Shown here: positions 1 to 64,000 of the stretch, one piece after another
Numbering within the stretch: position 1 is the first letter of the stretch
Layout: each line of letters starts with the position of its first letter
Source: Magnolia sinica
Taxonomy: Eukaryota; Streptophyta; Magnoliopsida; Magnoliales; Magnoliaceae
NCBI RefSeq assembly: GCF_029962835.1
Contig: NC_080583.1
Coordinates: 69,239,158 to 69,303,157, forward strand
DNA length: 64,000 nt
Reading direction: 5' to 3'
The notes under the pieces: generated by a model
Database searches by the model: none
Told to the model about the DNA's origin: nothing
The model's input: the letters and a program-made list of their open reading frames with translations, nothing else
Position numbers and translations under genes: made by a program

Positions 1-73
1 GTACACACAATTTAGGGTGTTTGTCTAGAAGTTGTTGTAAGGTGTTTTGTCACGTAATTGACAAAGGGAGGAT
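1..73 (+). mobile_element. 3' internal end and polypurine tract of a Copia element lying off-window
   Basis: These bases end in a purine run (AAAGGGAGGA, 63-72) directly followed by TG, the expected start of a 3' LTR. The text before it (gacaaagggagga) resembles the polypurine tract of the minus-strand Copia element at 11511-11523, read in its own orientation. Only the last internal bases are visible; the coding part would lie to the left of the window. This is an inference from boundary signals, with no protein to support it. Confidence 0.6.
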
Positions 74-339
74 TGAAAGTGCCCTAGTTTATCAATTAGC
101 GTGAGTGTTGATTCAACTAGACAAATGAGCCCCTATAGGAAGATTGATCAAGCATCTGCCTCAACTGGATGTGTGTTCGAACTCGCCATAAGTAAATCTT
201 AGCCTCATATCCCATGTCCCAAAACACCAGGTATATAAAACCCTTAAAATTGAATAGAACATCCAGGATTTTTGGTTAGAAAACTTTTTCAGACTCAGGA
301 AAATCTTTAAGTTTTCTACCTTTGTTGATTTATCAACAC

Positions 340-1110
340 GTGGTTCAATGAAATCGAACCCTGTTGTTGATGTCCTCGAAGCTCACTCGATCTTATCGAA
401 ATGAGGACCTAAGATGTCTAGCAACCACAAAGATATCTGGACAAATTATCGATGAATCAATGAACTCATCGATATCATCAAAATTTGAATCTCGAGTCCA
501 TCAAGCCGACTCAATAAAATCGACATCTAGTTTATTGTGTCTAAAGTACTGCTACAGGAAAATCATGTAATCCTCGATATCCTCAAAATTCAAATCTCAA
601 TGATATCGGAAGACCTTCATTGATCTCAGATTGGGTCACAAATTTGTCCAGCAAGTCTTCAGGTTAATCCTTCTTGGATCGAGGGTCACTCAATAAAATC
701 GATATTCAAATATCGATCATATCGAGGCGTGCTCGATGTCATCGAAATAGGACATAATCTGTCGAGCAAGCTGATAGGAAAATTCAATGAAATTATCGAT
801 AAATCGACATTGTCATTGATATCATCGACATTCGAATTCTAATGATATCGAGTGATGCTCGATCATATCTTACCTGATATGTTTTTAAAGGCAAGTGCTC
901 TCACAATTTCAAATGTCGAAGAATCGAACCTTGCGTCGATGAAATCGAAGTTCGAAATCTGATGACATCGACGCATGTTCGATTTCCTCGACCTATTGAC
1001 AAAAAGTTTTAAAAGCGTTTGACAGTTGAGTTCGTGTCATCGAGTGGCCAATCGATGCTATCGTAGTATAGTCTCGATGATATCGACCCTACTCGATAAT
1101 ATCGAACTCT
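340..1110. promoter_or_regulatory. Palindromic TCGAT/ATCGA motif array in LTR U3
   Basis: More than a dozen copies of tcgatNNNatcga-like words occur here, for example TCGATGTCATCGA at 733-745. They lie upstream of a TATA-like sequence near 1151 and so sit where a retrotransposon enhancer would be. The reverse complement, TCGATGACATCGA, recurs in the Tat solo LTR at 27998-28010. A regulatory role is inferred from position and symmetry only. Confidence 0.5.
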
Positions 1111-1692
1111 ATAAAAAATGTGACCATTTTATATCCGTTGAAACCTTTTGCCTATTTAATGAGAGCTTGCCCTTGGTTATTGGTAGAGAAAATAGAGAGT
1201 GCTTTTGTGTGTTTAACCCTAGATCATATACCCTAAGCCTTTTCTCTCATGGAAGTCCATCCTCCAATCCACCCTCAACAATGACATTCAATAGAGTGGA
1301 TTGGGGAATGAACTTCCACATTCAAGGATACTTCAACTACCACCTTAATAGAAAATCATTAAGCTGGGATGCCTTAAATGCATAGATGATTGGAATCTCT
1401 TTATCTCCCTTATAGGAAAACATTTAATAGAGTAGGATTCCATCATAACCTTGATCCAACCCGTCGCCTTATATTGGTACATTTTCTAAGTTTCGGTTCA
1501 AGAGGGCTGATGATTCTTCATCATCAAAGGAGGAGATCTTCATTAACGTGCTGAATGGGGCTCATCTACTTATTTGTAAGTCATCAAAGTCCAGAGAACC
1601 CTTGTGATCATTCCTTGTGCAGGATTGGGTCCAAGGTATTTCTCACCCCTTTCAAGTCCTCATAGGAGGCCTCCAACGGGAGCGTAGATGGG

Positions 1693-2035
1693 GGTGCTTT
1701 GTGTTGACCCTTACTCTATAGAGAGCATAAAATCTCAAGTCCTTGTGTAGGTCCTTGACCTGTGTGGTCTAAAACTTAGGTGCTTTGTGTTAACTCTTGC
1801 TTTGTGGAGAGCATAAACTCTCAGGCCCTTGTGTAAGTCCTTGGCTTGTGTGGTCTAAAACTCGGGTGCTTTATGTTGACCCTTGCTCATGGGAGTATAA
1901 ACTGGTGAGATTCCTTGTGTGGATCCTTGGCTTGTGTGGCCTAAAAGTTAGGTACTGTGTATTGACCCTTGATCCAGTGTGGGGCATAAACTGTCTTGTA
2001 GACACGTTAGAGTCAGTGTAGTGTAGGTTGTACTG
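1693..2035 (+). repeat. 86-bp tandem repeat, four units
   Basis: Units begin at 1693, 1779, 1865 and 1951, each starting with a form of ggtgctttgtgttgaccc and containing 'gagcataaactctcagg' and 'ccttggcttgtgtgg'. The spacing is exactly 86 bp for all three steps, and the units have diverged by substitution. The array lies in the R/U5 part of the Copia LTR. No function is visible. Confidence 0.85.
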
Positions 2036-2207
2036 GTTTGAGGTGAACCTGATTTGAAACCTCTGGTTTGAGGTGAACCTGTTGTGAAACCTCCGTTAGT
2101 GAGATCTGGTACACTCAAGGGTTGAGTGCGTCCACCGGAAGTAGAGTAGACAAGTAGTTGAACCATTATAAAAATACCTGTGTTTGAGATTGTTATTTTC
2201 TTCTATT

Positions 2208-2645
2208 CACTACAAGAAAAGGGGGTTTTAGCCTCGATTCAAAACTGTGGCTAAAAAGGTTAAAAACTGAGGCTAAAGCCTTTAGCCTCAGTTTTGCCTC
2301 AATTATCCAAACCGGGGTTGAAACCCCGGTGGCTAAAGGCTTTAGCCTCAGTTTTAGCAACCGAGGCTAAAATGATTTTTATAGCCTTGGTTCTTCAAGT
2401 GAGGCTAAAAATCTTTTTAGCTTCAATTTTCTCGAAATGAGGCTAAATCAAAATTTTAGCCTCCATTGTTTTCAACTGAGACTAAATCCAAATTTTAGCC
2501 TCAATTGCCTCCAACTGAAGCTAAATCTATTTTTAACCTCGGTTCTCAACAACCGAGGCTAAAGCCTTTAGCCACGGGAATTTCAACCTTGGTTATCAAC
2601 AACCGAAGCTAAATTCAAGCCTCAGTTACAAATTGAGGCTAAAAA
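2208..2645 (+). repeat. CACTA left terminal repeat and subterminal hairpin repeats
   Basis: After the 13-bp terminus come about ten degenerate copies of ttttagcctc(g/a)gtt...aac(c/t)gaggctaaa. Each is a short inverted repeat. In En/Spm elements, subterminal repeats of this kind bind the element's own TNPA-like protein. These copies are more diverged and less regular than the array at the other end. Confidence 0.85.
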
Positions 2646-2789
2646 TATTTTTTTGTTTTTTTAAATATTTATTTAAACTACTAATCCATTCATTTAACCT
2701 ACTCATGAAACAATCAATCATGAAAGCCACAATACCAACAAAATAGTTAACAACAGTCTATTTAAAGTTTAACTCAATCAAACTGTTAC

Positions 2790-3000
2790 ACAGCATTAGG
2801 TTCCACAAAAAATACAAAGTCATGGTCGCGCCTGTCATCACCGGTGCCGTCGTGCTTGGCGGACCTTGAGATAACACTGCCCGTCCATCTTCTGCTGCTT
2901 CCAGGCCAACATCATCATTGCCTCCACCAACATTCTCCATTCGAATTGTGCGTAGCAGGCCCTGCAACCTCAACAGGTAGCTCAGGCCTACTGGCTGCAA
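2790..3000 (-). pseudogene. Possible captured coding fragment, unidentified
   Basis: On the minus strand a GC-richer stretch directly downstream of the PHD-gene exon 3165-3222 reads AASRPELPVEVAGPATHNS from about 3001 before a stop. The base composition and location suggest a further captured exon of the same gene, but I do not recognise the protein segment and cannot fix splice sites. Confidence 0.3.
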
Positions 3001-3164
3001 GACATGAAATGAAAACTCTCAAATATGAAATGAAATGCAGATGGATGCGTGTAGGGAAAGGAAAGAGTAAAATTGAGAGTTGGAAGTGCTGGAAAGGAAA
3101 CCCAAAAGGAGGACCGATAATGAATGAGAAAATAGACAAGATGTGGATTATAGTACATTCTCAC

Positions 3165-3222
3165 TGACCCGGATTTGCTTAATGCAGCGGACCTCATCAG
3201 GTCCATGTTGCAGACTCTCTAC
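3165..3222 (-). pseudogene. Captured exon of a PHD-finger protein (segment after the ePHD)
   Basis: This 58-bp minus-strand segment is bounded by an AG acceptor (3224-3223) and a GT donor (3164-3163) and encodes VESLQHGPDEVRCIKQIRV. It resembles the helical segment that follows the extended PHD finger in plant Jade-like PHD proteins, from memory of that family rather than an alignment. It lies in the correct order after the ePHD exon at 3340-3493, so the two were probably captured as one genomic piece. It is a fragment with no start and no intact gene around it. Confidence 0.55.
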
Positions 3223-3339
3223 CTATAGAAATTGATAAAAACCAAGATGAGGTAGGAGAAATAAACTTATGCATTGTAACATAAGACTTTTATCCTATGA
3301 AAGACAATGCATCATAAGATATTCATTCTTCAAAAGCAA

Positions 3340-3493
3340 TTGATATGACCTTCTTTTTCTGATCCAAGCTATGCTTTTCACAATAAGCCTTGTCCTGAAA
3401 AAACTTGCCTCCACCAGTCTTCACATCCATGTGCAGGCCAACACATTTAGCACAAGTAGGATGAAATGCAGTTTGACAGTCATCATGATTACA
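3340..3493 (-). pseudogene. Captured ePHD zinc-finger exon of a PHD-finger protein
   Basis: The exon starts right after an AG acceptor (3495-3494) and reads CNHDDCQTAFHPTCAKCVG, then LHMDVKTGGGKFFQDKAYC and EKH. The Cys/His spacing C-x4-C-x4-FHPTCA...YCEKH is the second half of an extended PHD finger, a chromatin-reader fold in Jade/trithorax-type proteins. Only this half is present; the preceding zinc-binding half is not found nearby. The frame is open across the exon and runs on to a stop near 3323. It is carried inside the CACTA element and cannot make a full protein. Confidence 0.75.
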
Positions 3494-4369
3494 CTGCAAG
3501 ACAGTTGAAGGTAGGGTGAAGCAAAGCAAACAACATAAAGTCTACCTCTCATTTTTGGAGTCAAACCTACAGAATTTTAAAGAAGAAAACAAATGATTAA
3601 GCAAGCCAAACCTTTATGCAGACACCGTGTTTGCGACCGTAAATGCAACAAACAAGCAAGTCTCTTTCCTTTGAAATGGTCTCCTAAGGTGAATCATTTA
3701 ATACAGTGTAGATATTACATGAGAATGTGTAATGTTTTCAAAGTAAATTCAAAAATAAAATAAAATTACATGAGCAGTTAAAACTTCAAATTAGAACAGT
3801 TCTACATACAAGAACCATGGCATGTGAAACAAACTTAAAAGTAAATGGAGGAAGCAGCATCAAAAAGAATCTTTTGGGAAAGCAGCGTTAAGTTTAAAAA
3901 CACAGTTACCATTCCCCCAACAGGATTTGGTTGTCCCCTTTTAAATGTTGACTCTAGCACCCACTATAATAGACCGAATTGTTCAGTCTCAGGTCAAGTC
4001 GCAACTTGCCCTGTGTTGAGGGTGATGCATCATGTAAAACTGGATCAAGTCTTACCATGTATCAGGTACCGTATTGTACATCACTAATATAGCAACCTGG
4101 ATCGGGTTGTTTTGGGCCGATACAGCCGTATAATTAATGGGCAATATCAGCACATATCAAGCGATACGTACCCATTTAGGATGATACTTGTAACCTTGGT
4201 TGCACGAGACTCAGCTGAGTCCTAAAACCTTGCTATGAACACATGTATGCAATTAGTGGATGGTGCTTATATGCATACATGATACTTGTACAGGTATGCA
4301 TGGATGGTGCATGATGGGTACAAATCAAGGGCACATGAACGGAGAGAAAATAAAGAGTTTCAGTTGTAC

Positions 4370-4438
4370 CGGGAGGAATGCCAACACATAGCTCGCCTTC
4401 GATGTTGAGTGGGTGAATGATTGCTTCTTCCAGGACCT
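4370..4438 (-). pseudogene. Putative captured exon, unidentified
   Basis: A 69-bp minus-strand stretch lies exactly between an AG acceptor (4440-4439) and a GT donor (4369-4368). It encodes VLEEAIIHPLNIEGELCVGIPP with no stop, preceded in frame by a stop in the presumed intron. The flanking DNA is AT-rich and intron-like. Clean splice boundaries and biased composition suggest a third captured exon. I do not recognise it confidently; a loose resemblance to the segment before a Walker A motif in AAA ATPases was noted but is not enough for a call. Confidence 0.4.
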
Positions 4439-4829
4439 CTTAAAACCTCTTGAAATCATAAAAACACAAACACACACACAAAAGTAACTTGAATTAACTA
4501 ACTAGCCAAACTGAGAGCCGAGGATGGGAAAAGACACCAAGAAAAGAAATTACTAGAATATCTCAAATCAATGACATGGGAGCCTTAAAAAAAAAAACAA
4601 AATAAATAAAACCAGGAGCCTAACCATTGTAAATACTCCCATAGTAATACTTCCATTGTGATTTTCTGAAGTTCAGGAGCTTTTCAACTTTCTTCTAAGA
4701 AACCATAAGCATTGTCATATGGAAGCAGGTATGTACAATCCTTTTGATCCCATAGTAATACTTTCTTCACTGTTAATAGAATAGTACACTTCAGAACTAT
4801 TGCAACACCAAAAGCGGGAAGAAAGGATG

Positions 4830-4835
<6 letters not shown>

Positions 4836-4880
<45 letters not shown>
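4836..4880. repeat. (AT)n microsatellite
   Basis: About 22 consecutive AT dinucleotides lie in the presumed intronic part of the captured DNA. Ile-Tyr-rich reading frames across it are artefacts. Confidence 0.95.
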
Positions 4881-4884
<4 letters not shown>

Positions 4885-5130
4885 GTGTACATGCCATTTC
4901 CCTTCATGTTTGCAAACCAAAATTGGGCCTAATTAGAAATCCTTTCTAATTTGAAGAATTGACGTTATAAAATTGTAAAAGAATCGAAGGTAAATCTTCA
5001 TACAATTTGAGCATGCTAAAGTAAGAAGAGGAGATTACCTCTATAATTCCACCACAAAGCCAACCAAAAGACAAGTAGTGATACAGTTGCTCGCTCCCAG
5101 GTTCAGTTTCAGGGGTTTCTGTAGCAATAC

Positions 5131-6158
5131 GATTCACCATTGAAATTCAGGTTCCTCAGCAATTTAAAAAGCTTCTGCTTTTCCTCGGCAGATTGTGCTC
5201 CATAACCCTAGCAATTATGTTCAAATTTAAGATAAATAAAATAAAAATAGAAAAGGAGAAATGATATTCCAGTTTCTGGGTTAATTTAGAACCATCATCA
5301 CATTCAAAGGGGTTTATAGCTATGACAGGTAGAGCAGAGGCATGCCCACCCATCATTCAAATTGTAGAACACCTGTGTCAATGCTAGAAATGCTAGCAGA
5401 TGCTATCAACTAGAAGCGACAAGGATAGCAACATGGCTTACAATACCATCCCATATCACACATATCCACATTGTCAAAACGGTACAATAAATATGAAATT
5501 CAAACTGATACCAAGTACACATAGTGTATCAACCTGTACATGCCAATACACATTGGTTACAAAACGTTCTGACATGTGCAGCAAACAATAAACATTCTGA
5601 TTCAATTAAAGCGAGTATTCTACTACCAAATCCCTAATTGAGCCAAAATTCCTATTTTGAAGTTCATGTAAAACCAGTAGTGCACTCAAACGGTCCTATA
5701 ATCATGAAAGGTGAATATCTGCAAGCATAGTAATCCAAATTGCAGAAGAATGTGCAATGCAACAGTAAGGATAGCAACATCAACATCAAGCACACAAATA
5801 ATTCCAGAAAATAATTAAATAAAAAGAGACAGATCACATAAATGATGCAGTATGACAACAAAACCATAACCAACCCATTAATGAAAATTAAATTAAAAAC
5901 CAAATAATTTCAATAATTCCATAAATCTAAGGGGGAAAAGGAAGAGGAAAATGAGGGGAAGTGCTATACTTGAATGAGGAGATTGGGAAGGAGGCGATGG
6001 TCGATCCCAGTCGAGGCCAATGGAGAAGCCAGATGCTGTAACCCAGCGGACTGGAGCCACTGTGCCATGACCGCATCACCTGTGTCACTACTTACAGGCC
6101 CCGCATCGTACAGAGCGGCCGCCGCTGCAGCATTGCTCTGATGCATTTGGCCACCCAT
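5131..6158 (-). pseudogene. KIN13A: Captured kinesin-13A N-terminal exons 1 and 2
   Basis: Exon 1 (6158-5970) begins MGGQMHQSNAAAAAALYD and continues with GDAVMAQWLQSAGLQHLASP and ends LLIQ at a GT donor (5969-5968). Exon 2 (5207-5131) starts after an AG acceptor with GYGAQSAEEKQKLFKLL then RNLNFNGES. Both match the N-terminus of plant kinesin-13A, an internal-motor microtubule depolymerase acting in Golgi distribution and trichome or wall patterning; this is recognised from family knowledge. After GES the frame breaks and the similarity ends, so the motor domain is absent. An upstream in-frame ATG at 6191 would add 11 residues, but family members start at MGGQM. The fragment was transduplicated by the CACTA element. 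Confidence 0.88.
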
Positions 6159-6710
6159 GCGGCGCTGCTGCGCCCGGCGTTGCGGCGCCAATTTTTAAAA
6201 ATCAAATGTAACCACTGCAAAAACTTTAAAAATTAAAAAATATTCGAAATGAAAAGGACGGAAAAATCTCAGATACAGCAAAATCGCGACGCGATACTCA
6301 CAAAGGAGGTGAGAAATAAGAGATCGAGCAGAACAACAATTTCTCTCCAAAACCTCGAGATTTAAACCCGCCACATCTGCGAATCCGATCCAGGAGACAG
6401 AAATGTAAGAGATTCGATTCGAATCTAGTCCTAATCCAGAAATAAATAAAAATGCACACAAAAGAAAAAGGATCAGAACCGTTCCAAAGAAAAACGTTAC
6501 CAAATTCTCATGATCGATCGAAGTATTTTCAGAGATCTGTGAATCTTCAAGAATTTGAAGCAGATTGGAGAGAAATCTGAGGAAAAGGGAAAAGAAACCC
6601 TAATTTCAATGAAATGCAAAGGGTTTTTGATCCTCTTTCTTTCTTTCCTTCGCTCTCTGCAATTTCTAGAGAGAGGATTGCAGAGCCTGCACGCCCGAGG
6701 AGGCCCTGAT
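6159..6710 (-). promoter_or_regulatory. Captured 5' UTR / promoter-proximal DNA of the kinesin-13A copy
   Basis: Upstream of the kinesin start on the minus strand lies a CT-rich, leader-like sequence (for example 6540-6660, ttgatcctctttctttctttcc on +). It contains ctctctgca and aggaagaaa-type blocks as in plant 5' UTRs, and a possible leader intron. This suggests the capture included transcription-start DNA. No TATA box could be placed with confidence. Confidence 0.4.
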
Positions 6711-7579
6711 ATAATAATATCCTTTGTTTATGTGAGAAAGAGGGAGGGATATGAGTTTCTGGGATTTGATATTTACACCCTTCCAAATGGTTGGTTGCAC
6801 CACTTCTTCTACAAGGGTAATTTTTTCATGGAGGGGAATTATTTGATACTCTGGCAGAGTATGGCACTTGATACACATGCAGTACAGGTCACGTACATTA
6901 ACTCAAACTAAAGCAAATGGATTGTGGATCCCACCGAGAAATCATAAACTATGATTCATGGAAACTTGTTCGTTAAAATAGGATTATTGGATATTTTCAT
7001 TTTTAACCGTCCATTAAATGTCCACTAATCTTATGGTCAGGTTACCAAAAAGCTTATTTTTTTTGTTCATGATATATCTAAATAGGGATCCTTGATTTGG
7101 ATGGTTTACTTTGAATTAATTATATGCCACGTTGTGATTTCTAAGTACCTGCGTATTATCCATTGCACTCTGCCAGAGTATTAAAGTGTTTCTCGACGAA
7201 GAATTGTACTACGCCGCGAGAGGCGCGACATGAGATTCACCAGCAAGGCCAATGTAGGCACGGCGGGGATCCACCAAGGTGGGTGGATCCTGACTGTGGA
7301 TCCCACTGTGATGTATATTCCTTAAATCCACACCGTCCATCCATTTTTCAAGATCATTTTAATTAGATATCCAAAAAATGAAGAAGACAAAAATCTCAGG
7401 TGGAACACATGTTGAATTTGCCTAATTTAATTGGAACCAAGAAAAGAGCTAGAACGGTCCAGAACATTGTGATTTTTGGAACATGGCCCATTCATTATTT
7501 TATCATGAAATGGGTGGTTTCAATTTGATTAGACTGAGCAATGTCCAGAGGGAACATGGCCCATTCATAAAAAATTAGG
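6711..7579. other. CACTA interior without recognisable gene
   Basis: No open frame of interest is present. It includes a GC-rich patch (7190-7290) and a piece of the dispersed 'ccatccatttttcaagatcatttta' repeat (7330-7370) that recurs at 53330-53960. It may be flanking genomic DNA captured with the kinesin promoter. Confidence 0.5.
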
Positions 7580-8691
7580 CCTTTCACCTCGGTTCCTATG
7601 TAATTGAGGTTAAAATGTAAACTTTTGGCCTCGGTTCCTATGCAACTAAGGCTAAAAATTACACCTTTCGCCTCGGTTCGTATGGAATTGAGGTTAAAAA
7701 GTAGACCTTTCGCCTTGGTTCTTATGCAACTGAGGCTAAAAAGTAGACCTTTCGCCTCGGTTCCTATGCAATGGAGGCTAGAATGTAGACCTTTCACTTC
7801 GGTTCCTATGCAACTGAGGTTAAAAAGTAGACCTTTCGCCTCAGTTCCTATGCAAATGAGGCTAAAAAGTAGACCTTTTGCCTCGGTTCCTATGCAACTG
7901 AGGCTAAAATGTAGACATTTTGCCTCGGTTCCTATGTAACTGAGGCTAAAAAGTAGACCTTTCGCCTCGGTTCCTATGCAACTGAGGCTAAAAAGTAGAC
8001 CTTTCGCCTCGGTTCCTATGCAACTGAGGCTAAAATGTAGACCTTTTGCCTCGGTTCCTATGTAACTGAGGCTAAAAAGTAGACCTTTCGCCTTGGTTCC
8101 TATGCAACTGAGGCTAAAATGTAGACCTTTCGCCTCGGTTCCTATGCAACTGAGGCTAAAATGTAGACCTTTCGCCTCGGTTCCTATGCAACTGAGGCTA
8201 AAAAGTAGACCTTTCCCCTCGGTTCCTATGCAACTGAGGCTAAAAAGTAGACCTTTCGCCTCGGTTCCTATGCAACTGAAGCTAAAAAGTAGACCTTTCG
8301 CCTCGGTTTCTCTGCAAGTGAGGCTAAAAGTAGACCTTTCGCCTCGGTTCCTGTGCAACTGAGGCTAAAAAGTAGACCTTTCGCCTCGGTTCCTATGCAA
8401 CTGAGGCTAAAAGGTAGACTTTTCGCCTCGATTCCTCTGCAACTGAGGCTAAAAAGAAGACTTTTCGCCTCGGTTCCTATGTAACTGAGGCTAAAAGGTA
8501 GACTTTTCGCCTCGGTTCCTATGCAACTGAGGCTAAAAGGTAGACTTTTCGCCTCGGTTCCTATGCAACTGAGGCAAAAGATGAACTTTCAGCCTCAGTT
8601 CCTTAGCAACCGAGGCTAAAAGACACATTTAGCCTCCATTTTTTCAACTGAGGCTAAAAAACTGTGGCTAAAGGCCTATTTTCTTGTAGTG
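7580..8691 (-). repeat. CACTA right subterminal array: about 25 units of 42 bp plus terminal repeat
   Basis: The 42-bp unit is gcctcggttcctatgcaac followed by tgaggctaaaaagtagacctttc, repeated almost perfectly from about 7580 to 8580, with three diverged units before the terminus. Each unit contains an inverted repeat, GCCTCgGTT...AACtGAGGC, so the array can form a string of small hairpins and offers about 50 half-sites. Because 42 is divisible by 3, both strands show long open frames (such as 287 residues on minus from 8358), which are artefacts. Confidence 0.93.
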
Positions 8692-8694
8692 ATT

Positions 8695-8964
8695 GCTTGT
8701 GTGATTTCCTTAAATGTTTTCATATTTGACTATCTGAGATCACACCTCACACACAGTCACATCCATCATAAACTATGATTTGCATCTTGTTTATCTTTTA
8801 AATAGTTTTATGATTGGATCCTCTATCCGGCTTGGAAGCTATTAGAGTTACTTTGAAGAAATCCTGATGCATGCATATTTTCTCAGGATAAGATTGATAG
8901 GATTTTAAATTATCATAAAATATTAAAAAGTCCTATTCACCCCTCTCTATGACATATTGGCACA
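8695..8964 (+). repeat. Copia 3' LTR, second part
   Basis: The LTR interrupted at 2207 resumes here. It contains aaaagtcctattcacccctct at 8929-8948, the text that precedes the 3' end of other Copia LTRs in this window (compare the reverse complement of 26470-26500). It ends near ggcaca; 8970 (ccca) is an alternative end. No primer-binding site follows, as expected for a 3' LTR, and Tat gag sequence begins immediately after. Confidence 0.6.
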
Positions 8965-8970
8965 TTCCCA

Positions 8971-9705
8971 CTTTAACTAAAGTGGTCATTACCGCAATTT
9001 CAGGCTTCCCTTGGATGGTTTCAAATTTCAAAGTTATATCACGCGACTCGTTCATCTCCCTAATCATATTATAATCTAAATTAGGGGAGTGGACCGAACA
9101 TGCCCTAAAAGAGTCATGTGATTCACCTAGAAGAGACTTTTCCTCCACATTTAAATCAAACATGTCATATGGGTAGAGTAGAATTTTCCGTGCCTCGTGA
9201 TCACCTTCCTGTATCATAATTGAAGTTGATTCCAGTGAATCTTGGGCTATGTTCTCATGAATCTCATCCCAATACTTATTATCATCCAATTCAATGTAAT
9301 TCACAAGTGGGATGAGATTACTTATCTCAAACTGTTTTACTAGATTAGGTTGGGGCTCGAATGAACTAACCTCTTCCTCATCATTGAAATCAGGCGTGTC
9401 AGTATCATTATATCAAAAAGACACTCACATCTCTTGATCATTCCTTTAGACTGTCATCGAGATAGACTCATCAGAAAATTGAACCATTTTCTCATTAACA
9501 CAATCCAACTCTTTATTCCAATTCCATAGTTTGCCAAAAGTGAGTTAGGATCACTTTCCTCACATTGTATTTTTGGATTGAGTTGAGGCTAGGGTAAACT
9601 AGCCTCTTTCCTTTTTTCGAGGTGTGATTTAATTGCTTCCAATGATTTCATCATGCTTGCGACAAGTTAGTTGAATTGTTCTCAATCTTCCATGAAATTT
9701 AAACA
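8971..9705 (-). pseudogene. Tat-type Gypsy gag region, downstream half
   Basis: On the minus strand just below the Copia insertion the sequence reads EQFN-stop-LVASMMKSLEAIKSHLEKRKEA, a gag-like helical stretch. It is followed lower down by an open frame of 123 residues (9304-8933) rich in acidic residues, including YDMFDLNVEEKSLLGESHDS. This continues the Tat gag region at 16688-17511 across the Copia insertion. I do not recognise the 123-residue protein segment. The Tat element's pol genes and 3' LTR are missing because the Copia LTR at 74-8964 abuts it. Confidence 0.55.
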
Positions 9706-10723
9706 TGAAAAGGCTGAGCTAAACGTCCTTGGGGGATGGGAATAGGACTGTGCCAAATTAAAAATAAATGCGGAATACAAAAATATATGGCACAATCAAA
9801 TAATAAAATAGTACAAGTAAATAGCAACCTCAAATGCACTAGTCTTGAGAGGTTGATACAAACTTAGTTCTAAGGACAACATAACACCAAAAACCAAAAG
9901 CTTATGACAGGACAACCTTACTAGAACGTTTGTAAGTATCAAAAACCCAAACCAATAAAGAGGCAAAGGAAATAAACTAAGGTATTACAACATTCACCAC
10001 AAGTGCATAAAGTAAATTACACCATTCACCACAAGTGTATAAAGTAAATTACAACATTCACACACATAAGCAAATTCAATCATTCACCACAACTCCAGGA
10101 ATTATAGTGGTTTGTTTGTGTGTACACCAACTGTTTGAAAAACAGCCACACAACTACTCCACTCCCAATATCCACTCCCACAGGATATTGGCTTTCACTA
10201 TGAAAAAGGTTTTCTAAGGTTCTACTTAAAACCTTCACAATTGCATCTTTAAATGGGCTTACACAATTACAAAAACCCCACACTCTTAGATTTTCTGGAT
10301 TACCTCAGACAAAACCAAAAAATGAGATTTTCTGGCACAACCTCATAAACCATAAAAGATACACAAGGATTAAATGGTACTTATCTGGAAAATTATCCTT
10401 CTGAAGAACCCTGATAGAACCAATCTGACGTAGATGAAGATGTTCAATGTTCAGTCTCACAAATGAAAGGTTTTAGATTTAAATGATTTTTAGATTAATT
10501 CAGGCTGGGCTAGCTTGATTTGATTTTGATCTCAAAGAGGGTAAAATCACAATTCTCTTCTTTAATGAAATTGAGTTAAATAGAGATCATAAAATCAAAT
10601 GCAAAAAGCTATTTAAGAGAATTTAAAATGAACACAATATAGCTTAAGAAGTGTAGGAACTTATCTCTCAAAGTGATAGTTTGATATCGCTTGGAATGAA
10701 TGAAAAACTCTTAGATTCGTCCT

Positions 10724-10733
10724 CTATTTATAG
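10724..10733 (-). promoter_or_regulatory. TATA box of Copia 3' LTR
   Basis: CTATAAATAG on the minus strand, at the matching place to 15893-15902 and 30649-30658 in the related LTRs. Confidence 0.6.
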
Positions 10734-10744
10734 GTGAAAATACT

Positions 10745-11065
10745 GTTCTTTAGACTGGTCTAAGGGTCGGTTCGACTAGTCAAAGGACCAACCAAGTTTC
10801 AAAATTTCTGGCGTGATAAGATAAGGTTGTTACTCGACTGGTCGGGTGGCTTGCTCGACTGGTTGAGTGGGACCAAAAAACTTTGCTGGACTTTGAGTCG
10901 AGCCTACACAACCGGTCGAGCACTGCTTACTCGACTGGTCGAGCAGTCTCCAGGATTGGTCAATGGTCTAATATAAAATTCTAAAAATTTGTAACAAATC
11001 TTGGACTAGTCGAAAAACTCTTGGACTGGTCGAGCTAAAGCTTGGACTAGTCGAACAAAGACTAG
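10745..11065. promoter_or_regulatory. CGACTGGTCG-type palindrome cluster in Copia U3
   Basis: About ten words of the form tcgactggtcgag, ggactggtcgagc or ggactagtcga lie just upstream (minus sense) of the TATA box. The same kind of cluster occurs at 15915-16230, 18500-18720 and 30670-30815. Enhancer function is an inference. Confidence 0.5.
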
Positions 11066-11989
11066 GACTAGTCGAGGAAATGACCCCCATAGCATATGCA
11101 ATGAATATGACCTAACCTATGGTCAATCTAGGGTCATCCATACCTTGTTTGTGAGTTTGAACAATTGAAACATCGTTCGTTCTGCTAATTCATACACTTA
11201 AAATACTTGAAGCTTGTCATCAAATCTTGAACTTGAGCTTGAGTAAAGACTTGAGTTCTTAAGTCTTTAAAGTACTGAACTTGAAGATTAAACTTAAACT
11301 TGAGCTTTGAACTTGTACTTGAGCTTGAAATCTTGAACGACAATGCTTCTTCAACTTGAATACATATAGAAGTTCGATAAAAACTTGGACAACTTTAAAA
11401 TGCACGAAGTTGATCTATTCATCTCATCAATATATGATACAAATTCTAAATGATTTGGCACAACAAAATTTGACAACACTGGGTGCTAGATTTACAATAT
11501 GGCATTTACAATCTCCCCCTTTGTCAAATTTGTGACAAAATCAAATAAAGAATCATGCACCAAATATCAAATCATGCACCAAATGTGCAACAATTACTCT
11601 CCCCCTTAATCCATTACTCCTCCTTAATCCAGGCAAGGTGATATGTAGAACTTGTATAAATCAAATACATGTCCAATCCAAAAAAAACACCATATCTACA
11701 ATCACACATCCCCAATCATCATAAAGCATTAAAATCATGCCACATTTTCTCCCCCCTTTTTGTAACAATATGACAAAGAAAAGAAATACAAATTGATGAT
11801 ATAGCAAAAAGATATGAGAAGTATAAGAAATAAGAGAGTAAATAACAGAAACATGTTCAGCAAAATATATTCAGGAAACATAAAGTCATGTTCACATGCC
11901 CAAATACTTATCCAAGTGCAAATAAAGATAATAGTTAATACATGCCCAAAATAAAAAGAGTCTAATCAGAACCAGAAGGAGCAAGGATA

Positions 11990-12840
11990 GAGGGATTAAC
12001 TGATGTAATCCCTTGTTAATGCGCCTAAGGTATTTACGCATATATTTGAATTGAGTCTCTGGGATACATGCAAACCTTCCACCTTTTCCTCTAGGGTTTT
12101 CGACCGCTCATCAAAATCAGAAGGCTGAAAGTCAAGATCAGCCTCGGAATCAGATTCTAATTCATTAAATAAATCATCCATGTTTACATCATCAAGAGGT
12201 AAAGCATATCTTCCTCTCCAGCTTCTTCAACAACTCCTACATCATCCCTATCAACTTGGCCGGGTACCAACTTCAGATTCATCTTGTTAATGTTGGAATT
12301 GTTAAAGGGTAGATGTGAAATAGGAGCTTCTCCAATAGGCATAATCACAAGACTATGAATAGCCAGCGTGGTCACCAGATATGCAAAAGGAATATACTAT
12401 GACCAGGATGGAGACGAAACTGAATAATGATATAAAAAATAAGAGACAGAAGACATATTTGAACACTAGAAACAACTGAGTGAAGTATGTGAGCCATAAA
12501 AGAGGTTAAGTCAGTTTTGTTACCAGATCGAGGATATACATTAGAAATGAAAATATGACGAAGAATCCTGTAACTGGGTAACATATTTTTAGAACTGATC
12601 GCAATACCAGAGTTCCATTCCGCATTCAGGTTGCATAACACTCTAATTAACATACGTTTTTCAGATTCAGATGGTCTCGCAACTAACCTAGAGATAGGTA
12701 TTCCTTCATCATTCACAGGAACATCCATCAAACCAGATATCAAGTGACGGTCTACATCAGCTGGACCTTCTCTAGTTGTCACAATAAAATTTAAATTTTC
12801 AACAGAGAAGTCATTTATACAAGCAAACATGGCTTGTGCA
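11990..12840 (-). pseudogene. Env-like extra ORF of the Copia element
   Basis: The reading runs from MFACINDFSVENLNF (12830) through LISGLMDVPVNDEGIP, RILRHIFISNVYPRSGNKTD and FMAHILHSVV. It shifts frame near 12372 and again near 12184 before the tail MDDLFNELESDSEADLDFQP (12181-11996). The pattern of an FYANL-like start, an LxGVP segment, a PRSG block and a coiled-coil tail matches the extra 3' ORF known in several plant LTR elements and often called env-like; its function is unknown. It lies between RNase H and the 3' LTR, the usual place. At least two frameshifts make it inactive. Confidence 0.55.
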
Positions 12841-13499
12841 ATGGACCGGTATGCAGAACCACCCTAATTCAATATGTTAGCCCATCTTACAGCTTCAAGG
12901 AGGGGAAGATATTGAAAGGACTCAAATGATTGGAGTTAACTGTTCGCTCAAAAATTACATTGTGGAGACGAATATCCCGCACATATTCAGGGTCCTCTTC
13001 GGGTGGTTGAAGAGTACGCACCATAATGGTGTGGAACGGGAATTAGAAAAGAGACCACGAGAAGATCTCTTCTTGTATCTACTCTCCATTACACAATATA
13101 CAAAAGGAATACAAGAAAGGAATGGAGGGTTTCTCCCAAATCAGATTTTAAGCTAGAAAACCAAAGAAACCATAAGAAAACTTGAAATAAACTTCAAAAT
13201 CAAGGAAATAGAAATGCAAAGATCCTAAATTCAAAAGGAAAATGGAAAAGATGCACTAACCAAGTAGCAATTGAAGGCGGGTTCGACCAGTCGTGGAAGG
13301 GTTTATTGGAGAAGATGAGAGAAATGAAGAAAAAGTGTTTTTTCACATTTAAAACCCCCAAACCCGAGCTACTCGACTGGTCATATAACCTTAAAAATTT
13401 CCATTTTTCAGCAATTTTTTATTTAAAAAAATTCTAAAAATAAAAACATGAAATATAGTACAAGCAAATACAATTAACTCAGATCACATTACACATACC

Positions 13500-14945
13500 A
13501 ATATCTAATTTCAATTTATCAAACCTGTTTTTGTTAAGTGGTTTTGTGAAAATGTCTGCAAGTTGATTTTCAGTTTGAATATAATCCAATAAAATAGTCT
13601 TATCTTCTACTAATTCACAAATATAATGATATCTAATGTCAATATGTTTAGTTCGTGAATGCTGGATTGGATTTTTAGAAATGTTGATTGCGCTAGAATT
13701 ATCTCAATATAAAGCCATAGAATCTTGCGCAAATCTGTAATCATTTAACATCCTCTTCATCCACATAAGCTGAGTGCATGCATTACTGGCTGCAATATAC
13801 TCAGCCTTAGCTGTGGAAAGTGATACAGAACTCTGTTTCTTACTATGCCATGAAACTAGACAGTTCCTGACATAAAAACATCTACTGCTGGTAGACTTGC
13901 GATCATCAATATTACCAGCCCAATAAATATCTGTATAACCAGCTAATTGAACATTGGTATCATGTGGATACCAAAGACCAAGATTGGCCGAACTTACGAC
14001 ATATCTCAAAATACGCTTAACAACAATCAGGTGGGATTCTTTAGGGTCAGATTGATATCTAGCACAGATTCCTACACTGAATGCAATATCAAGTTGGCTC
14101 GCAGTTAAATATAATAAACTACCTATCATACTACGATACAACTTAGGATTTACACGTTTACCTGTTGAATCCTTAGAGAGCTTAAGTGTCGTACTTATAG
14201 GATTATCAAAATTTTTACCGCTTTCGAATCCAAACTTTTTTACCAAGTTTAGGGAATACTTGGTTTGAGAAATAAAGATCCCATCTTCAAGCTGTTTCAC
14301 TTGCAAACCTAAAAAATAATTCAGTTCTCCAACCATGCTCATTTCAAACTTGGACGTCATCAAATCTACAAACTCAACAGACATATTAGAACAAGTAAAT
14401 CCATAGATAATGTCATCAACATATATCTGTACTATCAGTATGTGATCATTGTATTTTTTTTTACAAACAATGTCTTATCAACACTCCCCATTACAAAGTT
14501 ATGACTCAGTAGAAACTTAGTCAATTTCTCGTTTTAATCCATAGAGTGCCTTTTTTAAGGCGATAAACATGATCAGTATGTTTAGGATCTTCAAAACCAG
14601 TAGGCTATTCTACATATACTTCCTCATATAGATCACCATTCAAGAAAACACTCTTGACATCCATTTGATAGATTTTGAAATTTTTGTGACAAGCAATGGA
14701 TATGAACAGTCTAATAGATTCAAGACGAGCTACTGGGGCAAAGGTTTCATCATAATCGATGCCTTCTATCTGAGTGTACCGTTGTACAAACAGTCTAGCC
14801 ATGTTTCTTATAATGTTACCTAATTCATCAGACTTATTTTTAAAGATCCATTTAGTTCCAATAATATGTTTATCATTAGGTCTTGGAACTAAGTACCATA
14901 CATCATTCCTTATGAATTGATTAAGTTCATCATGCATAGCCACTA
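13500..14945 (-). pseudogene. Copia pol: reverse transcriptase and RNase H
   Basis: The minus-strand block 14943-14605 holds the RT start ([16 protein letters not shown], then [14 protein letters not shown] and [20 protein letters not shown]). The YVDD catalytic motif is intact at about 14400-14425, followed by MSMVGELNYFLGLQVKQ and MIGSLLYLTA. RNase H follows (SKKQSSVSLSTAKAEYIAAS). Breaks include frameshifts between about 14450 and 14605 and an in-frame TGA (13704-13706), after which the RNase H tail with a FTKPLNK-type end continues to about 13510. Typical Ty1/Copia RVT_2 organisation; integrase and everything upstream is deleted. Confidence 0.9.
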
Positions 14946-15211
14946 TCCAGTTTTCATCAGCAAGCGCTTCTTTTATATTTGCCGGTTCAATCTAGGATGT
15001 AAAGCATGCATAATTACAAATGTTTTTTTTTTAAATTATCTGCGAGTGCACACACCAGTGAGAGGGTTCTCAAGAATTTGATCAGTTGGATGGTCTTTAA
15101 CTGACTGCAGTTTAGTGTCATTTTGACTAGATGAAGAGTCTAGTTTATTAAATAAAGAGACTTCATCATCTTCTGAACTTCAGATAGGTGTATTCAGGTG
15201 ATCATCTATAA

Positions 15212-16687
15212 CCACATTCACCATAAGTGCATAATGTAAATTACACCATTCACCACAAGTGCACGAAGTAAATTACACCATTCGTTTGTGTGTAAATTAA
15301 CTGTTTGAAAAACAGCCATACAACTACTCCACTCCCAATATCCATACCCACGAGATATTGGCTTTCACTATGAAAAAGGTTTTCCAAGGTTCACCTTAAA
15401 ACCTTCACAATTATGTCTTTAGATGGGCTTACACAATTATAAAAACCTCACACTCTGAGATTTTCTAGATTAGCTCAGACAAATCCAAAAATGAGATTTT
15501 CTGGCACAACCTCACAAACCAGAAAAGATACACAAAGATTAAATAGTACTTATCTGGAAAATTCTCCTTCTGAAGAAGACTGGTAGAACCAATACGATGT
15601 AGATGAAGATGTTCAATATCCAGTCTCACAAATGAAAGGTTCTAGATTTAAATGATTTTTAGATTAATTTAGCCTGAGCTAGCTTGATTTGATTTTGATC
15701 TCAAAGAAGGTAAAATCACAATTCCCTTCTTTAATGAAATTGAGTTGAATGGAGATCATAAAATCAAATGCAAAAAGCTATTTAAGAGAATTTAAAATGA
15801 ATACAATATAGCTTAAGAAGTGCAGGAGCTTATCTCTTAGAGTGATGGTTTGATATCACTTGGAATGAATGAAAAACTATGAGATTCGTTCTCTATTTAT
15901 AAGTGAAAATATTGTTCTCTGGACTGGTCTAAGGGTCGGTTCGACTGGTCGAAGGACCAACCAAATTTCAAAATTTCTAGTGCGATAAGATAAGGTCGTT
16001 ACTCAATTGGTCGAGTGGAACCAAAAAACCTTATTGGACTTTGAGTCAAGTCTGGATGACCGACCAAGCACTGTTCACTTGACTGATCAAGCAGTTTCCA
16101 GGACTGGTTGAGGGTCTAATAGAAAATTCTAAAAATTTATAACAAATCTTGGACTGGTAAAAAAACTCTTGGACTGGTCGAGCCAGAGCTTGGAATAGTT
16201 GAACAAAGACTAGGACTGGTTGAGAAAATGACCTATAAACTTATGAAATGACCCCCATAGCATATGCAATAAATATGACCTAACCTATGGTCAATCTAGG
16301 GTCATCCATACCTTGTTTGTGAGTTTGAACAATTGAAACATCGTTTGCTCTGCTAATTCATACACTTGAAATACTTGAAGCTTGTCTTCAAATCTTGAAC
16401 TTGAGTTTGAGTAAGGACTTGAGTTCTTGAGTCTTTAAAGTACTGAACTTGAAGATTAAACTTGAACTTGAGCCTTGAACTTGTACTTGTACTTGAACTT
16501 GAAATCTTGAACTTCAACAACGCTTCTTCAACTTGAATACATAGAGAAATTCGATGAAGACTTGTACAACTTTAAAATGCATGAAGTTGATCTTATGATC
16601 TCATCAATACATGATACAGATTCTAAATAATTTGGTACAACAAAATTTGACAACACTGGGTGCTAGATTTACAATATAACATTCACA
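15212..16687 (-). repeat. Copia 5' LTR, truncated
   Basis: Colinear with 9990-11510 of the 3' LTR, including the TATA box (15893-15902), the GGACTGGTCGAGCC word (16171-16184) and the end gctagatttacaatataacattcaca. About 280 bp at its primer-binding-site end is missing; the deletion joins the LTR directly to the pol-proximal linker near 15211. Confidence 0.85.
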
Positions 16688-17511
16688 AAACGTGACTCCT
16701 CTTGGATCATTTCTGGTTGGATCTCAAAGGTAGGGATTCAAGAGAATAATCACTATAACACATTATTGTTCATCTTCCTAATATTGATGTTTCTACTGGT
16801 TATAGTCATACAGATCATAGGATCGAGAATTTGATGGTTGATAATAAGTCTCACTCCCATAATTATGACAACCCCAACATTCACATACTATTTCCTTAAT
16901 CCATGGAGTGTAATTAATCTCCCGCATATGATCACGTAAGGACTTCTTAACCAGTGGAGCATTATATTCCGGTCGGTTCTTGATGATGGTTTCAAAAACG
17001 TTTTGAGACATAGGTTGATTTCTATCATAATCATCATACATCCCTCCCTAATATCTCTTATCCATCTCAGCATACCACATACCCACTCTTGCATGGTGAA
17101 ACCCTAACTCTGAATCTAATCCTAAAAATAAAAGAAAAATCCTACAGTAAAATGGAAAGTAAGTAGATGGAGGAAGTAAGAAAGAAGTTATTGGATTGGA
17201 GAGTTCTATGTTAGGATCCTACAAAACAGAAAAACAATGTTAGTTTCTAAAAAAAAATCAGGAAAAATCCTAAAAACAAAATTCTAAAATTAGAAAGTTC
17301 TAAAAACAAATTAGGAAAGTAAACTAGTTTCTAAAAATAGAAAATAGAAAGTTTCTAAAAACTGATTAGGAAAGTTTTAAACCTAGAATTAGAAAGTAAG
17401 TTAGTTTCTAAAATAATTTAGAAAATCCTAATCTTGAAAATAGAAACTAGAAAAACCCTAATCTTAAACTAATTCCAAAACTAGCTAATCTCAAAAAAAT
17501 GCAACCGTCAA
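16688..17511 (-). pseudogene. Tat-type Gypsy leader and gag region, upstream half
   Basis: Downstream (minus sense) of the primer-binding site lies an AT-rich leader with repeated 'ctaaaaatagaaa' text. An 82-residue frame follows (17041-16793) reading DYDRNQPMSQNVFETIIKNR, with KEIVCECWGCHNYGSETYYQ near its end. I do not recognise a gag domain with certainty. The frame is cut at 16692 by the Copia insertion and continues at 9705, which identifies the two as one interrupted unit. Confidence 0.5.
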
Positions 17512-17529
17512 TTCCCGGCAACGGCGCCA
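17512..17529 (-). promoter_or_regulatory. Primer-binding site of the Tat element
   Basis: The minus strand reads TGGCGCCGTTGCCGGGAA, the primer-binding-site text common in plant Tat/Athila-type Gypsy elements, six bases from the LTR end. Confidence 0.85.
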
Positions 17530-17535
17530 AAAACT

Positions 17536-18986
17536 TGTTCACAACCCCAAGTGTAGGGCTGCGATGTAGTAATAATCTCAGTGAGACCGAGGTCGAATCC
17601 ATAGGGATTGAACTCGTGTGTCTTCTGAAAGTAACTAGAAGTAGAACTAGAAAACGATGAAAACCTAAATCTGGAATATTTGAGAGAGTAATTATGATAA
17701 AAGTAATTAAAACTAATGAAATTAAAGGTGGTAACTAGGGTGCCAAGGATCCACTTGTAGCAATTGGGAAGATACCGTGCATGATTCAAGGGCACAACTG
17801 GAATTGGAGTCCAATCTTATCCAGTTGGTAGGAAGAGATTTGTCAGATCTCTGAACTTCTCATAGATCTAATCATCAATGGATGAGAGTGATGAGGTTTT
17901 GGAAGTGATTTTGTCATCAAACCATGCCCAAGAGACAAGGTAAACAACAACAATTTACCAAACCTAAAACCAATCATAAGAGAATTGTGAAAGTTAGGGA
18001 GGATTCCATCACCCTACCATGCCCATGGGATGATGGTGAACAACAGGATTTCCTAATTTCACAATCTCGATTCAGGAAAAGAAGATATCTCAAGCTACCA
18101 TAGATCTATTATAATTTGAGTCACAATAAACCATTAAAAACTAAAAATATTCCTTCATAATCAAACTGGAATCCAAGAGAGTTCAACAAAACATGAATTA
18201 AAACAAAGCAAACATCCCAATCATGCTACAAGCTTCACCTCTTAGCCCTATCTAAGAGGTTTAGCCAACCATAGACATGATTGAACTAAAAACTCTTAAA
18301 CAAAATAAAAAGATCAACTAAAGAGGAAGAAAAAGAACTTCCAGACGGCGACTCTACCATTTTGCTCCACTCCTCAAACCTTAGAAGATGCTTAGGGATA
18401 CCCTAGGGACCCCTATTTATAGTTTTAGGCTTTAACCTTTCGCACCGAGTGGAAATTTTCGGAAACCGCCTTAAATTTACTTAGTCAACATAAGTTCTGC
18501 GTAACGCTCAATCGGTTATGGGCCGTCCTCGACCGGTCGTGGGACGTCCTCGACCCATTGTGGACCACTCTTAATTAGTCGAGCAAGATGAAGAATTTGA
18601 GATTTTATTCACTGGAGTTCGAGTCAAGACACCTCGACCGGTCGAGCATGGCCCAGGACTGGTCGAGCCTATGCAATATTGGTTGAGCCAAAGCCTGGAC
18701 TAGTCGAGGATTACACAAATTCACTTCAAAACTCTGCTTTTCTTCATTTTGGACTTGATTTTCTTGGATCTTTATTATGTGCATTCTTCATTCTTGGTTT
18801 CATCAGGTCCATTCTTAGCTTTGGTGATTTTTGAGTGTTAAATCCATGCTTTTAGCATCCTTTTCAATCCAAGCTCTTAAATTCACCTTACGACACAAAC
18901 ATGATTAAAATAGAACATTAAACATTATCCTGTTCATAAAACCAAGTAATAATTGGAGTCCAATATGTAATATTTGACCCTCAACA
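17536..18986 (-). repeat. Tat-type Gypsy 5' LTR (1451 bp)
   Basis: On the minus strand it starts TGTTGAGGGTCAAATATTAC and ends with ...gggttgtgaaca. The end block 'ccccaagtgtagggctgcgatg' is the widely shared Tat LTR terminus. A TATA box CTATAAATAG (minus) lies at 18413-18422, and CGACCGGTCG-type palindromes lie upstream at 18500-18720. It belongs to the element whose primer-binding site is at 17512-17529. Confidence 0.88.
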
Positions 18987-19445
18987 ACCAGCGAAAATGC
19001 CTCTAGGTATATGCATAAAAAATGACTACCTGCTCATAGTAACGATGGTTAGGAACAAGCGAAAGTACACAAAGGTACGTGCTACTATAGTATCTAGCTC
19101 ACACATTATAGTGGCTAACCGCCAATGAAACTAAACTGAGTACATGCTCACAATGGGTAGCACACCAAAAAGGGTCGTTTGAACAGTGGATTAGGAGCCA
19201 GCGAAAGTAAATTGAGTACATGCTACCACAACATATAGTCACTTGATAACGCCCACATTTAATAAATGCATGATTAATCCAGCCTTCATTAATCCAATTC
19301 ACAAACAACAAATTCAACAAAACCTTTGCAACTAGTGACCAGCTTTGATCCGATAAGTAGACCTTACCATCCAAAATTCATACATAATCTCAACAAGGCG
19401 AGTTCCTCCCAATAAAGCCAACCAGACACTAATAAGCTAACTAGG
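18987..19445. other. Unassigned repeat-derived stretch
   Basis: No gene is visible. The phrase 'ccagcgaaagta(a/c)a...gagtacatgctac' recurs in variant form at about 18988, 19050, 19140 and 19197, so this may be a decayed tandem repeat or retroelement untranslated region. A 91-residue minus frame (19374-19099) shows no recognisable domain. Confidence 0.4.
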
Positions 19446-20232
19446 TGTTCACACCCCAAGTATAGGGTTGTGATGTAGTAATAATCTCGGTAAGACCGAG
19501 GTAGAATCCATAAGGACTGAACCTTGTACATAATCTGAAAGTAACCAGAACTAGAACTAGAAGAAGACAAAATTTAAATCAAGTGAATATGATCGAATAA
19601 TGGTGAAATATTAATCTAAAACTTATAAATTCAAAGGTAGGAAACTAGGATACAAAGGATCCACTTGTCGAGATTAGGGAGATCTACGCTTAATTCATGA
19701 ACTCAACTGGACTTCGAGTCCCATCTTCATCCAGTTGGAAGATATATCACTAAAACTCAATTTGAACTTCCTTTGATCTAGTTTTCAAGAGATGAGAGGT
19801 ATGAGAATTAGAGTTGATTCCATCATAAATCCATGCCCATGAGACAAAGTAAACAATAGAATTAAACTAATCCACAACCAATTTGAAAGAGGTATGAATG
19901 TTAGGAAGGATTCCATCATCCAACCATGTCTAAGGGGCAATGGTGAACAACAGGGCTTCCTAACTTCACAATCAAAATAATGAAAAGGAAATTCTCAAAG
20001 TCATCGTAGATCTATTGTAATTTCAATCACAATAAACCATTAAAAGCTAGAGGCATTCCTTATAATCAAACTCGAATCAACATCAGTTCAATCTAAACAT
20101 GAATCAAAGCCGTAGAGTCCCTCCGATCATGCCACAAGCTTCACCTCTTAGCCCTAAATAAGAGGTTTAGCTTGACATGATTAGGCTAACTCTTCAAAAA
20201 TTCATAAGAAAAATAAGAAAAATTCTTAAACT

Positions 20233-20284
<52 letters not shown>

Positions 20285-20400
20285 AGACGTGCAAGGATTG
20301 AATGATTTTCAGCTCTCTTTCTCTCTCCCTTATATAAACATGAAGGCTGGGAGTCGGTGGGATATGTAGAGGTTGCTGGAGTCAGTGGCTACAACTTATG
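19446..20400 (-). repeat. Second Tat-type LTR, truncated
   Basis: It starts tgttcacaccccaagtatag and is colinear with 17536-18440 through 'tagtaataatctcgg', 'gatccacttgtcgagatt' and 'caagcttcacctcttagccc'. It then contains a (CT)n run at 20232-20281 and a TATA-like ttatataa at 20330-20337. The U3 part is missing, and no primer-binding site adjoins its left end. Right boundary approximate. Confidence 0.75.
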
Positions 20401-20763
20401 CAGCAAGTTTTACGCAGTACGACATGTTTCGCAGCCGGAATGCAAAATAACACAAGACAACCTGCGTTTGGCTTGGAATTTCTGATAGGAGAGCGTTGAA
20501 AGACCCATTTTCTCTCCATGGCTAGGGTCATGGCCCCCTGGTGCGCCGTCTGAACGGTTTAGATCGTCCATCTGATCATTCCCTTGATCGTACAACTGCC
20601 GCAAAAATCGGGTAACGTCCGGATGTCGTTCCTTGCATATTGAACTCACTGTTGGAGTTAGTGGTGCCAGTGGGGTCTATGATCGAGTCTGTCCTAAAAA
20701 TCCATTCTACCCAGTGCACTGTCCTCAAAAAACCCTTTGGATATGACATGTTATAGCTTTCAG
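20401..20763. other. Unassigned stretch between LTRs
   Basis: Moderately GC-rich sequence with overlapping minus-strand frames of 79 and 73 residues (20649-20410, 20797-20576). I recognise no domain in either. It could be the old insertion site or a fragment of another element. Confidence 0.3.
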
Positions 20764-23075
20764 TGTGAGGCCCATATCCTAGACCGTACCGTTCCATAGG
20801 ATTCCGTGGTCCTCCCGGTCGAATTTTGATAGTTGTGCACGACCCTGAGTCGTATCTTGTATTCTAGAGTCAGCTCGACCTGAGACTTGTATCCTTGCGA
20901 CCGTGCTGTCACCACAATTTTGACGCCGCATCTCGAGCACTGAGGCAAAACCCGAGCCAGGAGATGTGGGCCCGCGTTCAGTTCGAGGAAAATGTCACAC
21001 ATTGCAATCCCAAGAGTATGTCCCATCAATCACATCAAATATCAAGTACTCCATCTCATCATGTCAAGTACAACACTTATCCCCAAGCAACCCCTAAAGT
21101 CAACTCTCTCTCTCTCTCTCCATCGATCAAGTACACCCATCCATCATGCACCATCCCTCTCTCCCATCACCTCTCTCTCTCTCATTCTCTCTCTCCCTTT
21201 TCAAGCAACCCTAAAGGAGAAGAATCGTCCATGGCTTCCCAAAGAGAGGAGAAGCTTAGTGTGGCTCACCTTCCTACCACCCAATCCCACCATCCAAAGT
21301 CCACGTCGACCGTTGAATCACACCCTTGGGAGCTCTAGATTGTATTGGTGGAAGAAGGAAGAGGAGATCAATAGTGGGTGATTTTATTTATTGATTTTGA
21401 TGATTTGAGGGCCCACATATGGTGGGACCCATCTTGATGTATGCATTATATTAAGGGGCCCATAGTGGCGGGGTCCCTCCATCATCCGATCTCTTTCTCT
21501 TTCTTTCTCTCTTTCTTTTGTTCTTGATGATGATGATGATTGTATGGCTCACCTTGATGTTGATGTATTATTCACACCATCCGATCATGAGGCCCACTTG
21601 CTGCTGCCCATTTTTGGGAAGGGCATGGATAATATATATATATATATATCATCTTGATGCAAAGCTGTGGGCCATGAGTGCGTGGACCCCACCTTGCTGC
21701 GTGGCTAGGCTGTACAACGTGCTGGACACTGGATCGTGGACTACAAAAAATAAAAATAAAATATATATGTGGTGGGCCCTACGTGGGACCCACCCGATAT
21801 GGCAAGCAGATTGGCTGGAGTACTGCACCAGCTATATAGCTGTTGGTGGACATCAGCAAGTTAGGTGGGTCCACCAGCATGCTGTATATCAGGGTCGTCC
21901 ATCACGTGGGACCCACATGTTTAGTATGTGTGGTGCATCCACACCATCCAAGAACAAAGTAGATCCAATTTCTGGTGGGCCACACAGATAATGTATGTGT
22001 TGTATCCACCATCCAACAGCTAGGTGGTGGTGCACACCGTGATGTATTTGCCATCCAATTGTCCGTCCATCTTTGGGCTGTCCTGGGACCCACTCCACAT
22101 GTGCTGCACGTGTGGAGGTGGGGCCCACAGATGTATGCATTGTATGTCGATTGGTGAGAGGATGTATTGCACATCCCAGTCATCCGTCCAGCACTCCTGG
22201 ACGCTGGAACCTGTAATATTAAAATAATATTACATATTATATATATGATATATGTACATATCTTATATTTGGTGGGCCACGCACGTGGGACCCACCAGAG
22301 GGATTGGCTGACGTACCTCACATCAGCCATATTGTTGATGTATTGATGTCACCATGGTCTGTGGGCCACACATGATATATGTGTTTTATCCCTACTGCAT
22401 TGTAGCCGTGGGACCCACACACATGTGGATTCCACCATGTTGTATGTATCTTATCCACACCATCCAAATGGTGGAGCCTACCCATGATGTATGTATTCCT
22501 CCATGCCGTCCTCTTGTGTGGGGCGTGGGCCCACCCCACATGTGTGGCACGTGTGGGGGGGGGGGGGGACCCACCCTGATGTATTTATTTTATATTACCA
22601 CACCATCCAGATTCTGCTGGACGGTGCTGGACAATGTTTGGACAGTGCTGGACAATGTCTGGACAACTAATTTACATGGACAATGTTTAGATAGTGTTGG
22701 ATTATGTTTGGACAGTGCTGATCATCATTAGTGAGCCATGTGCCCCATAGAATGATAGTGTATAATGATACACATGTTACACCTGCAACTATTGAAATGA
22801 TTTTTGGTGTAATCCAACCTCCCACTTGATATATTTGGCCCATTGGTGTGGCCCATTGATGCGGCCCACTTGTTGTATATGAGGCCCATTTGATGTATAT
22901 TGGCCCATTGGTGCGGCCCATTGTGATGTATGTGCAGCCCATGAGTGAGGCTCGATGTGATTTATTTCCGGCCTATTTGGTATGGCCCATTGTGATGTAT
23001 TCTCGGCCCATTTGTTAGGGCCCAATGAGATATTATTCTGGCCCATATATTACGGCCCATTTGATGTATATAAGG
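20764..23075 (+). repeat. Gypsy chromovirus-type long LTR, 3'-truncated
   Basis: It starts TGTGAGGCCCATATCCTAG and matches the reverse complement of the chromovirus 3' LTR at 35700-37658: the shared blocks 'ggagatgtgggcccgcgttca', the (CT)n run and 'gggcccatagtggcggggtccctc' appear in the same order. A poly-G run sits at 22557-22568, and 'ggcccattggtgcggccca' repeats at 22840-23070. It ends where the next LTR starts. Long frames with Ser/His-rich products come from the CT runs and are not genes. Confidence 0.75.
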
Positions 23076-25104
23076 TGTAAGGCCCGTATCCTAGTCCGTA
23101 CTGTTCTGTCGACTCCCACTATCCTTCCCGTCAAATTTCAGCAACCTACGACTGATAATTGACGTTTGCGCGATCCTAAGTCGTATCCCATAGATTTGAG
23201 TCAGCTTAATCTGAGACTTGTACCATTGCGACCGCACCGTCACCGCGGTTCCAACGCTGCATCTTGCATACCGATCCGATACCTTGACCGAGAGATGTGG
23301 GCCCGCGTTCAGTTCGAGGAAAACACCGCGTGTTTGTAATCTTAAGAGAATCTTTACAATATGTCCCATCAATCAATCAATCAATCAATGCTTTCTTTCT
23401 CCCAAGTCAAGCAACCCCAAAGTCAACTCTTTCTCACCCTCTCTTACACACTCATACTTGTTAAGTACACCATCACCTCACATCTATCACTCACCTCACA
23501 TCCGTCAACCATCACTTCTCTTACAACAACCCTCTCTCTCTCTCTCTCATTTCTCTAACACATTTTCCAAGCCATTCCAAGAGCAAAAAAAAGTGGATGT
23601 CCAAGCCTTCCCATGGAGAGAAAAGTGTGATGTGTGTGACCCACTTCTCACCCCAAAATCCTTCATCCTAGCCATTCATCTCTCATCATCTTCCATCAAA
23701 GAGAAGCACAAGGAGATCGGCGTTCCATTGGACCAAGAAGAGCGAATGGTGGATGCTTTATAGGCTAGATTTTCATGTTTTAACAAAGGGCCAAGTAAGG
23801 CCTACCGATTGATGGTATGGATCTCATTTTGGACCCTAGGTGTGGCCGATGGCCCACCTTGATTCTCATGGTCATTCCATGATGGGGCCATTCTCCATGG
23901 ACCCCATCATGATGTTTAGTTTCTTTCCATGGATATGGTGGTATGAGACAACGTGCCTGAGCTGTTGGCCTACGTTGGGTTGACGAGCCTCCCCGTAGTG
24001 ACTAGTGAGCAACCAAGAAGGCTATGAGCCTAACTTTTCAAACCGTAATGATGCCGTGACCGTTTCACACTTACATTCGAGTGACGACTCTTATATTAAT
24101 TATGAATGCCCTCTTTCCATCGATGGGCTACCTAACCCTGTGCGTCTGGGCTGTGTCGGCCGGGCCGGTTGGTCGGGCCATGTTAGCCTCACACTGATGG
24201 GGGAATCGTCATACGAGTGATAAACCTGATTATGGATTATGGGACATAGGTGAGTGGCCGCTTCAGCCACTTTGAACCTTGTGATCTAGTTGAGACCACA
24301 ATAAAATGAGGGTACCCTAGTTTCTCCAAATTTGTTAGATGAATAGGACTAAATAACTACTTGGCTAGCATTCGCATGCACCGCATTACATTAACTACCA
24401 CTTGCGATTTGGCGTTGGGCCACCTATGAGGAAGTGTAGGTATATGCGAAATAGGCGTTGAAGTCGTTTGGGAGGGAGTGTTGTTTGGAAAGAGCATACA
24501 TCATGTCATACCTTTATACTTCACACTTAATAAGAGTTTTTTAGGAATTGTTGTTTTTCTCTGAATGTCCTTACCTGTACTGATTGGGTTGATAACATGT
24601 GTAACTTATAGTTAATGGAACCACTAAATTGATCACTCACTCCCACTATGGGACAGTGTTTTAAAACACCAACTAGACACATTCATAGATGTAGGAGTTG
24701 CTGAGGCAGATGCACTAGAGGACGCGTACTTAGATTAGGAAGAGGAGTTCTTATTCTTCCAGCTTTCTGACGAGTTAATATAGGCGGCGTATTACTTGAT
24801 TGGGAGCGTTGAGTGTTTTGGATTTAGTTGAACATTATGTCTTCATTTTGGAACTTTAAAATATATATTGGGCCCAGTTGTAGACCCATACTCCGAATAG
24901 ACATACCTTACATGTTTATTTGACTTTTCCACTTTCATTACGGTCGTTTTAGATCATGTTGCTCCGTTTTAGTTTAATTCTGCAAGTGCTCAAATACTAG
25001 ATAATAAACGTACAAAAGGAACTTTTGCCTTCGTAAAGCACAAGTAGTACCTTGAATCTTGGGAGTCGAGTATTTACTTAGCCCATGAAATTCGAGGTGT
25101 TACA
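23076..25104 (+). repeat. Gypsy LTR (2029 bp), plus strand
   Basis: It starts TGTAAGGCCCGTATCCTAG and ends ...gaggtgttaca, followed by the primer-binding site at 25108. It shares the first about 300 bp (including 'gagatgtgggcccgcgttcag') with 20764-21000 and with the reverse complement of 37400-37658 but differs afterwards. It is a 5' LTR: the internal region would follow but is cut off after about 25 bp by Copia gag sequence. Confidence 0.8.
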
Positions 25105-25107
25105 AGT

Positions 25108-25119
25108 TGGTATCAAAGC
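25108..25119 (+). promoter_or_regulatory. Primer-binding site of truncated Gypsy element
   Basis: TGGTATCAAAGC differs by one base from the initiator-methionine tRNA complement TGGTATCAGAGC and lies three bases after the LTR. Confidence 0.8.
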
Positions 25120-25129
25120 ATGGTTTTTT

Positions 25130-26400
25130 AAGACAAATTTTTTCAAGTTCTACTTTCAATTCCTCACACTTTTTCTTTTCCATTTTCAAATTTGATGTAA
25201 TTTTGTAATTTAAAAAAAAAAGAGCATCATAAGCTTCTTGAAGATTGTCTTCATTTTCAAAGTCATTATTAGGAGTTTCGTATCCAAATGTTTCACTATC
25301 TTTTGGAGTAGTGACTCTGTCTATTGTCATGAATGCATTTTGATTTGTTTCTTTCTTCTTGATTCGATTCATCAATTTCTAAATCCAATTCATCAGTTTC
25401 TAAATTGAATTCAAATTCTGATTATTCATCCCAAGTGGTGATCATACCATTTCTTTTTAATTTATTCTTTTTAGGACATTTTGAAGAAAGACGCCCAAAC
25501 TCAGAGAAGTTGTAACATTGGGTGTCTTTGTATTTAGCTTTCTAATAGTTAAAATTGCTCATTCTCTTCTTAAAAGGTTTTTAAAAATCATTTTTCCTTT
25601 TATTTTTGAAAATTTTATAAAATTTCTTTGCTAATAATGTCATATCATCCTCGTTTTCCTCATTATCTGAATTTCATTCATTATCTTTAATTTGGACTTA
25701 GAAGATTTGAGGGCTATGGACTTGTTCTTTAGAGCTTTGAAAATTCAACTCGTGTGTTTGAAGAGATCCAACCAATTCCTCAACCTTCATTTTGTCGGTA
25801 TCCCTCAATTCTTGTATAGTAGTAACCTTGGAATTGAACTGTTTAGGAAGTGATCTTAGTATTTTTGCACAAACCTTACTTTCAGGGATACTTTTCCCAA
25901 GAACCCACATAGAGTTAACTATATCATTTAGTTCTGTATCGAAGTCGGTGAATGTCTCATTTTCTTTTATACGCAATTTCCTCAAATTTGGTTGTGATGA
26001 TTTGAATCTTAGACTTTTTCATAATATTAGTTCCCTTATGGGTCATTTCAAGTATATCCCAAGCTTGTTTTGCCGTTTCACACAAAATGATTCTTTTGAA
26101 TTCATCCAGTGATAGGGCACAAGTTATAACATTCAAGGCTTTTGCATTAGCACTACTTTCACTTTTCTTAGTATTTGTCCATAGATTGTAAGCTATTTCT
26201 TTTATGGATGTGGTTTTATTCTTGGCTACAACTTCCATCATAGGAGGGAACCATTGAGTCACAGTGGCTTGCCACACACTTTCATCTATGGATTTGAGGA
26301 AGATCCTCATTTGGGCTTTCCAATATGAATAGTTTGAGCCATCAAAGGGAGGTAACCTGGATATGGATAAGCTTTCAAAATTTGATATCCTATATATCTG
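25130..26400 (-). pseudogene. Copia gag (UBN2-type), frameshifted
   Basis: The minus strand reads PPFDGSNYSYWKAQMRIFLK (about 26360-26300), then AKALNVITCALSLDEFKRI and AKQAWDILEMTHKGTNIMKK. It shifts frame near 25975 to continue with ELNDIVNSMWVLGKSIPESK and LRSLPKQFNSKVTTIQELRD. This is the DUF4219/UBN2 gag of plant Copia elements. A zinc-knuckle remnant (CYNFSEFGRLSSKC, about 25530-25485) has lost its second Cys and its His. The reading peters out near 25130, where it meets the Gypsy primer-binding site. Protease and pol are absent. Confidence 0.85.
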
Positions 26401-26439
26401 GATCTAGCTCTAGGAGGTGAAACCAAGAAGAGCAACTTC

Positions 26440-26451
26440 GCTCTAATACCA
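26440..26451 (-). promoter_or_regulatory. Primer-binding site of Copia element
   Basis: The minus strand reads TGGTATTAGAGC, one base from the initiator-Met tRNA complement, two bases from the LTR end at 26454. Confidence 0.85.
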
Positions 26452-26453
26452 CT

Positions 26454-27608
26454 TGTAAGTTGAGCTATCGATGTCTTAGAGGGGGGTGAATAGGATTTAA
26501 CAAAATTTTTATAATAAATCTCAGAAAATAAATTCACAATAACAATTAGTATTGAAATATTGATTTCAATTGAGTTGTAGGAAAACCTTCACCTAATATC
26601 TTAGGTTGGACAACTTTATTTCACGACTTCATTGATTATAGTATTTCAAGATGATAAATACAAGAAAAAGATTATCAATCACTACAAGACACACAGAGTT
26701 ATAGTGGTTTGGTGTTAACATAAACCTACTCCACTCCCAACATTACTTCAAATAATTTTGGCTTTCCACTATATTCAAAGTTTTCACATGCTAACCTTAA
26801 CAACCTCTTATAGTTTTTTTATTTTCATAGTCTATCACAACTAACCTCAAGTGAATTTCACAGGCTTATCACTCTTCAATCTGATGAAATTTTATGGGCA
26901 ATCTTAGTCAACCCAAACTAAAAGTAATTTACTATAATTAAAACTTATCTTATTGAAGACGTGAGTCAACGCGAAGATATCGATGAAGCCTTTTGAAGTT
27001 AAAGCTTCAGTAGATGTAGCGATCCTTTATTTTCTTAAATGAAGATGAACCAATGTATGCATAATCAAGAAGAATCTAGGGATATATGATTTTTCAAAGA
27101 ACAAAAATGCTAAAATATGCATATTTAATCATTTATTCTCAAGTTGAGTATAAGGCACTCTCTAATTGAATTTAACACTACTTGAAAAGAAAATTGAATA
27201 AGATACAAAAATAATATAATAATGACAATGTAAATAGCTTGAAAAGAAGAAGATTTATCTCTTTTATTAATAGTAAGATTTCTCTCTATTTTCGTGTTAA
27301 ATAGAGCTCAAAGTCTGAAATTATTAACGTGAAATGTAGGTACCATCATCCAAGTATAAGCACATTACACATAACTAAACCAACAAACATTTAATCATAT
27401 CTAGCTGCTGATCCAACTATACTCAAGCTAAAGACCCACCAATTTGAGGTCTTATTCATATGTCTAATTCAAATCAAATGACTATAGCCATATCCAATAA
27501 CTAAAATCAACACCAACATTCAACATATATCAATTAAACTAGTTTTAACAAATGAGATCAAAATAAATAATTAAGGACAATCTAAAGCTGTCAATTCCTG
27601 TTCTGTCA
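26454..27608 (-). repeat. Copia 5' LTR
   Basis: The lower boundary (TG, next to the primer-binding site) is firm; it contains 'cttagaggggggtgaatagg' at 26476, the usual Copia U5 text on the opposite strand. The upper boundary is set at ...ctgttctgtca (27608) by the CA/TG rule and is less certain, because a Tat solo LTR is inserted 9 bp further on. Confidence 0.7.
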
Positions 27609-27612
27609 GGTA

Positions 27613-28996
27613 AGGCCTGTTGAGACTCAAATATTGCATATTTAACCCTTCAATTACATTATTTTTCTTGGCATTTAATTGATAATTTGATTTAATTATA
27701 TACATTTTTTGTCATGCGAGGTGATCTGGAAGCTTATGATGAATATACTCTTAAAAGGATAGATTTAGAGCTCAAAAGAAGATAATGAAAAATTAGAGAT
27801 TTGGAAGTCATTAATGCAAAATTCACATGCCAAAAAACTAGGAAAACCAAGTGAGGATTGAAGAGTATCGAAGATTTGAAGTGAAGAAAAGGAATCATGA
27901 AAATTTGCCAGAAAAATCATATTCTAAAATTCCAAGTCCAAAAAGAGAAAATCCTAAAATAATTCTAAAAATAGACTTTGATGACATTGAAGTCACTTCG
28001 ATGACATCGAAAATTTAGGAACTTTGGGCTTAAACTCGTTGGACAGTTCTAGACGAGTTTCGATGACATCGAAGACAGTCGATGACATCGAACCTGCAAT
28101 CGAAGACCTCCTCGATGACATCAAAATTTACCATCGAAGAAGCGCAGGGTGGGTAAATTTGAGGCAGTTTACGAACTTTTCTGAGGTGGTGCAAAGGTTT
28201 GAGTTGTAAAACTATTTAAAGAAGTCCCTAAGGTATTCCAAATCATATTATAGGGTTTGGAAAGGGAGAGAAGGCCTAGGTGGAGCGCCAACAATGTTCT
28301 TCTACTTCGATTTCTTCACGAGTTCCAGTAAATCTTTCTACTTTTTTTTTTCTTTTAAAATGTTAGTCTTGTTAGGCTAATCTCTTAGCTAAGGCTAAGG
28401 GATGAAGCTTGTAGTTATTCTTAATGTTTAATTTATTTTTATTCAAGTTTATGTTGAACTTTCATTAATTATTAGTTTGAATGAAGGAATATTTTCAGTT
28501 TTCTATGATTTATTGTGGCTGGAATTATAATAGATGCTGTAAAAACTTTAGATATCTTTTTATTAATTCTACTATTGTGTGATCTGTAAAATTCGTGATC
28601 CGCTACTGTTTATGGGCATGGTAGATGCATGAATTCCTTGTTATCATTGCATTACTACTTAATGAGGGAACTAAACTAACGAAAGTTCATAATTCCATTA
28701 TATTTTAACTGCTTCATTATCCGATTGGATATGATAGGACTTCGATTCCAATCGAGTTATCCATTGAATCAAGTTAATTGAATATTGAGATTGCTATCAG
28801 TGGATTTCTGAATTTTTAGGTTTTTTTTTTTAAAATTCATTTCTACCCTTTTTTAATCTTTGGATAAAAGCATAGACAAACCAAGTTAGATTTAGATTAG
28901 TTACAGGTTGTGTTCCCCATTCCTTGTGGATTCGACCTCGATCTCACCGAGTTATTACTACATCGTGACCCTATACTTTGGGTTGTCAACAAGGCC
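27613..28996 (+). mobile_element. Solo Tat-type LTR (1374 bp) with AGGCC target duplication
   Basis: The LTR runs 27618-28991, from TGTTGAGACTCAAATATTGC to ...gggttgtcaaca. AGGCC lies directly on both sides (27613-27617 and 28992-28996). The start matches the minus-strand Tat LTR at 18986 (TGTTGAGGGTCAAATATTAC), and the end has the shared 'actttgggttgt' terminus. With no internal sequence and a perfect duplication it is a solo LTR left by LTR-LTR recombination. TCGATGACATCGA palindromes lie at 27998-28010, 28060-28072 and 28079-28091, upstream of a TATA-like actatttaaag near 28210. Confidence 0.93.
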
Positions 28997-29622
28997 AAGT
29001 CTCCCATGGATTGTTCTTAGGTTTAACGACACCTTCATGTTCTTAGGCCAACTCATCAGCTATCCTTTCATTTGTACGGTTTTCCCATTAATGAAACAAT
29101 AGCCTAGTGAGAAAACCAAACATGGTTCATGCGTATTAAAATTAAAATAGTATCGAAACACAGCGCGCACAATAATAAGATTGCATATAATGTATGCATG
29201 CATTAGATGGGATGATTGTCCATTTGTATGGGTTGGATAATCGTTAACCCGCATCCATCCCCTGGGTAAACTTTCACCTGTTGGTAGGCACGGGCATGAC
29301 CTGCATCAAGTAATGATTCTACCGAGATCGACATTCTTTTAGAGAGGTCCCCCAAGATCAACAATGCATTATGTTATGAGATGAATGATGCTAAGTTTCA
29401 CCATTTGTTAATTGTTTACAATTCCTTGTCTCTTCCAATGCATACATACGTGAATCCAACATACAAGATCACAATAATTCAAACATTTAGGCATGTGAGC
29501 ATACATTAACAGCTAAGCATGAGAACATATATTATCTAAATCAAACAACATCGAGATAACACATCAAACAATTCATGAACCAAAACACATTTAAAAACGC
29601 TACTTTAATTCCAATGAAAATG
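28997..29622. other. Unassigned repetitive DNA
   Basis: No gene is visible. The style (for example 'ccatcccctgggtaaactttcacctg') suggests a decayed LTR or retroelement leader, but I could not match it to the other LTRs here. Confidence 0.35.
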
Positions 29623-30821
29623 TGAAAAGGTTGAGCTATATGTCCTTAGGGGGGGGGGGGTGTGTGAATAGGGCTATGCCAAATAAAAAATTGATAAGAA
29701 GAATATAAACAACAGAAAGCCAAATGAAACGTAAATAACAAGAGGATAACAACCTCAAAAATTAAGTATTGAGAGGTTGAAACAAACTTGGTTCTAAGGA
29801 CAACCTAACACCAAAAACCAATAGCTTATGGCAGGACAACCTTACTAGAACGTGAGTGAGCATCAAAAACTCAAACTCAAGAGGATATGAAAGAAATAAA
29901 AACTAATCTATTACAACATTCACCACATAATGCTGAAATTAAAGATTACAATATTCACATCCACAAATACATCCCACAATCTTAAAACATAAAAGATAAA
30001 GAGATAAATCACACATCCACCAAACACAGAGAATTATAGTGGCTCGCTTGTGTGTACACTAATTGTTAATAAACAGCCACACAACTACTCCACTCCTAAT
30101 ATCTACTCCCGCTGGATATTAGCGTTCACTAATCAAAATAGGTTTTTCAAGGTTCACCTAAAACCTTCACAATTGTGTCTTTAGATGGGCTTACACAATT
30201 CAAAAAACTGCTCGCTCTGAGATTTTCTGGATCACCTCAGACAAAACCATAATAGAGATTTTTTAGAACATTCTCACAATAAAAAAGGAATTGAATTACA
30301 GAAAAAGCAAAATACTTATCTGTATGAAGATTCTGAAGCAGCCCGGTAGAACCAACTTGATGACGATGTTGATGTTCAATGTTTAGTCTCACAAGTCTAT
30401 AGGGTTCTAAGTCTATATGATTTTTAATTAAATCAACATGGGCTTTGTATTGATTTTAATCTTAAGAAAGGGTAAATCAAATATCCCTTTTCAATATAAG
30501 AATGGAATAGAGATTCAAAATCAAATTACAAGAGCTACTATAAAGAATCTTAAATATGCACAAAATAGCTTAGAATGTACTCAAAATAATCTTAGAGTGA
30601 TTGCTTAAGAATGATAAGAATTGAATAGAAAACTCTAAAATTCGAGCACTATTTATAGGTGAGAAATCGGTTCGCACGACTGGCCTTTAGTTAGCTACGA
30701 CTAACCTTATCCAAACAAATTTTCAAAAATTTTGGCGTGATAAGATTTTTTAGCTGCACGACTGGCCTTGTGGGTTCCATGACTAGTCAAGTGGCCTACT
30801 CAACTGGTCGTGGACACCACA
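29623..30821 (-). repeat. Copia LTR fragment, same family as 9706-11510
   Basis: It starts tgaaaaggttgagct and is colinear with 9706 onward through 'gttctaaggacaacctaacaccaaaaacca', the TATA box (30649-30658) and the start of the palindrome cluster (30670-30815). It is cut at 30821 by the next LTR, so the U3 end is missing. Confidence 0.8.
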
Positions 30822-33800
30822 TGTCATGCCCCAGACTCGGTAACCGGACTCACAAGGAACCCGATTGGTGGTTTTGACCGTAACAGCCTCCGTAGTACCC
30901 CATTCTTGGCTCCTGAGGCAGGTTCCGATCCTAGGATCATACAAGGAGGATTTTCATAATAGTATAATCATTTTCAATACGAGCATACCCAAGATCACAA
31001 CAAGTATATTTGAGAATAACAAAGGCACATGTCACAAAATTCACTATGAATTTGAACTTTTACAAGTTTTCATAAGGTCCAAAAGGATATACATAAGATA
31101 ATAGAAGAAGGAAAGAAAGGTCTGCAACACCGGGGTCCTCAAGCTCAGCTCTAATCTGAGCTCTACCGCTACAACGCCCGCCTAGGGTCTCCTACACGCA
31201 TCAATCGTACATAAGCTTATAGAAGCTTAGAGGCTGGTGAAAGTATGTGACAATGGTATACAGAAGAATAGTAGGAGGTATAGGAAGGGAAACATGCTCA
31301 ATGACAATATCACCAGCCTTACCAAGGCTTATCATAAATACGATGCAATGAGTACTGGGCGCTTTACTAAGGCAATACATAAAGGGGGCTTATACAACCG
31401 ATGCGAATGTGATACAAAGTGATGCTAGTGCTCATCTTCAATCCAAATAATAAGTACATTTCCAATCATAAGGAAATCATTGGGGTTCATTACGCTGTTG
31501 GATGACTACCGCTTTACAGACCCCGCACAGTCAAACGAGTGTAAGAGACCTCACTACCCGCTTATGGATAGCTAATCACTAGCAAGGCCTGATGGTAGAG
31601 GACCCATTTATGAGCTGGTCAGACTCAGCCTAGCAATGTCTCCTTACATCAGGCGAGTAAGGCCATACCCCTACCCAATCGACTACACGACAGTGGGAGT
31701 CGCAGCCTAATGGTATAAGGCCCTCGTGCGCTCATAGTTTTCACTCGGTCATGACGTTGGTGCAGATCCTTAGTACCATGAAAGTTGTGAAATTTTCACC
31801 CATGGGCATCCTATGCACCCAGTATGCTCAAGTAATATTTCTAGTGTCTACATATACAGCTATCCACGAACGTCCCTGTGGAGGCACGACTCTGGTAAAG
31901 CAAGGGCGATATCATCATGAAATGCGATGCCAATATATGAGTCACACATACAGTTATGCACAAGCTTCAGGCACTCAATGTGCATAAGGGGAGAAACTCC
32001 ATCCCTCTATGACCACCACAACGTAATCAATTCACACAGATGATGCATATAGGTCACAATGATGTAAGTACGCTACCTATAGAATATATTCCTCCTTCTC
32101 AAGGACGGATAAGGTCTAGATACATAGACAAGTACTGTAAGGAGAAGTGAAGTCCTCTAGTGGGGGACCAATACTTTGGGGTCCACAAGCTAAGAGAGTC
32201 ATAAAGTCTTAATGGAGGAAACGGTCTTAACAAGGTCCAAGGTGGGTCTTCAACCACCTATAAGGGCTTTATGGGCCTACCTTCGGGCTACTAAGGAGGA
32301 CACCCAACCTCAACTGGGTCCCAAAAGGTAGCCCGCTACACATATAAAGTAAAGTCCAAGGCCCAAGCAATCCATGGCCTAATGGGCCATACACTAAGCC
32401 TAATACCTAAGCAATATGATGGGGCCTCAAGCAAGGTTTGGGCCCAACTGTAAAGATCATAAGACTACTCATTATGGTGGGCCTAATGGGTAACCCATTA
32501 TTCCAACATATGGGTAACTCTTATATTTAAACAAAGTAATTTGAGCCTCACATCTCGACCCAAGTATGGATTTATTTTAATGGGCAAGCAAGGGCCCCAC
32601 TACTTGAATATTGGCCCATAAAACCTATCACAATGGCATAAATAAATATAGGCCCCAAGGGTCCAATGGGCCTATCAAGAGTTTCAAGATAATGGGCCTA
32701 GGAAAACCCAACAAATAACTAAGAAGACTAGTCCAATAAAAATCCAATTGGAATGGGCCTTAAATATATACTAATTAAGCCCAAAAAAATCTAATTAAAA
32801 TGGTGCAAGATATATGTAATAATGTCTTCAAATTTGGTGGACCATGCTATCCCAAAACAATCATTTATGGGCAGCAATCATGGGCCTATTGCTGAAATTC
32901 CAGCCCACCCACAATTTGGGCTTGCTGAAAATTTCAAAATAATTAATTCATAAATTTATTTTAGTTCTTGGTGACTCATACATGTTCTTGGTGACTCATA
33001 CATGTCATAGGGGGGTTCACCAGATAAAGGGAGTGGATTTAACACATAAACCATATGGGCCATGTTGCTGGACTGGACGTCCAACAGCAGCCCAATGGGC
33101 TGGGCATCCCATGCATAGGTAACTCTATGGGCTTGGGTATATGGCCCAAAAACTCATCCAATGGGCCCCAATTGAATGTTACTGAAGGGAAGGATGATCA
33201 AGTCCCATATGGACCCCACATGGATGAATAGTGGGATATAAAATACATTAAGGTCGGCCCACAAAGTGGCCTGAACGGCCAGCCAAGGCTGGATGCCCCA
33301 GCCTGGGTGTCCCAGCCTGATGGGACACTCTAAGATGCACCACGGACGGTATAGGAGCCTGTTGTCCTTAAAATTTTACAGGTTGGTACTTTCATAGGTG
33401 GGCCACACCTCCACAAAATTTTGTGATTTTTGGATAACTAACAGTAATTTAATTAATTTAAAGAAAACAGTCTGTCCAGAAAATCTGTCTGACCAGGACG
33501 TCCCAACGTGGTGAGCCGTTCCAGCCCTTGCCACGGTGTGTACAGGGGTCTGTTGGCCCCAAAAATTGGTAGGTGGGTCCTAACATGGGTGAGCCATCTC
33601 TTTGTAAATTTTCATTATTTTTGAGTACTCAAAAGTATTTTTAATTAAATTTGGAATTACAATTTGTCCAGGGTGAAATGTTACTGAAATTATAACCGTC
33701 CCTATGTTTGAGACCACATGGAATGGGCCTAGACCCATCCAATCCCTTGAAAAATTGGAGAAAAAGGTGGCCCTATATCTGAAAAATAAGTGGGGTCCAC

Positions 33801-34385
33801 TGGAGTGGCCCACTTCTTCCAGAAAGTAAGGTGAATATAGTGTTTTCTTTCATACTATATTGCTGAACTGTCCAGAAATTTCTGGACAGTTAGCCATCTT
33901 TGGCCCAACCCATGGGCCTCAAACATGGGAGGTAGGGTGTGGGCGCCATACCACATTAAAGTGGGGTCCACACACTACAAAACTCCTAAAGAATTTTGGG
34001 ATAAAAGGCCTGCAAATAGGTTTAAACAGTAGCTCAAAACACATGCTCCAACTGGGCCTAAAATCTGGACAGCAACATAGGCTGCCCATATTTCAGCCCA
34101 TGCAAATAAATCAAAGGAGTCTATAACCCTGATTCCTCATGTGGGGTCCACCCTGATAGGTTCACAAAATTTTAGACCCATCAGAACTCTCAAGCCTCCA
34201 TGAAAATCCATTTTAAAGGCCATCCAAACCATGCATGCACGATTGGGCCTAGACGTCCAATCAAGGTGGGCTTGAACGTCCCATCTTGTTAGGGGCTTGG
34301 GATGTTGCTGACCTATTTTGGTGGGCCACACATCATCAAAGAATGCACAAAAGAATATAAGAGAAAGGAGGGAGAGAAGGAGCAA
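30822..34385 (-). repeat. Chromovirus-type long LTR fragment (subfamily A)
   Basis: Its left end TGTCATGCCCCAGACTCGG equals the LTR terminus at 42514. Segments 31450-32000 resemble 43130-43560, and 33350-34385 resemble 48911-49960, so this is a related but distinct subfamily. Much of 32240-33350 is 'aatgggcc'-rich sequence without match in the other LTR. No primer-binding site lies to its left and its right end is replaced at 34385, so it is truncated. No coding content. Confidence 0.65.
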
Positions 34386-37259
34386 GACATGAAAGCTATT
34401 GGTCTTATCAAGATCATACGATGCGAGATGCAAGTCAAGCATGTCAATCCCCGTCCACATATCAATGCAGCTCATCACTAGAGCATCAAATATCAGTACG
34501 GTTCTCACTCTGGATAGTCACCGGGGTTTAATACACTCTGAATGGCACTACCCCTTTCCCAAGCATGTAGTACAAGTGAGCATAAGAAACCTCAATATCC
34601 GCCTGGCTAATAGTTTGCAAATACTTATCCGGCACGTCGATAACGGACCTATTCACGAGCTGGTCAAACTCAGCCTAGCAATGCCCCCTACCTTAGGGCG
34701 AGTAAGGCCACACCCCTTTTCAACAGACCATGACACAGTGGGAGACGCAGCCTCCTGATATTTGGCCCTCGTGCACTCATGTATTCACTGTCTCGACGTT
34801 GGAGTCATCCTCTAGTACCATCAGATTTAGAGATTTTTACCTAGGGACATCTATGGCGCCCCGATACTTAGTAACAATATTTTCAGTGTCCAATTCTGCC
34901 ATCCACGATGTGCCTGTGGAAGTCATAGCCCCGATGTTGCTAGGGTGTATAGAAATCATGTCATATAAATGTGAAGTGCATGAATCACACTACCAGTCAT
35001 GCAATAATCTTACGTGTACCGTGCGCTCATGAAGGGCAACTTCGCCTATCACGGAGCCCATAAACAATCTGCCTGAAAGCATATGCTATGATCAGTCACT
35101 TCTCATATCAAGCATACATATGATGCATATAAGCATGAATCATGGAACTATACTAAACATGTTATGTGGTGATGGATCCTGTTCATAATGAAGAGGGGTC
35201 TAGATGGCCTACACACTACAAGTATGGGCCTATGAATGGGCCCTAGTGAGAGTTACAATGTGGACATTTAATCATCATTGTTCTTACAATGTGGACATCA
35301 AACTATCATTGCTCCCAAGGCACGGCTGCGAAAAACATCATTACATACATCATGGTGGAATCTCACATCGCAACGGGCCTCATATACATCACATTTGGCC
35401 CACACAAAGGCCTCACATATGTCTCATTGGGCCTCATATAAATCAAATGGGCTGATCAAATGGGTCGATTCAGATGAGCCAATTCAAATGGGTCGAATCA
35501 ATGGGTTGGATCAAATGGATCGGATCAAATGGGCCGATTCAAAAGCGTCGAATCAATGGGCTGAGTCAAATAGGTCGAGTCGAATAGACCAAGTCAAATG
35601 GCCAAGTCCAATACACCATGCATCCATTGTTAGGGATCAATATAGTGCATAAAAAAAATGAATCATATCCAAAGGATCATCTGGACCACACCACAAATGA
35701 CAATGGTGACAATGATTTCCACCGTTAATTTCCAATGGCCCACCATAGTTTTTATTTTCCATCTAGTCTATGCATAAGGTTGCAAAGACCTGGATATAAA
35801 GGAAAAACAAATATCATATAGGTCCAGAACCTTAAAATCCCAAATGGTTTTCAATGGTGGGCGTTCATCCCACTGTTCTCTGCAGTGTGGTCCACCTAAT
35901 ATTGGATCTGCTTTATTTTTAGTCTCAAGCCTGGAGACAAGCTCACTAAATGGATAGACGATAGGGATACATCACATGCATCATGGTGGGGCCAATCGTC
36001 AATGGATGGACGGTAGGGATACAACACATGCATCATGGTGGGTTGGTCGTCAAATGGATGGACGGTAGAGGTACAACACATACATGATGGTGGGGTCGTG
36101 TGCACGTCAAATGGATGGACGACATGGTATAGAATACATGTATCAAAGGAGCCCACTGTCCCAGCTTATAGACGGTGTGGATTAAGCCCATACATCATGT
36201 GTGGTCCACATGTGTGAACCCTTACACCTCATGAGACCCCTGGCCATCCAGCGACGGTGGGTCCCACCAAATAGATGGATAGCATGGGTTTACTCCCACG
36301 TACAAAAGCTGATAGAGGGTGGGTCCCACGTAGCAGTGGCCCACCCATTTAATATTATTAATATATACGTATATTATATATATATATATGTACGGTGGCA
36401 GAGGGTTGCCCATTCCCACCATTCAAATCCATCTGGACGGTGAAGGCATCATGATAAAGGTGGGTCCCACGTAGGGCCCACCAACATATATATAATGATA
36501 TATATTATATTATAATAATATTATCTTATATTATATTATATACATTTTTTTTGCAGGACATTACACTCCACTGCCAGATCACACTTCTATGGAGGCCACG
36601 TCCAGAGTCCGGGGACGCTGGACGAACGGGTACATCACAGGCATCATGGTGGGTTCCACATGGATGTGGCCCACCTGTTTGGATTGATCTAATATTTTTT
36701 TATTTTTCCTTCCGTCCAGGCCCAGTAACGGGTTAGACGGTGTAGATCCAACACATCTGTCAGGTGGGTCCCACAAAGGTGGTTGGCATGAATAAAATAT
36801 ATACTTCATGGTGGGCCACACACACAAACGCCCTATCATCCATACAAGAGAGAGAGAGAGAGAGAGAGAAACGATGAGATAGAGGGACCCCGCCACTATG
36901 GGCCCCTCTCTACATTGCATACATCAATGTGGGTCCCACAACAAGTGGGTTTTAAAATTGAAATCAACGGTGGATCACCCACTTATCGACCTCCTTCTTT
37001 AGTTCCTCGGACTCCTATGGTCCTTGCTTCAATTTTGATGGAGGTAGATGATGAATGAATGGTTGAGATGGGAGATGGGTGAGTGGGAAAGTGGGCCACA
37101 CTTGAATTTGGGAGAGAGAGCTTGGGCGTTTGGAATTTTGTTGCTTAGAAGATTGTTTTGAGAAATGACGGAGAGAGGGAAGTGATGGGATGATAAGGGA
37201 TGGAGTCATGGGTGATGGGTGATGGATGATGGGTGATGGAGTTGTAAGAAAGGGATGGG

Positions 37260-37292
<33 letters not shown>

Positions 37293-37658
37293 GACTTTGG
37301 GAATGGGAAAGGGATGGATTGCTTGTACTTGTAGTATGGTGTGTACTTGACTTGATTGATTGATGGGACATGTTGTAGAGATTCTCTCGAAATTCGCAAC
37401 GGCAGCATTTTTCGTTGAGATGAATGAGGGCCCACATCTCCTGGCCTAGGTATCAGATTGGTGCACGAGTTATAGTGTTGGAACCGCAGCGACGGTGCGG
37501 TCGCTTGGGTACAAGTTTCGAGTCAAGCCGACTCCAATCTAAAAAACACAACTTAGGATTGCGTGCAAACGTCAGATACAAGTCAAGGGTTGCTGGAATT
37601 CAATTGGGAGGACCGTGGAAGCATACGAAATGGTGCGGTCTAAGCTATGGGCCTTACA
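34386..37658 (-). repeat. 3' LTR of the chromovirus, truncated
   Basis: On the minus strand it starts TGTAAGGCCCATAGCTTAG next to the polypurine tract at 37659. Its U3 half resembles the reverse of 20764-23075, including 'gggcccatagtggcggggtccctc' and (GA)n runs at 36846-36868 and 37261-37290. Its other half (34386-35700) is colinear with 43015-44424 of the 5' LTR. It joins the subfamily A fragment at a shared gcaaga, losing its last about 500 bp. The complete LTR would be close to 4 kb. Confidence 0.75.
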
Positions 37659-37799
37659 GCTCTCCCCTCCTAAGAAAAATTTCATCCTCGAAATTTACAC
37701 AATCATCGCAACTAGACATAACTCATAAAGAAGAGGAAACATCGCATCATCATATAAAATTAGAGACAACATACAAGATACAACATATAATCAATCATC

Positions 37800-38215
37800 A
37801 AAGAGATGGAGATAACGCTCTCTAATCTTGGCCTCGCACTCCCAAGATGCCTTATCAATAGAATAGTGACCCCACTGAACCTTCACTAAGGGAATGACCT
37901 TGGTCCGGAGGACCTACTCCTTCCGCTCAAGGATATGAACTGGCTACTCAATGTAAGAAGCGTCCTCATGAACCTCCAATGGTTGCCAATCAATAATAGG
38001 AACGATGTCTGACCTACACTTCCTCAACATAGATACATAGAAAACGTTGTGGATGCTAGATAACTGAAATGGTAAGGTAAGCCGATAGGCTATGGCACCA
38101 ACGCGCCCAGTGATCTCGAAAGGTCCTGTGAATCTCGAGGCAAGCTTACCCTTTGCTCCAAATCGAACTACGCCCTTCATGGGAGAGACCTTGAGATACA
38201 CATGGTCCCCTACAG
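37800..38215 (-). pseudogene. Integrase C-terminus and chromodomain
   Basis: Open from 38201: KGKLASRFTGPFEITGRVGA, then YRLTLPFQLSSIHNVFYVSM (GPY/F-type module). A stop at about 37944 is followed in the same sense by VLRTKVIPLVKVQWGHYS and ASWECEAKIREHYLHLF to about 37805. The last block is a plant chromovirus chromodomain, which in active elements reads histone marks to steer integration. A second stop lies within it. Confidence 0.8.
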
Positions 38216-39507
38216 TAAACTCTAAGGGACAATGCTGACGATCAGCAAAACTCTTCTGTTAGCTCTGAGCTGTGCGCATCCTCTGCCTGATGATATCGAT
38301 AGCCTCTGAAGTCCGCTGCAGAAGCTCGGGACCTAGGAGATGCCGCTCTCCGATCTTGGTCCAATAACTCAAAAATCTGCACGGTCTGCCATACAATGCC
38401 TCAAAAGGAGCATGTTGATGGTCGCCTGATAGCTGTTATTGTATGCGAACTCAGCCAATTGCAGATGCTCATCCCAGCTACCCCCGAAATCAGTTACACA
38501 GGCCTGAAGCATATCCTCAAGGATCTGGTTGACCCTCTCGGTCTGGCCATCGGTCTGCAGATGCTCATCTCATCTACCCTCGAAATCAGTTACGCAGGCC
38601 TGAAGCATATCCTCAAGGATTTGGTTGACCCTCTAGGTCTGGCCATCGGTCTGTAGATGGTACGCGGTGCTAAACTGCAAAACAGTCCCCATTGCTCTCT
38701 GAAAGCTCTTCCAAAACTGAGACGTGAACCTCGAGTCTCGGTCACAAACGATCAAGACTGGAATGCCGTGCAGTCTCACAATCTTCTCGATGAATAACTT
38801 CATAAGTCGTTCTAAATGTCAAGTCAAATGGCGTCATGGCCGCGCTGAGTCCTCGGCAAGCCCATAATGAAATCTGTCGACACATGCTCCCACTTCTATG
38901 TCGAGACGCTCAACGACTGCAATGGACGAAGGGGTCTCTGATGATCGGCCTTGACACATTGGCATATGTCACACTCGGCCAAAAAACTAGCGATCTGGCA
39001 CTTCATCCCCACCTAAAAATACGGTTTCCTTATATCACGATATATCTTTGTCGAGCCAGGGTGGATAGAAAACCACAATCAATGTGCCTTGGTCATAAAA
39101 TCTCTGCCTAACTCAGGAATATACGGGACACACAATCGACCTCTGTAGCGAAGTCCACCATCAGAACCAATCTACTAATCTATCTGACTCTCAGATGTTG
39201 CCTCTGCTCGGTAATCCTATAATGACTCGTATGTCTACTGAGACTCGATCACCCTTGCAACAAGAGAGGGTTGAATCGACAAGCTCGATAGCTGAACGAT
39301 AGAAGACTGTAGACCAAAATTGAAGTCATACTCTGCTATATCCTCGAGCATCCTCCACTCCTAAATCATCATGTGTGCTACCAGGCCTCGTGGCTGATGG
39401 TTGAGGGCATCCGCTACCACATTCGCCTTGCCTAGGTGGTACTGGAGATCAAAATCGTAGTCCTTCAGGAGCTCCATCCAACACCTCTGCCTCATGTTCA
39501 TCTTAAA
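38216..39507 (-). pseudogene. Integrase zinc finger and catalytic core, with internal duplication
   Basis: On the minus strand the zinc finger ends CDICQCVKADHQRP (about 38990-38945). The first catalytic Asp is in VSTDFIMGLPR (about 38880), the second in VCDRDSRF (about 38740), and the Glu in DGQTERVNQILEDML. The last segment is duplicated in frame with a 96-bp period (38462-38557 and 38558-38653). In the first-read copy the catalytic Glu codon is the stop TAG; in the second it is GAG. Further stops and frameshifts follow. Confidence 0.85.
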
Positions 39508-40611
39508 CTAAGAGAATAGGTACTTCAAGCTCTTGTGGTCAAAGAAGAGCTCGAACCTGACCCCATAGAGATAGTGCCTCCACACCTTCAGTACGAAGAC
39601 GACTATTGCCAGCTCCAAATTGTGCGTGGGGTAGTTCAACTCATGGACCTTGAGCTGGTGAGACGCATAAGCCACTGGTCTCTCATGCTGCATCAAAACA
39701 ATGCCCAAGCTAATACACAAAGCATCAGTAAATACAACAAATCCATTACTTCCAGAGGGAAGAGTGAGGACAGGAGCGGATGTGAGGTGGTCCTTTATCT
39801 TAATAAATGCTCGCTCACAGGCATCACTCCAAACAAACTCTGCACCCTTTTGAGTTAACTTGGTCAATGGGGTTGCGATATGCGATATGGGAGAAGCCCT
39901 CAATGAATCGCCGATAGTAGCCCCTTAAACTAAGAAAATTGTGCATCTCAGACGCAGTCGTGGGCTGGTCCCATTGACGCACTGCCTCAACCTTCGAGGG
40001 GTCCACTGCAACACTCTCCATCGTCACTGCGTGACCGAGGAACTTCACCTCCTCCTACCAAAACTCATACTTCTCCAGCTTCGCATATAGCTGGTGGGCA
40101 CGGAGGGTCTGCAACGTAATTTTCAAATGCTGCTCATGCTCCTCAGGGTCCTCGAATAGATCAGAATGTCGTCGATGAATACCACAACAAACTGATCGAG
40201 ATACAGATGAAAGACCTCGTTTATCAACTGCATAAATACTGTGGGCGTATTGGTCAGTCCAAAAGACATGACATGAAACTCAAAATGACCATAACACGTC
40301 CTGAACGCTGTCTTCGGGATGTCCTCCTCTCGGACCCGAATCTGATGATAATCGGAACGTAGGTCAATCTTCGAAGAGAACTGTGCACCCTGCAGCTAAT
40401 CAAATAAATCGTCTATCATCGGGAGCCGGTACCTATTCTTGATCGTGACCCGGTTGAGCTCGCGGTAATCGACGTAAAGCCTCAACGAGCCATCCTTCTT
40501 CCTGACGAAAAGTACTGGTGCTCCCCAAGGTGAACTGTTCGAATGAATAAATCCCAACTCATGCAACTCGCCCAACTGACGCTGTAGCTCCCTCAACTTC
40601 ATCGATGTCAT
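39508..40611 (-). pseudogene. Chromovirus reverse transcriptase and RNase H
   Basis: The RT starts near 40611: [20 protein letters not shown], then [19 protein letters not shown] to a stop after DDLFD (40396). Beyond it the reading continues with a [18 protein letters not shown] block and the catalytic VVVFIDDIL (about 40185-40160). Then comes KFLGHAVTMESVAVDPSKVE (40048) and the RNase H region 39903-39508 ([50 protein letters not shown]). Several frameshifts and stops break the frame, but all motifs are present in order. Confidence 0.92.
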
Positions 40612-40879
40612 GCGATCGGAGCCTTCGAAATAGGCATGGTACTGGGCACGAGATCAATTTGGAACTCAATATGCCGACATGGCGACAATCCTGAAATCTC
40701 CTGGAATACATCGAAAAAGTCACAGACCACCGGCCACTAATCGATACGCAAGGCAAAGGACTCCTCGACTGTGCTGGACATGAGATAAGACAACGACTCT
40801 CCTCTGGGCTCGACAACGAACTGGAATTGAGGGAATCCAGGTATATAGAATGTGACCATCCTTGCAGAACAGTCCAATA

Positions 40880-41150
40880 CGGCGTGGTACTCGGCAAGTC
40901 AATCCATGCCCAGGATGACGTTGAAATCTGACATCGGTAGCACAAAGAAATCGGCAGGCAAAAAGATATCACCTACCAGAACTGGGTAAGATGAACAGAA
41001 ATGGCCCAACATTGTAGTCTTCCCCAAGGGCATTGATACGGTCAACCCCTCATAAGCAAACTCTGTCAGTAATCCAGTCAAATGATAAAAATCCTCGGAC
41101 ATGAACAAATGTAATGCATCAGAATCAAATAATACTCAGGCGATGCATGC
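40880..41150 (-). pseudogene. Chromovirus aspartic protease
   Basis: The minus strand reads LFDSDALHLFMSEDF at about 41135-41090, where active elements have a DSGA-type catalytic loop; Gly is replaced by Asp. It continues with FVLPMSDFNVILGMD to 40900, the flap/ILGMDWL block typical of Gypsy proteases. The altered loop suggests inactivity even without the surrounding stops. Confidence 0.8.
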
Positions 41151-41249
41151 AGAGACTGGGAGTATACCATCGATGACTCCTCCAGAGAACTGTGGATCCT
41201 GCAGAGCCATGCAGAACCTAGCCTGAGCTAGCTGGAGAGGTGCCTGTCC

Positions 41250-42342
41250 CCTCTGAGGTCCCTGCTGCTACTGGGGCCTCAGTGGCTGAGGTAGCTGCGG
41301 TCGCAGCTGCGCTGGAGGTTACTGTGGCCATCTCGGCTACAACAGATGAGGGCAGGGGCATCATACACGCGGTGCCCTGTCCCACCACATCCATAACAAG
41401 TCCCTATAAACGGCTACTAGGGTGGCACTGGAGGTGCTGCTGGTGCTCTTGCAGATGAGTGGCTCTTATACCTCTATGGCCGTCGATGCTGCTGGGAGCT
41501 ACTGGAGGAGGCCTACCTCTTCTGACCTCTCCTCTGATCTCGATCGCTCTGCGTGCTGGCCCACTCAGTCTCATAAATTTGAGTCCTCTGTACTACCGTT
41601 TGAAAAGTTAAGAGCTCATGCCCAATAACACGGCCTCGAAGACCCTAATGCAAGCCGTTCTCGAAATGGCGGGCCTTCCGCCCTTTATCATTAACTAAAT
41701 ATGACGCGAACCTCGATAACGCTACGAAACGAGCCGCGTACTGTGCCACAGACATCTCTCCCTGCACCAAGGTCTCGAACTCTAATGCTCGCTATCGACA
41801 AATGTGGTTGGAGAAGTACTGTTGCTCGAACCGGTCTACGAAATCCTCCCATGTCTAGACGAAGTCGGGCCCTACAACATGGGTAACAGAGGTCCACCAG
41901 TGCTCAGCCTCACCCTAGAGAAGAAATACTGCCAATCGGACCCGCTGTTAGGTTGTACATGCCATAGTATCAAAAATCTTCTCCACATTAGAGCGCCATC
42001 TCTCGGCTGCAGTCGGATCTGGCTCACCCTGAAAACGCAAGGGATCGAGCTGTCAAAACTCTAGGAGAAGGGCGCTCGCGCCCTCCTACTCTGCCTGTGC
42101 TGGCGAAACAACTGGGTGCCTGCCCTGTCCCTAAAGCGCGGCCGTCATATCTTGCAACATCTACTGTAACTGGGAGGCACTCACAGGTATGGTCGGATCC
42201 GCACCGGTCTCAGTTGGAGGAACAACATCCTCAGGTTGGGGAGCAGGGATCTCTGAGGGGGTGGAGTGAGAGTCGTAGGTGGTAAAGCGGGAGCCTTAGG
42301 TAGTGGAGTGGGAGTCGCTCGGGTTGCTCTCTTAGGCGGCAT
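41250..42342 (-). pseudogene. Chromovirus gag with decayed zinc knuckle
   Basis: The start codon is at 42342-42340 (MPPKRATRATPTPLPKAPAL). Down the strand follow the retrotransposon gag signatures RWRSNVEKIFDTM, then WEDFVDRFEQQYFSNH and LVQGEMSVAQYAARFVALSR, each in short frames separated by stops and frameshifts. The zinc knuckle near 41395 reads CYGCGGTGHRVYD, with the last Cys missing. Plus-strand frames here are antisense noise. Confidence 0.8.
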
Positions 42343-42496
42343 GTCCTATAGGAAAGAACAAGGATGCCAATCAACCTTAAGAATCTTCGAAGGCATGCAT
42401 GTTAGGGAACTAGATCGGAAGGTTACACACTCGGAACCTAATCGTCCTGAACTCATAGCAAATATGTGATGTTGTTCTTGGTTATTCTCAAGTTAT

Positions 42497-42508
42497 GCTC
42501 TGATACCA
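42497..42508 (-). promoter_or_regulatory. Primer-binding site of the chromovirus
   Basis: TGGTATCAGAGC on the minus strand, an exact initiator-Met tRNA complement, five bases from the LTR at 42514. Confidence 0.88.
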
Positions 42509-42513
42509 ACTTC

Positions 42514-44424
42514 TGTCATGCCCTAAACTCGGAAACCAGGCCCACAAAATTTCTGATCGCCGAATCCGGCACCGACGGCCTCCTTAGTACCTCATTCTCG
42601 GCTCCCAGTACCCATATACTAGGTTCCGATCCTGAGATTCTATAAGGAGGATTTCTATCATGATTTTGATTCGTAATGAGCATAACCATAAGCATAACCC
42701 ATGAATAATAACCATAAGAACATCATCACAAAATCCACTATGAATAAAAACTTTAAAGTATAATGCGTATGAAGGGAAATACAAGATAATAATAATGAAA
42801 ACTCCTGAAGCTCGACTGTACGCTCCTGCTGCGACTATGCCACGACTGCGTCCTGACATCACCTGCACGCATCAATCATGCATAAGCTTATAGAAAGCTT
42901 AGAGGGTGGTGTAAGTGTGTGCGTAATATGAGTGTGCTCAGAATGCAATGCCAGAGTAATGTGGAATCATGCTGATGAGTACATGAATGCAATCAACCGT
43001 ACCAAGGCTATGCAGTGCAAGACATGAATGCTATTGGTCTTATCAATATCATCCGATGCGAGATGCAAGTCAAGCAGGTTTATCCTCATCCACATATCAA
43101 TGCAGCTCATCACTAGAGCATCAAATATCAGAACGGTTCTCACTTTGGATAATCACCGGGGTTTAGTATACTCCAAATGGCACTGCCCCTTTTCCAGGTG
43201 CGCAGTCCAAGTGAGCGTAAGAAACCTCACTATCCGCTTGGCCAATAGTTTGCCAATACCTATCTGGCACGTCGATAGCGAACCCATTCATGAGCTAGTC
43301 AAACTCAGTCTAGCAATGCCCCCTACCCTCGGGCGAGTAAGGCCACACCCATTTCCAACCAACCACGACATAGTGGGAGACGCGGCCTCTTGGTATTCGG
43401 CCCTCGTGCGCTCATGTATCCATTCGGTCTCGACATTGAGTCATCCTTTGGTACCATCGAGTTTAGGAATTTTCACCCATGGACATCTATGGCACCCTAA
43501 TACTTAGTAACAATATTTCTATTGTCTAATCCTGTCATCCACGATGTATTTATAGAGGTCATAGCCCTGATGTTGCTAGGGCGTATAGAAATCATGTCAT
43601 ATAAATGCGAAGTGCATAAATTACACTACCAGTCATGCAACAATCCTACGCGTACCGCGTACTCAAAAAGGGCAACTCAGCCTATCAGGGAGGCCATAAA
43701 CAATTTGCCCAAAGGCATATGCTATGATCAGTCACTCCTCATACAAGCATACATATGATGCGTATGAGCATGAATCATGGAATTATACTAAACATGTTAT
43801 GTGGTGATGGATCCTGTTCATAACAAAGAGGGGCCTGACGACCTACACACTACAAGTATGGGCCTATCAATAGGCCCTAGGGGGAGTTACAATGTAGACA
43901 TTTAACTATCAATGTTCTTACAATGTGGACGTCAAACCATCATTGCTCCCAAGGCACGGCTGCCAAAAACATCATTACATACATCATGGTGGAATCTCAC
44001 ATCACAATGGGCCTCATATACATCACATTTGGCCCACATAAAGGCCTCATATACGTCTCATTGGGCCTCATATAAATCCAATGGGCCAATCAAATGGGCT
44101 GATCAAATGGACCGAATCAAATGAGCCAATCAAATGTGTTGAATCAAATGGGCCGATTCAGATGAGCCAAATTAATGGGCCGAATCTAATGAGCCAATTC
44201 AAATGGGTAGAATCAATGGGCCGGATCAAATGAGTTGATTCAAAAGGGACGAATCAATGGGCCAAGTTGAGTAAACCGAGTCGAATAGGCAGAGTCGAAT
44301 AGGCCGAGTCAAATGGCCAAGTCCAATACACCATGCATCCATTGTTAGGGATCATTATAGTGCATAAAAAAATGAATCATATCCAAAGGATCATCTGGAC
44401 CATACCACAAATGACAATGGTGAC
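42514..44424 (-). repeat. Chromovirus 5' LTR, truncated by hAT
   Basis: It begins TGTCATGCCCTAAACTCGG beside the primer-binding site. The segment 43015-44424 is colinear with 34386-35700 of the 3' LTR, ending at the shared aatgacaatggtgac, where the hAT element starts. The U3 half is not found on the far side of the hAT. Confidence 0.85.
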
Positions 44425-44944
44425 TAGGGGTGTACACGAGTCGATCCGAGTCGAACTAGGCTCAACTTGGTCGGGCCCGGTCACCAGCCACACCCAGCCC
44501 GAACCCGGCTTGGCCCGGTCACCAGGCCAGCATCTCCAACCCGAACCTGGCTCGGTCAGCAATTGGGTGAGTTCGGACCAGTTTCGAACCTTACAACAAG
44601 TTCATGGAAAGGGCTTTGACAAGTAATCCACGTCCCATTACAAGGCCCTCAATCAACGGTTTAGATAGTTGAACTATAGACTCCACAAAAAATCTAACTA
44701 GTCAGGACATTATAATTTCTTTTTGTATTTGGATGAATCTAAGTCGTTCAAGTTATACGTCCGTGAGGTGGATGAGTCACTGTCACTTCAAAGATGGGTG
44801 ATAAACTATCCTAGAAGTCAAGAGAGATTGAGAGATAGAGAGATTGAGAGAGTGAGAGAGGATATATTATAATTTTACTACATTTACATACATTTGACAA
44901 AGCATAAAATAAAATATTTTATATAAACTGAATACAGTCATACA

Positions 44945-45591
44945 CTACTGACTACTGTCGAGGAGATTCATCTGCTGAGCCGAGCTGCTATCTAAATCTT
45001 CATATACGTACTCATTCACCTCTCCCTCTTCAGAAGGAGGAGATAGCTTTTTATCACCCTCCTCTTGTATAGTTTGAATTAGATTTTTCAAACTATTTTT
45101 GTGAGAAGATTTATTCGTATTTCCCAACGTCCTGTAAAACGCACCCAGACTGGAGAGAAACTTAACTGAATTCTTACTATTCTTCTTTTTACCCGTGCAG
45201 CTTGAACCTACTTCGACATCATGTGGTCTTGGAGGACATCTCTGATGTGTAGAAGTCTCTTCCATACTGTGCTTTAAGGCAAGTTGGAATTGTTCTTCTT
45301 CGAATGCTAATAATTTAGCTTCCTTCTCTGCCTCAGAAAGTTTGGATTGGGGAGTGGAAGCTTTTTTGTTTGAATCAAGAATTGCTTGGAAAAGAACTTG
45401 GATTTCTTTTGAGGCTTTAGGACACGATTTTGCATCTCCACCCGATAGGATAAGTGTAATTTGAGCCGATTAGTTTTGTTAACAAACTTGGCTCCACATA
45501 AATTACATAAAATCTCTAACTTTCCAGACTTTGGAGAATGGACTAAGGAACCATAGTCCCAAACATCAATTGATGGTTTGCTTGAAGACAT
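44945..45591 (-). pseudogene. Second BED-finger reading frame in the hAT element
   Basis: It starts MSSSKPSIDVWDYGSLVHSP followed by the zinc-finger start LEILCNLCGAKFV and NRLKLHLS. A 5-bp duplication (ctatc, near 45445) then shifts the frame. Past it the same strand reads a Lys/Glu-rich helical stretch (LSEAEKEAKLLAFEEEQFQL) running into 45265-44945, which ends LDSSSAQQMNLLDSSQ. No transposase catalytic core follows. It could be an accessory DNA-binding protein of the element or the head of a second, deleted hAT transposase. Confidence 0.6.
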
Positions 45592-45814
45592 CTACATATT
45601 GTGTTGGAAAAGTATTTTAAGCTTTTTAGCAATAATGAAATACCAACATAAAATAAAAGTAATTTATGGATAAAAAAGAGTCATTAATGCATTACGCAGC
45701 TTGCATAACATCCATCAACATAACAGATAAATAAAAATAAAAGAGTACCCATTACAACATTTATAAATTTAAATAAACTAACAAGATCATAACATCCATC
45801 CCAAACATTCATCA

Positions 45815-47801
45815 TATTGTTATTGTTTCATGTGTTGCGGCTTCATTCATATTCTCCTCTTCCTCCTCATCAAGATCATAACGTCCTAGACTCGGATGCA
45901 ACCAATCTTGTATACAAATTAATGCTTCCACTGTATCTAGTGCAAGGAAACTTCTAGTCTTGCTCACGACCCTACTCCTTGTGCTAAAAGAAGATTCCGA
46001 TGCCACGGTTGAAATAGGAACTGACAAAATATCTCGTGCCATCGTCGATAGTGTAAGGTATTTTCCTTCACTAACTCTCAATTTCCACCACTCCAAAATA
46101 TCAAACTTTAAATCCTGTCGTAGCATAACTGACTCTTTAAGATACATGTCTAACTCTGATTCTTTCGTATCTGTGTTTGTATTTTCTTTTGCTAAGAAAG
46201 ACATGTAATGATCATCGAAGCTTGAAGCAACATGTGATCTAACTTCAGAAGCACTTGGTGTGGACACTGTGGTTGTGTACGCCTTATACAATGCTTCGAT
46301 TGTGTCACGAACCCTCGAGGTTTCAGATATTGCATTTTCATCCTCATGAAGATGTACGTAATATAACTCATCTTGCACTGAGGATCAAGAACAATAGCAA
46401 AGGACATTATCAAATGACAATCATCCCAGTACTTATCGAACTTCATTTACAACTACTTGTCATGATTTGGAGAAAAAATGGACCGTCATCAGCAGCTTTC
46501 TTCAGGGCATCCTTGATCTTCCACACATCAAGAAGAAACATATTTGCTGTAGGAAACTTATTGCCAGAAAATATTTTCGTACAGTCATAAAAAAACCTTT
46601 AAAATTTTGTAAACTTCTTTCGCTTTGCTCCAATCATCTTCAGTAGGCAACCAAGCATATGTTCTATCATGCGCTGCATATTCTAGAAATGCATGTTCCA
46701 ATTCCAAGGCTGAATCTAACATCTCAAAAGTCAAATTCCAACGTATGCATACATTTAACTTCAGCGTTTTTGGAGACTTCAAATTCAAACATTGGACGAT
46801 GTCATTCCATATACTTAATCTTGACGGTGAGCCTCTTATATACTTCATACTCTCCCTCACATTCTCTATAGTTTGGTCAATTAATTTCAACCCTTCTTGT
46901 ACAATTAAGTTGAGAATGTGTGCATAACGCCGAGCATGAAATATTTTTCTCTCAAAAAATAAATTGTTGATTGCCTTAAACTAGTTACGTAAGAATGATA
47001 TTACACTGTCATTTGTCGAAGCATTATCTAAAGTTAATGAACTAACTTTTTTTTAATGCCTCAATCTCGTAGACAGTTGTAAATGTAATCTGAAATAATC
47101 AAACTGGAATAGGGAGGTGGAAGGTGGCGAAAGTTCAATATTCTCTTGCAAAGTTTTCAATTTTCATCAACATAGTGTGCAATCAATAAAATGTAACCGT
47201 TTCTTTGATTTTACGCCGTCCACATATCAAATGTCAAACTTACCCTTGAAACCGAATCTAAAACTACTTTCAGCTTCATTTTCTCACTGGCATACATCTT
47301 CATGCACTTCCTCTTCACAGTAATACGGGAGACCTTCTCAAACTGAGGATTAAGGAATTTACTGTATCCCATAAATATTTCACACTCTACCATCTTAAAT
47401 GGCTACTCATCAATGATAATAATCTTTACAAACCACTCCTTCAGCTTCCCTTTTTCAAACTTATGAGTGGTAAGTGTACCTTCAGAAGCAGATCCTTCAG
47501 ACTTTATAAATGATAACAATTGTTGGCCTGAAGGTGGAAGTATAGGTCTCCTTGCACAACTTTGTATATGTCTATTTAAATGAGACGTCAACCCCTCGAC
47601 ACTTTTGGTGTATAGACTTTTGCAGTGCAGACATCTGATCTTGGTGACATTGTTAATTACTACTTCTTCAAAATCATCCCAAATAGCTGACCTTTTTTTT
47701 CCTTTATTTGTAGTTGAAGACCCCTCTCCCTCAACAACAAATGGTGATGTGGCTGAGGCACCGGCACCAGGGGTAATTAGGACTTCATCCTCACTAGCCA
47801 T
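45815..47801 (-). pseudogene. hAT transposase, decayed
   Basis: The N-terminus MASEDEVLITPGAGASATSP is followed by a BED zinc finger (IRCLHCKSLYTKSVEGLTSH, then LNRHIQSC). Next comes the first catalytic Asp region VSLTFDMWT (about 47215), the RW block LNVCIRWNLTFEMLDSALEL (about 46750) and the C-terminal hAT dimerisation domain (46378-45812). The last contains YLTLSTMARDILSVPISTVA, SESSFSTRSRVVSKTRSFL and the catalytic Glu in VEALICIQDW. The acidic tail EEEEENMNEAATHETITI is present. Stops or frameshifts near 47400, 47210, 46585 and 46400 disrupt it. It resembles plant RICESLEEPER-like hAT proteins. Confidence 0.9.
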
Positions 47802-47869
47802 CTCTAGAGATATGAAACAATTTCATTTATCCTTAAACCTTAGTAAAGAATTTCCTAAGTGGATAAATC

Positions 47870-48665
47870 AGTTAGCTAATCAATGTTGGATAGATAGTAA
47901 TGCTTTCATTATTCAATTTAAATGCCATGTCAAAATTTTGGCAGCATCTCCCCTTATCTCTCTAGAATATATTAATCTTGGATTTGGTTCACATGTCAAC
48001 TATCCACACAAAGAGTGGATATTTGATGAGGAAGTAAGTGCAAGAAATATATCCAGAAAGAATTAGGAGAGATGAACCGAAACAAACATGTGCATTTAAA
48101 TTAAAATAAATGAAAACATTAATATCTATCCAACATTGAACTATCCAAAAAGGGATAATTTGAAATTTTCTATGCATCCATGAACACACTCAATCTATGT
48201 TTGGCAACATAGAAATCCTTAAATGGGCAACTAATTATCCTATACTACAACATCAACATAAAAAATAATTAAATCAGTTACCCATTTAATATTGAATAGA
48301 TAGTAATGCTTCCATTATTCAATTTAAATGACATGCCAAAATTTAGGCAGCATTTCCCCTTATCTCTCTAGAATATATTAATCTTGTATTTGATTCACAC
48401 GTCAACTATCAACACAAAATATGGATATTTGATGAGAAAGTAAATGCAAGAAATATATCCAGAGAGAATTAGGAGAGACGAACCGAAATAAGCATGTGCA
48501 TTTAAATTAGAATAAATGAAAACATTACTATCTATCTAACATTGAACTATCCAAAAATGGACAATTTAAGAATTTTTATGCATCCATGAACACACTCAAT
48601 CTATGTCTGACAACATAGAAATCCTCAAATGGGCAACTGATTATCCTATACTACAACAACATGAA
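47870..48665. repeat. Tandem duplication of about 400 bp upstream of the hAT transposase
   Basis: Two similar copies begin with taaatcagtta (47874 and 48270) and end with 'ggcaact(a/g)attatcctatactacaac' (about 48250 and 48655). They differ by scattered substitutions and small indels. The repeat lies where the transposase promoter and 5' leader would be. Confidence 0.85.
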
Positions 48666-48910
48666 CAAAAAATATATATATATCTAATAAGCAATTGGTA
48701 TAAGCATAGATTAAGACTAACTAACAAAAACAGAAAATATTATGTCTCTTTTAGAGTCAACAGGCAGATATGGTAGTTCCATGCTAGGACCCTTGGGCCG
48801 ACGTGAAATTAGACTCCAAAGGAGCTACTACTCAAAGTGCACAGCTAGAGGTGTTACCTCTACTCCCAAACGGGCTGTTGTTCTTATTCTAAAGAAATCA
48901 ATTCTATAAT

Positions 48911-50217
48911 TGGCAAACGATTGTCCCTGAAATTTTATAGGTTGATACTTCCATGGGTGGACCACACCTTCATAAAATTTCATAATTTTTGGATAACTAG
49001 AAGTATTTTAATTAATTTAAAGAAAACAGTCAGTCCAGAAAATCTGTCTGACCAGGACATCCCAACGTGGTGAGCCGTTCTAGCCCTTGCCATGGTGTGC
49101 ACAGGGGTCTGTTGTCTCCAAAAATTGGTAGGTGGGTCCTACCATGGGTGGACCACCTCTTTATAAATTTTCATAATTTTTGGATACTCAGAAGTATTTT
49201 TAATTAAATTCGGAATTACAATCTGTCCAGGGTGAAATGTTGCTGGAATTATAACTGTCCCTATGTTTGGGACCACATGGAGTGGGCCTGGACCCACCCA
49301 AACCCTTAGAAAATTGGGGAAAAAGGTGGTCGTACATCTAGACAACAAGTGGGGTCCACTGAGGTGGCACACTTCTTCCAGAAAGTCAGGTGAATATAGT
49401 GTTTTTTTCCATACTATATTTCTGAACTGTCTAGAAATTTCTGGATAGTTAGCCATCTTTGGCTTAATCCATGGGCCTCAAACATAAGAGGTAGGGTGTG
49501 GGCCCCATACCATATCAAAGTGGGGTCCACACTACAAAACCTCAAAAGAAGTTTGGGATAAAAAGGCCTGCAAATAGGTCTAAACAGTAGCTCAAAACAC
49601 ATGCTCCAACTGGGCCTGAAATCTGGACAGTAACATAGGTTGTTGATATTTCAGCCCGTGCAAATAAATCAAAGGGGTCCATAGCCCTAATTCCTCATGT
49701 GGGGTCCACCCTGATAGGTTCACAAAATTTCAGACCCATCAAAGTTCTCAAACCTCCATGAAAATTCATTTTATAGGCCATCCAAACCATGCATGCATGA
49801 TTGGGCCTGGATGTCCAATCAAGGTGGACTTGGACGTCTCATCATGCTAGGGGCCTAGGATGTTGCTGACTTATTTTGGTGGGCCACACATCATCAGAGA
49901 ATGTACAGAAGAAGATAAGGGAAAGGAGGGAGAGAATGAGCAAGATTGGCCATAGGTGGGAGGTCCCGCCACTAATGGACCACCCACACACAAATCTACA
50001 CCATCACTATATCATACACTTACATGCAAGCCAAGATACATCAAAATAAGTTGCTAGATGGTAGGGATCCCTTCCCTACATGCATGCAAAGGCCTAGATG
50101 GCCCATGAGATATAAGAAATAAGAGGAGATCATCATTGTGGGTCCATAGAAAATGGCCCTCCATGGAATGGATTGTGAAGGATCTAGGCCCTTGGTCTTC
50201 ATCATAGGAACCATATA
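48911..50217 (-). repeat. Chromovirus subfamily A LTR fragment
   Basis: The stretch 48911-49945 is colinear with 33350-34385, including 'tctgtctgaccaggac', 'aaagtggggtccacac' and 'ggtgggccacacatcatca'. It then continues past the point where that copy is broken, to 50217. It ends at an orphan CACTA terminus. No coding content. Confidence 0.75.
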
Positions 50218-51230
50218 CACTACATGAAAAATGAAAAAAAAGGACGGATTTTGAGACGGTCTAGGATCGTCTCTAAAATTCCTTAGTTTAAAGACGGTTT
50301 AGAGACGACCGTAAGTCATCTCTATAATTTTAGACGGCTCTTGACTGTCCCTAATATTGTCTTAAAATGTTGAACGTTCACAAATCATTTACGACGGTCG
50401 AAGACCATCTTATATGCGGTCATTTGAGACGGTTATTGGCCGTCCGCATTGGAGACAGTCATTGGCCGTCTTTTACTTGTAATTTGAGACTGTCAAAGAC
50501 TATCTCTATTAGAGACGATCCTTAGCCATCTTATAGCTTTGTCAAAGACCGTCTTCATTAGAGACTGTTAAGAACTGTCTCCATTAGAGACTGTCAAGGA
50601 CCCATCTCTATTAGAGACTGTCAAAGACTGTCTCTATTAGAGACGGTCCTTAGCCGTCATATAGCCTTGTCAAAGACCGTCTTTATTAGAGACTGTCAAA
50701 GACCATCTCTATTAGAGACTATTAAAGACCGTCTCTTTAAATTTTCTTTTTCAAAATATCATTTTTCTTAAACATTTTCAAAAATTTAGAAGCTCAAAAA
50801 AATTATGAATTTTGAAAAAAAATTAGTTCAGAAGCTTAGAAAAATAATTAACAATGTTTAAGAAAAATTTAAATTTCGAAAAAACAAAAAAAGAAGATTT
50901 CGATTAAAAAAAATGATATTTGAAAAAGAAAATTTAAAAAATTAAACAAAATTGTGAAAATTTTGACAAATTGAAAAAAATATATATTTTAAAAAAAAGA
51001 AAACTAGATTTTTAATTTTGACAAGATAAATTGAAAAGTTATACAACAAAAGTGAGATTAAAAAAATGATATTTTGAAAAAGAAATTTAAGAAATTAAAC
51101 AAAATTGTGAAAAAATTGACAAATTGTAAAAAAATATATATATTTTAAAAAAGAAAACTAGATTTTGTATTTTGATAAGAAAAATTGAAAAGTTAGATAA
51201 TAAAAGTGAGATTTTGATGATGTGTTGTAT
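50218..51230 (+). mobile_element. Orphan CACTA end with agacggtc subterminal repeats
   Basis: It starts CACTACATGAAAAA and carries about 15 copies of (g)agacggtc...gaccgtct inverted-repeat words to 50735. AT-rich DNA follows with a 153-bp tandem duplication (about 50890-51220). The unit differs from that of the 2208-8691 element, so it is another family. No matching 3' terminus was found. Confidence 0.7.
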
Positions 51231-51693
51231 ATCCTTTCCGCCCCTATGTTTCTCCAACCCATTTTTGGGCTGGGTATAAAAAATTGTGTAGATTTAAATC
51301 TTAAGTGGACCACACCACTGGAAAGAATGATAATATAGTACCTCACCATTAAAAATTATAAAGAGCCCATCGTAAGGTTTTAGTAATGTTTATTTGCAAT
51401 CCAACTTGTTGATAATGTAAAGAAGATCTAGATGAAGGTAAACTACAAAGATCAAATTGATAAAAAACTTTTGTGACCTTCAAACGATTTTTAATAGTTA
51501 TTCATCATTGTTTTGATTGGTATGGCCTACCTGAGATTATTGAGTTCTTATGATTTGAAATCACATCCTAAAATATGATGGAAAAATATATGGACGGTGC
51601 CGATATACATAAAATATATCAAGGTGGGCCCTACACAGTTAGAGTAACACCCATGAAGGAGTTACCTAAATAGTGAAATGGTACTATAAGGTC
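51231..51693. other. Non-coding dispersed-repeat DNA
   Basis: No gene. It contains the 'gtggaccacaccactggaaa...aaaaattataaagagccc' repeat style found again at 53080-54060 and 35650-35920. Confidence 0.5.
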
Positions 51694-52136
51694 ACCTCAT
51701 GGGAACTTCCCATGAGGTTAATCTGTGTGTGCCCCACCATGATGTGTGTAGAACATCAACACCATGCATTTGATGTGTCCCCGGCCTTTAAGTCAAAAAA
51801 TCAGTCGTATACGAAACTCAGGTGGGCTATAGCATCAAAAACTATGTGAAGACATCCCTAAAACATATAAAAGCATTTGGTAGGGCCCACATGAGTTTTG
51901 GATGTGTATGAAACTTGGTCTGACTCCTCATCCAAGTGGGACACACATAATGAATGGGTTGGATCCACATTTAGGTGGGCCCAATAAATGATTATGAATG
52001 TTTTAATGGGAGGATAACCCTCTCAACTATAGTATGTGGTGTGGCCCACCCAAGTCATGGATTGACTTTATTTTTAAGGTCGTGGCCCACCATGGAGTGG
52101 TGCATTTGACTGACGGGGCAGATCTAAAGTTCAAGT
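51694..52136. repeat. Dispersed repeat R, copy 1
   Basis: It opens with a near-perfect palindrome (51694-51718; arms ACCTCATGGGAA and TTCCCATGAGGT) and continues with 'catgatgtgtgtagaacatcaacacc' and 'gtgaagacatccctaaaacatataaaagca'. Copies 2 and 3 lie at 52579-52925 and 54392-54870. Possibly a non-autonomous DNA element; no protein. Confidence 0.7.
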
Positions 52137-52310
52137 CACTACAAGAAACTGCGTTTTTAGCGACGAAATTTTTACCGACGAAAAAAATTTATATTTTAAA
52201 TATTTTTGAAATATTTTATAATAAAAATGATATTTAGTTAAAAGAGTTAAAAAAAAATATACATTTTGAAAAAAAATGTTAAATTTATTTGTGAAAAATA
52301 AAATTACTAA
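52137..52310 (+). mobile_element. Second orphan CACTA end
   Basis: It begins CACTACAAGAAACTGCG followed by tttagcgacgaaatttttaccgacgaaaaa and AT-rich DNA. The tandem gcgacgaaa/ccgacgaaa words are subterminal repeats of a third CACTA family. No other end was found; the right boundary is approximate. Confidence 0.6.
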
Positions 52311-52578
52311 ATATTAGGCACATCCACTAATTGAACCTTTAATCGTTTTTGGACAATCTAATCAGTTCAAATTGAAGAGTAAATAACTTCAGATGTTTAA
52401 ATCAAATTTCACTGAAATTGTTGATCAATCTTGTATGCCCAATATCTTTCTCATATGTAGCCTGATTGAGGCGAGTAACTAGTCAAATTAAGAGTATTGA
52501 TCAATAAAATAGAGTGAATGGACCGGACATGTAAAATGGGCCAAATATTCTGGTTAAAATTGTGACCCAACTTACTTA

Positions 52579-52925
52579 CCTCATGAGAACCTAAGAATTG
52601 TTGTTGGTAAGTTTTATGGGCCCCATCATGATGTGTGTCGAACATCAACACCGTGGATTTGATGTGTCCCCTTTAGGTTATGAGATATCTCAAAAATCAT
52701 CGGTAAATGAAACTCAAGTGGGTCATACCATTTAAAACTATGTGAAGACATCCTAAAAAATATAAAAGCACTTGGTGGGGCCCACATGAGTTTTGGATGC
52801 AGTTGAAACTTGGTCTAACCCCTCATCCAAGTGGGACACACATAATGAGTGGGTTGGATATGTGAATCACATTTAGGCAGGTCCAATATATGATTATGAA
52901 TATTTTAAGGAAACCCCTCTCCACT
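52579..52925. repeat. Dispersed repeat R, copy 2 (partial)
   Basis: Same order of blocks as copy 1 ('catgatgtgtgtcgaacatcaacaccg', 'gtgaagacatcctaaaaaatataaaagcac', 'catccaagtgggacacacataatg'), with a degraded opening palindrome. Confidence 0.7.
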
Positions 52926-54391
52926 ACATTTAGGTGAGTTACTCAGTACCCTTAGCATACTGAGTAAACTCTATGGGGTCACTGTTATTTATTTAATTTA
53001 TCCACTCTGTTCATCCATGTTAACAAATAACTTGAGGTCTAAAGAACAAAAAGAAAGCATATCCAAAGCTCAAGTGGACCACACCATTGGAAATAGTGTG
53101 ATTGAACCTCTACCATTGAAAATTTCTTGGAGGCCATAAAAGTTTTGGGTCGAGCAAATATTTGTGTTTTCTCTTCATTCACATCTTTTTGATATTATGA
53201 ATAGGTTGGATGGCAAATAAACATTATTGTGGGCCCAAGGAAGGTATCAACTTAGAAATCATTATTCCACACTGTTTGGTGTGGCATGGTCCACTTGAGC
53301 TTTGGATTTACCGAAAATTTAGTATCAACCCGACCGTGCATCCATTTTTCAAGATAATTTTAGAGAATTATCCAAAAAATGAATCATATCCAAAGATTAA
53401 ATGGACCACACAACAGATAAGGGGAACGGATTGACTACTCCCCCTAACACCATCCAATGGCTAGTGGTTGGTGCTCTGTGAGCCCTACCATGATGTATGT
53501 GTTTAATCCATGTCATCTATCTATTTTTAAAGATCATCTTACGGTATGAGACCAAAAATGAGATATATCCAAATCTTAAGTGGACCGCATTCCAGGAAAC
53601 AGTGTTGAATGAGCGTCAACCATTAAAAAACATTTTGGGGCCATATAAGTTTTGGATCAAGCTGATTTTTATTTTTCCCCTTCATCTGGCCATGTATGAC
53701 CTAATCAACATATTGGATGTCAAATAAATAGTACAATGGGCCTTAAGAGGATTTTAATGATGGATATCCAATCACTATTGTTTTCATGTGGTGTGGTGCA
53801 CCTAAGATATCGATTTATATACTTCTCATTTTTGGGATCAAGTCATAAAATGATCTTTATATACCTCTCAATTTTGGGCCCCACCATGATGTATGTTTTG
53901 TATCCACACCTTCCATCCATTTAGAGAGATCATTTTAGGGCAATGTCTAAAGAACGAGTTAAATCCAAAGCTCCAGTGGACCCCAGCACAGAAAGCAATG
54001 AGACAGTAATGCCCACCATTAAAAACTTCTAAAGGCCACAAAAGTTTTTGATCAAGTTGATATTTGTGTATTCCCTTATTTCATGTTTAAAAAAAAAAAA
54101 AAAAAAAACTTTTGAACCAGTTGGATTTCAAATAAACATTCCGATGGACCTTAGGATAGTTTCAACGGTGGGAATCACCCTCCCCATTGTTTTCTGTGGT
54201 GGGGTCCACTATAGATTTTTATCTGTCTCATTCTTTAGCTAATGACTTAAAATGATATCTCAGAATGGATGGACAGTGTGGATATAACAAATACATAATA
54301 GGTTTTTATATTTTTTTAAATATTATATATATATATATATATATATTATTATATAGTAATAATATATATATGGAAAAAGGTTCTATACGTC
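52926..54391. other. Non-coding dispersed-repeat DNA
   Basis: Several overlapping decayed copies of one repeat, recognised by 'catccatttttcaagat(a/c)attttag', 'gtggaccacac', 'gatatttgtgttttcccttcat' and 'catgatgtatgt', occupy about 53030-53450, 53470-53960 and 53880-54290. A poly-A run lies at 54089-54107 and an AT-rich block at 54300-54370. No gene. Confidence 0.55.
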
Positions 54392-54870
54392 GAGCTCATG
54401 GGAACTCCCCATGAGGTCGAGTTATGTGGGCCACACCATGACGTGTGTCAAACATCAACACCGTGCATTTGATGGGTCCCCTTTAAATTATGGGATATCC
54501 CAAAAATCAGCCGTATACGGAACTCCAGTGGGCCATACCATCTAAAATCATGTGAAGACATGCCTAAAACATATAAAAGCACTTGGTGGGGCCCCACCTG
54601 AAATTTGGATGCGTCTGAAACTTAGTATGACCCTGCATCCAAGTGGCACACACATAATGGATGGTCTGGATTTGTGAACCACATCTTTGTGGGCCTAAAA
54701 AATAATTATGAATGTTTTAATGGAGGGTAACCCCTATCAACTTTTGTATGTGGTGTGGCCCACAAAAGTCACGTATTGATTTGATTTTTAATCCCTGGGC
54801 CCACCATGGAATGGTGCATCTAACTAATGGGGTAGATGTTTGACACGCATCATGGTGGGGCCCATAGAGC
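54392..54870. repeat. Dispersed repeat R, copy 3
   Basis: It opens gagctcatgggaactccccatgaggtc (positions 54392-54418, an imperfect form of the copy 1 palindrome) and is colinear with copy 1 to the block 'gcccaccatggaatggtgcatctaactaatggggtaga'. Confidence 0.75.
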
Positions 54871-55239
54871 CATACCAGATCCAAAGCTCAAGTACCGTTT
54901 TTAGGTGAGAGTGAAAGAATGTGAGTTTTGTATTTGATTTAAAATAATGGTGACTCATTCATAACAATACTGGCAAAGATTTAGAGTTATCTAGACCATC
55001 CAAATAATCGGTCTAGTTGTAAATGGTAAATATTTATAATTTTATTATATAATATAATTTAACCATCTAGAAAATGGTCCCATGCATGTACGACTGTTAA
55101 TATAGCTTGTGTTATAAATAATGGAAAACTCACAGAATTCGGATTTCAAGTTTTTATCATATCCAAAAGAGGATATCCGCGAGTGCCATTTCCATCTTCC
55201 AAATTCATCTTCGAGCGCCGTTTCCGTCGAGCGCCATTG

Positions 55240-55330
55240 CCTCTTCTCCCTCTTTCATCGAGCATCATCTTCCATCGAGCGTCATCATCCATCTAGCGTC
55301 ATCTTCCATCGAAGCGTCATCTTCCAAATT
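55240..55330 (+). repeat. 17-bp minisatellite
   Basis: Units gagcatcatcttccatc, gagcgtcatcatccatc, tagcgtcatcttccatc and a final variant lie in tandem from about 55259, preceded by more diverged gagcgcc-type units. Confidence 0.7.
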
Positions 55331-55700
55331 CATCTCTCTCTCCCTCTCTCTCTCTCTCTCTCCCCTTCTCATTTGCATTTTCTAGTGAATCAGAGAGAAA
55401 TCCTATAAGTTTTGGTTCTGTTACTTGGCCCTAATCGCCTCCTCTCTCTCTCTCTATATATAAATTTCTATTTCTCAAACCTCAAGCTTTCATTTGAGAA
55501 ATCCAACAAATTCAGAGAAAAAGAGGAGACGGGTCTTCTTCCAGGAGATTTTTAGGGTTTCTCTTTGCAATCTCTCTCTGATTGATCCTGCAAAGGCGAA
55601 CACGAATTTCAGGTCCATTCTCATCATTTCCTCTGAATCTGTTGAAAATTTTCCTATTTCCTTATCTCTGATTGATGAATTTCTGACGAATTGATGAACA
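55331..55700 (+). promoter_or_regulatory. Promoter / 5' leader-like segment
   Basis: CT runs (55335-55362, 55441-55455) precede a TATA box (tatatataaattt, 55453-55465). A transcript-leader-like stretch with 'tttttagggtttctctttgcaatctctctctg' follows. The composition resembles a plant core promoter with a pyrimidine-rich leader and perhaps a leader intron after 'atttcag|gtcc' (55610). Frames here (95 and 66 residues) are Ser/Leu-rich and not recognised. It may be a duplicated gene start; the gene cannot be named. Confidence 0.4.
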
Positions 55701-56817
55701 ATCCATAATCAATATACATTGTCTATAGTCCATAAGATAGATGTCTACAATACCATTGTTCTTTTCCTAACGTGTTTGTGAAAATGCCATTGCTCATGAT
55801 GTGTTTGTGAAAATGCTCATGAAGTTTCTATTGGTTTCAAATGCTCTAGTCTATTTATTTGTGTATACATGTATTTCAAATATAATGTTGGTGTGATAGT
55901 GAATCTTAAGGGAGAAATAGAAGGTTTGGAAATTACAAGACCAATTCGGAAGTGACATGTAGATTTGTAGCGAAGAATTTTGTGTGCAACAAACACCATT
56001 GTTTAAGAGATGATGTCTGATGTTTGGATTTGTTTTTTACTTTGTTGAATTTGAAATTTTATTTGTCTGGGAAGAAACTAAGCAGGTGTTTTGTCAGTAG
56101 AAGCAGAGTTTGTTATAAATGATTTGAACCATTCATGTTCATGATGCTACTGTATAGAAGATATGGTCTTATAATCCTGACCTTTGAATCTTTGATTTGA
56201 CTATGAGCTATTAAATATTCTTGTTTATATGAAATCACCCATTCAACAATGCTTCTTATGATGGCCAAGGTACCATGGAGTCTGGAACACGAACGGTTTG
56301 GCTAGGACCATGAGAAAAATAATTCATGATTATCAATATTTCTACTTTTTATAGAATTTCTAAAAATTGCGAAACAATGCACATGTGGATGTGAAAGAGC
56401 CCTTTCTGTCCAATACAGCACATATAGGAGCCCCATTTCTCAATTGTTGGAAATTCTACTAAGTGCAGAGATTCCAAAATCACAAACTATTTTTCTCCAT
56501 TTCTCAAGGTTACGAGCTAAATGCACCATAAAACCAGATCATTGGAAACACATTTAGATATGCATACAACTACTTCAAAATAGGTGTGGAAGAAATGGCA
56601 AAGTTTCTGCAATGATCATAGGGCAGTTATGTTGGATAGTTGCTAAGTGAAAATTGGAATGGGAGCAAGGAAAATGTCCAAGTTGTAATTAGTATAATAT
56701 GTACCAAGGAACTATTTCATTTGTTCCTTTTTTTTCTTTTTCCTTTTTTTTTTTCATTTTATGTTTGTCCATCTTTGTACTATGAGTTAAAGTAGAAGAA
56801 GTTATTTTATTGTGTAG
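55701..56817. other. AT-rich intron-like or intergenic DNA
   Basis: No coding segment is recognised. The base composition and a pyrimidine-rich run (56725-56760) before the AG at 56816-56817 suit an intron. Confidence 0.4.
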
Positions 56818-56927
56818 GCTTGAGAGGAGGTCCGCAATGTTTCGTTGGGGAGTTTACATGGGTGCATGATCAAAGCTTTCTACCAGGTGCAAGCCACAAT
56901 CTAGCTTCTATTGCACATAAAATTCAG
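56818..56927 (+). pseudogene. Putative isolated exon, unidentified
   Basis: A 110-bp open segment lies between an AG acceptor (56816-56817) and a GTAAG donor (56928-56932), and encodes LRGGPQCFVGEFTWVHDQSF then LPGASHNLASIAHKIQ. The strong splice sites and non-repetitive, balanced codons make it look like a true exon. I do not recognise the protein and found no adjacent exon that obviously continues it. The nearest candidate is 57918-58015, which reads DNIFRHQSCDSDSLSAKPMD to a stop after an AG. Confidence 0.45.
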
Positions 56928-57917
56928 GTAAGTCTAACTCACCTTGTCTAATAGGTACGTAGCCCATTGATGAAGTAAGTTATTACTATTATTTTTTATA
57001 TATCTATCTAGATTTGGGGGCATAATTTAGACAGTTCAATCTAAGTTACATGTGTGCCACGGTGGCATTTTTAATGCCTATGCATCAACCATTCCACTCA
57101 AGCAGAGTATCAAATTTTTTTTGTATACAAATAATAGCCTTAGTGCACTTGTGCAACGGTATTTAAAGCATGAATGGACCCTCATGGTTGCCAACAACAT
57201 TCTAGAAGTTTTCTAGACAAATATCTTCATGGTGATCAACAACATAATGGCCTTAGTGCACTTGTGAATGCATGCTTACGTGAGTATAGCTCACCTCCTG
57301 TTAAAGAGGCATTTGTAGGATGACCTATCTAGGAATGCTTTCTATTCTTTAGGTTGTCATGGTAATGATTATCAGTTGTGCTGTTGGCATATTTTATTAG
57401 TTTTGTATTTTATATCTCATCCAACTTGATTAAATGATGACAATCATTTTTGTCCATGGTTCTTGGTTTGCAGGACTCCACTTAATGGAGTCATGAGTTC
57501 ATACTCAGATATGTAACAGGTTTCTAATAGGGACATGCAAACTTGTATGAAAATGAAGTCATCTTAGGCATTTGGTTTTTTTCTTGAAGTAAAAGTATTG
57601 CATTTGGTATGTGTTTCTGCTTCTTTGATTGGTTACAAGTGCCTTTAGTAGTCCTCTCTATATTTGAGTTTCCAATTTAATTAATTTGATGATCATGATG
57701 TTAAGTAGTTATGTTAACTTCGCAAGACTAATGCACATCATATTGTTTGTTTTTCACTACTTCGTTCTTTTGATGATGTGTAATCCTCATAATAACTCTG
57801 TTCTTTACTTGAAAAGAAATAGAAATATAGTGGTATCTAGTTCCTTGCAAGAATATAATGGATGCTGATTTTGTTTCTTACTCCCACTGGAGTTGGATGT
57901 GTATTGTAATATGCAGG

Positions 57918-58015
57918 ACAATATCTTCAGACATCAGTCCTGTGATTCAGACAGTTTATCTGCCAAGCCCATGGATGACTTGTTTCCTAAAAGTTTTTCC
58001 AACTACATGATTTAG
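57918..58015 (+). pseudogene. Possible terminal exon, unidentified
   Basis: It follows a branch/acceptor-like 'attgtaatatgcag' and stays open for 32 codons (DNIFRHQSCDSDSLSAKPMD, then DLFPKSFSNYMI) to a TAG. It may belong with the exon at 56818-56927. No family is recognised. Confidence 0.3.
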
Positions 58016-58226
58016 GGACAGTTTGGATAGAAATTTCAGAAAAAAAATGTGAAAATAAATCTACTTGTATCTTCAGACAGTTTATCCATAGATCTGCTTA
58101 TATTGTAGCTACTTTTCATGGTTGACTAAAATAAATGATGAATGCTTGTGTATAACATGTTTCAATGAAATTCATATTAGCAAACTTTTCATTGCATCAG
58201 CGAATCTATTGGGGAATATCATATCA

Positions 58227-58445
58227 GAATACAATGACTTATTATCCAAGAAAAACATCATTGAGGTATATTGCTGTATTTCTCAGTCTGTAAAGGATCT
58301 CTCTCTTTTAAAAAAAATAAAAATAAATTGAATTTGTTTATGTCTAAAGTTGTTTGTTTACTGTATTCTTCTCTTGCTTACAATGATAAGTCAAAAAATC
58401 AAGAAGGTGATTGAAGAGCTTGATGAAAAGAAGAAGGAAACACTA
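58227..58445 (+). pseudogene. SMC2: SMC2 condensin-subunit fragment (two exons)
   Basis: Exon A (58227-58265) encodes EYNDLLSKKNIIE and ends at a GT donor. After a 116-bp intron, exon B (58382-58445) encodes NDKSK, then in a shifted frame IKKVIEELDEKKKETL. This is the conserved coiled-coil segment just before the C-terminal ATPase head of SMC2, the condensin subunit that compacts chromosomes (recognised from the family; human SMC2 has a closely similar segment). Defects: one extra A in the run at 58392-58397 shifts the frame, the acceptor before exon B is AC instead of AG, and the next codons are replaced by telomere-like repeat. The rest of the gene is absent. Confidence 0.85.
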
Positions 58446-58479
58446 AAATCCCTAAACCTAAACCTACACCTAATCCTAC
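58446..58479 (+). repeat. Short interstitial telomere-like block
   Basis: The text atccctaaacctaaacctac then acctaatccta equals a unit of the large array (for example at about 60765-60795) and has the same orientation. It lies 1.1 kb before the array and directly abuts the broken SMC2 exon; the two share CTAAA at the join. Confidence 0.85.
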
Positions 58480-58959
58480 AATTGTGCTTGTTTTAGATTA
58501 TGGAGTGCCTTTTTTGGTTTACATGCATGCCTCAGCTTCATATAATCATAAAATTTCATATGTTGATCAATATATATGATGAAACCCTACTCTCTCACAG
58601 CAATGTGAGAATAACAACACTCCAGATATGCATATCCTTTATCTTTCTTGTATGTAGTTACATGTCGAATTTCTTCCTTCTTTAGTTCATTACACTCAAT
58701 TCAGGTATGGTTTGCACCAATTCAAGAGACTGTACATTAGGCATTCAATATATAAGACTAGAGTGAGACTAATTAGGCATTTAAATGTGTTGCAGGATAT
58801 TGTTTGAATTGCTTGTCCTAACAGGTGCATAAGTTGGGATGGATTGGACTTCTATCTTGAGAAAATGCCATGATTTTAGGTAGTTATTATTGTAATGGAA
58901 AGTTAAAAAATTAAAAGAGAGAGATAATGAATTCATGGAAAGAAATGTTCTTTATCAAT

Positions 58960-59058
58960 AGGGCTGCTTTCGCCGGGTTTGATGCAGAAATCGTCGCTAA
59001 CTTCACAGAAAGACAAATAGCATCAGTGGCCACAGAATCCTCCATGTTAGATTGTTGA
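58960..59058 (+). pseudogene. DNA-3-methyladenine glycosylase I fragment
   Basis: The plus strand encodes RAAFAGFDAEIVANFTERQI then ASVATESS before a stop. It matches the conserved (F)REAFSGFDAE(I/V)VAKFTE segment of plant TAG-type DNA-3-methyladenine glycosylase I, a base-excision repair enzyme of the HhH-GPD-related superfamily (from family knowledge). Only about 30 codons remain; the preceding helix and the zinc-binding parts are absent. A minus-strand frame overlapping it is a shadow. Confidence 0.75.
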
Positions 59059-59115
59059 TTGGACTTGATTTTATTTAAATGATCTTGATATTCCATTTTA
59101 TTTAAATGAGCAGAA

Positions 59116-59611
59116 CTGGATATGCGTCGGAGCTATCCGGATGTTGAGTGGGGGTCCTTGGAAGGTGGGAAGCACTGTTATGACCATGACGAAGCTATCC
59201 ATTTCCTATGGACAACACTAGAGTGGCCTAGCCATTTGGACAGGCCGTGTTTATATCTGTATTTGCTTAAAATTGATGGAGCAGACCTGGATGTGCGTCG
59301 GAGCTATCCAGATGTTGAGAGAGGGTCCCTGGAAGGTGAAAACCGCTGTTATAACCATGATGAAGTTGTCCATTTCCTATGGACATCATTGGAGTGGCCT
59401 GGCCATTTGGACAGGCCGTGTTTATATCTATATTTGGTCAAAATTGATGGAGTAGACCCGGATGTGCGTCGGAGCTATCCGGATGTTGAGCAGGGGTCCC
59501 TAGAATGTGGAAACCACTATTATGACTATGATGAAGCTTTACATTTCCTATGGACAACATTAGAGGGGCCTGACCAATTGGAGCAGGCCGTGTTTATATC
59601 TGTATTTGCAG
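59116..59611 (+). repeat. 171-bp tandem repeat, three units
   Basis: Units start at 59116, 59287 and 59458, exactly 171 bp apart; the third is cut at about 59611 by the telomere-like array. Because 171 is a multiple of 3 and no unit has a stop, a 191-residue frame (59122-59697) spans them with the repeated RRSYPDVE...GSLE and HFLWT(T/S)LE(W/G)P words. No domain is recognised, and most likely the frame is incidental to a subtelomeric minisatellite. Confidence 0.85.
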
Positions 59612-62600
59612 GGACCTCACCCTTAACCTATAACCTAAACCTATTCTCAATTCCCAAAACCTATAACTACAACTTAAACCTTAACCTGAACCTATAACCT
59701 ATGACCTATAACCTATAACCTATAACCTAAGCTCAATTCCCTAAACTTTAACCTACAACCTAACCTAAACCTATCCTTATAACCTAAACCTATTCTCAAA
59801 TCCCAAAACCTAAAACCTAAACCTATAACCCATAACCTGAACCTATAACCTAAACTCAATTCCCTAAACCTTAACCTATAACCTAACCTAAACCTATACT
59901 TATAACCTAAACCTATTCTCAAATCCCAAAACCTATAACTATAACCTAAACCTTAACCAAAAACCTATAACCTAACCTAAACCTATAACCTAAACCTTAA
60001 CCTAAACCTAAACCTATAACCTAAACCTAAACCTAAACCTAAACCTATAACCTAAACTCAATTCTCTAAACCTCAACCTACACCCTAACCTAAACCTATT
60101 CTCAAATCCCAAAACCTATACTTATAACCTAAACCTAAACCTTAACTTATAACCTAAACCTATACTTATAACCTTAACATAAACTTATAACCTTAACCAA
60201 AACCTATTCTCAAATCCCAAAACCTATACTTATAACCTAAACCTTAACCTATAACCTAAACATATACTTATAACCTTAACTTAAACCTAAAACTTAACCT
60301 ATAACCTAACCTATAACCTATAACCTATAACCTAAACTCAATTCCCTAAACCTTAACCTATAACCTATAACCTAAACTATAACATATAACCTAAACTCAA
60401 TTTCCTAAACCTTAACCTATAACCTAAACACAATTCCCTAAACCTTAACCCATAACCTAACCTAAACCTAAACCTATAACCTACACTTATATCCTAACTA
60501 TAATATAAACCTAAAACCTAAGCCTAAAACCCAAACGTAAACCCGATCCCGAACCCGAACCTGATTTCTAAAACCTAAACCTTAACCTATTCTCAATTCC
60601 CTAAACTATAACCTAAATCTAAACCTAAACCTTAACCTATTCTCAATTCCCTAAATCTATAACCTAAATCTAAACCTAAACCTTAACCTAAACCTATAAC
60701 CTAAACCTATAACCTATAACCTAAAACCTAAACTTAAACCTAAAACCTAAACGTATTCTCAAATCCCTAAACCTAAACCTACACCTAATCTTAATCTCAA
60801 ATCCCTAAACCTAAACTTACACCTAATCCTAATCTCAACTCCCTAACCTAAACCTAAACCCGATCCCGAACCCGAATCTGAATCCCTAAACCCTTAGCCT
60901 AAACCTAAACCTAAACCTAAACCTATAACCTAAACTTAATTCACTTAAAACCTACACCTTAACCCAAACACATAATCCAAACCCGAACCTAAACTCGAAT
61001 TCCTGAACCTGAACCTATAACCTATAACCTAAAACCTAAACCTATTCTCAAATCCCAAAACTATAACTATAACCTAAACCTTAACCTAAACCTATAACCT
61101 ATAACCTAAACTGAATTCCCTAAACGTTAACCTATAACTTAACCTATAACCTAAACTTATACTTATAACCTAAACCTATTCTCAAATCCCAAAACCTATA
61201 ACCTAAACCTAAACCTTAACCTAAACCTATGACCTACAACCTGAACCTATAACCTAAACTCAATTCCCTAAACCAATTAACCTATAACCTAACCTAAACC
61301 TATACTTATAACCTAAACCTATTCTCAAATCCCAAAACTTATAACTATAACCTAAACCTTAACCAAAAACATATAACCTATAACCTAAACTCAATTCCCT
61401 AAACCTTAACCTACACCCTAACCTAAACGTATACTTATAACCTAAACCTATTCTTAAATCCCAAAACCTATAACCTATAAACTAAACCTGAACCCGAACC
61501 CGAATTCCTAAACCTAAACCTATACTTATAACCTAAACCTATACTTATAACCACAACCAAAACCTATTCTCAAATTCCAAAACCTATACTTATAACCAAA
61601 ACCTTAACCTATAACCTAAACCTATACTTATAACCTTAACCTAAACTTATAACCTTAACCAAAACCTATTTTGAAATCCCAAAACCTATACTTATAACCT
61701 AAACCTTAACCAATAACCTAAACCTATACTTATAACCTAAACCTTAACCTATAACCTAAACCTATACTTATAGCCTTAACCTAAACTTCTAACCTTAACC
61801 TAAACCAAAAACTTAACCTATAACCTAACCTATAACCTATAACCTATACCTATAACCTATAACCAAAACTCAATTCCCAAAACCTTAACCTATAACCTAT
61901 AAACTAAACTCAATTCCCTAAACCTTAACCTATAACCTATAACCTATAACCTATAACCTAAACAAAATTCCCTAAACCTTAACCCATAACCTAACCTAAA
62001 CCTAAACCTATAACCTACACTTATAACCTAACTATAATCTAAACCTAAAACCTAAGCCTAAAACCCAAACGTAAACCCAATCCCGAACCCGAACCCGAAC
62101 GCGATTTCCTAAACCTAAACCTACACCTAATCCTAATCTCAACTCCCTAACCTAAACCTAAACCTAAACTTGAAAACCCAAACCTAAACCCGATCTCGAA
62201 CCCGAACCCGATTTCTTAAACCTAAACCTTAACCTATTCTCAATTCCCTAAATCTATAACCTAAACCTAAACCTAAGCCTATAACCTAAACCTAAACCTT
62301 AACCTATAACCTAAACCTAAACCTATACTTGAAAACACAAACCTAAACCCGATCCCGAACTCGAACCCAATTTCCTAAACCTAAACCTTAACCTATTATC
62401 AATTCCCTAAACCTATAGCTTATAACCTAAACCTAAACCTTAACCTAAATCTAAACCTAAACCTTAACTTAAACATAAATGTAAACCTATAACCTTAACC
62501 TAAACCAAAACATACGACCTAAAACCTTAACCTATAACCTACAACCTAACCTTAAACTAAACCTAAAACCTAAACCTTAACCTATAACCTAAAACCTAAA

Positions 62601-64000
62601 CCTAAACCTAAAACCAAAATGTATTCTAAAATCCCTAAACCTATAGCTTAAAACCTAAACCTAAACCTCAACCTCAACCTAAACCTAAACTTAAACCTTA
62701 ACCTATAACCTATAACCTAAACCTAAACGTAAAACCTAAATGTATTCTCAAATCCCTAAACCTAAACCTATACCTAATTCAAATCTCAACTCCCTAACCT
62801 AAACCTAAACCTAAACTTGAAAACCCAAACCTAAACCCGATCCTGAACCCAAACCCGATTTCCTAAACCTAAACCTTAAACTATTCTCAATTCCCTAAAC
62901 CCATAGCTTATAACCTAAACCTAAACCTAAACCTATAACCTATAACCTAAACCTAAACCTAAAACCTAAATGTATTCTCAAATCCCTAAACCTAAACCTA
63001 CACCTAATCCTAATCTCAACTCCCTAACCTAAACCTAAACTTGAAAACCCAAACCCAAACCCGATCCCAAACTCGAACCCGATTTCCTAAACCCAAACCT
63101 TAACCTATTCTCAATTCCCTAAACCTCAACCTATAACCTAAACCTTAACCTAAAACCTAAATGTATTCTCAAATCCCTAAACCTAAACCTGCACCTAATC
63201 CTAATCTCAACTCCTCAACCTAAACCAAAACCTAAACTTGAAAACCCAAACCCAAACCCGATCCCGAACCCGAACCCGATTTCCTAAACCTAAACCTTAA
63301 CCTATTCTCAATTCCCTAAACCTATAGCTTATAACCTAAACCTAAACCTAAACCTAAACCTTAACCTAAGCCTAAACCTAAACCTATAACATATAACCTA
63401 AACCTAAACCTTAACCTAAGCCTAAACCTAAACCTGTAACATATAACCTAAACCTAAACCTGAAACCTAAATGTATTCTCAAATCTCTAAACCTAAACCT
63501 ACACCTAATCCTAATCTCAACTAATTAACCTAAACCTAAACTTAAACTTGAAAACCTAAACCTAAACCCGATCCCGTACCCAAACCTAATTTCCTAAACC
63601 TAAACCTAAACTTGAAAACCCAAACCTAAACCCGATCCCGAACCCGAACCCCGGATTTTCTAAACCTAAACCTTAACCTATTCTCAATTCCCTAAACCTA
63701 TAGCTTATAACCTAAAACCTAAACCTAAACCTAAACCTTAACCTAAACCTAAACCTAAACCTATAACCTATAACCTAAACCTAAACCTATAACCTAAATG
63801 TATTCTCAAATCCCAAAACCTAAACCTACACCTAATCTTAATCTCAACTTCCTAACCTAAACCTAAACCTAAACTTGAAAACCCAAACCTAAACCTGATC
63901 CCGAACCCGAACTCGATTTCCTAGACCTTAACCTTAACCTATTCTCAATTCCCTAAACCTATAGCTTATAACCTAAAACCTAAACCTTAACCTAAACCTA
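59612..64000 (+). repeat. Degenerate telomere-like array, C-rich strand on +
   Basis: Continuous cctaaa, cctataa, cc(c)taaa and ccttaa words run to the window edge. Canonical CCCTAAA appears mostly singly, within 'attccctaaacc' and 'aatccctaaacc'. From about 60530 and again from 62030 longer units appear, marked by 'cccgatcccgaacccgaacc', 'gatttcctaaacc', 'tattctcaattccctaaacc' and 'aaatgtattctcaaatcccta'; marker spacing in the last 2 kb ranges from roughly 60 to 310 bp (often 200-310). The words are those of the plant telomere C strand but too degenerate to be telomerase-maintained. Confidence 0.9.

What the first reader, a model, noticed from the sequence alone, without database searches (positions are those of the whole stretch)
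2208..8691. Intact multi-gene Pack-CACTA carrying kinesin-13A and PHD-finger exons
Termini, 3-bp ATT duplication and subterminal arrays are all intact, and the interior holds spliced-gene fragments from at least two unlinked host genes in the same orientation, with introns and probable promoter DNA. It shows gene shuffling into one potentially transcribed unit: kinesin N-terminus upstream, PHD exons downstream. The good preservation of exon 1 and its splice site suggests recent capture.
Basis: partly seen in the sequence, partly recalled or inferred. Interest (0 to 1): 0.75.

Follow-up and report, generated by a model that had tools for sequence, protein, structure and literature searches.

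The report
Jumping gene carrying three gene pieces
A cut-and-paste transposon in a magnolia genome has picked up pieces of three unrelated genes, including a kinesin's promoter and first exons, and spread them to several chromosomes; it is a well documented example of a known kind of gene shuffling.

Summary
Window 2208-8691 is an intact CACTA element (CACTACAAGAAAA termini, ATT duplication, subterminal arrays) in a genome that contig lengths identify as Magnolia sinica. Six other places hold the same set. Sister subfamilies share the PHD capture but carry other genes, so capture was probably stepwise. 11 of 11 copies with a recognisable 3' end (of 20 fetched) have matching 3-bp duplications; empty sites exist. 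Capture is not recent: copies differ from each other as much as from the donor, and the kinesin exons decay neutrally. The kinesin frame stops six codons past the junction (95 aa). NCBI lists the matching 95-aa protein of one sister copy, and a chimeric splice form of another, as 'KIN-13A'. A 249-aa in-frame KIN-PHD form by exon skipping is possible but unproven. New member of the Pack-CACTA kind; interest modest.

The parts
2205..2207 (.). target-site duplication ATT, left
   Evidence: 11 of 11 sister copies with a recognisable 3' end have matching 3-bp duplications, 10 different sequences among them
8692..8694 (.). target-site duplication ATT, right
   Evidence: empty sites
2208..2220 (+). 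5' terminal inverted repeat CACTACAAGAAAA
   Evidence: 27-bp arms 85% complementary
8679..8691 (-). 3' terminal inverted repeat
2221..2680 (+). 5' subterminal repeats (TTTTAGCCTC...GAGGCTAAA; 39-bp array 2394-2527)
2681..3119 (-). unassigned stretch shared by the 20 fetched sister copies; holds a possible last exon at 2994-2758 behind a TTGCAG acceptor
   Evidence: no Pfam match
3120..3972 (-). captured fragment of the extended-PHD gene LOC131242526 (four exons with introns)
   Evidence: 95.1% over 853 columns to C4 (L042); protein 92%
3910..3963 (-). PHD exon WVLESTFKRGQPNPVGGM
   Evidence: AG/GT intact
3612..3683 (-). PHD exon ETISKERDLLVCC...
   Evidence: AG/GT intact
3350..3493 (-). PHD exon CNHDDCQTAFHPTC...
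   Evidence: AG/GT intact; PF13771
3169..3222 (-). PHD exon VESLQHGPDEVRCIKQIR
   Evidence: AG/GT intact
   Evidence: 90.1% over 1214 columns (82 gap positions) to C9 (L040 1473-2652); donor exons give PF00144 at 1.8e-17, the captured pieces alone only 0.012, below the cut-off
5039..5136 (-). ABC1K first exon piece (NRIATETPETEPGSEQLYHYLSFGWLCGGIIE), GT donor intact; AG before 5118 used as acceptor in one NCBI model
4370..4437 (-). ABC1K second exon piece (VLEEAIIHPLNIEGELCVGIPP); original 3' splice site lost by a deletion shared by 5 of 6 copies compared
5130..7409 (-). captured fragment of KIN-13A: promoter/5' leader, exon 1, intron 1, part of exon 2
   Evidence: 94.3% over 2282 columns to C17 (L039 293-2565)
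5970..6158 (-). KIN-13A exon 1 (63 codons), GT donor intact
5130..5207 (-). KIN-13A exon 2, cut off at the junction with the ABC1K fragment
7570..8660 (+). 3' subterminal array, 42-bp unit, 26 copies

Best explanation
It is a non-autonomous CACTA (En/Spm-type) transposon of the Pack-CACTA kind. Shown: intact ends, 3-bp duplication, genomic (not spliced) fragments of three genes on three other chromosomes, colinear sister copies, sibling subfamilies that share the PHD fragment but differ in the rest, and empty sites. Inferred: a transposase encoded elsewhere cut and pasted it in trans; the PHD piece was acquired first, then the ABC1K and KIN-13A pieces by aberrant excision or repair with short microhomology, followed quickly by a burst of copying. 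The kinesin promoter can drive minus-strand transcripts of which the plain form gives a 95-aa truncated kinesin peptide; splice variants join kinesin exon 1 to ABC1K or, if exons are skipped, in frame to PHD. The element itself is decaying, the kinesin part neutrally.
For: TIR and TSD; matching TSDs in 11 of 11 sister copies with a recognisable 3' end, of 20 fetched; empty site: 40 of 40 scored hits (5266 candidates) run unbroken, 91-93%, across the joined flanks. Donors: KIN-13A C17, ABC1K C9, PHD C4; the kinesin gene is seen to go on beyond the captured exon 2 end, the ABC1K gene on both sides, the PHD gene on its upstream side. Sister copies: 7 places, the window included, hold the full kinesin piece beside ABC1K and PHD; the window and four others were read whole or nearly so. 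Single PHD capture: in 18 of 20 copies the match ends at the same donor base, in the other two within 8. Subfamily B holds PHD plus LCAT-type and RFC1 pieces. CACTA transposase domains abound: 150 matches scored (1669 candidates), those listed all over the cut-off; none in the 14 control genomes. Chimeric gene models: P0190 equals the C7 copy's two exons, and P0194 equals the C16 copy's kinesin exon 1 joined to the ABC1K piece.
Against: No RNA or small-RNA data were available; NCBI models may be computed without full transcript support. No autonomous partner with these exact ends was identified. That PHD came first is inferred; loss and replacement of ABC1K/KIN-13A in the other subfamilies is not excluded. 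PHD exons show fewer amino-acid changes than expected (39 N: 23 S against an N fraction of 0.761, P = 0.024; 62 coding events against 79.9 expected; stops 3 against 3.9), and lie closer to the donor than its introns do (pooled 3.2% against 4.6%), which pure neutrality of the element does not predict, though selection on the donor's side of the branch contributes to the latter. The C17 kinesin lacks 6 bp in exon 2 that the element keeps, so the donor allele was slightly different or another copy.
Confidence: 0.95

Rival explanations
1. The element is becoming a new gene: exon skipping yields a 249-aa protein of the KIN-13A N-terminus, the second half of the extended PHD finger and an element-encoded tail, kept by selection.
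For: All six pieces join in phase 0, with GT after kinesin exon 1, AG/GT around the PHD exons and an AG before the tail exon in the window copy, 249 codons open; pieces open also in L009 and L012; shortage of amino-acid changes in PHD exons, P = 0.024.
Against: Broken in 2 of 5 copies that could be read (L010: one acceptor lost and a stop in the tail; L014: stops in kinesin exon 1 and in a PHD exon); kinesin exons neutral; the one chimeric model seen (P0194) is out of frame with ABC1K and ends at 88 aa.
Confidence: 0.05
2. The captured pieces act as a source of small RNAs that dampen the parent KIN-13A and PHD genes.
For: Long stretches 94-95% identical to the parents, multi-copy, with inverted-repeat ends.
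Against: No small-RNA data; among the 25 longest of 37 inverted pairs shown, none was an inverted duplication of the captured exons.
Confidence: 0.15
3. Retrocopies (processed pseudogenes) of the genes inserted into a CACTA element.
For: None beyond the presence of exons.
Against: Introns and promoter align to the donors.
Confidence: 0.005
4. Chance juxtaposition of gene fragments by segmental duplication, later flanked by two CACTA ends.
For: One junction shows short microhomology.
Against: The same composite sits on several chromosomes; the three copies of it besides the window with a recognisable 3' end (L009, L010, L014) have their own TSDs, and empty sites exist.
Confidence: 0.01

Closest known systems
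Pack-CACTA elements of Arabidopsis, rice and maize (Pack-TYPE; PMC8903248, passages and one section read; Catoni 2019 seen only as cited there and in PMC13317346, not held)
   Same: CACTACAA-type termini, TSD, no transposase, host coding DNA from several loci in one element; maize Pack-CACTA hold the most distinct loci
   Different: Here the three donors, their ends and sister subfamilies with different further captures were traced in a magnolia; no mobilisation was shown
Tgm-Express1 of soybean (PMC1947982, abstract read)
   Same: 5.7-kb CACTA with five unrelated gene fragments whose exons and introns are used in chimeric splicing
   Different: Not shown to sit in a host gene's intron here; transcription would start from a captured kinesin promoter; only database gene models support it
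Pack-MULEs and gene-carrying Helitrons (recalled; mentioned in passages)
   Same: Shuffle gene fragments, some expressed as chimeric transcripts
   Different: Other termini, other TSD length or none (recalled)

Membership tests
CACTA (En/Spm) superfamily | CACTA... terminal inverted repeats | tested here: met
   CACTACAAGAAAA at both ends
CACTA (En/Spm) superfamily | 3-bp target-site duplication | tested here: met
   ATT; 11 of 11 sister copies with a recognisable 3' end; empty sites
CACTA (En/Spm) superfamily | subterminal repeats | tested here: met
Pack-CACTA | carries host-gene DNA with an identifiable donor | tested here: met
   three donors
Pack-CACTA | no transposase of its own | tested here: met
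   captured DNA fills 3120-7409; longest stop-free stretch 134 codons in the parts translated (minus strand 2640-6800, plus strand 2640-7560); no transposase match in the pieces scanned (and the array frame); not every frame was scanned
Pack-CACTA | multi-copy, mobile as a unit | tested here: met
   past movement only
Pack-CACTA | moved by an autonomous partner with matching ends | tested here: inconclusive
   PF02992 domains abound but ends were not matched
Expressed chimeric element (Tgm-Express-like) | chimeric spliced transcripts | tested here: inconclusive
   NCBI models P0190, P0194 match sister copies; no reads seen
Processed pseudogene | introns absent | tested here: not met

The most novel reading that the evidence does not exclude
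A CACTA element has built a chimeric gene from a captured kinesin promoter and first exon that, by skipping the out-of-frame exons between, expresses an in-frame 249-aa kinesin N-terminus / PHD / transposon-tail protein which at least some copies keep intact.
Probability: 0.05. Interest if true: 0.6.

Novelty: new member of a known kind. Interest (0 to 1): 0.3.

Why it matters
It is a clean natural record of gene capture: one capture (PHD) shared by several subfamilies, different further captures in each, and all three donors of this element still present in the same genome. That allows the order, the junctions and the fate of captured exons to be studied. It also warns annotators: two NCBI 'KIN-13A' proteins of M. 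sinica match sister copies of this element.

Tried and rejected
Recent capture: rejected on copy-to-copy and copy-to-donor divergence. Retrocopy origin: rejected by introns. An in-frame three-gene fusion read straight through kinesin exon 2: rejected, because the kinesin frame stops 6 codons past the junction. C2:3373253 as kinesin donor: it matches only 469 bp (5134-5602) where C17 matches 2282 columns; but it shares with the element 6 bp missing from C17, so it is kept as a caveat. A 29-base longer PHD match in sister copy L019 was first taken as a sign of a once longer capture; on reading the bases it is T-rich and may be chance, so it is dropped. A first N/S count on the PHD exons (ratio 0.58) had one exon in a wrong frame and is replaced. 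Identity of 2681-3119: no Pfam match, left unassigned. PDB searches with the kinesin N-terminus and the ABC1K exon gave nothing usable. No dating with a measured rate; roughly 2% change per lineage means millions of years at usual plant rates (recalled). A tree of the kinesin pieces has one well-supported inner branch of five and places the donor among the copies, so its branching order is not used.
Full report
What is there. Window 2208-8691 is bounded by CACTACAAGAAAA and its reverse complement, flanked by ATT on both sides, with subterminal repeats at both ends: a 39-bp array at 2394-2527 and a 42-bp array of 26 copies at 7570-8660. The window lies at C11:69239158-69303157 of a 1.84-Gb genome. 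Its contigs C17 (73,752,208), C2 (140,208,898), C4 (116,114,175) and C16 (73,967,413) have the lengths given for contigs of Magnolia sinica proteins (against 25, 37, 60), so the species is inferred to be M. sinica.

Three captured genes. (1) KIN-13A: window 7409-5130 aligns colinearly, 94.3% over 2282 columns, to C17:11058692-11060964, covering 1.25 kb upstream of the ATG, exon 1, intron 1 and the start of exon 2. The M. sinica KIN-13A protein matches that locus 100% over exon 1 and continues in exon 2 beyond the captured end. I recall this as the ABC1K/beta-lactamase protein type of Arabidopsis AT5G24810; that name comes from no call. (3) The PHD gene: window 3972-3120 aligns at 95.1% over 853 columns to C4:14399944-14400793, on the contig of LOC131242526, whose protein is 92% identical over the 108 captured residues; four exons with AG/GT sites are present. 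The PHD exons form the second half of an extended PHD (PF13771; Jade-1 and peregrin structures by sequence). All three lie on the minus strand.

Junctions. Between kinesin and ABC1K the donors share TGA(A/G)TCG, seven bases with one difference. The ABC1K/PHD junction falls within about ten bases of the WVLE exon's start.

Copies and order of capture. The first 1001 bp had 1320 candidates in the genome, of which 40 were scored; 23 places, the window included, match at least 96% of the length at 90-100% identity. I fetched 20 of these. Seven places hold the full kinesin piece, the window included: the window, L009, L010 and L014 (with insertions) were read whole and L012 up to the place of 8397, while C7 and C15 were seen only through search pieces. 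C10 holds a fragment across the kinesin/ABC1K junction. Of the 20 fetched, 12 share only 2208-3431 (within a few bases, one lacking its first 39) and then carry other DNA; L024 shares up to 3379, L017 to 3891, L019 to 3972 and L011 to 4486. In L021 the other DNA includes a stretch with an LCAT match (PF02450, 1e-5; PDAT type, recalled) and one matching replication factor C subunit 1 (3.4e-11); seven other places match all 2901 bases searched and more match parts (40 of 440 candidates scored). L017 and L019 share another 259-bp module. In 18 of 20 fetched copies the PHD match ends at the same donor base and in the other two within eight. So the PHD capture happened once, before the subfamilies parted; that ABC1K and KIN-13A were added later in this line is the simplest reading, not proven.

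Mobility. Of 20 fetched copies, 11 have a recognisable 3' end (26 bp with up to four substitutions) in the stretch held, and all 11 show matching 3-bp duplications, 10 different sequences among them; in 9 no 3' end was found. The window insertion sits in a dispersed repeat: 40 of 40 scored hits (5266 candidates) run across the joined flanks at 91-93%; the query held one ATT, and hit bases at the joint were not read singly. The element has little room for a transposase, and CACTA transposase domains are plentiful in the genome (150 matches scored of 1669 candidates), so movement in trans is the natural reading; the partner was not identified.

Age and constraint. The seven full kinesin pieces are 95.2-96.7% alike and 95.5-96.5% like the donor (the partial C10 piece is 97-98% like the others and 97% like the donor); 23 of 1536 sites separate all seven from the donor, 31 are shared by some, and each copy has 15-29 private changes: capture followed soon by a burst, then long independent decay. 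In the kinesin exons of 8 copies (C10 included, C2:3.37 left out), 29 amino-acid-changing and 17 silent events agree with the neutral expectation from non-coding changes (P = 0.53). In PHD exons of 21 copies 39:23 is a shortage (P = 0.024, uncorrected; 62 events against 79.9 expected; stops 3 against 3.9), and exons lie closer to the donor than introns do (3.2% against 4.6% pooled). The one-base 'frameshifts' listed come from an alignment column opened by one insertion in L021. The expectation is rough, so I do not read this as proof of selection, but it stands against full neutrality of the PHD part.

Possible products. The kinesin frame runs 89 codons and six more into ABC1K, then stops: 95 aa. 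NCBI holds a 95-aa M. sinica 'kinesin-like protein KIN-13A', 94% identical to the window's and identical to the two exons of the C7 copy, and an 88-aa 'isoform X2' in which exon 1 of the C16 copy is joined to the ABC1K piece at the place corresponding to window 5118. These are gene models; whether reads support them was not seen. A third form, exon 1 joined to the four PHD exons and the 2994-2758 exon, is open for 249 codons in the window copy. Its pieces are open in L009 and L012 and broken in L010 and L014. In window, L009, L010, L011 and L012 a deletion removed the ABC1K second-exon acceptor that L014 keeps.

Literature. Pack-CACTA elements with several captured loci are known in Arabidopsis, rice and maize (PMC8903248: passages and the section 'Genes captured'), and are treated in the review PMC13317346 (passages); soybean Tgm-Express1 carries five gene fragments that are spliced as exons (PMC1947982, abstract). 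A search for papers that hold both 'Pack-TYPE' and 'Magnolia' found none; other searches were (listings only). I make no wider claim of absence.

Verdict. A confirmed, well preserved but not recent Pack-CACTA, with one more gene than reported. New member of a known kind, worth noting for its traced donors, its shared and separate captures, and its appearance in databases as KIN-13A.

Noticed in passing
window 59621-64000: Over 4 kb of degenerate telomere-like repeat (AAACCT and variants), interstitial: about 16 Mb from the end of an 85-Mb contig.
   Followed up: no
window about 2008-2207 and 8695-8894: The flanks belong to a dispersed repeat with 5266 candidate places in the genome, 40 scored.
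   Followed up: partly
window 7495-8358, minus strand: A 287-codon open frame runs through the 42-bp array, whose unit is 14 codons long; Pfam matches only below cut-off.
   Followed up: partly
window 6848-7190: A possible small inverted-repeat element (ACTCTGGCAGAGT ... ACTCTGCCAGAGT, seen by eye) lies in the captured kinesin promoter; the colinear match to the donor runs through it.
   Followed up: no
window 45815-46378 and 47406-47801, minus strand: hAT dimerisation domain (PF05699, 1.9e-28) and a BED zinc finger (PF02892, 1.4e-4), perhaps pieces of one hAT transposase gene.
   Followed up: no
window 13707-14384, minus strand: Piece resembling a reverse transcriptase (PF07727, 2e-6, below cut-off).
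   Followed up: no
L021 1500-4400: Sister Pack-CACTA subfamily with LCAT-type and RFC1 exons; partial matches at C2:11342813, C17:72092132 and C6:10513181 could be donors or relatives.
   Followed up: partly
L041 (C2:3372300-3374200): A second KIN-13A-like locus with exon 2 and part of intron 1, without the 6-bp loss of the C17 gene.
   Followed up: partly
window 3432-3490 and genome: 14 places match only this 59-bp start of PHD exon CNHD (or 55 bp of it) at 95-100%, and two more a shorter part; two of them lie beside a copy of the same 5' end, suggesting a further deletion subfamily.
   Followed up: no
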